Source: Branchiostoma floridae (taxonomy: Eukaryota; Chordata; Leptocardii; Amphioxiformes; Branchiostomatidae). From it: 64,000 nucleotides of DNA. Made by a program: the position numbers and the translations under genes. Below are positions 1 to 64,000 of the stretch, piece after piece. Where the stretch lies: positions 10,962,426 to 11,026,425 of the forward strand of contig NC_049985.1 in NCBI RefSeq assembly GCF_000003815.2, read 5' to 3'. Positions within the stretch are counted from its first letter, which is position 1. The number at the start of each line of letters is the position of its first letter. Below the pieces are notes generated by a model. It saw only the letters and a program-made list of their open reading frames with translations, was not told the origin of the DNA and ran no database searches.

Positions 1-183
1 NNNNNNNNNNNNNNNNNNNNNNNNNNNNNNNNNNNNNNNNNNNNNNNNNNNNNNNNNNNNNNNNNNNNNNNNNNNNNNNNNNNNNNNNNNNNNNNNNNNN
101 NNNNNNNNNNNNNNNNNNNNNNNNNNNNNNNNNNNNNNNNNNNNNNNNNNNNNNNNNNNNNNNNNNNNNNNNNNNNNNNNNNN
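1..183. other. Undetermined sequence (N) at window start
   Basis: The first 183 bases are N. The last exon(s) of the minus-strand PDZD8-like gene are expected here or beyond the window edge, because the most 3' exon recognised (616-702) ends in a splice donor. Confidence 0.99.
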
Positions 184-615
184 TCATGTATACATCCTTG
201 TCACTGGCCTGCTTTGTACACACGTCTCTGACTCTGGAAAACAATGAATCAAGTATAGTAACTTGTAGCCTTAGTTTGTTTTTAAAATGTGATTCTAGCC
301 CAAAATATGAAAATATAGCACAGGAAGAAAACAACAAAACATTGTATTGATTATGAATTCAGCACTATCTTTGGTTTGAGATCCTTTCCAAGGCATGGGT
401 GCTCTGCATTAGATACCTGAAGTCTAAAAATACACAATGTTTATTCATAAATCTATCATGATCATAGAAATCACAGGTTATGTATCATTTAGGTACAGGC
501 ACAGTTCAGAATCCACACCTAAATCTTTGTACTGATACGTGTACCTGTAACCACCGGGTATTGCATTTACGTACACAACCCTAATGCTAACAGATGCACC
601 AGTAGATGATGGTAC

Positions 616-873
616 CTGCTGATCTGGGGCATCCTTCTCCTCTCTGTGCAGCTCCAGTTTGTGCTCAGATTCCATGTCAATCTCCTGCTGAAGCTTGTTG
701 ATCTGTCAGGTGAGAAGCAGACACACATGATTGGTACATCACTAATATGACACTAACTTAGTCTAGATATATTTCTCTCAATGAATTGCTATTGTTGTTT
801 CTCATAATTGTAGAGACTGAAATTACACCAAGTTGTACACTACAGTCATTATGTTATTCCGTGTAGTATGCAG

Positions 874-913
<40 letters not shown>

Positions 914-3900
914 TTTGTTCAGAAATCATCTTACAAGAGCAACAAACTTTAGTCCTAGTATACTGTAAGTTGTAATGTTGTACATATATACTATTAGTAC
1001 ACAGTCAAACATGTACACATATTTTATCCGCCAATCATGTCATGAGGTGCACTGACCATGGCATCCAGCTTCTGTCTGCGCTCCTCCTGAGGAAGTTCAC
1101 TGTACAGATCTCTCCCCAGCTGGGACAGGGAACAAACAAAATACTTCATGTCATCCACACTTCCTAAACTATCCAATGTGTTGATAAAAAAAGCAACCAG
1201 GAACTTGAGCAAATACAGACCACTCAACTCAGAATAGCCAATCAGTATCAAGCTCTGTCAATTGCCAATCAGTACCAAGGAAAGGGCTGAGGACAGCCAA
1301 TCAGTAATGAGGAAAGGGCTGAGGATGGCCAATCAGTACCAAGGAAGGACTGAGGACAGCCAATCAGTAATGAGGAAAGGGCTGAGGATGGCCAATCAGT
1401 ACCAAGGAAAGGACTAATGACAGCCAATCAGCAATGAGGAGAGGGCCAAGGATGGCCAATCAGTACCAAGGAAAGGACTAACGACAGCCAATCAGCAATG
1501 AGGAGAGGGCCGAGGATGGCCAATCAGCACCAAGGATGATATCCTGTTACAACCTACATACTGGCCTGCACCTGTCTATTTTATGAAGAACCCCACTATG
1601 TAGGAATACCACTGGTACTGGTAGGTCCTGCAGTCTTTTGGATGAGATATTTATCTTTAGCTACTGGTCTTTTGTCCCTTGTGTCACAACTCCAATAAAT
1701 TAAAGTTGTTTTTTTGCCCAAAATCATGCCCAAAGGCTAATTGCATGAACATTCTCAAGAGGAAACAAAAGAACACTACTGTTTAATCAAGAGCCCACTA
1801 AACTTCTCACAAAAGAGTAGGAGAGGAAAACAAGACTGCACCTCTTTAGCCGCGGTGACGATCAGCGTGTCCACGTCCACGTTGGCAAAGTCGCAGCCCT
1901 CCTTCTGTGTCTGCAGGATTTTCTCGCGCAGCGTGCGGCTGCTGTGCATGATGCTGTCACTGTCACTGCTGTCCGCCGCCTCCGACAGCTGGGTCTCGCG
2001 GAACATCTCTCCTGACAGGTAGCGGCGCGCCATGGTGGGGGAGCCGGCCGGGGAGTGGCTGGGGGTTGCACGGGGAGAGGAGCCTGGGAGAATGCAGAGG
2101 AAATGTGGTGCTGTTACTCACCACTGAAGTGAGACCTAATAAAGTTTTTTCAACCTCTACACATTACTCTTCCCAGCCCTGATGTCAATGCTACTGTAGG
2201 GGCTGCAAAGACTTTGGAAGGATGTGTAGGATACTAATTTACCTGGTATTGACAAACTTGTATTCTGTTGCCATCAGTTATCACAATACTACAACATAGA
2301 GTAATATTTAGACATACATACAGACTTTGACATTACTTTAAAACATAACAGCATTATGGAAAACAAGAAATATTTCTATTTAAAAAAAACGTTGAAATTT
2401 CAAATTTTGAACCCTTCTCACCCGGTGAGGCGTGATGTGCAGTGCTAGCGTTAGGCACCAGCTGAGGAGCACTGCCCACAGTGTGCAGGGTGGTCGGCTT
2501 CCTGGCATGGAGGGGAGATGTACGCTGTCTGGGCTGTCTGCAACATGGACACACCGCATGGTTGGTTTTCTCATTTTCTATACTGCCTCAGTCTACAGAA
2601 TTTTTGTTCTCAGTGTACGGCCAGTGAGGCTTTGGGACTGGTGAGGTGTCTGTTTGTTATGTTTGTTTGTGTTTATTTGAAAACACTGTCAGTAGAGTGG
2701 GAAGAAGTGAGTACAAAGATGGTGTCAATGCAAAGGTCAGAACTGCAAGACCTATCAGACATTCCAGGCCACTGGGTCAATGGAAGAGGCTACTTTTTCA
2801 TGAGGAGGTAATAATTGTTTTTGGTCTGTCTGTTTGTCAGTGTTTTCAAAGTTATATATAGTCCATGAATTTGTGCTTATCACTCTTACAGTAGAGTGAC
2901 AAGAAATGATGGCTAGACACATGTAATATTAATCAAATTCTTATTTGCATCAATAGGTTGAATGACAATATAAGATGACATACTGTAAGGTATGACATCT
3001 TTGAACTCTTCTTATAGATAAAGCTTTCAATGCTTCCAAACTAAGGGACAGAAAACCTTTACTTTATCAACTAGGTAAGACTGACTACTCACTTTGCAAT
3101 CATGCTCCTTAGGAGAAGCGCCCTATACAAAATGTGATAAATCATAAATATACAAAAAAAGTAATATGAAAACAGCTTAGGCATAAAGAATGAATAACAG
3201 AAAATACAAATATTGAACATAGCTTTGATATTTAAAAATCAGACAAAAATCTAGAAATAATCTTTATAGATAAAGCTAAATTAGTAAGTAACTACTAGTA
3301 TTGGTCCAAATCAAATCAACTTGGTAGGAGAAATGACTTACTTGGAGCAGTTGGCCACAGCTTGGCACTTTTCAATACACTTCTTATGGCAGATATAGGA
3401 ACATAGTCTACATTGGGCAGCAACTTTGGTCCAAACCTGAAAAAAAGCAATGGAAAGTCAAAACAAGTTAACTAATATCATTAATATGAAGGTGGATTAA
3501 TCATTGTTGCATAAAACACAGCCAATCAGTGATGAGAAAAGCTTTGAGGATGGCCAATCAGTACCAAGGAAACAACTGAAGACAGCCAGTCAGTAATTAG
3601 GAAATGGCCTAGGATGGCCAATCAGTACCAAGGAAAGGACCAATCAGTATCAATGAATGGGGTGCAGATGGCCAATCTGTACCAGGGAAAGGGCTGAAGA
3701 TGGCCAATTAGTACCGAGGAGGGACCAATCAGTACCAATGAAAGGGCTGTGGATGGCCAATCAGTACCAAGGCAAGGACCAATCAGTACCAATGAAAGGG
3801 CTTTGGATGACCAATCAGTACCAATGAAAGGGCTGTGGATGACCAATCAGTACCAAGGAAAGGGCTGTGGATGACCAATCAGTACCAAGGAAAGGGCTGA

Positions 3901-6900
3901 GGATGGCCAATCAGTACCAAGGAAAAGGCTGCAGATGGCCAATCAGCACTGCAAAAAAGGGCTGAGAACGGCACCTACCTTTTTCATGCAGTAGTCACAT
4001 CTTGTGTCCCTAGATGTAAATTGTTTCTCTTCAAACTCATGTTTCACAGTCTGGATGCTGCTGCAACAGATACACAAATGTTCAGAAATAAAGAAAATTT
4101 CTATCCTCCCACAACCAAGTAGTAAACTAGTACCCAGCCATGCAAACTATCCTAACCATGTTAGGTACAACCTTAAACCTTCCGTACTAGCCCCAAAAAG
4201 GTCATCTGATTTGTCATCACGAGGTCATGAAGTCAGCAACTTCCATATCATTTTTGCATCATTTTTGCATCATTATCATAATGAGTCCTACTTTTTACAA
4301 TTATTGACAGAAGATTTACAATTTTCCTTTTGATGACAAATCAGAGGCCTGTACAATAACTATCAGAGGCAAGTGGACACCTAGGTAACAGACTGCTGAT
4401 GTTAGAGTTAGCCAGGGTTAGGGCAACATAATCTCCAAGCAGACGCGTGACTTGAAGGCCGAGGTTTGGAACATTCCATTTTGGAGGGGCTCTCCTCCCA
4501 GGTCGGACACTATTCATCAATGTGCTTGTCCTTTGAAGTAGATCTTTTACCTCATTAGTCCTGCGTTCAAGGAAAATAACACATTGATTAATAGTCTAAA
4601 ATATTTAAAGAATTAAGAGCACTTTGGCAGCCACTGGGCAACCATGCTGTGTTGATGTCACTGACTGCATGAACCGAATACAACCTTGCACAACCTTAGT
4701 CCTTAATTCTTGTATATTGTTTTTTCCAAAGGTAGCAGGGGTGCAGTCATTTGACTCCTACCTCCTACGGCACCTGCCTGGAGACCATGGCCACACAAAT
4801 TTCATATCACAGAGTCAGACATCATTTCCTTGACAATTTTTTGCACAGTCATGAAGGAATTGTCTCTCCAGCATGTCATTCATTAAGATGAAATTTGTGT
4901 GGCAAATATATGAAGATACATTATTGTCCAAGCCACACATGCAGCTGTTAGTGCAGCCCCACACCCCAATGGTTGGTTGGTTAGTGACTTTGTTTGCTCT
5001 GAATGCCAGAAGCTAGCCCTACCCTCGCGATGCAGACGGCAGTTTTGATTCCGGAGTCTGGCAGACGCTACAAGCAAATGGTAGCAAGGAAGGTCAGCCA
5101 AATTAGCAATGTCGGGCACACATGACGTTCTACTGCATCAAGCCCCAGTACAAGCCAGGTGCTCATATATTCACACAGAACCAGATTGAGTACTTACATA
5201 GAAGTGAGAATGCAAGGTAGTCTGTGAAAATGTGCGTAGTCTTAGATGCAAGTTAGGTAAAATTAAATTTTTTTCTAAGTAAACAGTAACTATAAAAAGA
5301 AGTCACATTCATGCATAAAATTTGATATGCACAATCTGTGATTTTTTTACCCCCTCTGAATGTACATTTTTCAACTCTGACTAGTAACAGTACTACAATA
5401 CTATACGAACCATTGGTTACCCTACTAATTTATGTACAAAGTATGTGTAAGTATAAGGTTTCACAAGCTATTTATAAGTAAGAGTGCTCAACAGCATATT
5501 TTGACAGCATCCTAAGGTTCCATATGGGACAGCCACAATGGCTGTGTTTTGCAGTCATCACATTGATATTAGGTCTAACAATCTTTTAATGTATCCTGTG
5601 CATACAGTACGATGAAACTGAAAGAATATAGTATCTGCCAGCCATCTCACCTGACCCCTGACCCCAGCCCTGCTATCCCCAGTGCGGAGGCAGACTTGCG
5701 CCGGATGGCCTGGGTCCTGCGGGAGCCGGGTTTCTTGTTGTCTGTGTGCTGTTCCCCCTCGGCGTGACACTGGATGTTGGGTGTGTGGTGGAAACGCAGC
5801 GTGACGTCCCCTCCGCACAGACGAGCGTTAAAGCCAGGGTGGGTCGCCAAGCCGGAGCGACCAAGGTGGCGACTGTAAAAAAGGTCCCAACATTACGTCA
5901 TCTATGTGGTGTCCAGCTGTTAGGGACCAAGCTTCAGGACCACATGAACAAGACAGTTTGAATCCTGGATATTTAATGTCATTGCAAAGGACTGCATTCT
6001 TATATTTACTCTACTACATCTGTCTAACACCATTCCATCTAAAACAATTTTTGTTTAAAGAACAATGATGCAGAACTAGTACAGATGGAGACAATACTTC
6101 CAACTGCAATGTGACACTAAAAAAACGCAGTTCAGATTGAACTTCATTGCTTTTGGCTTGACACAGGACAATTTCAAATATCACATGATGTGCACCAACA
6201 GATTACAGTAAAATCCAATCAATAAACATTGATTACTGTTTACTAAAATACATGAATTCATTTCATTTTAAAAGCTTAACACTGGTTAAGATGAAAGGGA
6301 GACAATGTGTGAAATAAAATATTACAAACTAGAGTTCGGCGACCTCATACCTCCATGAAAATTTAGAGGTTTCGTAAATTTCATGCAATTGACTAAGACA
6401 TTAACATAATTTATGCATGGTGTTGTTCATCATTGAACAACGTACACATGTCACAATTATGAAATTCCCATTATTAATCATAAAGCGGTTTTGCAATTTT
6501 TACATAAATTATGCAAATAAGTTCCTCATTACCATATTTGGTATCTGCTTATCTTACACCTATCATAATTAACATATGTTACATTTATTGAAGTCCAGTT
6601 ATTGAAAACAATGGAATTATACAATTTCCTCATCAATTATGCCAATCAAGTCCTCATTTGCATAACATGTATATCATTATGAACATCTTTGCCTAAGGTA
6701 CCCGCATGCCTAATATGATGCCAATCCGTCAATCCTTTCTGCAGTTATCCTCTTTGCAATGTCTTGACAAAAACGCCCCTGCAGTTCCCAAATTAAATGT
6801 TAGGGGGCTGAAACTTGCCCCACTTTGTCATGACACTGAAGGCTATCTACCACCCAAATTTCAAAAAGACCATATCACGTCCAAGACAAGAGATACATAG

Positions 6901-9900
6901 AAAAATCTGATATGATTGAATGTTGTCATTAATTATGCAAATGTACTCCTATTTTGCATAATTAGTATTTCATTTTGTACAACATTGTCTGAGGTACCTA
7001 CATACCAAAAATCATGAAAAACCGTTGTTCCCTTCTTGAGTTATCCTCTTCAGAAGTTTTTGACAAAAATGCCCCTGCTATCCTAAAACTAGACGCTAGG
7101 AGGCCCAAACTTATGTCATTTCTTCCTGAGCACAAGAGCTATCTAACACTCAAAAATCATGACCATAGCATGTTCAGAACACCGAGATAGCAAAACCGGA
7201 AGTTGCGCTGCAGTACCAAGGGAAGCCGCTGGGGGCCCAAAATCTAATCATTTCCAGCTTTCGTCACACACTACCAACACACCAAGTATGAAACCAATCC
7301 ACCCGACCGTTCATGAGTTATTTTGTTTACACACAGACACACACACACACACAGACAAACACAGGGTAAACTAGAGTTCGGCGACCTCATACCTCCATGA
7401 AAATTTAGAGCTTTCGTAAATTTCATGCAATTGACTAACACATTAACATAATTTATGAATGGTATTGTTCATCATTGACTAACATACACATGTCACAATT
7501 ATAAAATTCCCATTATTAATCATAAAGCGTTTTTGCAATTTTTACATAAATTATGCAAATAAGTTCCTCATTACCATATTTGGTATCTGCTTATATTCCA
7601 CCTATCATAGTTAACATGTATTACATTTATTGAAGTCCAGTTATTGAAAACAATGGAATTATACAATTTCCTCATTAATTATGCAAATTAAGTCCTCATT
7701 TGCATAAAATGTATATCATTATGAACATCTTTGCTTTTAAGGTACCCGCATGCCTAATATGATGCCAATCCATCAATCCTTTCTGCAGTTATCCTCTTTA
7801 GAATGTCTTGACAAAAACGCCCCTGCAGTTCCAAAATTAAATGATAGGGGGCTGAAACCTGCCCCACTTTCACGTCATGACACTGCAAGCTATCTACCAG
7901 CCAAATGTCAAGACCATATCACATCCAGGACAAGAGATACATTGAAAAAACTGCCATGATATAATGTCCTCATTAATTATGCAAATGTACTCCTATTTTG
8001 CATAATTAGTATTCAATCTTGTACAACATTGTCTAAGGTACCTACATACCAAAAATCATGAAAATCCGTTGTTCCCTTCTTGAGTTATCCTCGTCAGAAG
8101 TTTTTGACAAAAATGCCCCTGCTATCCCCAAACTAGACGCTAGGGGGCCCAAACTTACGTAATTTTTTCCCGAGCACAAGAGCTATCTAATACTTAAAAA
8201 TTTTGACCATTGCATGTTCAGAACACCGAGATAGCAAAACCGGAAGTTGCGCTGCAGTACCATCGTGGTCCATCGTGGTCCATCAAGAGGTTCTCAAGTT
8301 ATGATGACCACAAATATGCGGACACACAGACACACAAACACACACACACACAGACACACTCAAAACTATACCTCCATTTTTTCATGGAGGTAAATATAAC
8401 CTCCATGACATTTCATGGAGGTAACAAGACTTAGTGTTCCATGTACAGTGAGAGGTCTGACCTGGCAGCAGCCCTGATCTCAGGTGGCTCCAGCAGGTAA
8501 CAGTTCTGGTACTCCCCAGACAGGTTAGTCAGGCACTGCAGCGCCACATCCATCAGGGAGATGCTCACCTAAAAAAATAACACCAACATTACACATTCAT
8601 TAAACAAACCCTTTGCCTACAAGTACTAAGTACACATTTATGCACCAGGGCTCCAAATTCAGCAGCTATACGGATCCAGCAGCTTGAAGGATCCAGCAGC
8701 TAGACATTAGTACATAATGTAATTGGCAATGACCTACATAAACGTGTACATAGTGTAATATAGGTGTGTGCAGAATACATACACTGTTAGGTGATTATGT
8801 AGTCTACATATAGGTTTAATATTTAGAATTTTTCGTTTTAGTTGGTAATGTCTTATTGGTTGTGCAGTAGAAGACGCTGAATTGCACACCCCATTTGCCA
8901 ACGTATTTCGAGCTATTCTCCAGGTGGTGCAACAATGCGAAGTTATCTAGCTGGACCACATCGATTTGGGACTTTGTGATTCCTACAATCAACAGAAGTG
9001 TGCGGTAATCCATTGTGCAATTAACTGGCTTCTGATGTTCCTAAAAGATTGTGTAGTATGACTCACATGTCCGATGAGTTCTTCTTTGTCTCCCTTCTCC
9101 ACTCCTTTAGCCCAGATGCAGAAGTTCAAGTACTTGTCTTTATCCTCGATGTCGAATATAAATGTCTCATCCCAGGAGAGTTCCTGGGACAAACGGTAAT
9201 AAGAATGTTCCCATCATGAAATATTCTCATGTATTCATCATATGGACAATGTATTAGAATTATGCATGGTACTTTTAGTGAAGCATTTTGCCAGGCTCTG
9301 AAGATCTCAACAGTGCAAGGCTTTACCAGGATATACCACTTAGGAATGGTGTGAAGGAGGGAATCTATTACTATTACTAGGTGAGTCACATTTTGTTTTA
9401 CAATTATCGAGGGTTCTGTTCGGATAGAGGTGGATGTGTACAGATGAGGCAGTTTTAGAGCCTTGTCTGCAGTTAGTTCTGTCACAGCCAGCTGGAAAAC
9501 TTAAAAATTGAATTTAAGACCTACAAGCTAAAGGAGTGTAACTATTAGCATGTCCCAACTTGTTAGGTGTCAAAAATTGTAATAAATTTTACAAAAGAAC
9601 CAAACCAGGACATACTTGAGAAGCAGTAACAGGGCTGGTAGCCCTGGTCTCAATCTTGGTGGCGTCCTCCTCAGCCTGGGCAGGGTGCGAGGCCCCAGCA
9701 GCATCCACGTCCCCTCCCGCAAACACTCCATGAAGAGGATCGGTCAGGGCCATGTCGTGTACCGGCTCACTCCCGTCAGAGTGCGACCTTCCCCGCGGAG
9801 TTCCAAGGGCCTACAAAATGGAGGTAAAAACGTTCATCTGTAGTTATAGAAAAGATACCTTCAATATGATCCCTGTATTTATCATGTGATCTCTGATTAG

Positions 9901-12900
9901 TTTGAGTGAGTTATTCTAAGTACTAGTTAGAATTATGCCTGGTTGGTATCAGTTTATATCAGTAACTGTTGTAAGACTTCAGCTGGAGGAGCCAGCCATG
10001 TGTAAGAACATCATTCTTTTTGATGGCACCTCACAGATCAGTAAACTTTTAATATCAGTGATGAAATTAAAAATAGGCAATCATTACTACATGAATTAAA
10101 GCTTTAGCAGCTGTTAGCATACCTGATTGTAAGCCAAATCTTACACCAAATGAGCAGTTAAACAGATTTGGATACCTCTCGTGTGACCATGATGGCAGGA
10201 ATGTTTGCACCATGAGAAGCGTCAGTTGCTTTGCTCGCATCGTCCGCAGCAGCTTTCACACCAGGCTCCCTATTGGGTGATGAGGTGGGCGACTGCTGAC
10301 TACCGCCCAACCCAAGCTTGCGACTCAGCAGTGGCGAAATGTTCGCCTTGGTTTTGGACGGAGACGACTTCTGCTGTGCTGTTCTACTGGAAATGCCCCT
10401 CCCCTCCACAGCAGGGTTTTTGATGCTGATGTTGATGTACTCTTCATTTTCTGAGTCGGAGTCGGGGAAGTTGTCATGGTCGATGTCGAGTGCATCCATG
10501 CCCTTCAGGCTGACTGTGTCCTCCTCATATGTCTGATGGGGACCTTGCAGAGTTTCCGAGGTGACGTTGTGAGAAAGGTGACGCTCGATACGCAATACCA
10601 TTCTGAAAATAGGAGAAAGTGTAATGCATTGTAGTGTCAAACACCCTTCAAGTAGCATGTCAGAACAGTGACAAATGCTGAGAGCTCAACACTCTTTTTC
10701 CTTGTGCAGAAGCATAACAATGTGCAGAGTACACTTGAGGAAAAATGCTGACTAAGAGTACCATACTGAGGAAATTTGCATGTGTTATTTACTACATTAC
10801 GTAGTACAAGAATGACTCTGACAAATACTTTTCCTAAGTTTGAAAAATCAAGATAACCAGTGATACCAGACTAAGTGCGTTTACAGCAACAGAAAATCTA
10901 GCCATTAAATATACAAGACTCCTTACTTGTCCCCTGCTTGGCGGATAAGTTTAGCTGCATGACTGACATTCATGACTCTAACTCCTCCCACTGTCAGCAG
11001 GATGTCACCCTGAAATAGGAGAGAAATAGTGGGTGTTTATTATAATACAATCTTTTTCTGTTACTTCAAAGTCAAGAAAACAATATGCAGAATTGAGCTG
11101 GTAAAAAGCTCTTCCAAGAAAGTTAGGAACTTGCTGTGAGTCCTATCTAGAACATTAAGAAATGAGACATTGCAATGATTACACGAGGAGAAATATATGT
11201 CTGACTTGTTTTGGCTATCACAAATTGATGAACATGTAATTATCTCTTTATATTCAATTCATCCCTGGTATATTACCTTAAAGTCTTCATAAATTCAACG
11301 CTCTAGTTTAAATAATGATTTGTCTACTTACTGAAAACAATACCTTTTGGACAGGTTTCTGTGATCCGAAAATAGTTTCATCAGGTTGGTAGAATATAGG
11401 ATGAAGGAGAATTCTTTGTACACAACCAGTGGGTACTTACATAGCTTACGTTTCGATGTCTCTCAGACACCTTCGTCAGAGCTTCTAACTGGAGTTCTGC
11501 TTCTCACCGCTATATGTAGCCGATGTAGGTGGCGCTTTTGCGGTGAGAAAACAATCCCAAACGTGGCTACGTGGTTTCTGTGAGTTTCTATTTGACATGA
11601 CATATACAATCATAGAAGAAAGTTGACGGTACCTTTTGGATGTCCACCCTGCTGGCAGGAGTGTTGGGGTCGATCCTGTCCACCACCACCTGCTGGTACA
11701 TGGACCCTTCTATGGGCTCCTGAACAATGCAAGGGGAGGAACAAAGTTACAATTACTACAACCTGCTAGTACATGGACCCTTCTATGGGCTCCTGAACAA
11801 TGCAAGGGGAGGAACAAAGGTACAGTTACTACAACCTGCTGGTACATGGACCCTTCTATGGGCTCCTGAACAATACAAGGGGAGGAACAAAGTTACAGTT
11901 ACTACAACCTGCTGGTACATGGACCCTTCTATGGGCTCCTGAACAATGCAAGGGGAGGAACAAAGTTACAATTACTACAACCTGCTGGTACATGGACCCT
12001 TCTATGGGCTCCTGAACAATGCAAGGGGAGGAACAAAGGTACAGTTACTACAACCTGCTGGTACATGGACCCTTCTATGGGCTCCTGAACAATGTAAGGG
12101 GAGAAACAAAGTTACGGACAACAGATTTATAATCACCACAAATTTTTATCCACATTCTAAATTGTAGACATCAGTCATGAATTAAGGAAATTGTAAAAGT
12201 TCCTTTTTTTTCTATCCAATACAAATGGAAGGCAACATGGTACATCTCATAGGGAACATAGAACTTAGAAGCTACAGTACTGAAACATTTGAACATCACC
12301 AAAAAAGGAAACACTATTTTGATAATACTAGTTACAGGTAGCAAAAACAGAAAAGCGACAAAAAAGAAGGTGGTCCAATGTTTGACAAGAACCAAGCATG
12401 TTTAAGAACCCACCCAACATATCAAAAAGAATCAGGGATCCTTTCCGGTGTGAGCGGATCAAACCTTATAGTCTGGTCTTCGGACTGACATCTTGAAAAG
12501 GTAATCATAGTAACCTGTCATGTCAATCCTTCAACAAATGTGGTAAGTCTCAATGAATGATAGATAAAGATGACAAACTGGGCTGGTACTCACATCTCTG
12601 AAGGCGATCCCCAGAGTTTTGGACTCCCCCTTTGCCAGCTCCACATCCTGGGCAAACCAGAAGGACCGTTTCTTCCCTGTCCACTGGTTCCAGGTGGACT
12701 CATCTGTGGGGGAAGTGCAGGAGAACAGGTCAGACACATTGGCAAAGTCAGTTGGAAAATGGTGCCAAATCTTATAATGCTACGCAACGAAATCACCTAG
12801 CCAACATTTTGGTAACCTGTAAGCTGCCTTCATCATAGCATAACGGACTTTGCTAAATACTGTTTGCCACTTGTTGGCATTGCAACAAGAATGCCATCCA

Positions 12901-15900
12901 AAGATGTAGCCATGTGGCAAGGACTATAGTAGAGTTTATCAATGCACTGCCATCATCTAAGAGCAGCTATATAACATCAAACATAGGGTCACAAAAAGAT
13001 GTCAACTCTACAATCAACGTCGAAAGCTGTGACATTTGTTGTACACTTGTCACAGGACCAAAATACGGGGCTTTCTTGAGGTACAGTAATCCTTCAGGTG
13101 TGTATCTATCTTTAAGTTGTAGATACTTTTTGGCAGTTAATTTTGTCCCAGTGTGCTTGAAAATGCTATGATATAAATTTGACAATCTACAAGGAACGTG
13201 ATGGCAGCCTTACCTATACAGAGCGTGCAGTACACCACGCAGTCTGGGAACACCCGTGGGAGACGGCTACACTCCACGATGGTGACCTCCAGCTGACCCA
13301 CCGTGACCTTGTTGTCATGGAGATAGACGTCGTCGGGAGCATTCAGCTGCTCCTGATAGTCGAAGAACGGTTTGAAGCGCAGCTTGTAGTACGGCAGGGT
13401 GTGCTTCTTACGGACGGAACGGCGGATCTGGAACAGAAGGGACGATTTTTCTTTTCTTTTCTTAGCACACAACAGGCCAGGTGAAGAAATTAGAAACAAG
13501 TACAGAAATGAAACACAAGATGATCGAATCTGGGCAACAGACTGAGCAATAATGAACCAAAAATCTTCTTGCTGATTTTTCCTGAAATAGAATTATCTTG
13601 ACAGCTCTTAATCAAATTAAATGAATACATTTGTGAATTACAATAAAACTCAACACACCTGGACCAAGGACTTACCTACATGTATCTTGTACCACATTAC
13701 CCTGATTATGAACATCTTGAAGTTCAATATCAAGAAAGAAAACAACAAACCAACCATCCAGGCAACTTACCCACCAGGCCACCAACCATTAATAACCAAT
13801 CATTATAAACAAGGTAGCATTTAGTACTTTTTTAATTACATGACTCAGTCATCACAACAGAAGGTACTTTTCACAGCCAAAGGTAGTGACCTAGAACCTA
13901 TGACAGGATCAACAGGAATGTTCACCTTGTGAGAAAACATTGTCTACAACTGTCTACATTTATGTTGTGTACCCAACAATGCCTAAGGAATGCAAAACAC
14001 ACAAAACTGCAGTCCAGCCAATGGCACAACCATTCCCCTGTTGACGTACATTTGTATTGGTTATGGACTTAGAAGCGAGACAAAGTCATTTGTATCTGTT
14101 AAGGTTTCTTATGAGTGCTTTTGGCTGTGATCCCATATGCATCCTGGCCCTGGATTCTTCCTTTAAGTTAGTAACTTTTAAGGCTGTAAACTTGATACTA
14201 CCTGAGGCATGTAACACGATAGACTGTCCTGGCAGAGGGTTATGCGTTGATTTAACAAAAATTACTGATAGACGTCATTCTCATCTCTACACTTCCGTAT
14301 TTTAGCAACCAGAATTCTTATGTTGTGGTGATGACACTGTGACAGGGTGAAGGATGTTGCTCAAGACAGACTTACTTGTACTAGAGAAGTGCTCAGATTG
14401 AAAGGAAAGATCATTCATAAGGTGTGTGCTTGTCTTCTTAGAAACCTTCCTTTTTTTAAGGTCAATATATGTCTCTAGACATGTTCCTAGAAAATGGATG
14501 AAATATTTGTTTCAGAATAAAATGTCACATACTAGTAGTCAGGGACAAATTAAATGGAAAACAGGCCCTGGGACACTCATTACGAAGGCTTTATCATTGC
14601 AACCACTTTCTGACATTGTCTGACAAGGGATTGTAATAAGTCCACAAATAATTGCTATGTTAAGGATATCTGTTTTTCCATGGTCATTGTATATACAATC
14701 ACTATGATAAAATGGCTACCGGTATAAGACAGTTATGCCAAACCAGTTACTCAAGCAACTTGATATGATTTTGGTAATGGTCAGACATTTCACGTAGAAT
14801 CCACTACAATAACCTTTCCTCAGTCACTATAAGCTTCATTGACAAAAAAAATATTGTAATGTTTATCATAGTTATGCCTTCAGTTTAAACAAATGCCTGT
14901 CAGTTTCCATTAACATTTACTGTTATATCAATTTCTCCAGAACCAGTCAATCTAATGAGTATAAAACTTTCAGTATTCGATAATATCTGACAACTGGAGT
15001 AATTTGCATTGATTTTCTTTGCACCATTGTACAGACCGTGACTCCTTGAACCATGTATTTATTATTCAGCACACATTAGGCAGGCTGTGCTCAGCAGTTT
15101 ATATGAAGCTTGAGGATTTTGGTCAAGGTAGGTGTAAGTCTCAGTTCTCACATTTTTTTAAAGAAAAATAAATCTCTACAAGTACAACTTACAGTACTAT
15201 ACATAAGAGCAATGTTTATCTATATTCTAACAAACTCTCAAGCCAAATGTGTCTGACTTAAAAGGAACTAACATGATCACAGACATCTAATTCAGCATGA
15301 ATGTAAAGCTAGATGTATTACTATTAGGCCAAGACTGTTAACAGAAGACAGCCAGCTTTCTTCAAGAGTCTCAGTGAATGAATTCAATATGAGTACATGT
15401 CAAGCCCATGGTACTTCATTATTTTTCCAGAAAAGATGTCCGCTAAGCTTCAGAAGGTGCTAGTGTTGCTGTTGATGCTCCTGCAGGATTTGCAGCTAAC
15501 AGGAGCATCTTGCAGCTGTTCAGCATCTACCTGCCACTGCGACAGCCAGAGACTTGCCAGCATACCACAGGACCTTCCAGTGTCTATCACATACTTACGT
15601 TTGGAATTTGATAATATTACAGCCTTACGCACTACAGACTTTCCAAGGTACAGAAACTTACACAGCTTATACCTACCAAGAAACCATCTGACTACAATCC
15701 ACAGCAGGGCATTTTACTGCCTGATTAACTTAACAACCTTAGATCTTCGCTGGAACCGTTTGACATGTCTCGGGGCTGAAACATTTATTGGGCTTGGTAG
15801 CCTGGAGATACTTAACCTTGACTACAATGATATCAGTACCATTGAAGAAGAGACCTTCAGTCCAACTCCTCAGCTTGTTGTGTTACTTCTAGGGTCGAAC

Positions 15901-18900
15901 AAGCTGACATCGATCCCACAGGGCAGTTTTAGAGGTCTCACCCAGCTTCAGATGATAGACTTGTTCTCAAACAAAATATCTGAGATTCAGCTGGGCACAT
16001 TCTCAGATCTACCTCGGCTACAACACCTGTACTTGTACCAAAACCGGATAACGGACATTCAACCAGGCACGTTCTCAAATATGACTCAGCTCCAGATTCT
16101 GTCCTTGTTCTTCAACAACATGACTGTTGTTCGGTCAGGCACACTCTCAAACCTACCTCGGCTCAAAGAGCTGGACCTGGACTTTAACCAGATTGCAGAA
16201 ATTCAGCCAGGTGCGTTCTCCAACCTGCCACAGCTGCAGCACCTGGGACTGGGACACAACAGAATGGAGTTCCTTCCCTGGACAGTCTGCTACCAACTGT
16301 ACTCGAGATCTAGATCAGTCCGTGTGACTCTTGACAACAACCCCTGGAATTGTGACTGTAGGATGGTTTCCTCCAAAGTGGAGATGACCAAGTATTGTCC
16401 CTCAGAGACAATAGACCAGATTACATGTGCAGGACCAGCCAAGTTGTACAGACAAAAGCTGCAAGATGTTGCACCTACTGATCTGAACTGTTTAGAACTG
16501 ACTAATGCTGCAGCAGACAAACATAGCTTGCCATGCCACTTTACCTATATGCTGATGTTTTGTGCTTTTGCTGTAGAATTAATAGCTAATTGACATAACC
16601 CTTAAGTGTCAAGTTTGATGAGAAGATAACAAAACCCTCAGTCAAGTCCAGAATTGGACCTTACTTTTTGCACATGTAGCATCATCAACACAATACATGA
16701 TGCAGGCATACCGCATCGGCTACATGTAAGAAAAATCTAGATGTTCAGATGTACACAGTGGAATGTCCCAGCCAGTTGTCAGAATATCTACATCTATAAA
16801 AGGCTTATTCTTTATTTCAGATGACTAATTCAGCCTTGCTAGTATAATTCTTCATCATGGCCAGCATTGTGTATGGAAAAAAAGTACTGGACAGTTAATA
16901 CAATTAAATGTTTTAAGTAACAATTTTTGTAATTGCATTTTTCTTGATTCCATAAGTGTTAGTCAGTTGCTTCAATAACATTAATGTAATCATTTATTTA
17001 TTGTGCACATAATCTGTGTCATGTCCGCCACACACTCAACTGACCTTCAAATCTCAGAACTGCCATATTTTTGTACAGCGACCTAGATACCAGTTTTCAG
17101 TGATCAATTACATTTATCACAAGAAGAATTATACTAATTCATAGAACATGTAAAAATACTAATGTATAAAACAGTCAAATGTTTTGACAATGCCTTGTAC
17201 CAGTTTGTACCATAACCCAGCATTCTTCACATGCATGCATGTGAAACCAAACCTGTGTCACTGTTGTTGTTGTATAAACATAAGGAAACTACTAGTACTG
17301 TAACACCTTTAGAACAGGTGTAACAAGAAAAGGATGTCATAAATATATTACAACTAAAAACAAGCCCACATGGTTTCAACATTTTTGTTCACGCAATACT
17401 AATGCAAAACAATTGACTAAATATATTCAATTTGAAAACCACTCTTCTAACCACTGCTTAAAATACAAACATTAAAACTCTTGAAAGAAAACAAACAGCT
17501 GTTACTTATTCTGGCATGGTCAGTGTGTTACTTAATTACTATGTTGTCTTTAGTTGCTAATTACGGAGTGGACAATACTAGTAAATGACCAGGTGTACCA
17601 GATCCCCCCCCCCACACACACAAACACCTTTGGCGAGACAGACACAATAGGTTGTCAGGTGACATTCTTTGTCCTGACACGCCCCAGTACACCTGAAGCA
17701 GCAGTCACAGAAGGCGGGCGGCATCACACGACGGGAGGGGAAACAGTACGTATCATCTCTATTTTTTTTCATCAGATCTTGTTTCAACAAGATATGATAA
17801 GTCACCTGGACTGACTTGGAATCTGTGGATCCTTGTGACTGTGTATATAGTTGGCAGACAATAGAAATTATGTAGAAATATCATGTAATGGTAATGGTTA
17901 GCACAATTGTTTGTACTACAAAAATCTAACACTAGTCATCTTTAGAACCATCATGGGCAAATTTGACATGTTCAGAAGGAGGTGTTGAAGTTGAAATGTG
18001 ATCATGTTGTATCGTGTAACACTCAGTACATGCTATAAGGTGAGAATGGGGGGCAACAACATTAAATTTTATTATGTGACAGTTGAAAAGGACCCATCTT
18101 GTGTACAATATACTGAAGCTGGGGAGGGGGGCAGGTCAGAGCTTTGGCAGGGGAAAATCACTTAGTTTTGAGCAGAATACCTAAGTTCAAATGACCATTT
18201 AGCCTTCTCACAATGTATGATGCAAAATGCAGATAAAACTTTCCAGTTACTGGTCTAAGACCACTTTAAAAATGTATTTAGCCACCAGCAATCTGTTGCA
18301 ATCTGTGAGCACGTCTGCCTTAATCAAAGATAATGACAAATTGTCACAATTTCTATCTCTTAACATCACGTTGATGGCATACATTTACTGCAAGCCATGT
18401 AAAATTGTCTACACAAAACTGTCAAAATTTAACTATACAAACAAGAGGTCCACTTACTATAAATAGGTACTACATGTAATTTTAGAAGGGTTCTGTTTTC
18501 TACAGACAATGTCCCATTCACACACCAGTCTACAACAGACAACAAACACTTGGCTGGTACAATTGTACATGAAAGACAGCAGACAGCTACACAATTTTGA
18601 TAAACCTCACAGTGATTCTTGAATTGGAACTGTAAAAGGTTTAACAGAGAAGTTTTTCCTAGATGAATCCCGTTTCTTAATTTCACATGACATTACATGT
18701 AAATGTAACATGTACCTTTTGTTCAAATGGTCAGAGCAGAATACCTAGAGTCAAACATACTTTCTCTACAAAAAGTACAATGCATGTAGTTCTTTCTCTC
18801 ATATTTTCTGGAACTGTTAGCCTACTAGCAGAATACATGTTTTCAAAATAACGGATTAAAGCTAACACACTAATGTCTCCAAAGATTTTCAACGTTATGT

Positions 18901-21900
18901 TCTAAACTCTCTTTCTGGACAATATATAAATATACAATCAAATCTGACAAACCTCTATTTCAACAGGCTAGTGTGACGACTTTTTGTGGTTCCTTCATTT
19001 AGTTTTCCCATTGACACAAGCACTAAGAATTCTGTCTGTAGTATAGTGATCACCTGCATAGACCAGATTCCATTTTGTCCCCTAAGTAATCTTATAGGGC
19101 AGTTTTGACTGTTTAAATGCACATTATTTCATTATTTAGCATTTTTAACACTCACTACTTGTCTTTCAGCAGTGATGGCTGCCAGACAACATGTCCCCAT
19201 GGTGCACTTGAGTCTACTACTGCTGTTCATCTGTGCCACCACCAGCGCAGACAACTGCACCTGTACTTCACAATACTTCTGCAACTGCAACAGCAAAAAC
19301 CTGACGGGCGTCCCCCAGTCCCTCAACTCCTTTGTCACCATACTCGGCCTCGGTAACAACCGCATCACCACCCTTGAAAGCGATGACTTGAACAGGTATA
19401 CCCAGCTGGAGCACCTGTACCTGTACGGCAACCGCATGACCACCATTTCTACCGGGGCCTTTAGAAACTTGGAGAAACTGCACGAACTTGAGCTTGAGAA
19501 TAATGAACTTGATGTTCTGAGAGCAGGAGTGTTTCAAGGACTTGGCAGCTTGCATACATTAGAGTTGAACATCAACAAGCTAAGGACAATAGAAGCAGGT
19601 GTGTTTAACTCTCTGGGCTCTCTAGTTGTTCTATATTTACACTACAATGAACTGGAGGTCCTGACACCAGAGATGTTTGATGGGCTGGGCAATCTAAACC
19701 AGCTCCATCTGTACAACAACCTCATCACAACTGTGCATCCCAACACGTTCTCTCACATGACCAAACTGCAGTACCTCTACCTCTTCTACAACAAGATTCA
19801 CACCTTCGACCTCAGCAGTGTTTCTGGCCTGACCAACCTCCGACGGATCTCCCTCTACAACAACAACCTGACATCTGTTCCACAGGGAGATACAACACCG
19901 AACTTACCCGGCATAACGCACTTTAACATGCTCACAAACAACATTGCAGAAATTTCTGCTGACTTCTTTTCTGGGATGGACAATCTGCAATACTTGAGGC
20001 TTTCATATAACAAGATCAGCAATATCCATGAGGATGCTTTCAACACCCTTCACAACTTAAGAGAGCTCTACTTGAATGGGAACAGTCTAAGATCACTAGA
20101 TGGACAGATATTTTCTGGGCTCATAAATCTTCGTTCTCTCTCCCTTGAGCAGAATGAAATAGAATACATCTCGCCTGACGCCTTTACTGGAATGACGGCG
20201 CTTGTCAATCTGAAGCTAGAAGATAACAAGTTGAAGATTTTTCCCGTTGAACCAATGTCAGGGCTACGAGTGTCCAACTTGTACTTGCAAAGAAACCTCC
20301 TCTCAAGCCTGTCGAACATGGCCTACCGTCTGCTGGACCGGACGTCAAGGGTGATTATTCACCAGAACCCCTGGAAATGTGACTGTCGGATGATAGACTT
20401 TCGCAGACTCATGATAGGCCGATCCTTTGAGGACCAGATCGTCTGTGACAGCCCTGACGAGCTGCGTGGAACGTGGCTAAAAGATGTACCACTTTCCAAC
20501 CTTACCTGTGACATCCCTTTGATTGCTTGGTTTGAAAGAACAACCAGAAATCGTCTAGTAGAAGGCAACACCTTACATCTATTTTGTGAAGTCTGGGGGT
20601 TCCAGAACCCAGAAATAACTCTGCGACTACCAAATGGCAAACATGTATCCTCAACACAGGAGCAAACGGGAAGAGTACAAGTCCAGTCCAATGGTACAAT
20701 CACAATACAGGACATTACACAGAAAGATTCTGGGACATATGTCTGCATCGCCAACGGCATAGGAGGGGACACAGAGAAATCGCTGTACATCCCTGAAATA
20801 ATACCCAACCCCTCTGCACTAGTTTCACCCAGCGGAGTCCACATGAGTAAGCTAGCTGGGGGGATCCTTGGAGCTATTGCTGTGGCGGCAGTTGTTGCCC
20901 TTGCAGTGGGTGTAGTCTGGTACAAGAGGAGGGGCACCCAGACAGATGAACAGGTATTGGTAGACAATGCACAGGTAAATGAGACACCTGAAGCTGCAGG
21001 TGAAACAGCAGTGAATGTGGATGGCCAAACAGAAAACACTACCACTGAGAGTCGTGCATGACAAGACTGTTCAAACATTGTTCACTGTGACAGGAACATT
21101 GTGATTGCTTCGAATTTTGAAAAGAACCTCTCTCACAACATGTAAAGTACATTTCCATCAAGACCATATTTTGTACATATCATTATCAGGATATTAGATT
21201 ATACAAGTTTTGCTGTAACCAAGGAGCTTTCATTTCAAAAGAGCAGTAATCAAGTGCAAATTTAGTGCACGGATGTAACCTAATTAGCAGGGAGACAATT
21301 AAACTGACCATTGCTATGCAAGCAAATTTTAGCTTTTATATATACATATCGAATGGGAAAAATACATCTCCAAAATGTGTATGATATGTGTAATATAATT
21401 TCATGTGCCTGACAGTGTATGTTATGCTAAAAGGAAATTATACTATTTGACTTATACAGAATACTGGTACCTTCCAAGATGTAGGTAGACTATATGGTAA
21501 GTTTTATTGTCCATATAAAATGTTTATGTACAGGACATCTATATTCAACCAGATAGGTGTACATTTATGGAAGTAATGGTTGGAAGCTGGTTCTATAACC
21601 TTGTTGGCAGCCTGTGAAGTCTACAACTTGCAGTCTTTTGTTCTAATGCTGTTATATCTTTTTTAATTTCATTGTATCATGCCTAGTTTTTAACAGATGA
21701 AATATTATATACATGTGTGCTGCTGGTATGAGTAACAGTGTTTTACTGATGAACTTTTTTGCAGATTATATCATATATCTACTGTCTTTCCATGTAGACA
21801 GAGAGCAGAGTAAAATTTTAAGTTAGTAAAACCCAGGATCTTCAACATAGCCAAAGTCATGACAGAAATAGAAGACTTGTATGTATACTTTATAACCAAG

Positions 21901-24688
21901 AAGTTATGATATGAATGTACAAATTTCATTATAGCCAATTAGACCTGCTTTTCTTCAGCTATATCATATACGGTATACATTTTGTACTTGGAATTGTTGC
22001 AGTGTTTACCTTACTAAAATGTGTAATATCATATAATCAAAGAGCAGATATCTTTATCAATAAAGGAAGTCCAACATACCTGGTTGATAATGATGGAGGT
22101 TAATTGGGGGAAGACTCGGCTACCAAACTGGGACTGGGCATCAAATTCCAGCTCTGGTTCCTAGAAAAAAAGGACATTTCATCATGAACTACTATGATTA
22201 GGAAACAAATTACTACGATTGGGAAATTATTAACAATAATCAAATTACCTCACTTGTCTCATGTAAAAGCATATACTTAGTAACTTCTTAGCAGCTTTAA
22301 TTAAAGACTTCCCTGGATGGGGCATAAGGTTAGAGGTCCCCTGTTTGATGAGATCAGAGCCACACCTCAAGTACAAGTATGCACTTACAAGAGTAGGGAT
22401 CAATCTGAACTTAGGAAGCTTGTACCTACTGTACAACTTGAGGATGTTTACTAGTTATCAAAAACAAACAAACAATCAACAAAAGCACAAAGTGTACATT
22501 ACAGTTACCTCATAGAAAGAGAAGGACCAATGGGAGAAGGGCTCTCTGCTGAACTGCAGTCGGACACGACCTTTCAGCTTAGTGACCTTGACAGACAGGT
22601 AAGCTGTCCTCCCAAACACAAGGTCAACATCAACAGCCAAGCGGAACCCACCCTTGTAGTCAACGTCAAGGGAAATGTCTATGGTCTGGTGGGAAACAAA
22701 AATGTTAAAAGCAATCATGAAAAGAACCAATCAACAGCCTTGCCGTACATGCATTTTGTACCCATGACAATTGCTGTGCAATAACATTCTTATCTATCAA
22801 AAAGCTCAATTCTGGTGCCAGAAAGAGGAGGATGAGAAGGAATCACCTGTTGTCAAGGAACTCCTAGTCTATGATTAAGAGAAAAGAGGCAATTACAATG
22901 TACCAAAGAGAAGGGAGGACACACTGGCTCTGGAAGGATTCAATTTGCAGCTGCCACTCATTTTTGATAGAAAACGATTGTACAGAACCTGTGTGTTACA
23001 CAATGATAATTATACTTATACTGACAGTTTGTGATAGTGATAGATTGGAAACAGCAGGAAAATATACTTGACAGGCTTGTTGTACATAAATCTATTATCT
23101 AAGCTTTCTTTTTCACATTTTTCACTTTTTGTGCATAGAGTAGTCCTTACCTCAGGCATGCCATCCTTAGACTGCTTAACATCCATGATGGTGGCCTTCT
23201 CAATGATGGGGAAGGTAGTGCCAAAGGAGTAGTCTCTCAGCTGCACACAACAAAAGCAGAGTTAAGATTATAACGGAAAAAAAACTGTGGGCTTGGTTAA
23301 TCATCCACGACTTTGCTCAATGCAAGGCCATTGACCACTCCTGGGAACTGATCTACCCTCACTGTAGCAGCATATCTTCTCCCTGTCAGGAACATCAAGC
23401 TTTGGCAAGTTTGACTCAACTGTTTGACTCAATAGACAAAGAAAGGGTTACGTGGATGCTCTGGAAATTCCCTACCGCATCTAACGTCCTATCCGAGGAA
23501 CGAACCTGAGGAAAGTTGTGCTAAGTGCCTTTCCCAAGGGCACAAGATTGGTGACATGGCAGGTTTTGAACCCGGGGTCTCTTGGGGCTGAGCCCAACGT
23601 GCTGTTGATTATGCCACGCTATCTTACATGTTGTGACATGTCTTATTCCTTCTCACCCTGATTCTCTCCATCACCCTCCCTGCCGTCTTGCTCTGCACCA
23701 GCTCAGCGAACTCCACACTCAGTTTCTTGTTGACCCAGCGGCGGATCCTGCCAGTGTCCTTCAGCTCGCGGAACAAGAAGGCCAGGATCAGGTTGATCCA
23801 CTTGCACGACTCCGACGACTTCTTACTCGTCTGGTCCGTCAGGTCGTGCAGAAGGTTGTCAAGGTTCTGTGCACACACAAAAATGTGACTGTGAGATCAG
23901 TGTGAATCTACGGAGAAAAAGCATGTTGGCACTAAGGCTATGTTTGTTCAATTGTAGTTAGAAAAGAATATGATGGAAAAAATGACTTTGCAGGGTCTTA
24001 AAGTAGTTATTGAAAGGGTTATAATGTTCATGTATTGTATTGTATTGCAGGGTTGTAGCCAGCCAGAAATCATTTTCCGTCCCCTCGATTTTGAATGGCT
24101 TTGGCGCAGGGTGGTCCGCGGACATGCTCCCAAGGAAAATTATGAAATCTAGACCCTATGAAATGCTATTTCCTGCATTTTGAAGGTTAAATTTTGCTCA
24201 CACTCACAGAGGACTGAATGGACAGAAGTTTTTTTTCCATCCCAAGTTACAAAATTTTGTCAAAGGACGGAAGGACGCGTGCTGGCTACAACTCTGTTGT
24301 ACTGTAAATAAAAGCTTTTCTCTTTATAAGGCTTTAACATAAGTTATATTTGGCTGCTTCTTGTCTTTTCTGTCTCTTAGTTTGGATTTTTAAAAAAAGC
24401 TCCAAAGAATGACCCCAAAATTCCCAATTGGGTTGGAACTCTAAAAAAACTATTAAGTTGCCCTATAGAGAACTCAATGTAATGTGTTTAAAAAAAATGC
24501 ATAACATAAGTCCCTTTGAGTTTGACATTATGATTTACCTCGTGCAGCCTGGCTTTCTCGTACTGTTCGTTCTTGGGTTTCTTTGCTAAAGGCTGCCTCT
24601 TCAGGTACCAGTAGGCCAGCAGTCCCTGTACCATCAGCAGGACCATGGCTCCCAGTACCATGGACATGATGACCACTGTCAGCATCAT
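616..24688 (-). CDS. PDZD8: PDZD8-like ER contact-site lipid-transfer protein (multi-exon, 3' end incomplete)
   Basis: Role (known for the family): an ER-anchored SMP protein at organelle contact sites that binds and moves lipids. Exons seen, 5' to 3' on the minus strand: 24688-24539, 23866-23657, 23240-23151, 22685-22509, 22160-22080, 13427-13214, 12703-12594, 11719-11633, 11009-10927, 10602-10176, 9810-9616, 9491-9390, 9183-9067, 8568-8462, 5872-5651, 4060-3979, 3436-3342, 2537-2422, 2083-1842, 1119-1057, 702-616. The summed length is 3057 nt (1019 codons), and every junction keeps phase with AG/GT borders. Domains in order: N-terminal TM, SMP, PDZ, serine-rich linker, C2-like region, C1 zinc finger, coiled-coil tail, matching vertebrate PDZD8 order. 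The start is the first of two adjacent ATGs, just after a probable 5'UTR splice acceptor. The final exon(s) and stop are not in the readable window. Two LRR genes lie in the 22079-13428 intron on the other strand. Confidence 0.93.
874..910. repeat. (CA)n microsatellite
   Basis: An uninterrupted CA run of about 37 bases in the PDZD8 intron between exons 702-616 and 1119-1057. Confidence 0.95.
1231..1538. repeat. CCAAT-containing minisatellite, copy 1
   Basis: Imperfect tandem units of roughly 30-37 bp built on GGCCAATCAGTACCAAGG alternating with an AGCCAATCAGTAATGAGG form, in the intron following PDZD8 exon 2083-1842 and 1119-1057 boundaries. Each unit carries a CCAATCA pentamer context. Confidence 0.9.
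3342..4060 (-). other. PDZD8: PDZD8 C1 (phorbol-ester-type zinc finger) exons
   Basis: Two exons (4060-3979 and 3436-3342) encode a C1 domain: HEF...RCDYCMKK, then VWTKVAAQCRLCSYICHKKC, then IEKC...NC. The H, C-x2-C, C-x2-C, H-x2-C and final C ligands are all present. The split falls between CMKK and VWTK. C1 domains bind diacylglycerol or acidic lipids; binding here is inferred from the family. Confidence 0.9.
3519..3960. repeat. CCAAT-containing minisatellite, copy 2
   Basis: The same unit as the array at 1231-1538 (GGCCAATCAGTACCAAGG plus a GGAAAGGGCTG spacer), more than ten imperfect copies, filling the intron between the two C1-domain exons of PDZD8. Confidence 0.9.
4400..5640. other. 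PDZD8 intron without recognised genes
   Basis: An AT-rich intronic stretch between exons 4060-3979 and 5872-5651. I see no coding signal and no clear repeat structure beyond short A/T runs. Confidence 0.6.
6328..7369. mobile_element. Interspersed element with ACTAGAGTTC end, tandem copy 1
   Basis: Begins ACTAGAGTTCGGCGACCTCA and ends in a CA-rich tract. About 1040 bp, AT-rich, many TTATGCAAAT motifs, no transposase ORF. A second closely similar copy follows immediately, a shorter copy lies at 40781, and an inverted relative at 54149-55460 ends GAACTCTAGT. Probably a non-autonomous DNA element. Confidence 0.8.
7370..8427. mobile_element. Interspersed element with ACTAGAGTTC end, tandem copy 2
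   Basis: A head-to-tail repeat of 6328-7369 at roughly 1042-bp spacing, with a few percent divergence and a distinct 3' end rich in CCTCCATG / CATGGAGG short palindromes. It ends about 35 bp from the PDZD8 exon at 8568-8462. Confidence 0.8.
10927..13427 (-). other. PDZD8: PDZD8 post-SMP and PDZ domain exons
   Basis: The exon at 13427-13214 encodes the post-SMP basic segment (KKHTLPYYKLRFKPFF) and a strand-rich region ending VVYCTLCI. Exons 12703-12594, 11719-11633 and 11009-10927 together encode a PDZ domain: the carboxylate-binding region near KTLGIAFRD, the DRIDPNTPASRVDIQKGD turn and the VGGVRVMNVSHAAKLIRQAG helix. This is the same order as in vertebrate PDZD8. The 5' end of exon 11719-11633 is part of a 73-bp tandem array described separately. 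Confidence 0.9.
11689..12120 (-). repeat. 73-bp tandem array duplicating a PDZD8 3' splice site
   Basis: Six units at 73-bp spacing (starts 11689, 11762, 11835, 11908, 11981, 12054; the last one partial). On the minus strand each unit contains a pyrimidine tract, the acceptor CATTGTTCAG, and the first 31 nt of the PDZ exon (EPIEGSMYQQ). Only the unit at 11689 continues into the complete exon 11719-11633. Confidence 0.95.
13500..15080. other. PDZD8 intron upstream of the first LRR gene
   Basis: No gene recognised. A dispersed-repeat fragment at about 14740-14830 (GTTACTCAAGCAACT, then AGAATCCACTA) has a relative at 27670-27770 in a TMEM185 intron. Confidence 0.6.
15082..15127 (+). other. Candidate 5' non-coding exon of the LRR-only gene
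   Basis: A donor-like TCAAG/GTAGGT at 15127/15128 and an acceptor TTTTTCCAG at 15430 six bases before the preferred ATG suggest a spliced 5'UTR. The exon start is a guess. Confidence 0.35.
15436..16593 (+). CDS. Secreted or membrane-tethered leucine-rich-repeat protein (VLR-like architecture)
   Basis: A 385-residue protein in a single coding exon: a signal peptide (MSAKLQKVLVLLLMLLQ...), a cysteine-rich LRRNT cap (CSCSASTCHC), ten 24-residue LRRs (LxxLxLxxNxI...F), and an LRRCT cap starting NNPWNCDCRM with matching cysteines. It ends in a short hydrophobic tail (FTYMLMFCAFAVELIAN), compatible with a GPI signal or short TM anchor. An in-frame ATG lies 13 codons upstream (15397), but TTTTTCCAG at 15430 looks like a splice acceptor, so 15436 is preferred. 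LRRs 6-9 are very alike at DNA level. The gene lies within the large PDZD8 intron, antisense to it. Binding partner unknown; the layout resembles LRR recognition receptors such as lamprey VLRs. Confidence 0.85.
   Translation: MSAKLQKVLVLLLMLLQDLQLTGASCSCSASTCHCDSQRLASIPQDLPVSITYLRLEFDNITALRTTDFPRYRNLHSLYLPRNHLTTIHSRAFYCLINLTTLDLRWNRLTCLGAETFIGLGSLEILNLDYNDISTIEEETFSPTPQLVVLLLGSNKLTSIPQGSFRGLTQLQMIDLFSNKISEIQLGTFSDLPRLQHLYLYQNRITDIQPGTFSNMTQLQILSLFFNNMTVVRSGTLSNLPRLKELDLDFNQIAEIQPGAFSNLPQLQHLGLGHNRMEFLPWTVCYQLYSRSRSVRVTLDNNPWNCDCRMVSSKVEMTKYCPSETIDQITCAGPAKLYRQKLQDVAPTDLNCLELTNAAADKHSLPCHFTYMLMFCAFAVELIAN
16594..19168. other. Spacer between the two LRR genes
   Basis: About 2.6 kb of AT-rich intronic/intergenic sequence (minus-strand PDZD8 intron). 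No coding signal I trust. A short CTTTTCAG-type acceptor (CTTGTCTTTCAG) at 19158-19169 precedes the second LRR gene and suggests that its 5'UTR exon lies in this interval. Confidence 0.6.
19175..21061 (+). CDS. LRR-Ig single-pass transmembrane receptor
   Basis: A 628-residue protein in one coding exon. It has a signal peptide (HLSLLLLFICATTSA), LRRNT (CTCTSQYFCNC), about 14 LRRs, LRRCT (HQNPWKCDCRM, then CDSP and LTCD), and one I-set-type Ig domain (LFCEVWGF ... DSGTYVCIANG). A TM helix follows (about LAGGILGAIAVAAVVALAVG), then WYKRRG and a short acidic tail of about 40 residues with no ITIM/ITAM-like tyrosine motif. This layout is shared by LRIG, AMIGO, LINGO and many amphioxus LRR-Ig receptors; I cannot assign orthology. 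The ATG is six bases after a CTTGTCTTTCAG acceptor, the same arrangement as the LRR-only gene upstream. It sits antisense in the PDZD8 intron. Confidence 0.88.
   Translation: MAARQHVPMVHLSLLLLFICATTSADNCTCTSQYFCNCNSKNLTGVPQSLNSFVTILGLGNNRITTLESDDLNRYTQLEHLYLYGNRMTTISTGAFRNLEKLHELELENNELDVLRAGVFQGLGSLHTLELNINKLRTIEAGVFNSLGSLVVLYLHYNELEVLTPEMFDGLGNLNQLHLYNNLITTVHPNTFSHMTKLQYLYLFYNKIHTFDLSSVSGLTNLRRISLYNNNLTSVPQGDTTPNLPGITHFNMLTNNIAEISADFFSGMDNLQYLRLSYNKISNIHEDAFNTLHNLRELYLNGNSLRSLDGQIFSGLINLRSLSLEQNEIEYISPDAFTGMTALVNLKLEDNKLKIFPVEPMSGLRVSNLYLQRNLLSSLSNMAYRLLDRTSRVIIHQNPWKCDCRMIDFRRLMIGRSFEDQIVCDSPDELRGTWLKDVPLSNLTCDIPLIAWFERTTRNRLVEGNTLHLFCEVWGFQNPEITLRLPNGKHVSSTQEQTGRVQVQSNGTITIQDITQKDSGTYVCIANGIGGDTEKSLYIPEIIPNPSALVSPSGVHMSKLAGGILGAIAVAAVVALAVGVVWYKRRGTQTDEQVLVDNAQVNETPEAAGETAVNVDGQTENTTTESRA
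21062..22079. other. 3' flank of the LRR-Ig gene
   Basis: AT-rich, probably the 3'UTR of the LRR-Ig gene followed by PDZD8 intron. No other feature seen. Confidence 0.6.
22080..24688 (-). other. PDZD8: PDZD8 TM anchor and SMP lipid-binding domain exons
   Basis: Exon 1 encodes a hydrophobic helix (residues about 3-27) followed by the basic KRQP stop-transfer stretch. Exons 2-5 encode the SMP domain. Diagnostic stretches are INLILAFLFRELKDTGRIRR, then KTAGRVMERIR, then GGFRLAVDVDLVFGRTAYLS, then PQLTSIIINQ. SMP domains form a hydrophobic tubular groove for glycerolipids. Exons 3, 4 and 5 are 90, 177 and 81 nt, all phase 0. Confidence 0.92.
24044..24297. mobile_element. Short TIR element, GTTGTAGCCAGC family
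   Basis: It starts AGGGTTGTAGCCAGCC and ends GTGCTGGCTACAACTCTG, so the ends are inverted repeats. A related element lies at 48624-48966 in a PPAT intron. No ORF; a non-autonomous DNA element is likely. Confidence 0.75.
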
Positions 24689-25609
24689 GGTGGAATATCT
24701 TATCCAACCACTGCACTGATACAAGCAGACATTATAATGCATGTAACCATTTTCATCACAAAGCAGCACTACTTTTAACAGGTAACAATACAAGCTTCTT
24801 AATTGTGAGGTTGAGGGTTAGAATTTCAGTCTTTTGATGGGTTTACATATTCTTTTATGCAAATAGAATTATTCATTTTGACAACACGTATAAATTTTCT
24901 TATTTGAGAATCTTAAGAATAAACTTAAGGGCCTAACACTCAGATTATGCAAAATTATGATGGATGGCCTCTGTCCTTACCTATCCATCAACTTATCACA
25001 TCGGCACAATGCACAAATATCGTCCAAATTATGAAGATTTACGTAACTAAAATGAATGAAGTAAAAAAAATTATGCCCCCCTCCCTCCGTCGTTCGATCA
25101 AAATTTCAGTCGTCACTACTGCCTATTAAAGACGGAACCTACCGTATAGATTTTCAATTCAACATCTAAATAGTGCAACGAGGTATGTTGTCTGGTTCTA
25201 CTTTGAGCTGTACTGTCAAAATCTTGCTAATTCTCAGCATTCAAAATTATTCGTCTGCAAAATAAAAATTTTCACCGCCATCTTGGAAGACACCATCTAA
25301 CCGAGAGACGAAGGGGGGTTCTGAAAAATTCTTTACTTCCGGATTGGATCGTACGTCACTTCCGTTTTTTGGCAGGAATGGAAAGATATTCTGCGTTACC
25401 GAAGCAAAAATTGCGACAAAAGTCTCTTTGCCTCATGGTTTACTGGTTATCACTGCATGAAACAAGAGCTGGAGGGCAGTGCCATCTCCGAGAAAACAAT
25501 GGTTTGGGTAATTTGATACACTGAACGAGTTTTCAGCCGAAAGAATCCAGCAGTCATTTGTTGCCCCCCTCCCCATCCAACTCTCTGGATATAAACAACA
25601 ACATTCAAT
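24689..25609. promoter_or_regulatory. Shared divergent promoter region of PDZD8 and TMEM185
   Basis: The ATGs of PDZD8 (minus, 24688) and TMEM185 (plus, 25610) are 921 bp apart and divergent. The PDZD8 start lies about 20-35 nt after a TTGTATCAG acceptor, so a non-coding exon is expected in this interval. The stretch at about 25260-25380 is less AT-rich and contains CTTCCGG and ACTTCCG (ETS-type) and TACGTCA (CRE-like) motifs, typical of TATA-less housekeeping promoters. Promoter activity is inferred. Confidence 0.5.
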
Positions 25610-30190
<4,581 letters not shown>

Positions 30191-31091
30191 GCATACATGG
30201 ACTTCTGGGACATTTTTGGCAACACCTCTGGAGTGGAGCCAGACGTCATTTTCCCCCAATGGTGTTTGACACACATTCATGTATGGAAGGCAGGTGGCTT
30301 GTGCTCAGACAAAGCAGGCTTTGTATAAACATGTCCATCTTGTACAAAATTCTATTTATTTTACCATAAATATTACATAAAGCACTTGCTTTAACTAAAT
30401 AACTGAAAGGTGACAATGTGCAGAATAGGTTAAGTGAAGTGCCAGGTGAAGAAAGAAAAATGATATTTGAAATTTGTATCAAATATGTGTACAATAGTTA
30501 AGGCTTCAGGGTGGTGCATAAAAACTCGTACATATACATTACACATGAGACTGGTATGAGAGTAGACAGATGTAGGTGTGGTATGTATGGTACTAATACT
30601 CTCACCTATGTACAGTGTACATAAAACTGTGTTTTATAGAGTTTCAGATACAATGTACTTCCCTGTAGAATTAATGTACATTACATCAATTCTGTGCAAG
30701 CATATGTCTTTGCTTTTTCTGTAACCTGTCCACACCGAGAGCTCACTGCCTCGCTGTCAAAACTTTCTTTATCCCAATACTGTACCATGAAAAACCCTGC
30801 AAATAAATCATAGCGCAAATGTTGTGCCAAAGGGCTTACTATAAGCAAGAAGATTGTAGAACTTCAATCACTGAAAAGACCATTTATAGCTCAACAATTC
30901 CACTTAATATTCTTTTTGTTGCTTACTGTATAAACCGAGCAGGTGTTATGTTTCTGTGCCAATGTAAGAAAATGTGATTAATTTGTATCATTTTGCAATA
31001 TGGTTAACTTACATGATGTAGTTTTTTAACAGTTTGTTGTACAGATGCAGGAAGCCCATTCTCTTGTATCATTACAGGATTGTAAAAGATT

Positions 31092-31097
31092 GTAATA
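31092..31097 (+). terminator. Candidate TMEM185 polyadenylation signal
   Basis: AATAAA within GATTGTAATAAAATATG, about 900 bp after the TMEM185 stop, near the end of an AT-rich 3'UTR-like stretch. Another AATAAA lies near 30803. Confidence 0.5.
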
Positions 31098-31631
31098 AAA
31101 TATGTATTCCTTGGTAGAACTTTATTAACTATCCGCATGTCATGATGATGATGATGATGCATGTCATTACCTTACACACATAACCATCATTTTTTTGAGA
31201 TCACATATGTCCCAGACAGCCCATTGTCTATAAAACCTTTCTGTCAGCCGCAGGGAAATTTTTTCCCACGTTCGGGGCGCCATTTTGAATTGTTCTTCAC
31301 TCAACACGTAACATGATTGGCACGCCGACATCCATAGCAGCTTTAACACCTTGCACAATAGGTCGGCAGCGGTGTATCTTTGTCTGTACAGAGAACATTT
31401 TTTTTCGGCCAAGAGAGAACAATATTCTCTTGTTCATCAATCAAAACGGCACAATACTATACCAACAGACATTGTTATTCAGATAGAGGTACGCCGATTA
31501 TCGAGTCATTGACATGCATGTTTGGGCAGAGCTAGGCGGCCTATAAGGGATAGAGAGCGGACAGGTAAATCACTCATTCTGTGCTGACGTCTAGCTGTAC
31601 GTCGTTACGTTCACCCAAGTTATCGGCAGTT

Positions 31632-33630
31632 ATGTCGGTTCAGCTCCAGCCAGGGACGGCTTCAGAAGACACCACCACAACTATGGATCATGACCATACG
31701 CAACAACCACAACCCGCTGCAACATCGCAGAAGGCAACTAAGAAAAGGAAGAAGAGGAGAGCGAAATATGAGGTAGGTTTTACAACGATTAAGATTACAA
31801 AAGGTGTATGTCTAAGACTTAGGTAACTGGGTAATTTAGTGAATTAGATTTGTTGAATGGATACTAGTACATTATGTGTATTTGTTACGGGTGTGACATT
31901 TATGACTGTTTCAATACACGTATATGCAACTGTAGTTATGTAACATGTCGATGTCATACTTAAAATTTGTCTTAAAACTGATCATGATGTCACGAAAATT
32001 TCTTTCGTTGTATTCGTTGAAATACATTTGAAATTGAACCTGGATGGATTTTCCCGTTGTGTAGAAGCCCAGAGTTCTAGCCGTTGGGAAACCAGCACCG
32101 ACCTCGCCACTTTATGCAGTACTAGACCTTGGAGGACGTCTGTACCCGGTTGACTTCAAAAAAGTCATCGGTTGGAGAACGGTCAAAGTTGGTGACGTTG
32201 TGTGCGGAAAGTGGTCAAGGCGGATCATAAAGGGCACACTAGTGAAAATTGGAAGTAAGTAGATTTTCCTGTCACTTAACAATATACATACAGTACATAA
32301 CATTCATATAGCTGCGTTTTGACAATTTTGTACATTCTTATCATTTGTTGAGAGACTGCCAAACAGAATATTATTTGTCTTAATCAGAAACAAAACAAGC
32401 TATTACACTGGGTCAGCCAAGGCAGCTTTTGTTGTTAACGGCTAAGTACAGACGAAGATACAACTGAAATACAAAACAATAAATGAAATATTGTTCGTAG
32501 ACCCTTAGCACTATTTGCACTGACTTCGATAACCGCACTTGCCTATATATTGTACTAGCATATGACGAGATACTAAGTACATGTACTTAGTGTTTTATGT
32601 TGCCGTTGAATTATTTCTATCATGACATAGCTATACATGAGGTGGCGCCTCTCCTCAACGCTGAAGCCGATAGGCACTACAATGACGACACTGTGCACGA
32701 CCTCGATGCCTACACCGTCAAGAAATTCAAAGGGGTGAATATGACCTTCAATGTCTATAGCTACTTTGTATGTATAACAGATGTTTCCACAGGGAAGCTC
32801 CCTTCACAAATCAGTAGACACATGCATTACACTGAGCGGAGAAAACATGAATGCATTCCTCAAGGTTCGATTATGTGAGAAAATATCTCACTGAAGCTTC
32901 GGAACTTTGGTGACCTCGGCTGAGCGATTTGATACTGGATCAAGACCGCTCTGCGAATTTCATCGAAAAAAAACGAATATCTTTTACGCTTTGTGTGTTT
33001 TCTTGTCTTTGGTGTCATAACCTTATTACCCGGATCACTGGCTAACCTTCATTCGCATACTTTCTGTATCATTTTTTATCCCCTACTACTGTATAATTCA
33101 GTGCCAAGAAGTCGGAAATTGAAAGAGCTAGCTATGGATACTTTTGTATTGACAATTTGTCATAATTTTGGTGAGGTTAATTATTCATATGGCAGTCAAG
33201 TGTATATATAAAGATTTTGGTGAAGCCGGCATCAGACTGTAAATTTTTTTCCGAAATTATTGATCGCCAAAACGTTACAAAGTTTCAGAATTCAGATAAG
33301 CGAGCGTAAATTCGCGCAGTGACCGAGAGATCCTTTGACCTTGCAAACGCGTCCGGCAAGCTCTTTTCCTACTGTAAGACATCGGCGTTATGAACTAATC
33401 TTTTTTTTTTTAATTCTTAAACCAATATTATTTCTCTTTTCGCATAGGCGTGCACGATCTTGACACGCTCTTCGCCAGCCCATTCGACGGCGATGCAGCG
33501 CCAGTGGTCGGCCCCGCCATCACAGCAAGCCGAGGCGACACAGGTACACACCGGAATGGAGGAGCGGATGGACAACCTGACGATATTATATATAGTGCTA
33601 CTGTATGTAACAGGTTTCTTCATTGGTTAA
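31632..33630 (+). CDS. Uncharacterised four-exon gene, basic N-terminus and C-terminal hydrophobic helix
   Basis: Exons 31632-31772 (phase 0), 32065-32254 (leaves 1 nt), 32631-32734 and 33448-33630 join in phase to a 205-residue protein; all junctions are GT/AG. Residues 1-47 are Thr/Gln-rich and then strongly basic (KKRKKRRAKYE), a likely nuclear localisation type signal. Residues about 48-112 hold a compact beta-like segment (PLYAVLDLGGRLYPVDFKKV, then GWRTVKVGDVVCGKWSRR). Exon 3 is acidic/His-rich (EADRHYNDDTVHDLDAYTVK). Exon 4 ends with a hydrophobic stretch (LTILYIVLLYVTGFFIG) just before the stop. I do not recognise the family. The beta segment is reminiscent of short N-terminal regions of BEN-domain proteins, weakly. 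A GTACAC within exon 4 could be an alternative donor leading elsewhere. Confidence 0.6.
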
Positions 33631-33699
33631 TGACAGGCTCCAAACTTGTGTTAGAGATATTTCGATTGAATATCATATGGTAGGTCGATACTGACAAAT

Positions 33700-34420
33700 G
33701 TTGTTGAATAACCACAGATATACGATGAAAAGAGAGGCCGAAGTCTGCGAGCTTTGTTGATAATTAACTCTAAAAGTCGTCGAAAGGGTGCATAACTTAG
33801 TAAGGGATCTGCGTCATTCTTTCTGTGTGATATGTTTCTCAGTACATTGTACCATCAGTACATTGTAACTCTTTTTGTATTATTGTACTTCTTCCACTAG
33901 ATCTCATATCAGTACCAGATCTTGGTTTTGTTGTTTAAACAGCGTGAATGATTTACTCTGTATACGTTGGTGCAGTGGAAAATAAGAGACAAAAGAACTG
34001 AACAAAATATGATGGGACGCACTGATGGCAGTGATCACTCTTTATTCTTGTCAATGAGACTTTATGATCGTTCATTCAATTTCTTAGTCAGCAGAGGCCA
34101 AATTCTGCTATCCACCCCTGGGGACGTCAGCCCTGTGGACAATATTAGAGTATTAGTCATGTCCCCGTCAGAACAAAACAAGCACAGTATTCTAAAATCA
34201 GTATTACACCCCCTTTCCGCACAAAGGCACGCTATGAGTGACTTTAATCACCCGGCGTTTCTGTGTTGCATTTTTCTATTACACGTAGATACGTTATAAT
34301 TATGTTTATTTACATGTTAAGATTTGTCTATTCATGAGGTTCGTGAGAATTTATGAGGTTATGAAAGCACTATAGCTAGTATAGACTATATTTGCCTATA
34401 TACAGTTGAATGACGTAAGA
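33700..34420. other. Spacer between the unknown plus-strand gene and the apolipoprotein-like gene
   Basis: It probably contains the 3'UTRs of two convergent genes. A 3'UTR intron donor of the minus-strand gene sits at 34429, so its last non-coding exon should lie in or below this region. No other coding signal. Confidence 0.5.
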
Positions 34421-34445
34421 AACACTTACAGCCGAGATGTCGTGT

Positions 34446-37400
34446 TTAGGCAGTCTGGTCAGGCCGGGCTGGCATGAACTGTGTGGGCAGAAATTAGGAC
34501 ACATGTTAACTTTATCATAACCTCAATTATGTTAGAGGTAAGTGGTACCGCAGAACTGAAACATACAAAAATGAGGATTTCCCTTATGAAAAGTACGATA
34601 GACCGACCCCTTCAATTAGCGATTTGTCGAATGATGCCCATGGGCATGCTTCCGTACAGAAAACACCATTGAGCGCCAAAAAAATCCAACGAATCGCTCA
34701 ATTTTCTTTCAGTAAGCGCTCGATGATTTTCTATGGTCGCCATGATGTGCAACCAACTTCGAACCACGTGTAGTTCAAAGCCACCCGCGGAGTTTTTCCA
34801 CAGAAAGAAAAATTCTTTGGAACGGTGGCAATCTCTGAGCGCACTTAGTCTCTACCAGACTCCTATACGTCGCTGAAAACCATAGAACTACGTCGCAAGC
34901 TGTTCCCTAGCCGGCTCATACTCCTCTGGCCGGCTTACTTCTCTATTTGTTCCATTTCTATGGTTTTCCCAGCGACCTATAGGAGTCTGGTAGAGACTAG
35001 AGCGCACTGGCCAAGAGCTAGATTTGGCATACATTTTTGTATGAGTTACGCCCATTGAACCGAGGTTTCCTAGTTGTTAGTAGCCTGAGTATCCTCCTCC
35101 GCAGTGACCGCTGGCTGGTTAGCAACCGAAAGGACGGAGCCAACGGTGACTACGGAGGATGGTACTAAGTTCCGAGGCGCCGGCAGATTAGAAACACTTA
35201 CAGGTGCCACCATGGTGCTGAAGGTGCTGTCCATCTCCGCCTTCATGGTGGTGAACAGAGTCTCGCCCTGTCCGGCAAACGCCCTCAGGACTTCCCTCTC
35301 CTGGGGGTTGGCGAGCTGTGTGTGACATACAGGAACACATCATACAAAGTTAACACCCATGCGTTATACGGCGGGACAGAGTGCTGACGAATAGACGTCG
35401 TGTTATTCTTAAAATGACCTGTTAACCTCTTTCTAGAAGACTTCGATCGCAATATCTTTCCATTTGTAGTAGTAGGAAAGATACACAAAGTTGTATTGTC
35501 AAAAAATACTCCTATCAGCCCTGATATCAGTTACAGTGTCATGATACGAAACAATTCTGTCTAAGGTCTACGCTAACCAAGAAAAATCCATGCATATTAA
35601 AAGAAAGGCACATAAAGAGAAAGTTGGTAGTGGACAAAAACGTAACCTGACTTGGCAATTTAAGACCAGCTATGATAGATAAATAAACTTTCAACGTTTT
35701 CATTAGAAAAAACACGAAAACACGATATCGACAGTGTTACATTCTGCACGTACCGGGACGATACGCTCCACGAAGAAGCGGCGAGCCTTACGCCACCCAT
35801 CAACCAGCTGGTTGTCCACAGCGCTCAGCCCCCTCACGAGGTCCTCCTGTAGAAGGAGAGGGGGGCATCGTTAGCAAACCCGCCACACTCAACCATGCTG
35901 ATATTCTAATTCACTAGCATGCTGTGTGCGTGTTGTAATCAAGAAAGAAAAGTGTGACTACTGTACAATACTAGCATGAAAGAACCATAGTTTCAAGTCA
36001 TTCCCAAATGGGATCTTTTTTTTTCAAATTCTGAGTGAAAATAGCTGAATTTGCTCCTAAGCAAATACCGGCCTGTCTAGTTCATAAATCATTCTTTGAC
36101 ATGGCATAGGCAAACACATACCCTCCGCTGCATATTTTATGCAAATGCTTAGCCACCTGTTAGCCTTCTAAATAAACGATGCATTTCGTGTCTTGAACTT
36201 TTGTGTAACGGGTCAGTCACCTTGAGGAAGGTGATATTATGTCGGGTGGAGGATCGTAACACTTTTTGGGGTGCCAGAACTATCTTGTAACCATCTACCA
36301 TAATGAGGCGACTGTCAGAGCTAGAGAAGCCAGCAGTCAGAAATCATTACGATCTTCCATCCAACATCTGAGATTGGTACAGACAGCAAAAAAATATGGC
36401 ATTTAAGTACAACCATTATTGAGTACTAAAGGAGTTCTCTCAATGGACTTGCGTCATTGTTTTGTTATTTTCTCTAATTTTTTTTTATGATTTAGATATG
36501 GCGTAATACGTAAAAGTATGACTTAGAAGACGACAGAATACACGTTCTCTGAAATTCGTTGAGTATCTTTCGAACCCCGCAGTGATGCAAGTGCAGTGAG
36601 TGTGCACCTTAAGTACAATGTATCACTGAAAACACAAAAGGGCAACCTCAAGAGAGAGAGAGAGAGAGAGAGAGAGATGGGGCGAGAAGGAGACACTGAG
36701 CATATGGTCTAAACACACTAGCTACATACATCGTTGTCCTTGTGAAGCTTGAAGAATTCAGTCCACCTCTTGAAGGCAGACATGCTGCTCTCCTTGATCT
36801 TATCATTCATGGTCTTGACCTTCGCACGAACGTCGCGGCTCAATTGCTGAAAAAAAGATAAATTCGTCTTTTTGACATGGAGCATGTATGTAAACTTAGA
36901 GTAGATTTAAACTAGTCCAACTAAAATATCATAATCTCCAGGAAGATTTACAGGTGGCATAAGATATTATTAAAGCTGGCCGAGGAGTAAAGTTGGCCAA
37001 AGGGAGTCACTGGTAGATCTGCCTGGAGATTATACAATATAAGGCTCTGCCAAACCAGACCAAGATTTCCACTTTTGCGGGCGGGGCCTCTAACCAGTTG
37101 TCATGCCAATCAGAAAACCGCTTCAATGTTTTCTTAAGGTAAGGCTGATTTTCTTATTGACTGACAGCTGATTAGAGGCCAAGCCAACAAAATTGGAAGC
37201 CTGCAGTGGAATCCTCAGCCCGGTTTAGCCTAGAGCCTCCCCAGGGTACATTGCATACATCTATAGGCCGAGAGTGAGGCTTTGGGTGGGAGGGTGGTAT
37301 CTGGGTGCTACTTGTACGAACTACATTTGGAACAACAAAGTATAGAGTATGTGTGACGTTGCCTTACGTCCTTGATCTTGTCGTCATACTCGGCGCGCAG

Positions 37401-40400
37401 CTGGAAGGTGACCTCACGCAGCTTCTCACCCATCAGGATGGAATACTGCTTCACGGAGTCGGCAAATGGAGACAGGCCCTGTGGGGAGGCATAAATACAT
37501 CATGGACTCGGGCCATTGTACTTACAGGCGGTCGTATGCAATGTTATACTAGTAATACGGAAAAGGGGTATAGTAGTAGTAGTCCACTGTGATGCAATGA
37601 TCTGGACACCCTGAAACTGCGATCAGTCTTTCTTCACTTCCTGAAGGCGGTATCTCACTGCACTTGGAAAACAAGAAAATACACAAAACGTAATAACATT
37701 TCGTTCTTTGTCTCTGAAATTCGAAAATGTCTCGAACCCACATTGCCGCACCGATGCCCCAAGTGCAGTGAGATAACGGTATCACCTTTAGCTCTCCTAG
37801 TTTACATTCGTAAAATGTAGTTATCCATTGCGATATATTACGCTAAAACGGGTTGTGAATGCTACATACGGTTTCGGCATCGGACAGGGCCTGTGCCTCC
37901 GCCTGCAACTGCAGCATGGTCTGAAAAAAAGGAAAATGTATGTGTACTGTATGTATTTGTACGTTGTTATTTTACAAAACAGGGAAGTAAGAAGAATTTG
38001 CACTGTAACTCTGACATTAGTGAACTAAGTGATAGGCCGAAAATGTAGGATGTATCAGTCATTTTGGTCAAGATTATCAAATAGTAATTCAAGCTCAGCA
38101 AGCCGCAGGAAATTTTAACTCATGTTTAAAACTGAGAAAAAGAATGAAGGATGACATAGTTCGTAGGCTGCCTCTAAACATCTTTTGAGACAGATAACCA
38201 AAAGTTATTGATCATGGGAAATGCAAAGGCTGTATAGCGGTCGGATTTAGGCGTACCGGCTTCAGGTGGCCGTCAAAGAAGGTGGCGAAAGAAGCCTGCA
38301 TGGTGGCGGCCTGGGCGGACAGGGTGTCCCAATAGCTCCTCATGACGCGGCGCTCATGGGCAGTCAGCAGCTGGAACAGACAATTTGATTTCCTTAAGGA
38401 AGACATCCAAGATCTCACACCCTCGTGAAATATGTCGAGTTTTATGAATTTCTTTCATTATATTTCAGCCATACCATAGGTATGGTGAAATATATTGTAT
38501 TCGTAATGTTTCTTCTTTCTTCTTTCTCCTGTCAAATCTTCAAATTGATTCATCTCCGTTGTTCCTGAACCGAATGGCCTGAAATTTGGCACAAGGGTAG
38601 AGTGGGCCAATACCTTGATGCTTTTTTTTCATTTTTTCCATATCTGCCTTTAAAATGATTTTATTAATGTTTTTTGCAATTTTTATATATATTTTGCCCC
38701 CCTGTACCCTGGTATTACAGCCGAATGACCTGAAATTTGGTACAGAGGTGCCTTGATCATATGCCCACAAAGATCCAATAACAGTTTTGGCATACGGTAC
38801 AACAAAATGCTTAATTTTGACATTTTTTGCCATTTTTTCCCAAAAAAATGACATTTTTGGCTCCTATACCCCCATTTTACAACCAAATGATCTGAAATTT
38901 GTAATAGAAGTGCAATTTACATATGCGCACATGGGTTCAATAACTTTTTTGGCATACAGTACAACAAAATGCTTAATTTGGGGATTTTTTGGCCATTGTT
39001 TGACCAAAACCGTACGCTTTTGGCTCCTGTTCCCTGGTCTTATAACCAAATGACCTAAATTTTGGTCAATAGGTGCACTAGATATTCATTCAAATGACCA
39101 ATGTATAATTTCTGGCATAAACCACTTCAAAATGATATATTTGGGGATTTTTTTGGTAATTTTCCACTGGCCAGAGGGTCAACGACCTCAAGGTCGTTGA
39201 CCTCTCCCACCTGAAGGCAACATGTGCACACAGTGTCTATATATACTAGTAACTTGATTAAAGAGGGAACCAATCACGTAGCCTGAGTCAACATCCCGAA
39301 GGATATTGGCAGCCAATCAGTGAGCCTGGTGTTATCTGGAAGAGTCCATTCTGGCACGGAGGGGGAACATTTTTTTTAAATTCATCTTTGGACTGTTGAT
39401 TACATAAAGTCTCTCAGTGGGAGTATTTTTGAACTAGTCTATTTTGCAATTTCACATTGGGTGTACGGGAAGAGTCCATTCTTGCACGGAGGGGGCATTT
39501 AAAAAAATTCGTTTATGGACTTTGGTGATTTGATATGTCAAAGTGTTTCAGTGTGGTTATTTTTTGACTGGTGTATTTTGTAATTTAACGTAGGTTGTGC
39601 TGGAAGAGTCCATTCTTACATGGAGGGGGATTTTTAAAATCCATTTTTGGGACTTTGGTGATTACTCCAAGTCCAATTTTAGCGGATGTATTTTTGGATA
39701 GGGGCATCGCAAGAAGAGTCCATTCGTGCATGGGGATGTTTTCAAATTTAGTTTTAAAGGGGTGATGATTCAATATTCCATTTTTAGCGGAAGTGTTTTT
39801 GGACTTGTCTATTTTACCTTTTCATGCCTTTTTTGCCTAGTTCAACTTTGGACTGGGTTGTTTATTAAATCAAAAGGCCATGTTTTCAGTGGGAGTATTT
39901 CTAGACTGGTCTATTGTGCAAATTCACATGGGGTGCGCTGGAAGAATCCATTCTTGCACTGGGAATTTTGTAAGATTCATTTTTGGGTGTCATTAAGTGT
40001 CATTAGTAGAATTGACGTTTAAACAAAAGTGTTCCATTTTTGCACATGGGTGATTTTGGAATAGTCTATTGTTGCATGGGCAGGGAGATGGCTGAAATAT
40101 GCTGTATTTGCTCTCAAGCAAATGTCGGCTTTTCTAGTTAATATTATTGGATTGTTTCATTCATTAATGCAAATTTCTCGCTAATCCTGTGACGTGTCTT
40201 TGCATTTTCCTGCCTACTTTGGACCCAGGCCAAGCCTGTGGCATCAACTTTGGGCCCGGGCCAAACCAGCTTCCAATCCTGCAAGTCTCCAATTACACCG
40301 TTTTTCGTCTCACATCCTGCAACTCCGGAATATTAGTATTCAAATAACTGCGAACACACACTAGGACAAACGAACACACAGAAAATAGCACCCCCGTCAT

Positions 40401-43400
40401 GGAAGTAATCATTACTGGCACTAAATCTAGTGAATAATAGTAACTGATTAATGGCTAATACTGAGTTGAAATTGGTCTTGATTCTAATTTGTGACGATGC
40501 TCCCGTTCTTACTATCGCAAATACATTATGAAAGTGTACACGTCAATGGAAACTTCATTCACTCATTCATTCACTCTTACCGGCTTGATCTGGTTCTGGT
40601 AGTAGTTCTGGGCCTCTCCGTGAGCGCGGGCCATCTTGGCACTGTATCCAACCAGAGCACGTGCCAGTCCCCTCTGTGAAAATGCAAAAACAATGCGTCT
40701 TTTATGCGTTTATCTGAGACATTGAAGAAAAGTTAACGCAACATAGCAAAACAAATATCACCAAATGCATCAATTGACAAACTAGAGTTCGGTGACCTCA
40801 TATCTCCATGAAATATTTAGACCTTTTATATGTTTTAGTCAGACTATTATGCAAATGACATACACATTTGCATGATTTATGCATGGTGGTGTTCATCATT
40901 GCCTAGCTTACGCACGTAACAAGTAAAAAAAAAACCAATCATATATCATTAAGCGCTTTAGCTATTTTTGGATTAATTATGCAAATTAGCATCTGTTTAT
41001 GTTCCACCAGTCATGAATTATATGTGTTACTTTATTGAAGTGCAGTCATGGAAAACAATGATTCAAATTAAGTTACATTTGCATAACATTCACGTCATTG
41101 TGTACATCTTTGCCTAAGCTACCTGCGTGCGCAATATGGCCACAACTTAGCAATTTTGTGATATCTATCTTTCAATGCGCTAATATGGATGTTGGGATTT
41201 CCGTATATGTTCTATATATAAGCGCATACTCACGTCGTTCTCCCTGTTCGCCTGGTAAGTCGCCTTCCACTTGTCGGACAGAACGGCCATCTTGGCGTCG
41301 ATGCGGTCGGCAGAGTTCCTCAGCTTCTGACGGATCTCGGGACGCAGTTCCTACAACATGGGACAAACAGCCAACTGTAATCGTAAGGCGCGATCGGTAA
41401 GACCTAACCCGAACCCAAAGGTCCCCGGTTTAAAACCGTTGATGTGCCTTTGGGAAAGTCGCTTTACTTCACTTTCCTCACTTCACTCAGTTGTAAATGA
41501 GTACCTAACTTCGGTTTTCTCACCTCGAACAGTATTCTTTTGCATTCATGAAGACATCAGTACATATATAAAAACTGTAGTGTCTGTTTCTATTTTGTCA
41601 AACAGAAAACTTATCATTCTATGAAAGTTTTGTGCTAGTATTTATCTTTACCCAAGCAAGGAGTTTTGCAATCTTTTTTATGACTTTTTTTTTCACCCTG
41701 TCGCTACGTATTTTTCTGAAAAGAATGCAAGGATTAACAAATCAAATTGTTGTGGGCTTACATCCTTGATCTTGTCCGTAAACTCGCCGGCAGCCATGAC
41801 GCGGAAGCCCCGCATGGATGTAGCGACCAGCTCCGTGTAGGCCCGAACCTCGAGCGCGAACGGGGTCGGCTCCTATAGGAGGGGACACGGCAAAATTAGA
41901 CGTCTGGGGGAGCCAGACTTTCGGATGGTGACCTAAACTTAAGCCAGCGGTCCCGTGCACGAGGGAGCGTATGGCACCAAACCTCTGAACTCATCAAGAT
42001 TCGAAGTGTATGGATGGGCCTACGTCACATTCCCCAAACGGGAACAGCTTTGGGGAACGAAAAGTATGATATAAAAGACACCAAACTAGACAAGAAGTAA
42101 ACAAAATAGTCGTTGGCATTATTTGTGTATATTTCTACGTATACATTTCTACTTTTCGTTTCCATTAATAGCCCGGCCCGGCCCCGGTTTGGAAATGTGG
42201 CGTTAGCCGGACCCGCCGGTGTGCTTGTCTAAAGATGCAAGTCGTTGCATGGCTGCATATGCATTCACATATAGTTAGAAATAATACTCAAGTTCCATTC
42301 AGGGATGTGGGTCACTTTTCATCGTAATCGGGGATGGCAGACTTCACTCCAGACGATGAGCGCCCTCTTGCAGAACATACAAAACCTGCACTCCGCCCTA
42401 GATTTCATCCCGGGTGAAAGTCCATTTGGAGAGACTATGTGCTATTAGCCTCTATAGCAGACTGTACTGCGGCATACGTTTTGGTAAGCATTTTGATGTC
42501 ATTGTATCAGTCACATGAGAGGTAAAGCCTGCAAAAGAGACTACTGTTTATCGACTCCACAGAGGGGCGTGGCACCCAGTGATAACCTTTTATCGTTTCC
42601 TGCTGGTATTTATTTTGAAACATCCGTTACTCTTTCCGTCTCCTCCCATCATATTTACCCCTAAGGTTACACAGGTGGCGATTCTCACGGACCGAAGCCG
42701 GTCATGTCTTTAGACTTGCCAGAAGTATATTTCATGTTGGAATATATAGGAGCAATACCAACAATTAACTAGATTCACCTAAATCACCTAAATGAAATTT
42801 GCTCTCTGCATGCGATTTTTAAACAACTTATTGCTTTGTTAAAGCGCAGTCACATAGGTCGTGCGATCGTCGTACGATTTTGATGCTAATACCCGCCTCA
42901 CATTAGGCGCGATTCGATCGGACGACGAGTCTGCGAGCTCTAATTTACGAGGAGGCATGACCCTGATTCCGACGAAGAAATGGCAGAGTTCCCCCTTCCC
43001 GCCAGGGCCATGCCTCTTCGTAATTTAGAGCTCGCAGAGTCGTCGTCCGATCGAATCGCGCCTAATGTGAGGGGGTGTATAAAAGGATTTCAAACAGGCT
43101 GTGACAGAACCAACCACCGACATTGATCCAAAACTTTGCAGGAGACGTACATTTATGTCCTCCAAAATGCCCAAAGTTAGTGATCGCACGAAAATCCTAG
43201 GACCTATATGACCGTGCCATTAGACTTTTAGAGCTTACGTTCAAAGCGATGGTTTTTCGGATATGAACTCTATAAGAACATGAAAGGTCTGTAATGTATA
43301 CATAGGAAGGAGTGAAAATAGGCTGGTGCTCCAAAACTTGCGTGTAAATATATTTAATGCAATATTTAACAGCAACGATCGTTCATCGTTTTTTTTACAT

Positions 43401-43589
43401 TCCATAACTTTTCACTTCTATATATTACAGCTTACCTATAACCTTGACATAACCTAATGTACAAAATGAACACAAATGTATGTATACAAAGCAATTTAAG
43501 AAATTTTGAAAAAAAAAAAGAATATAGAAGTCCAAACGTACCGCCTGCACATAGACGGCAGCGAGCACCACCAACAAGAACACCTTCAT
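34446..43589 (-). CDS. Secreted amphipathic-helix protein, apolipoprotein A/E-like, with duplicated four-exon cassette
   Basis: Exons, 5' to 3': 43589-43542, 41872-41762, 41350-41234, 40673-40581, 38370-38257, 37920-37870, 37478-37368, 36846-36730, 35846-35754, 35315-35202, 34478-34446 (TAA). All are phase 0; total 333 residues. Exon 1 is exactly a signal peptide (MKVFLLVVLAAVYVQA). Exons 2-5 have 37, 39, 31 and 38 codons, and exons 7-10 again have 37, 39, 31 and 38. Paired exons share residues (EFTDKIKD / EYDDKIKD; RENDR / HKDNDE; PLLTAHERRVMRSY / PLANPQEREVLRAF). The mature protein lacks cysteine and is almost all charged amphipathic helix, as in exchangeable apolipoproteins, which coat lipid particles. 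Orthology to apoA-I/apoE or apolipophorin III is not provable here; the function is an inference. Confidence 0.8.
34843..35004. mobile_element. Palindromic TIR element (TCTCTACCAGACTCCTATA)
   Basis: Left end AGTCTCTACCAGACTCCTAT, right end ATAGGAGTCTGGTAGAGACT, about 160 bp with inverted inner segments. The same TAGTCTCTACCAGACT end recurs near 56717, 56849 and 61639, marking a family. Confidence 0.85.
36655..36676. repeat. (AG)n microsatellite
   Basis: A GA run of about 22 bases in an intron of the apolipoprotein-like gene. Confidence 0.9.
36932..37034. mobile_element. Short TIR element (AATCTCCAGGMAGAT)
   Basis: Ends ATAATCTCCAGGAAGATTTA and CAGATCTGCCTGGAGATTAT are inverted repeats, with GGTGGCATAAGAT inside. 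The same inner motif and similar ends flank the gap at 58490-58690. Confidence 0.75.
38540..39170. repeat. Satellite-like array, about 160-170 bp unit
   Basis: Three to four diverged head-to-tail units, each with AATGACCTGAAATTTGG, then GCATACNGTACAACAAAATG, then CTTAATTT and TTTTGGCTCCT. Lies in the intron between exons 40673-40581 and 38370-38257 of the apolipoprotein-like gene. The apparent open frames are A/T-run artefacts. Confidence 0.85.
39339..40095. repeat. Second satellite-like array, about 110-135 bp unit
   Basis: Units are marked by GGAAGAGTCCATTCTTGCA(C/T)GG at about 39340, 39467, 39602, 39712 and 39941, with TTTTTGGACT and GTCTATTTT between. Adjacent to, but different from, the array at 38540-39170. 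Confidence 0.8.
40781..41130. mobile_element. Truncated copy of the ACTAGAGTTC element
   Basis: Starts ACTAGAGTTCGGTGACCTCA and follows the 5' part of the element at 6328, then stops near exon 41350-41234 of the apolipoprotein-like gene. Confidence 0.75.
42891..43080. mobile_element. Fold-back (long inverted repeat) element, full copy
   Basis: Two nearly perfect inverted arms of about 65 bp (CCTCACATTAGGCGCGATTC ... GAATCGCGCCTAATGTGAGG) separated by a short centre. A copy with a truncated second arm lies at 53611-53755. No ORF. Confidence 0.9.
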
Positions 43590-43968
43590 TCTGAACTGGA
43601 GAAACAACAAAAGGAAATAGAAATATTCTTATTGATTAATCGACCTCCATATTTCCCGGTGAACGCAGCACACTTAGTTTATGTTTTCATAGTCTTGTCT
43701 TGCTTGTTGTATTTAAGCGTTTCTTTACTTTCATTGATTTTAGCATGTTCTTTGTTAAACTTTTAAACCACTAGAAAATTTTGTATACCCAAAGAAAATT
43801 ATCATCATATTTTTGACCAAGAAGAATAAAAAACGTTCTGTATAATGTATTTCTAAAATCAGGAAAGTAAATTCACCCAAATCTCATACTTTTAACATTC
43901 TGACATTCAATGACTGGAAAATATCGATGATAGAAAAAAAACATGCAAACGAAAAACTTAACACATAC

Positions 43969-44015
43969 CTGCACAGTGAGCCTCGGAGCGAACGATGTGA
44001 AGGGACGGGGGAGAG
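43969..44015 (-). other. Candidate 5' non-coding exon of the apolipoprotein-like gene
   Basis: GTGCAG/GTATGT on the minus strand at 43969/43968 is a strong donor. The coding exon is preceded by TTTCTCCAG/TTCAGAATG at 43595. With the TATA box at 44043-44049, transcription should begin near 44015. Confidence 0.6.
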
Positions 44016-44042
44016 TAACTTTCTACCGCGAAGACACCAGCC

Positions 44043-44086
44043 TTTATAGGCATGAAGACGCCCAACCAAAGCCATTGTCTGTTTAC
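44043..44086 (-). promoter_or_regulatory. TATA box and forkhead-type site of the apolipoprotein-like gene
   Basis: On the minus strand CCTATAAAGG lies about 30 bp before the predicted start site. TGTTTAC (44080-44086, plus-strand reading), the core of FOXA/HNF3 sites, lies about 35 bp further upstream. A core promoter with TATA fits a highly expressed tissue-specific gene. Confidence 0.6.
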
Positions 44087-44159
44087 GGGGTCGATATGAA
44101 GCCGGTATTGCTGAGGTATTGTTGTTTGTTCCTTGACAAAATTGTGCTTATTTAATAAG

Positions 44160-44884
44160 TATGCTGCGCTGGGTTAAACCAATTTCCTCATTTCTTCTTG
44201 TAACACGAAAGTTGCGTCATGTACAATCTGAATATGATCATCTAGAAGTCACATAAATATGCTGATGATTTTTATGTAAGGATGATAAAAAATGATGATA
44301 ATTATCAATCATCTTATTTCATAGTGTTGCTGAGAAGGGCATGCAATGCAGTCTGCGCCTTAGCGACCACATACACTTAGGCAGCACTTCATTTGTGTTT
44401 TCCCAGGTCATCAACTATTTTCTTTTTTTCCCCCGAATATCTAAAATCTTTGATCAGAACCGTAAAACGTGTTTTGCAGTTAGCTTGGCCAGGGTCTAAG
44501 TCCAAACCGGAACAAATAACAGGAGCTATCAGGAAGGTAGTTTTTGTACGGAAGGTAGTTTTTGTAATAAGCCGTCAATGAGTTGGCTTGGAGTCGCGAT
44601 CGATATAAAGATATTCTTACGTTTTAAGTACACTAAATTGGGTCAAATAGCTTCGGCTGATGTAATCCGATGTTTCTGTTACATGTTAGACATTTGGTGC
44701 AATAAAATGGTGTTAAACAAAAGTACATGTATCATGTTCGTTGTTATTAAGTCAAGGGACGGAAAAAAGAGAAGATTAGATACACCAATCGAGAGATAAT
44801 GCATTCATTTAGGGACATATCAGAGGCTCCAAAATCAATAGTCTTCTTCCCGAACATCCCGAAACACAAAGACACAGGCAGGAA

Positions 44885-44951
<67 letters not shown>

Positions 44952-45740
44952 CAATATCTCCATTTTAATGGGGGTATCAGTCATAGGTCTATCTAATCTA
45001 TTAACTGAACACAGCAAGGCTGTATAGTCTTTTGATTAAAATTCCCCCAAATTTCAAATCAGATATATTTGAACCGAGAACATTCTCTTATATAATATTA
45101 GGTAAATTCTATGTATGCGCATGGCTGCACTTGAATTATCCTATAGCTACATTGCAGACCCCGTCATGGTTTCTCTAAAATTACAGTATAGTAGGTCACA
45201 TATGTTATAGGTTCTGATTATATGCACGCTTGGTGGGATCTGTAACAGAGGCTACATTCGTGTATAACGTACGATACAGGCGGTGACATGACCTGGCAAC
45301 AGCTGTTTAAAAATACAAAGTAAGTTATCTCAGGTGGATGTTGGCGGTGTTGTGTATATATACCCTCAGGAAAGCTCATATTTGCCATGTGGTTCGTGCA
45401 TGGTACAACCGTGCTGTGATATGGGCATAACCCTTCACATACTTTTTCATCTACTGACTCTCTGTCTTGCTAAACTGTCATGGATGTGTTATGTTAATCA
45501 GGACTTTAATGAGATTTAATTGATGAGAAAGTTATACATTTCATCAGTTTTAAATGATGGGATATTCATATTTGTGACATGCAACTGTTATAGAGGTGAA
45601 CATCGTTAGACACATATTATGCAGATCAGATGCAGTGTATTCAATAAACTATGGACACACAGGAACACAAACATTCAGACACATTCAAAACAAGGCCTCT
45701 ATACATGAAGCCAAGAATGAACAAAAACTACTAAAACCCA
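44160..45740. other. Intergenic spacer
   Basis: No gene recognised between the apolipoprotein-like promoter and the PPAT 3' flank. It contains the purine/pyrimidine alternating tract at 44886-44949 and otherwise unremarkable AT-rich sequence. Confidence 0.6.
44886..44949. repeat. (CA)n(CG)n(CA)n microsatellite
   Basis: About 64 bases of strictly alternating purine/pyrimidine, CA then CG then CA. Confidence 0.95.
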
Positions 45741-45762
45741 CCAGCCAATATGTTGTATAAAA

Positions 45763-45770
45763 ATTTATTT
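45763..45770 (-). terminator. Candidate polyadenylation signal (minus strand)
   Basis: ATAAATAAAT on the minus strand (plus ATTTATTTAT) downstream of the orphan exons and of PPAT. I found no AATAAA on the minus strand nearer to the PPAT stop. Confidence 0.4.
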
Positions 45771-46115
45771 ATCATGAAGCAAATACATGAAATTAAGGGC
45801 CAAAGAGTACTACACAGTTTATCCCATACAGAAAAATCACCACCACAGATACCCTGTCAACTGTTATCTTACCCCCCACCCCCTCTTAAACAACTGCAAT
45901 GCCTTTTCCCTTCACTCACTATCTTATATCATTCATTTACATGAAAAAGCAATGGCAAAAATAGACATGACTCATCAGCTCCAAAAGACAAACACAACTT
46001 ACTCTATAAACATACAGTACTTCTACCAAAGCAGACAGTCACAAGAATAAAGCATCACAGCTAACCTAATATGCATTAGTCATTATAAAGTATAAAACCA
46101 ATATGGTTAGCAGAT

Positions 46116-46948
46116 TTATATATTCAGATAAGCCATTGATGTAGGTGAGGTGTTTTGTATCATTGCAAACAGTAGCCAGACCTTTCTTTCCTCAGAATTC
46201 TCCGGATTAGCCAACACTGACTTAATTTTATGGATGACGTCCGCAGGCACATTGATTTTTACCTGGTCTAAAAAAGAATGTGGCCACATGTTAACCAATA
46301 GCACCCTGGTCAATCAGAATTCTATGCTTACCAGAGCATCTGCCCTCCAGGGTAGTGGCCACTCGGCCAGGGTATGGGGCCACAAGAATGGCAATAAAAA
46401 CACTATTGAAATGGCAACGATTGTCTAGCACAGTCTTCTGGAAGTGAGCATAAAACAAACCAAGCCTATGAAAGAATGGACTGAATGTTTAGTCCTGTGA
46501 TTCAGTTTTTTGCTGGATTTCTCCCCTTTTTTTGCCTTCGCATATTAGGTTTGGGGTCTCCAGAAGATGTCATTCAAAAAATTAAGTCAGTGTGGCTTTA
46601 GCTGACAAGACAAATCAAGTAACCTGATATATACTTTTGGCATCAGTTCTCTAGAATCTCATTTCAGCTCCACTTGATAATGCAACACTTATACTGCAGC
46701 GTTGTTTCATGTAAGGTACATAATGAAAGACTTAAATGGCTTCCTGAAATGACATATTGTGTTCTGAGAAAATGAGTCTTGAATAACAACCTAAGTAGCA
46801 TTTACCAAACTGCAACTTTTCAGTTACCTCCCTCAAGGCCTGAATGGACACTATTCCTCTTTGCCCAAGAGAAAAGAGCAAGGAAGCTATCAAATCATTA
46901 ACCCCAGTGTCATATTTAGATTGTGACTCAACAACATCATTTTCCAAG
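46116..46948 (-). CDS. Two orphan coding exons downstream of PPAT (unidentified)
   Basis: Exon 46948-46828 (after a GTAAGTTAG acceptor) encodes YDTGVNDLIASLLFSLGQRG and ...SIQALRE, ending at GAG/GTAACT. Exon 46262-46116 (after TTAGACCAG) begins VKINVPADVIHKIKSVLANP and ends ...SMAYLNI with TAA at 46118-46116. The two join in phase 0 with GT/AG borders, and both read like real helical protein. No start codon or upstream exon is identified. They may be the 3' exons of a small separate gene or an alternative 3' part of the PPAT transcript. I do not recognise the family. Confidence 0.35.
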
Positions 46949-47104
46949 CTAACTTACCAATCTCACACATGGCACATGTATGATGACTTCTTTAAATACT
47001 GTCGCAGTAAGAATGCCATGATGCAATGTTATACTGTAGTTCCAATGGAGGCATTGTACAAAGCTAAGAAGGCCACATTGTCCCTGCTACATACAGTAGA
47101 CACT

Positions 47105-47522
47105 AGGGGTGGGTACCGGTACAGAAAAATCAGGTACAGGTATGGTTCAGGTCCATAGGCTCCGGAGCTGAACCTGATTATCTGTGAAACTTATGAATGG
47201 GCGATACTCAAAACAATGGTCCATTTTGCTATAAATGATTCTGTTTGGTGGAGTATCCAACATCCACTGGCGTTTTAAATCCTATCAGAGTCCTGTAAAC
47301 AGCACCAACTGCCTGTTGATAATGACTATCAACTTTCCTCTACTTCGGTCTTGTTCTTTTCTTGGACCTGTAAGCCCCAAAACATGTGAACGCCTGCCGA
47401 TATAATTGGTTCATTTTGAAATCGGTCCAAGATCCGGTCGACTGATTTTTTCAGGTTCAGTTTTTCTGGATCGGTCCAACAAGAAAGAATGGTTTTGTAC
47501 CGGTACACAGTACCCACCCGTA
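47105..47522. mobile_element. Dispersed repeat (GGTACCGGTACAG), copy next to the PPAT stop
   Basis: Begins GGGTGGGTACCGGTACAG and contains GTTCAGGTCC, ATGGGCGATAC, CAATGGTCCATTT and TGTTTGGTGGAG; a matching series occurs at 51500-51770. It ends TTTTGTACCGGTACACAGTA, so its ends are partly inverted. Confidence 0.75.
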
Positions 47523-47531
47523 GTAGACACA

Positions 47532-48580
47532 CTACCACTCCAGCTCTACTGGGTACTTCCCAGTCAGACAGGCAGTACAGTGTCCCACTCCATTGTCCTT
47601 ACTATGCTGAATGCCTTCCCTTACAGCTGACGTGAGGCCCTCTACAGTTAAGTACACTACGCTTGTTGCACCCAGGCATTCGGCAAGTTTGGCGGCTTCC
47701 AGCCTGTTAGCAATGAGCTCCTCTTTGGTGGGGATGTTTATCCCCATGTAGCAGGGGTTCTTGACTGGTGGAGAGGCCACACGTATATGCACCTGCAAAA
47801 TACATAGACTGCTGTTAGAAACAACACAACATCTCCTGAATGCCACAGAAAAGTTTTCAATCTTGCCAAAAATAGAGGAAAACTTGAATGAACAATACAC
47901 TTCACTGAAATAATTCGATCAGAATAACTTTGAGACCACATTCTTTTTAAAGAAGCAAGTACTGACTTTTATATGGGTATTGGAAAAGAAACCTTATCTC
48001 ACAATTCACTTTCACTTAGCAAAAAATGAAACAAGGGAGAAAAGAGACAATCGTGGAAAACATGGTTCTAAATAGGTGCATACCTCCTTGGCTCCAGCGT
48101 TGAAAAGAAGCCTCACTATTGGTCCGATGGTGTTGCCCCTGACGATAGAGTCATCAATCAGAACAATTCTCTTCCCCTTGAAGTTTTCCGCTAAAGCACC
48201 AAACTTCTTGGCCACGCCCAGCTGCCTTAACCTGTTGTTAGGCTGGATGAAAGTCCTCCCAACATAGCGGTTCTTGTTGAGGACTTCTACATACGGGATC
48301 CCAGACTAGGGAGAACAATACACATGGGTATGTCAATACTGTCTCTGAGATACTGCTTGTGTATGTACAGGGAGCACTGACCCCTCCTTTCTAAGTATCT
48401 CCATGAAAAGTGGAGACGTAGTTTTGGATGTGTTTGTGTGTGTATCTGTGTTTGTGTTTCAAGATTTTTGTAGTCAGTATAAATCAAGAGCCTCTGGATA
48501 GATTACGACAATATTTGGTATGTATGTAGGTTTGGGGAAGACAAAGATGGATTTTGGGCCTAGTATGTGATCTTGGTACT

Positions 48581-48621
<41 letters not shown>

Positions 48622-51600
48622 GCAGGGTTGTAGCCAGCCTGAAATCATTTTCAGTCCCCTTGATTTTGAATGGGCATGGTGTGACATTGCGCGTCATTTC
48701 TAGGGGGTCTGACTCCCAGAAAATTTTTAAATCAAGACCCTCTGAAACACTATTTCCTGCATTTTGAGGTGCAAATTTTGCTTGTAGACTAAGCTGTTCA
48801 ATGGCATCTGTTTTGGTGAAGAAGAACACATGGGTTTCAGTTTTTTCCATATCTTTACATATCGATTTGTCTGTCCCAGGGGACGGAATGGGGAAAACTT
48901 TTTTCAGTCCCCAACTGCAAAATTCCTTCAAAGGACTGAAGGACAGGTGCTGGCTACAACCCTGCTTGCAAGTGATGCAGCACAGTCCCCCTGGCCTATG
49001 CCAGAAGAAAAAGTAAAGAATCACAGCATGTACAAAATGTACCTGTTGAGCATAACCCATAGCAGCAGGCGTGGCAGACTCTGGCACTGTGCTGACCAGG
49101 TCTGCTTCAACGGGGGCTTCTCTGGCAAGCTGTCGGCCACAGCGCATCCGAACTGAGTACACCATCTGACCTGGAGGGTAACATACAAAAGTAACTTATA
49201 ACTTTATCCATTTCATATTGCCCAGTGCTACATCATCTGCAAGTCAGATTTGGAAGTTTGGAAAGACAGTTTGGCAACTTAGGAAAAACAATTCAACCTT
49301 CACATTTGTAATCGCCTACAAAAGCTATGAAATACATGGATAGCACACGATAGGTTGCACATTTCAGCAACATGTTGCATTTTGAATCCTAATATGCAAC
49401 TGATTAAAGATGTTTCCTGGAACACCTTCAAAACATTGTTTTTGAAACTAAGAAAACTGAAAAAGAGTGTTGCAGGTAAACTTCAAGTGGTGCAGGTAAT
49501 TCAACATTGTTACTTGCACTTAATAATAATAATAATAATAATTGAGTCCTACAAATGAAACTTGAATGTATAAAATCACACCCTTTACAACCAAAGTTCA
49601 GTGGGCTTGCTGCTATATGTCAATCTTACCTTCCATGACAGAGTCAGCTCTTGCGAAGTACACATACTCAAAGATACAAAATGCAGGAGGATCCTGGTTG
49701 GGTCGTGGTACAACACAGACGGATTCCACGCCGTCCCTGGTGACTCTGACGATCTCTCCGGGTTCGACTTCTCGGTGATACACCGCTCCGAGAGACTGGA
49801 AGGAGCAGGACTCTGATGACACTACCCAGCCTTCTACGTCTTCTGATACGCTGTCATAGCCATTTTTAACTGGTGGGAAGACAACGTAACTGATTTTAAT
49901 ACAGATGTTGACACAGATGTTACCTCTGACATGTTTCATCCAGCTTGCCAGATACTTAAACCTGAAAGAAGCCACCTGAACTTGAATTTGTATATATAAT
50001 TTGAATGGTTAATGATATCACATTATACACCTGTAACACATTATTAAAAATGTGATATGTAGTATTACTAGTAAACGTTGAACTTCTTTGTTCAGTTTAT
50101 TAATATATTTGAACAATGTTTACCTGTATTAATTCCAATATTATGTTGAAAATACCGGTATCCTGTTTTTTAGTTTTACAGTCAAACCTGTATTAGCGGC
50201 CACCTCTGCATACCGGCCACCTGCCCATAGTGGCCACATTTTAGCGGTCCCTTGGATTCGTAATGATTAAGAAATAGGCTTAGCGGCCACCTGTCCAACG
50301 CGGCCACGGCCACACGATTTTCGGTCCCGCAGGTACAAAAACACTGCCGATTACGGCCACGCGGACCGCTGATCTATGTTTCGGCACGCGTTCGGCCATA
50401 TACAGCGGCCGTATCGTCATCCTACGCCGGATTTAAAACCTCTTTGATTTATTTTCAAAACAAAACTTCGTCAACTGGCGCTACCCATACCCGCTGACAA
50501 ACGAGGTCATATAAGGTCAATAGACGACACCAATATTACGGATTATTGTGTTAAAGTTACGTTCTAATACACTATCGCTGAGGTTAATTTACATCACAAA
50601 AACTTTCTAAAAAATAAATTGTTACAAAGACAAAATGATATGAACTTCAGACTATGGTGGATTTTATTCTTAGATTTATAAAGAGATAAGTCTAAAATGA
50701 CGAGACTTTTCTTGTGAGTACCACATTAGCATAATGGGCGAATCTGACGTGTGAACGCGAAAGATCAAAGAAATATGACGATAACGGTCTCTTCAAACAA
50801 TATCAACTGTAGAACATTTAAAACTTTTTATAGCTTTTGTTTTCTTAATACATATAGTGTAAAACCATTGCAGTACATGTACAGTACTGTATTATGTGAA
50901 TAAAGATCAGTGGGTCCTAAAACCATGTGTAACTTATTGCTTGTGGTCAATTAATTAGCATATTCTCTATAGTGGCCACCTCTCTATAGTGGCCAATTTT
51001 GACCAGTCCCTTGAGTGGCCGCTATAGACAGGTTTGACTGTACATCTTCAAAGTGTATTTGTTGGATTACTTTGGCTGACATCTAAAAAGAACATAGTGT
51101 GTATATCATTCATTGACCTGTACTGACCTGGATTATTATAGCTGACCCCTGACATCAACCTGCCTATACACAAAGGTCTGTTTCCGTACGGATCTCTAAC
51201 AGCGTACAAACACTCCCCCGTCATGATGACCAGCGAGTACGACATTGGTGTTTCGTTCATGACGTTACGGATGCGGGCCTGCCAATCAGGGCCGTCAGGC
51301 TCCCCGTCTGATGGGATGGAACAGAGGAGCTGCGTGATGACCTCACTGTCCGATCCTGTGGAAAGGCCGATGCCACGCTTCATCACCTAGGAACAATAGA
51401 AGTAAAGCAGGATGGGGATTGTAAATAGAGAACACAACATTCCCTAGGTACCAGCCTGATAGTAGGTCGACGCACCTAACAGACAGAGGGTGACCCTACC
51501 TGGGACTGAAGGTAGGGGTAGGTACTGGTACAGAAAATTCAGTTACAGATACGGTCCAGGTCCAGAGGTTCAGGTCCAGGTCCGGACTTGAACCTGGACC

Positions 51601-52563
51601 TGTATGTACTTATCTATGAATGTAACTTGTGGATGGGCGATACAATGGTCCATTTCACCACAAAGGATTTCTGTTTGGTGGAGCATCTGACATCAATTGA
51701 CATTTCAAAATCTTATACCTGAGTCATGTAAACAACACTAACTGCCTCTGTTCTTACCACACTAATAATTATAGAGTATAAAATGACACAAACCTTTTGT
51801 CTCAAGGGCCCAGCATTGACCAGTTCCCCGTTATGTGCCACGGCTATCTTCCCGTGTATGGTGTCCACCACAAATGGCTGACAGTTCACTAACTCCGAGA
51901 ACCCTGCCGTGGAGTAGCGTGTGTGTCCGATGCCCAGGTTTCCTTTCATTTTCCCAAGAGTTTCGTCTGTGAAGATGTTGCTGACCATTCCCATGCCCTT
52001 ATGTCTCGCCAAGATGTCATCACCCTTGCCTCTACTCGTGACGATCCCAGCACTTTCCTGTCCCCTTGTTTAAAAAGAAATGAACATGTAATCTGATAAA
52101 TATCAAAATCCTTACTCTGTAGCTGAGAACAAAAAAAGTAAATAGATATTTATGAATGCTCACACTAAATTAATGGAGTCATACGATTAACATTTATACC
52201 AATAATTCAACTCTCCATATGACTTTTGTATTCCTCACATCTATTATGATTGCACTCAAATGGCTTCAAATGACTTGTTACATTGCCCAGAAAAGTTACT
52301 ATTTCAAACCGCTTACATACTGTAACTAGCTGCCCCCCTCCCCATACCCAGAGAGAAAGGCGACTGACATTCACAAGACAACAAACCGCTGAATGATATT
52401 TGTCAAATTCTCCCTACCTATGTTGTAAGCCTACAAGTCCCAGGCATATAACATGCCCCACGTCTAGCTGTGTGGGCCAGTCTCCGGCAGCCACACAGGC
52501 GAACACGCCACACTTCTCATCCAGCCCCCCCTCCTCTTCTACAAGCGCTTCCATGTCAGCCAT
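47532..52563 (-). CDS. PPAT: Amidophosphoribosyltransferase (glutamine PRPP amidotransferase), seven exons
   Basis: Catalyses PRPP + glutamine to 5-phosphoribosylamine, the committed step of purine synthesis, in the cytosol. Exons: 52563-52418, 52064-51794, 51386-51128, 49869-49630, 49170-49043, 48305-48084, 47792-47532. They give 1527 nt, 508 residues plus stop, in phase throughout. A 17-residue propeptide precedes the catalytic CGVFAC (Cys18 after processing). The glutaminase signatures [10 protein letters not shown] and [10 protein letters not shown], the PRPP loop [13 protein letters not shown] and the C-terminal [17 protein letters not shown] are all present. The four Fe-S cluster cysteines expected for this class are present: [14 protein letters not shown] and the HCTAC pair. 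Vertebrate PPAT has 517 residues. The upstream frame is open before the ATG, but the ATG at 52563 sits where a short propeptide is expected. Confidence 0.96.
48584..48615. repeat. (CA)n microsatellite
   Basis: A CA run of about 32 bases in a PPAT intron, directly before the TIR element at 48624. Confidence 0.95.
48624..48966. mobile_element. TIR element, GTTGTAGCCAGC family (PPAT intron)
   Basis: Begins GCAGGGTTGTAGCCAGCCTG and ends GGTGCTGGCTACAACCCTGC, with good inverted ends. It is related to 24044-24297 but has a longer interior. Confidence 0.8.
50177..51042. mobile_element. Non-autonomous Tc1/mariner-pogo-type element in a PPAT intron
   Basis: The ends are TA-CAGTCAAACCTGT...ACAGGTTTGACTG-TA, perfect over 13 bp and extending through TTAGCGGCCAC / GTGGCCGCTATA. 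The TA on both sides is the target duplication typical of this superfamily. About 866 bp, no transposase frame; AGTGGCCAC-type subrepeats cluster at both ends. Confidence 0.88.
51500..51770. mobile_element. Dispersed repeat, second copy (PPAT intron)
   Basis: Begins GGGTAGGTACTGGTACAG and shares ordered blocks with 47105-47522 (ATGGGCGATACAATGGTCC, TTTCTGTTTGGTGGAGCATC). Immediately precedes PPAT exon 2. Confidence 0.75.
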
Positions 52564-52619
52564 GCGGGATTCCTCCTCAAGAACACGGAAAAACTCAGGA
52601 AAGTAGTTGTCTAGGCGCT

Positions 52620-53600
52620 AGGAGATTCTTCGCGAATGAAGACTACTAAATTACGAGTCGTCTTTTGTTATATTTTGATTGCCATGGACATAATTTTCAC
52701 ACCTTGGCCGCATGCCGGTCGCACCGGCCAAAGTAGCTGAAAGCGGGTCATGCGTTGGTCATACCACTATATTATATGGGGGATACTGTAATTAATCTCA
52801 CATGACATTCAAAGCTTTGTCATAAGTGTGGTGAGTAATCTACATAGTATTCACATAACGGCTTAGTATCCTGATAATCGATGTACTGTACTGCTCAAAC
52901 TGCCATGTACCAGATTTTACGTGTGATACCATGACTGAATTTTCGTTTCTCGTTTTCAGAAGTGGAATCGTCTGGGTCACAGGTTATATTATGGCGGGAA
53001 GCCGGCGAATCAAAGGAATTTGGAAGCATGGGTAATCTTCAAGCAGATGTAGGAACTGGCTGAGTGTTCACGCAGGTGGCGAAAACTTAAGTGCTGCAGG
53101 AAAATGTAATTTAGAAGTCTTGGGGAGCACATCACTACTTCAGTCAAGCCTAATCGAGAGCGATTCGATCTATGTCGGGTATAACACAAAGCCATAATTT
53201 ATTCATTTATTGCAAGATCATGCCCGAGGGCTAATCATAAAACCTCCTTGTGCAAAGTAAAACAGTAACATACAGGATTGTATACTTAACACTGCATGAA
53301 CATGAAATATATAGATAAAAGGGAAATGGCAACTGTTTAACATCTATTCCTAGACACATTGGGAGTGACTTTTTTCTGTCTGCAGTGAGAGATGAATTGT
53401 CCAACATTTTCGTAGATAAAAGGGTTGGACGACTTATAAGCAGGAAGATTTTTTGTTGGTCGACAAGGTGTGAAGCGTCTGTCGTTAAGGTGTTGGTCGT
53501 TAAGGTGTGATAGTGTTTATTGTTGTCTCTAAAGACAAAGATGTTGAATAGGATTCGTTCAGACTTTAATCTGATGTCTGAAGTCTTACGTTCTGCGGGT
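52620..53600. other. PPAT 5' flank
   Basis: The probable PPAT promoter (TATA-less as far as I can see) and spacer. No divergent PAICS gene is visible; in vertebrates PPAT and PAICS share a promoter. LINE-tail-like text (TTGCAAGATCATGCCCGAGG) occurs at 53211. Confidence 0.5.
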
Positions 53601-53610
53601 GATCTGTTTA

Positions 53611-53755
53611 TACCCCCCTCACATTAGGCGCGATTCGATCGGACGACGAGTCTGCGAGCTCTAAATTACGAGGAGGCATGACCCTGACGGGAAGGGGGAA
53701 CTCTGACATTTCTTCGTCGGCATCAGAGTCATGCCTCCTCGTAAATTATGCTGAG
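53611..53755. mobile_element. Fold-back element, copy with truncated second arm
   Basis: Starts CCCCTCACATTAGGCGCGAT like 42891-43080 and follows it through the centre; the return arm stops after CTCCTCGTAAATTA. Confidence 0.88.
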
Positions 53756-54148
53756 CGCCAAGCAAAATACCATTTATATCCATATCTTTATCATAGTAAT
53801 AGGTAATTATTGACTGGCTCAGCTATTAAAGCCTTTATTAGAGGTGAATACTCTTCTTTTCATAGAAGAGTAAAGAACACATAAGGGGGTTGATACTTGG
53901 GACCGCAGGTAATTTCACGCAACACTCGAGTCAACACGCACCGCTGAATGTGGCGTTTGTGTCGCTAGAGTCACCTTTAGAGAATATATTAACCTCCTTG
54001 ATTAACCTTTGTTTACTTAAGCCTTCCCATGGTACCAAGACCCAACAAAAGCTGGATTATATTGTCCCTTCAGCGACATCAATAATTTAAAGCCGTCTAC
54101 TGTCGCTCCTACATACCTGACACACACGTACGGCCCATTTCTACTGCT

Positions 54149-55460
54149 TGTTACCTTTGCCAGAATGGCCAAGGTTATGTTTTGGGCGTGTTTGTGTGTG
54201 TGTGTCTGTGTGTGTGTGTCTGTCAACAGCATAACTCGAGAAGCCTTGGATGGATCCTGATGATATTTGGTAGGTGGGTAGGGGTCGGGAAAACAAAGGT
54301 CAAGTTCGATAATGGGCCCCTAGCGGCTTGCTAAGGTACTGCAGCTGAAACTCAATTTTTTATGTCTCGTGTTCTAGACATGCTGTGGTCATGATTTTTG
54401 AGTGGTAGATAGCCCTTGAGGCAGAGAGTAAGTGCTGTGAGTTTAGGCTCCCTAGCGGAACTGCAGGCGCCTGTTTCCTTTCAAACTTTGGACGAGAATA
54501 ACTTTACAATGTGTTGACGAATCGTCATGATTTTTGGTATGTAGATAGAATGAGTGATGACTTACATAATGGTATACTAATTGTGCAAATCAACAGCTGA
54601 TTTGCATAATTAATGATGAAAATTTATTAATCCACTGCATTCCATGATAGGACTTTCAAACTTGTCACATATGTAGCTGGGAAGGAGAGAAATGTCGATA
54701 GATATCAATTATGCAAATGATGACCTCATTTGCATAATTAATGAGAAAATATGAACATGTTGACGGATCATCATGTTTTTAGTATGTAGGTAGCGTAAGT
54801 GAAGACCTACATAATGAGATACCAATTATGAAAATCAACAGCTAATTTGCATAATTAATGAGGATATTTTATAAATTCACTACATTCCATGATAGGACTT
54901 TAAAACTTGTCACATATGTAGCTGAGAAAGAGAGAAAAGTCAATACATATTTAGCATGCAAATGATGATCTCATCTGCATAATCAATGAGAAAATATGAA
55001 CGTGTTGACGGATCGTCATGATTTTTGGCATGTAGATAGCCTAAGTGAAGACTTATATAATGTGATACTTATTATGCAAATTAACAGTTAATTTGCATAA
55101 TTGATTAGGAAAACTTCATAAATCCACTGCATTCCATTATTGTACTTTCAATTTGTCACATATGTAACTGAGAAAGAGGAAAGAGAGTAACTCAGTAAGA
55201 GGTGTATTTAAAGACTTTGAAAGAGAACAAGTCAAGAATGGATCAAAGGATCATCATGATTTTGGTATGCTGATAGCTTAAGTAATGCTTGATACAATTT
55301 GATATCAGTTAATTGTAACTAATTTGCATAATCAATGCCCAAATTTTATAAACCAATTCCAAGCATATAATTATAAAGAAAATGAAATGAGTAACGCATT
55401 TGACATCATTCTACTAAACAAGCCTGGTTTATTTGGCAAAGGTATGTGTTCGTGGAACTC
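54149..55460. mobile_element. ACTAGAGTTC-family element (reverse orientation), insertion into a duplicated segment
   Basis: It starts TGTTACCTTTGCCAGAATGG, has a GTGTGTGTGTCTGTG tract and several TTTGCATAATTAATGA modules, and ends CGTGGAACTCTAGT. The duplicate segment at 59068-59160 lacks it, which places the boundaries to within a few bases. About 1.3 kb, no transposase frame. Confidence 0.85.
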
Positions 55461-55730
55461 TAGTGTTGTACTGTAGCTAAACAACAGTCACTACAAAATC
55501 AATTTTTGGGAACGCTTTTAATTTTCAGACAATAAAAAGAAAAGACGCTGGTATTGAGCGTTAATTTCATGAAACAGCACAGAAACTTTTCTATCATTAT
55601 TTCAAGTGTCTAATTAGACGCCCTACACTCTGAACGAACTTACAGGCATTTGTTCCGACAGTTGACTACCTGGTATTTCCGCACGGTCCCATAGATGGGC
55701 ATTGCCCTCGGCCTCTTGTGATGAATAATG

Positions 55731-55940
55731 AAAAAAAAAAAAATTCACGGGTCTTAGTGGCAAGTGTGCAGATGTTGACACACCGGCGCACCAAATCCGT
55801 AGGTGTTTTGGGCACCTTTAGACGTGAGGTTCGGTGGGCGTCACTCCACCGTTATGGGGGCAGGGGCATGGCGAGTATCGAACTCGGTACCTACTGATTC
55901 CGATTCCAACGCTCTAGCCGTTGCGCCACACAGACACCCC
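55731..55940 (-). mobile_element. tRNA-derived SINE with target-site duplication
   Basis: On the minus strand it starts GGGGTGTCTGTGTGGCGCAA, carries an A box (TGGCGCAACGGCTAGAG) and a B box (CCGAGTTCGATAC) like an RNA polymerase III promoter, and ends in a poly(A) tail (T/A run at 55731). It is flanked by AATAATG on both sides (55724-55730 and 55941-55947). The copy B segment at 59415-59422 has a single AATAATG and no insert. Confidence 0.92.
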
Positions 55941-56000
55941 AATAATGCAAAAACTTTGACAAATAGACCTCTTTTCACTGATAAAACGACAGGCCCATAC

Positions 56001-56209
56001 TACTGTAAATGCATAAATGTTCGCGGGGATTTAATTTCGCGGTAGCGGGAAAATGACTATTTGCGGTGACTTAAGTTCGCGGTAGCACCATGCACTGTAG
56101 TCTCTTACTGGCATGGAAAAATGTTTGCGGTGGTTTTAAGTTCGCGGTAAATTTGCAACACGAAAACCTAGAACATGAAACCACCGCGAAAATTTCTGCA
56201 TTTACAGTA
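56001..56209. mobile_element. MITE with 13-bp perfect TIRs (TACTGTAAATGCA)
   Basis: Ends TACTGTAAATGCA and TGCATTTACAGTA, interior rich in TTCGCGGTAGC and GTTTGCGGTGG. It is absent from copy B, where GCCCATACTAC runs on into AAGTATTTTGG. Related to 26187-26401. Confidence 0.92.
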
Positions 56210-57011
56210 TTTTGGTACACCTGTTGTTCAGTTACACAACCCGCGCTGTCATCGCTGTCCCACTGAACTTCCTGCGTGACTAAATCACTAAGCTTCTTCG
56301 GAGACTTCGTGATCGTATGCATATGTATACTACCGCTCCCAGACGCACAGATATGTTCACAGGCGAATCGTAAGTCATTACTTTGCCATTCAGAGTGTTT
56401 GCCTTTCCGCTTGCTTCGTCATCTTCTTCAGGCATGACGGTTTGCGGAAAAGGCATACAAACTTCCTCCCTTCTGCATGTTACTTACGTGTATGTAGGCC
56501 CTGTGCAAAGTCAGTATACCCAGAGAAGAATACCGCACTCACAACTGACTACATGCATCGTTCTTCACCTTTTCTACGGAGCGTCTAAAGTTGAATTTTT
56601 GATCACAGGAATCTTCCACTTAACAAGCGACAAGGTGAGTTTCGTTAGCTTTTGTTCCATAATTGAAATATTAGCTAGTACTGTTTCATAAGTCAAGGAG
56701 CGACCCGGGTCACACTTAGTCTCTACCAGACTGACTACCCTGGCTGTTACAGGGAGAATAATTTGCCTGGGGAGTTTTGCTACTAGAGGAGTTGGATAGG
56801 GACAATTTCCCAAGTTTTTGCCGAATTCTACTATCCCCGTACCCCCATAGTCTCTACCAGACTGACTACGCTGGCCATTGTAGGGAGAATAATTTGTCAG
56901 GGGAGTTTTGCTACCAGAGGACTTGGTCGACCGGAGGGGAAATATGAACCTAAGCGTAGACTGACTCCCCTGGCCAATTTCCCGATTTCTACCAACTCCT
57001 ACGATCTCCGC

Positions 57012-57215
57012 CCCCCTGTAGGAAGGTCTGGTGGAGGCTAGTACCCCCGTAGGAAGGCCTGGTGGAGGCTAGTACCCCCGTAGGAAGACCTGGTGGAGGC
57101 TAGTACCCCCGCAGGAAGACCTGGTGGAGGCTAGTACCCCCGTAGGAAGGTCTGGTGGAGGCTGGTACCCCCGTAGGAAGGTCTGGTGGAGGCTAGTACC
57201 CCCGAAGGAAGGTCT
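57012..57215. repeat. 31-bp minisatellite, array 1
   Basis: About seven near-identical units GGAAGGTCTGGTGGAGGCTA+GTACCCCCGTA. Preceded by the TAGTCTCTACCAGACT element ends. Confidence 0.93.
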
Positions 57216-57339
57216 GGTGGATGGCCACTGTGGTGCCCAGAGTCGTTGCCTGCTGCCCACTGCGTTTGTGTCGGGTAAGAAGCCATGACCGCATGCCTTG
57301 ACTGAAGCACCGAGACCTTGTCATTGCCCCTGTAGAAAT

Positions 57340-57795
57340 ATATAATAGTAATAGCCTTTATTGCACATTCATGCCCTATCGGGCTAAGTACAGGCACATA
57401 GATACAAAGGGTAGTAATGCAGTAAACATAGTTTCTAAGACTAAACTAAAACATAGATTCTAAAACTATTCTAATACATTTGTTCGGCTTCTTCTCGTTT
57501 CTTAGTAATGTTAAATATGTAGCTTGAGATGTGTTTGTATAATGTCGTTTGATCAAAGCTCATAAGAAAAATGAATTTTTCAACACTAGACATAGATTCA
57601 AAGCGAGGGAACTTTCCTATAATATAGCTAAAAAGAATACTTCTATCATTACTATATAAACTACAATCTAATAGAAAGTGAGATTCATCTTCGACCTTGT
57701 TCAGGTTACAGACCTGACAGATTCTCTGCTCCAGAGGTGTGCGGTTGTGCCTCCCTGATTCAACACGGAGTTTGTAGAGAATCGGGCTATTATTT
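57340..57795 (-). mobile_element. LINE 3' fragment (reverse-transcriptase ORF C-terminus and 3'UTR)
   Basis: The minus-strand frame 57792-57471 encodes PLEQRICQVCNLNKVEDESH and FLLDC, then about 60 residues to a stop. The C-x2-C-x8-9-H-x4-C zinc knuckle is typical of the end of LINE ORF2. The 3'UTR ends CAATAAAGGCTATTACTATT near 57340. The 5' end is truncated, as usual for LINE insertions. Confidence 0.85.
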
Positions 57796-57839
57796 TGGGT
57801 CTTTCACAAGGACGGCTAGTATGGTTTTGTATTTGTCAA

Positions 57840-58460
57840 CAGTTCAAGAACTTGTTTAAACACACGGATCTAACATGTATGTGAGCAACCAGCTCCATTT
57901 CTTTGGAAAAGAATTGTGCAAGCACTACAATAAGGGTCTAGTCCACTGGTAGTGTTGTGGGTCCAACTACCACTCTGAGCACAGTGCTAAGCAGAGCTAG
58001 AGAGCACCATGTAACGTTACCATTTCCAAAGTCTTCGGTATGACTCGCCGGGGATCGAAGATGCAACGTATACGTAGCTACCGCGTGTGGGCCGCACTGG
58101 GCACCAGTTTAAAAGTAAAGCTTTCCCAAATGTTTTCTGTATAGAACATCTTGGTCGAGAAAAGACGTAGCCAAGTATGTGATGTTCAAAACTTTACCCT
58201 ACATCCCCGGCACCACACATCCTGTTCATTCTGTCCAAATATGGTTGAACATAAACGTCGTGTTGTTCTTCAAAATATCCTAGAGTCCATTCCGAGTCAC
58301 CGAGAGGCTCGAGGGATTTAGAATAATGTTTGTAATAAGATTGACTATTCAAAGTAAAATAATATTTCAGTCACTATAGTTTTAAATTGAGGTTTGAACA
58401 TGTGTGAACCTTAATTTATATCTGTTGGAAACATTGGCAATCAGACATAATTTCCTGTAC
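57840..58460. other. Stretch without recognised features
   Basis: No gene or repeat assigned, except that 58140-58260 (GTATAGAACATCTTGGTCGAG) recurs at 62130-62250 after the second minisatellite, so it belongs to a duplicated block. Confidence 0.6.
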
Positions 58461-58700
58461 TTGGCAGGGATGTGTGAGTTGCCCTCTTCCCATATTCTCC
58501 AAGCAGATCTTGAGGTGGCATAAGATAGTATCATANNNNNNNNNNNNNNNNNNNNNNNNNNNNNNNNNNNNNNNNNNNNNNNNNNNNNNNNNNNNNNNNN
58601 NNNNNNNNNNNNNNNNNNNNNNNNNNNNNNNNNNNCAGCTTATGATACTATCTTATGCCACCGCAAGATCTGCTTGGAGATTACTCTTCCCAGCCTACTG
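58440..58700. mobile_element. Palindromic element interrupted by an assembly gap
   Basis: CTCCAAGCAGATCTTGAGGT and GGCATAAGATAGTATCATA before the gap face TATGATACTATCTTATGCC and GCAAGATCTGCTTGGAG after it. The 100-N gap (58536-58635) lies at the hairpin centre. Confidence 0.85.
58536..58635. other. Assembly gap (100 N)
   Basis: 100 N at the centre of a palindromic element. Confidence 0.99.
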
Positions 58701-59067
58701 CCCCAGTTACAGAATATTGTGTCAATGTTCGAACATGTTACAACAAATGATGAGTCTATGTTGGGACAGTTTAGAAACTAACAGAAACAATGTATTTTAT
58801 GTTTAAAATGTTTCATGTATGAATTCAGTACACAGATGTTATAAATAGTTCTACTTTTTTTATATCACAGTTAGATTGTTACAAAGATTTCCAAAATGTT
58901 AGAACAAAAGGCAAGAAACACCCCCTTGGTCATGTGGAATTGACTCTATTTTCTAGACTAATATTATTTGTCACATTTATTCCCTCCGTGAAACGGAGGG
59001 TTTGTTTTCACCGCTGTTTTTATGTCAGAGGGACTTTGTCAGCATGATAACTAGAGAACGCATAGAT

Positions 59068-60120
59068 GCGACATCAATAATTTAAAGCCGTCTACTGTCG
59101 CCCCCTCTCCCCACATACCTGACACACACGTACGGCCCATTTCTACTGCTAGAGAGTAGTGTTAGTAGCTTAACAACAGTCACTCCAAAAGCAATTTTTG
59201 GAAACGCTTTTAATTTTCAGACAGTAAAAAGAGCAGATGCTGGTATTGAGCGTTAATTTCATGAAACGGTGCAGAAACTTTCCTATCATTCTTTCAGATG
59301 TCTAATTAGACGCCCTTCACTATGAACGAATGTCTTGGCACTTGTTCCGACAGTTGAATACCCGGTATTTCCGCACGACCCCATAGATGGGCAATGCCCT
59401 CGGCCACTTGTTATGAATAATGCAAAAACTTTGACAGAAAAACTTCGTTTCACTGATGAAACGACAGGCCCATACTACAAGTATTTTGGTACACCTGCTG
59501 TTCAGTTGAATCCGCGCTGTCATCATTGTGCCACAGAACTTTCTGCGTGACTAAGCTTCTTCNNNNNNNNNNNNNNNNNNNNNNNNNNNNNNNNNNNNNN
59601 NNNNNNNNNNNNNNNNNNNNNNNNNNNNNNNNNNNNNNNNNNNNNNNNNNNNNNNNNNNNNNCCCCAGACGTACAGGTATGTTCACAGGCGAATCGTAAG
59701 TCATTACTAAGCCATTCAGGGTGTTTGCCTTTCCGCTTGGCTCAGGCTGCTTAGTGATCTTTTTCAGGCATGACGGTTCGCGGAAAAGGCATACATCGAC
59801 ACACACTGTATATGTACTTCTTCCCCTCCGCATGTTAAACGTGTATGTAGGCCGTGTGCAAAGTCAGTACCCAGAAAAGAATACCGCACTTACGACTGAC
59901 TACATGTATCCTCCTCCACATCTTCTATAGGGCGTCTCAAGCCAAGTTTCTGATCACAGGTAGGTTCCTTAGCCATTGTTCTATAATTGAAACATTAGAC
60001 ACTTGTACTGTTTCATAAATCAAGGAGCGACCCGAGTCACAGTAAGTCCAGACTGACTATGCTGGCTGTTACAGGCAGAATAATTTGCCTGGGGAATTTT
60101 ATTACTTGAGGAGTTGGATG
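59068..60120. repeat. Segmental duplication, copy B
   Basis: Collinear with copy A (54071-56760) but without its three insertions; a 100-N gap at 59563-59662 interrupts it. Includes the recurring stretches TTCACAGGCGAATCGTAAGT and GTGTATGTAGGCC. Confidence 0.85.
59563..59662. other. Assembly gap (100 N)
   Basis: 100 N inside segmental duplication copy B. By comparison with copy A (56300-56337), the true missing sequence is probably only a few tens of bases. Confidence 0.99.
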
Positions 60121-60124
60121 GGGA

Positions 60125-60530
60125 CAAGTAACCTCAGAAGCGTGAATCTGCTTCGTGATCTCCTTCGGGCATGACGGTTTGTGGACAAGCTTAAGGCATA
60201 CACGACACACAATGTTTGAACTTCGTCCCTTCTGCATGTTACTTAGTAATACGTGTATGTAGGCCGTGTGCGGAGTGAGTACTCAGAAAAGCATACCGCA
60301 CTCACAACTCAGTTCTCCACCTCTTCTATAGAGCGTCTCAAGTCAAGTTTCTGATCACCACAGGAACATTCCGCTTAATAAGCAACAAAGTGACTATCCT
60401 TCGTGTAGCTTTTGTTCTATAATTGATGATTAGAACACCAGTACTGTTTCATAAGTCAAGGAGCGACCCGAGTCACAGCCGGCTGTTACAGGGAGAATGA
60501 TTTGCCCGGGGAATTTTGCTACTAGAGTTT
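60125..60530. repeat. Segmental duplication, partial copy C
   Basis: Repeats the 3' half of copies A and B: GGGCATGACGGTTTG, ACGTGTATGTAGGCCGTGTG, ATACCGCACTCACAACT and AAGTCAAGGAGCGACCCG. Confidence 0.8.
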
Positions 60531-61057
60531 TCAATGTTTTATTTTATTAAGGTTCTCGCGGGCAAACACACATTCACCCGAATTTTGACCTTATTACACA
60601 CGTCAGGCTTACCAAAGCCACACAAAACACATAATAACAATAGCTGCATACAAACAACGACTTGTAGATTCCAGTTAACATTTGTATAACATACATAATA
60701 GATTAAAATCAACGTGTTGGAAAACGGTACCGAGTTAACAAGCAGTACAGGTAATGGCTAACAACAAGTGTTAATAGCACTGCTGTGTAACCTTCTTGTT
60801 GTATAGACGGATGGCGCTATGGAGGAAGGACTTGCTGAGTCTCTTAGTACGGGCTTTTGGTAAACTGATTGTCCTCGAGTTTCTAAGTGTGCGTCCCGTG
60901 GCCCCTGTTCTTGTGGGTGGAACCATGTCATGTAGGGGGTGGTCTTCCTTGAGCATGCGTTCAAACAGCTGTACCGCTGCCTCCTCCCGTCTGACCTTCA
61001 GTGTTGGCAAGTCGGGCACACTGCGTCTACCTCCAAGGGAGATGATGCCCATCCAAG
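60530..61057 (-). mobile_element. LINE 3' fragment, family 2
   Basis: The minus-strand frame ending at 60771 encodes SVPDLPTLKVRREEAAVQLF, then TISLPKARTKRLSKSFLHSA and IRLYNKK. This is the conserved tail after the reverse-transcriptase domain of CR1/L2/RTE-like LINEs (leucine-rich helix, RTxRxxxSFxxxAxRLYN). The 3'UTR runs to about 60530. Confidence 0.82.
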
Positions 61058-61084
61058 GGAGTTGGATGGGGACGATAAGCGCAC

Positions 61085-61563
61085 ATACGTCAGAAGTAGA
61101 AAGATGTAGATACAAACAATTGCCTGTTAACGAGAGAATATGCAAATATTGTACAGGAAAAGCAGTGGAAGATGAAATGCACTTTATTTGTCATTGTCCA
61201 CACTACAGTACCGAAAGAGACAAACTGTTTGAACTAGTCAACAAAATTATTCCCAGCTTTGCACATCTACAAAAAACTGTCTTCGTGTTGGTAACACCCA
61301 TGCACATATCTCCCAAAGTGTCGGTAATTTCATCCTCCGCGCTGTATACAGAAAAAAAATCAAACCCAATAGCATTCATTTTAGATTAGAAGTACTACTC
61401 GATGACCCCTATTTCACTTTATGCCCACTTTGTTATTGTATACTATTCAGTATCATTATTATCATTGTTCTTTATCTTTTGTATGTTTACCATTTATTCT
61501 GTATCTAATTCTTACATGTTGCATTTAGCCCTCGGGCAAGAACTTGCAAATAAACTTTCGTAA
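61085..61563 (+). mobile_element. LINE 3' fragment, family 1 (plus strand)
   Basis: The plus frame from about 61095 to the stop at 61389 encodes QLPVNERICKYCTGKAVEDE and MHFICHCPHYSTERDKLF, the same C-x2-C...H...C knuckle as at 57340-57795. The 3'UTR ends near GCAAATAAACTTTCGTAATT. It abuts the oppositely oriented LINE fragment at 60530-61057. Confidence 0.85.
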
Positions 61564-61725
61564 TTAACCTTAGCGTGGACTGACTCCCCTGGACAATTTT
61601 CCCAAGTTTTGGCCGAATTCAACTATCCCCGTGCCGCCGTAGTCTCTACCAGACTGACTACGCTGGTCATCATAGGGAGACTTCCCTGGACAATTTCCTT
61701 TCCAAATTCTACGATCCCCATAACC

Positions 61726-62125
61726 CCGTAGAAAGGTCTGGTGGGGGCTAGTACCCCGTAGGAAGGCCTGGTGGAGGCTAGTATCCCCGTAAGAAGGTCT
61801 GGTGGAGGCTAGTAACCCCGTAGGAAGGTCTGGTGGAGGCTAGTACCCCCGTAGGAAGGTCTGGTGGAGGCTAGTANNNNNNNNNNNNNNNNNNNNNNNN
61901 NNNNNNNNNNNNNNNNNNNNNNNNNNNNNNNNNNNNNNNNNNNNNNNNNNNNNNNNNNNNNNNNNNNNNNNNNNNNNNNNNNNNNNNNNNNNNNNNNNNN
62001 NNNNNNNNNAGTACCCCCGTTGGAACGTCTGTTGGATCGGCTAGTACGCCATCCGTTGGGGGCTAGTACCCCCATAGGAAGGCCCGGTGGAGGCTAGTAC
62101 CCATGTAGGAAGGTCTGGTGGAGGC
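61726..62125. repeat. 31-bp minisatellite, array 2, containing a gap
   Basis: The same unit as 57012-57215 (GGAAGGTCTGGTGGAGGCTA). Units run into N at 61877-62009 and resume afterwards with more divergence. Confidence 0.92.
61877..62009. other. Assembly gap (133 N)
   Basis: 133 N within the 31-bp minisatellite array 2, consistent with an estimated gap size in collapsed tandem repeats. Confidence 0.99.
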
Positions 62126-62693
62126 TTTCTGTATAGAACACCTTGGTCGAGAAAAGACGTACCCAAGTATGTGATGTTCAATAGTCTCTACATCCCCAGA
62201 AACACACGTCCTGTTCATTTTATCCAATTATGCATGGTTGAACATAAAATGTCATGTTATTCTTTAAAATATCCAATTTTTTATATATATACAGCTTAAT
62301 AGATACAACGGGCAGGTAGTCTTTGCAGTATTAAGAAGATACGTAAGATCATGTAGTTACTTGTACTTAAAATTTGCAAGTAGCTAACTGTTCATGATAA
62401 TGGCAGGGAAGAAATAATTCGTTTTAAAACATCCCAGCCATATTTCGTGTTGCATAATACGTGATTGGTACTTCTAAATGTAAAAACAAAGTTGACAAGT
62501 ATTGACATACGAACATTCCAGTTCCTCGTTAGGAGTTAGTAAGAGTGTTTGAAACTGTCGTCACTCGCCACGGTTAGATTACTTTCGGGATAACAACAAA
62601 CCAAACAAATACACAGAAGGAACGTTCTTTGTTCAGAACGCCTCAAAAGTGGTCTTTCCAGTTTGTGGCAATGCTAGATGTTTGGGGATTATC

Positions 62694-63888
62694 TAAACTC
62701 AGCACAAAAAGTTTGGAATATCAACTTTGGTATATCATATTTCCGTTATTTCTGTATACATTTCAATGTATTACATATCAAGAGAAAGCCTGTGTAATTC
62801 CCTTTCCTATGGTAAACACACGAAACGATCACCAGGCCTGTTTCCGTGAGTGGGTCACGAAAAAAATTCCCCTGCTTCTGTTCAACACTGCGTTGTCCTG
62901 TTGGTATTGGCGCATGTGTCAGGGATTCAATCGATTCTCTTTACACGTCACAATTAGCTTTAGGAAAAGTTTTAGCACAATACAGTAGAGTATATCTGCC
63001 CTTTTGGTAGTTGGATGGCAGAATCAAAGCGTGGAGGCGGCAAGGAGAACCGCACGCTGACATGACAAGAGTAACTTTCAGCATTTGTGGTATAACCGCC
63101 ATAGGAAAAGCAAGACTCGTCATCATTCCAGGCAACCTCAATGTGGTGAGATATAGAGACACCACCCTCCATCCAGTCTCAATATCCTACCTCTTCAATA
63201 TTGGACCAAGTGCTATTGTGCAAGATTACAACACCAGTCCACACAGAGCAAGGATCATTGGATGCTGGAGTACAGTCTTAGGATGGAATAGCCTTCCTAC
63301 GGCTTATGGCTAGCACTCCATTGATTACCTCTTGGTTCAAATTGTTTGCTTGAATAAATAGTAACAGTAGCTTTGATTGACATGTCCTGTTTATTCAACT
63401 TGGCTTTATTCCCAAGTCAATACCGACGGAAGAAAATAAGCTGAATGGAGTGTTTGATTTTCGTAGGGTAATTTTGGCACTTTGTCTCTGTGACCCCCTG
63501 TACCGGTAAGCAGGCCTGGTGCACGTTCCATGAATTTACAATCATAAAATAATCTACTCAGATATGCTAGAAATAAACTTGGATGTTCTGTATACCAAAA
63601 GTTCGGTGGAAAAAAAACGATTGATTGAATCATTGTCTCCCGCGGCCATAACAACCGGACGATGCAGTGTTGAACAGAAACGGGTGAATTTAGGCACTTT
63701 TTTTGGTGACCCACTCACGTAAGCAAGCCTAGTGCGTTCCCCGAGTTAACAATGATAATGAGTTTGATACCATTAAAAAGAAAATCATTCAAGAGTTCTA
63801 TAGATGTATAATACATGGAAACTGATGCAGAAACAACAAAAATTTGATCAACCGAAGTTGATATTCCAAACTTTTTGTGCTGAGTTTA
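62694..63888 (+). mobile_element. Decayed Tc1-like transposon with long inverted repeats
   Basis: The outer ends TAAACTCAGCACAAAAAGTT (62694) and AACTTTTTGTGCTGAGTTTA (ending 63888) are inverted. Similarity continues inward for about 240 bp, including GTGAGTGGGTCACGAAAAAA (62847) against the inverted copy near 63700. Between the arms, 63011-63313 encodes ITAIGKARLVIIPGNLNVVR, then the Asp-containing VQDYNTSPHRARI. These match the central catalytic region of Tc1-family transposases (GNLN..RY, QQDNA.PH.A). The N-terminal DNA-binding part and the third acidic residue are missing, so the enzyme is broken. Confidence 0.85.
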
Positions 63889-64000
63889 TTTAAATCTAGC
63901 TATTTAATTTTATCATTTGGCCTGTTGTTGATTTTGATCAACTCGACTAGGTGAATCGCTATACTTACATACTTGATTTACGGCCTGTGAGTAAAAGGCA

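What the first reader, a model, noticed from the sequence alone, without database searches (positions are those of the whole stretch)
34446..43589. Secreted helical protein built by duplication of a four-exon cassette (37-39-31-38 codons, twice)
Exons 2-5 and 7-10 have exactly the same codon counts in the same order, all phase 0, separated by one 17-codon linker exon. Paired exons still share residues at matching places (DKIKD ends of the 37s, ND ends of the 39s, I-x-P ends of the 31s, HERR/QERE starts of the 38s). This shows an ancestral one-cassette gene duplicated as a block of four exons. Vertebrate exchangeable apolipoproteins grew by 11/22-residue repeats inside one large exon, so a multi-exon cassette route to a similar helical protein would be a distinct architecture.
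Basis: partly seen in the sequence, partly recalled or inferred. Interest (0 to 1): 0.82.

Follow-up and report, generated by a model that had tools for sequence, protein, structure and literature searches.

The report
Amphioxus two-block helical secreted protein
A lancelet gene for a small secreted all-helix protein, probably one that coats fats in body fluid, was made by copying a run of four exons that each seem to encode one helix, which is a different way of building such a protein from the one used by vertebrates.

Summary
On the minus strand, eleven coding exons (34446-43589) splice into a 333-residue protein with codon counts 16, 37-39-31-38, 17, 37-39-31-38, 10, every junction phase 0 and AG/GT. 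The 145-residue halves align without a gap: 37/145 identical, BLASTP E 2e-20; none of 20,000 within-exon shuffles or 20,000 exon rotations reaches the score. So the block duplication is real homology. Each exon looks like one helix: all 9 prolines of the eight cassette exons lie within 4 residues of an exon end, and the two exons modelled are single helices. The apolar face repeats every 3.68-3.71 residues, near human apoA-I (3.676), but the 11/22-residue sequence repeat is absent, the class-A charge layout is absent and PF01442 is not reached (12.4 of 90 bits). Best reading: an exchangeable-apolipoprotein-like lipid-surface protein of Branchiostoma, possibly the published B. belcheri 'ApoA-I', which I could not check. 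No paralogue was found by searches of limited reach. Gene anatomy and duplication are shown; function is inferred.

The parts
43969..44018 (-). probable first, non-coding 5' UTR exon (upper end approximate), TATAAAG box at 44042-44048 upstream
   Evidence: sequence read directly: TATAAAG, donor GTATGTG after 43969; no transcript evidence
43542..43589 (-). coding exon 1: signal peptide, 16 codons
   Evidence: MKVFLLVVLAAVYVQA, phase-0 donor GTACGT; signal peptide judged by eye, no predictor run
41762..41872 (-). coding exon 2: cassette A, unit 1, 37 codons
   Evidence: open, AG/GT, phase 0; 13/37 identical to exon 7
41234..41350 (-). coding exon 3: cassette A, unit 2, 39 codons
   Evidence: 8/39 identical to exon 8, 20/39 positive
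40581..40673 (-). coding exon 4: cassette A, unit 3, 31 codons, last codon Pro
   Evidence: 6/31 identical to exon 9
38257..38370 (-). coding exon 5: cassette A, unit 4, 38 codons, last codon Pro
   Evidence: 10/38 identical to exon 10
37870..37920 (-). coding exon 6: linker, 17 codons, no Pro or Gly
37368..37478 (-). coding exon 7: cassette B, unit 1, 37 codons
   Evidence: modelled as one helix, residues 4-36, mean pLDDT 95.1
36730..36846 (-). coding exon 8: cassette B, unit 2, 39 codons
35754..35846 (-). coding exon 9: cassette B, unit 3, 31 codons, last codon Pro
35202..35315 (-). coding exon 10: cassette B, unit 4, 38 codons, last codon Pro
   Evidence: modelled as one helix, residues 4-35, mean pLDDT 86.4
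34446..34478 (-). coding exon 11: 10 codons (FMPARPDQTA) and stop TAA
   Evidence: acceptor TTCTGCCCACACAG
34305..34310 (-). AATAAA polyadenylation signal
   Evidence: read directly

Best explanation
A Branchiostoma gene (probably B. floridae) for a secreted, Cys-free, basic, helical protein (317 residues mature) that works like an exchangeable apolipoprotein. Shown: exon anatomy, block duplication, prolines at exon ends, amphipathic period near 11/3. Inferred: an ancestral gene had a 5' UTR exon, a signal-peptide exon, four one-helix exons and a short last exon; the four-exon block was copied in tandem, for example by unequal recombination in introns, which keeps the frame because every junction is phase 0; the old tail or a new exon became the 17-codon linker. 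Inferred mechanism: in solution the helices of each cassette fold against each other on their apolar faces; at a lipoprotein, membrane or bacterial lipid surface they open on the proline joints and lie flat with the apolar face down. The second cassette doubles the lipid-binding length. Defence against bacteria is a plausible second role.
For: Exact exon-length order and phase in two blocks with BLASTP E 2e-20 between them. Exons = helices: 9 of 9 prolines of the eight cassette exons within 4 residues of an exon end (exact chance 8e-7; 6 of 6 distinct alignment columns, 8e-5); one unbroken helix in each of the two exons modelled, of eight. Apolar-face period: mature protein 3.683 residues per turn, 0 of 4,000 shuffles on each of three scales; column mean of the halves 3.70, 0 or 8 of 3,000 shuffles by scale; human apoA-I 3.676 with the same code. 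No Cys, no N-glycosylation sequon, 36.2 kDa, pI 9.2. The only Pfam match listed for the first half is PF01442, weak (E 0.13). Genome 513,431,437 bp in 431 contigs, recalled to fit the B. floridae reference.
Against: PF01442 far below its 90-bit cut-off; not listed for the whole protein at E 10 or for half B. A PF01442 match is cheap: it rings in 13 of 14 control genomes. No residue-level 11/22 repeat (lag z 1.7 and 0.3; apoA-I 3.0 and 3.5). No class-A charge split (p 0.19; apoA-I 0.0007). Alignments with apoA-I are at chance (half A by BLASTP E 0.13; two-row profile probability 2.3%, E 0.021). Half A alone has a weaker period (138 of 3,000 shuffles reach it on one of two scales) and its lag-11 signal is only z 1.3-1.8. 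Register of the apolar face across exon junctions inside a half is marginal (exon-rotation p 0.03-0.13). Plain hydrophobic moments do not beat shuffles in any of exons 2-11. No lipid, expression or secretion data.
Confidence: 0.55

Rival explanations
1. A secreted structural or ligand-binding double helical-bundle protein unrelated in action to apolipoproteins: two stable four-helix bundles joined by a 17-residue linker, for example a body-fluid carrier, cuticle or egg-coat component.
For: Apparently one helix per exon, four per cassette; charges lack the apolipoprotein class-A pattern; no credible family match.
Against: Apolar period near 3.69 rather than the 3.5 of left-handed coiled bundles; over the mature protein lag-7 autocorrelation is about zero and lag-11 z 3.2. 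No Cys to fix a rigid extracellular bundle.
Confidence: 0.25
2. A host-defence protein: a basic amphipathic helical protein that binds bacterial surfaces, with lipid transport secondary or absent.
For: pI 9.2. B. belcheri 'ApoA-I' is reported to bind LPS and LTA, to act on Gram-negative bacteria and to rise after LPS (statements in PMC7431520 and PMC9331387, passages; the original was not readable).
Against: No evidence that the window gene is the orthologue of that protein; a basic amphipathic protein may act on bacteria without that being its role.
Confidence: 0.12
3. The halves look alike only through helix composition, and the equal exon lengths are coincidence or a gene-model artefact.
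For: Helical proteins share composition; no transcripts were available here.
Against: 0 of 20,000 shuffles, 0 of 20,000 rotations, class-preserving z 6.0 (0 of 5,000), no gaps in 145 positions.
Confidence: 0.01

Closest known systems
Vertebrate exchangeable apolipoproteins APOA/C/E (Pfam PF01442)
   Same: Secreted, Cys-free like human apoA-I, helical, apolar face repeating every ~3.68 residues, Pro at helix joints; a non-coding first exon and a signal-peptide exon resemble the vertebrate layout (that likeness is recalled, not tested).
   Different: Not a detectable PF01442 member; no 11/22-residue repeat; eleven coding exons, against three introns in most vertebrate members with 22/11-codon changes in exon 4 (PMC6854765, passages); grew by copying a block of four exons; no class-A charge pattern.
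Insect apolipophorin III
   Same: Secreted exchangeable lipid-binding protein made of long amphipathic helices; first coding exon short and within the signal peptide in Anopheles stephensi (PMC5383653, passages).
   Different: Five helices and a gene of two exons, 45 and 540 bp, so the helices share one exon; its Pfam family is not listed; no internal block duplication known to me (recalled).
Branchiostoma belcheri ApoA-I (Wang, Qu and Chen 2019, CBPB 238:110329)
   Same: Probably the same genus; could be the orthologue. Cited as LPS- and LTA-binding and antibacterial.
   Different: Sequence not available here, paper not held; in PMC7431520 it is placed apart from the vertebrate apolipoproteins in a tree (section 18).
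Lamprey LAL1/LAL2
   Same: Helical apolipoproteins of the HDL fraction without the full apolipoprotein domain (PMC7431520, section 18 and passages).
   Different: lal2 is reported without introns there; no sequence comparison made here.

Membership tests
Vertebrate-type apolipoprotein A1/A4/E family (PF01442) | Profile match over the curated cut-off (90 bits) | tested here: not met
   Half A 12.4 bits, E 0.13; not listed for half B or the whole protein (HMMER's filters drop most matches above E 0.1)
Vertebrate-type apolipoprotein A1/A4/E family (PF01442) | 11/22-residue sequence repeats | tested here: not met
   Lag-11 z 1.7, lag-22 z 0.3; human apoA-I 3.0 and 3.5 in the same test
Vertebrate-type apolipoprotein A1/A4/E family (PF01442) | Amphipathic helix with period near 11/3 | tested here: met
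   3.683 (whole), 3.70-3.71 (halves; half A weak on one scale); apoA-I 3.676
Vertebrate-type apolipoprotein A1/A4/E family (PF01442) | Class-A charge layout (bases near the apolar face, acids opposite) | tested here: not met
   p 0.19; apoA-I p 0.0007
Vertebrate-type apolipoprotein A1/A4/E family (PF01442) | Three- or four-exon gene, 33-codon block in exon 3, repeats in the last exon | tested here: not met
   Eleven coding exons; vertebrate layout from PMC6854765 passages; the 33-codon block was not searched for separately
Vertebrate-type apolipoprotein A1/A4/E family (PF01442) | Reversible lipid binding | not testable with these tools
   needs protein
Insect apolipophorin III | Profile match to the apoLp-III family | tested here: not met
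   No match listed at E 10 in Pfam scans of the whole protein and both halves
Insect apolipophorin III | Five-helix up-and-down bundle that opens on lipid | not testable with these tools
   Only single exons were modelled
Orthologue of B. belcheri ApoA-I | Sequence orthology | not testable with these tools
   Paper not held; no amphioxus protein set available

The most novel reading that the evidence does not exclude
Cephalochordates built an exchangeable-apolipoprotein-like protein on their own, by tandem copying of a block of four one-helix exons, so that intron positions mark the helix joints. This is a route separate from the 11/22-codon changes inside one exon in vertebrates. Or, equally bold, this is the intron-rich ancestral layout from which the single-exon vertebrate array was derived by intron loss and repeat homogenisation.
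Probability: 0.3. Interest if true: 0.7.

Novelty: new variant of a known kind. Interest (0 to 1): 0.5.

Why it matters
Where vertebrate exchangeable apolipoproteins came from is, to my knowledge, unsettled, since their short helical repeats lose sequence signal quickly. A gene in which exon borders still mark the helices, and in which two copies of the unit can be aligned without gaps, gives fixed landmarks (intron positions, phase, helix lengths) that can be compared across chordates even where sequence similarity has gone. It makes 'common origin or convergence' testable by intron position rather than by noisy alignments of amphipathic helices.

Tried and rejected
Chance likeness of two helical halves: rejected by shuffles, rotations and class-preserving shuffles.

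Coherence of the apolar face over the whole protein as proof of one long belt: weakened. Whole-protein exon rotations reach the peak in only 5, 17 or 23 of 4,000 by scale, but that peak (3.683) coincides with a harmonic of the 162-residue repeat length (162/44 = 3.682), so the halves are not independent; inside halves the cross-exon coherence is marginal (exon-rotation p 0.03-0.13).

Amphipathicity by plain hydrophobic moment: none of exons 2 to 11 beats its shuffles.

Class-A helix type: looked suggestive on the wheel counts but not significant.

PF01442 hits elsewhere in the genome: 57 matches listed, none over the cut-off. Of the best seven I looked at five: four (L008, L009, L011, L012) lie in short tandem repeats and one (L006) is a LEA-like low-complexity protein. 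L007, L010 and the 50 below were not looked at.

Paralogue search: protein searches with half B and half A plus linker returned only this gene's exons plus one chance-level match each (E 1.57 and 4.18; neither inspected). Neither half found the other half's exons, so relatives as distant as the halves are from each other would be missed. The pattern DKIKD-donor gave 3 genome hits, two of them own; the third has a stop codon 10 codons upstream of the motif. Exon-pair profiles on the window plus 40 kb of flank: the eight own exons (which match by construction), next best E 0.53.

Only exon 7 (with exon 2) and exon 10 (with exon 5) were modelled. No fold search was run: a lone helix would match anything.

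Of no use: a bacterial-type promoter and terminator scan (nothing found); Rfam and tRNA scans of the window (no match).

Literature: nine searches listed no title or abstract start that describes this exon block; I saw capped listings, and most subscription papers are not held.

Full report
What is there. The gene is on the minus strand. Its coding exons run from 43589 down to 34446 with codon counts 16, 37, 39, 31, 38, 17, 37, 39, 31, 38, 10 and a TAA stop; every intron between them is AG/GT and phase 0, and the sum is 333 residues. Alternative acceptors or donors are open at some exons, so the set is the consistent one, not one proven by transcripts. The ten introns between coding exons are 336 to 2210 bases. 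Upstream lie TATAAAG (44048-44042) and a likely 5' UTR exon; downstream AATAAA (34310-34305). The mature protein (317 residues if cleavage follows exon 1, which I judged by eye) has no Cys and no N-glycosylation sequon, 36.2 kDa, pI 9.2.

Is the repeat real. The halves (exons 2-5 and 7-10) align over 145 positions without a gap, 37 identical; BLASTP covers 143 of them with 68 positives, E 2e-20. The BLOSUM62 score is 163 against a mean of -112 for shuffles within exons (z 11.8, 0 of 20,000), with 0 of 20,000 per-exon rotations, and z 6.0 (0 of 5,000) when the pattern of residue classes is kept. All four exons score best with their own partner. Nucleotide identity is 203/435, about equal at the three codon positions, so I take the event to be old. 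The four exons inside a cassette do not resemble each other (local scores 13-27, the same as between unpaired exons of the two halves, 12-25), so I see no sign that the cassette itself arose from one repeated exon.

Exons and helices. Nine prolines fall in the eight cassette exons, all within 4 residues of an exon end: chance 8e-7, or 8e-5 counting each alignment column once. The measure 'within 4' was chosen after seeing the data. Models of exon 7 (with exon 2 as second sequence) and exon 10 (with exon 5) are one helix each, residues 4-36 and 4-35, mean pLDDT 95.1 and 86.4. The other cassette exons were not modelled on their own. A short peptide alone is easily modelled as helix, so this speaks against a hairpin inside an exon more than for any fold of the whole.

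What kind of helix. Hydrophobicity has a peak at 3.683 residues per turn over the mature protein on three scales (0 of 4,000 shuffles each); human apoA-I gives 3.676 (0 of 1,000) and the window's LRR protein a weaker peak at 3.448 (26 of 1,000 shuffles reach it). Since the two halves are homologous, the whole-protein peak counts the same signal twice. Separately: half A 3.70-3.71 (3 or 138 of 3,000 shuffles reach it, by scale), half B 3.70 (0 or 3), column mean 3.70 (0 or 8). Lag-11 autocorrelation over the mature protein is z 3.2 and lag-7 about zero, unlike a heptad coiled coil; half B alone gives lag-11 z 3.2, half A only 1.3-1.8. Results against an apolipoprotein: residue-level repeats at lags 11 and 22 are absent, the class-A charge layout is not significant, alignments with apoA-I are at chance, and hydrophobic moments of exons 2-11 do not beat shuffles.

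Family searches. Pfam: no credible match of the whole protein (best DUF1016_N, E 0.048, 14.2 of 32.8 bits); half A is matched only by PF01442 at E 0.13, half B by DUF1016_N (E 0.011) and NAAA-beta (E 0.077), all weak. PDB: none for the whole protein at E 10; the two-row profile gives two chance-level hits, E 1.5 and 2.4. NCBIfam: four matches far below their cut-offs, best E 0.0039.

Genome context. The window is C7:10962426-11026425 of an assembly of 513,431,437 bases in 431 contigs; the size fits, from memory, the B. floridae chromosome assembly, and the name is given by no tool. Of nine neighbouring pieces scanned with Pfam, six had matches: two LRR proteins, two TMEM185-type pieces and two glutamine amidotransferase-type pieces, one of the latter below its cut-off; from the ORFs I take these last to be amidophosphoribosyltransferase. 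None of the nine suggests a gene of the vertebrate APO clusters, but I made no systematic synteny test.

Copies elsewhere. None found by protein search, by the DKIKD-donor pattern or by exon-pair profiles over window plus 40 kb. The protein searches could not detect the gene's own other half, so a paralogue as old as the internal duplication could be missed.

Prior knowledge. Most vertebrate APO genes have three introns, and changes of 22 and 11 codons in exon 4 are described (PMC6854765, passages). Mosquito apoLp-III has two exons, and apoLp-III five helices (PMC5383653, passages). An amphioxus ApoA-I is cited as antibacterial and LPS-induced (PMC7431520 passages and section 18, PMC9331387 passages); the original could not be read. 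If that protein is the orthologue of this gene, the protein is known and only its exon-block anatomy would be new; the listings of nine searches of the held library named no paper describing it.

Verdict. The most likely reading is a lancelet exchangeable-apolipoprotein-like protein with a gene architecture distinct from both vertebrate and insect counterparts. It does not qualify as a member of PF01442 by the tests made. Function remains inferred.

Noticed in passing
window 42893-43075: Inverted repeat with 73-nt arms, 93% complementary, 37-nt spacer, in the intron between coding exons 1 and 2; looks like a small foldback/MITE-type element.
   Followed up: no
window 34846-34999: Inverted repeat, 30-nt arms 97% complementary with 94 nt between, in the last intron.
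   Followed up: no
window 38570-40086: The 2.2-kb intron between exons 4 and 5 holds two diverged tandem arrays of different sequence (spacings 151-163 and mostly 110-134 nt).
   Followed up: no
window 15382-16593 and 19109-21061: Two single-ORF leucine-rich-repeat proteins on the plus strand, the second with an Ig domain and, by eye, a transmembrane tail (PDB relatives).
   Followed up: partly
window 26580-28374: Pieces of a TMEM185-type (Tmemb_185A) gene, plus strand.
   Followed up: partly
window 51048-52069: Minus-strand pieces with glutamine amidotransferase matches (one over its cut-off), probably amidophosphoribosyltransferase (the name is my reading).
   Followed up: partly
L006 1276-2595: 439-codon open frame of Lys/Glu/Ala-rich LEA-like repeats, the best PF01442 match listed in the genome (E 1.9e-9, 45.5 of 90 bits); no clear signal peptide seen by eye.
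   Followed up: partly
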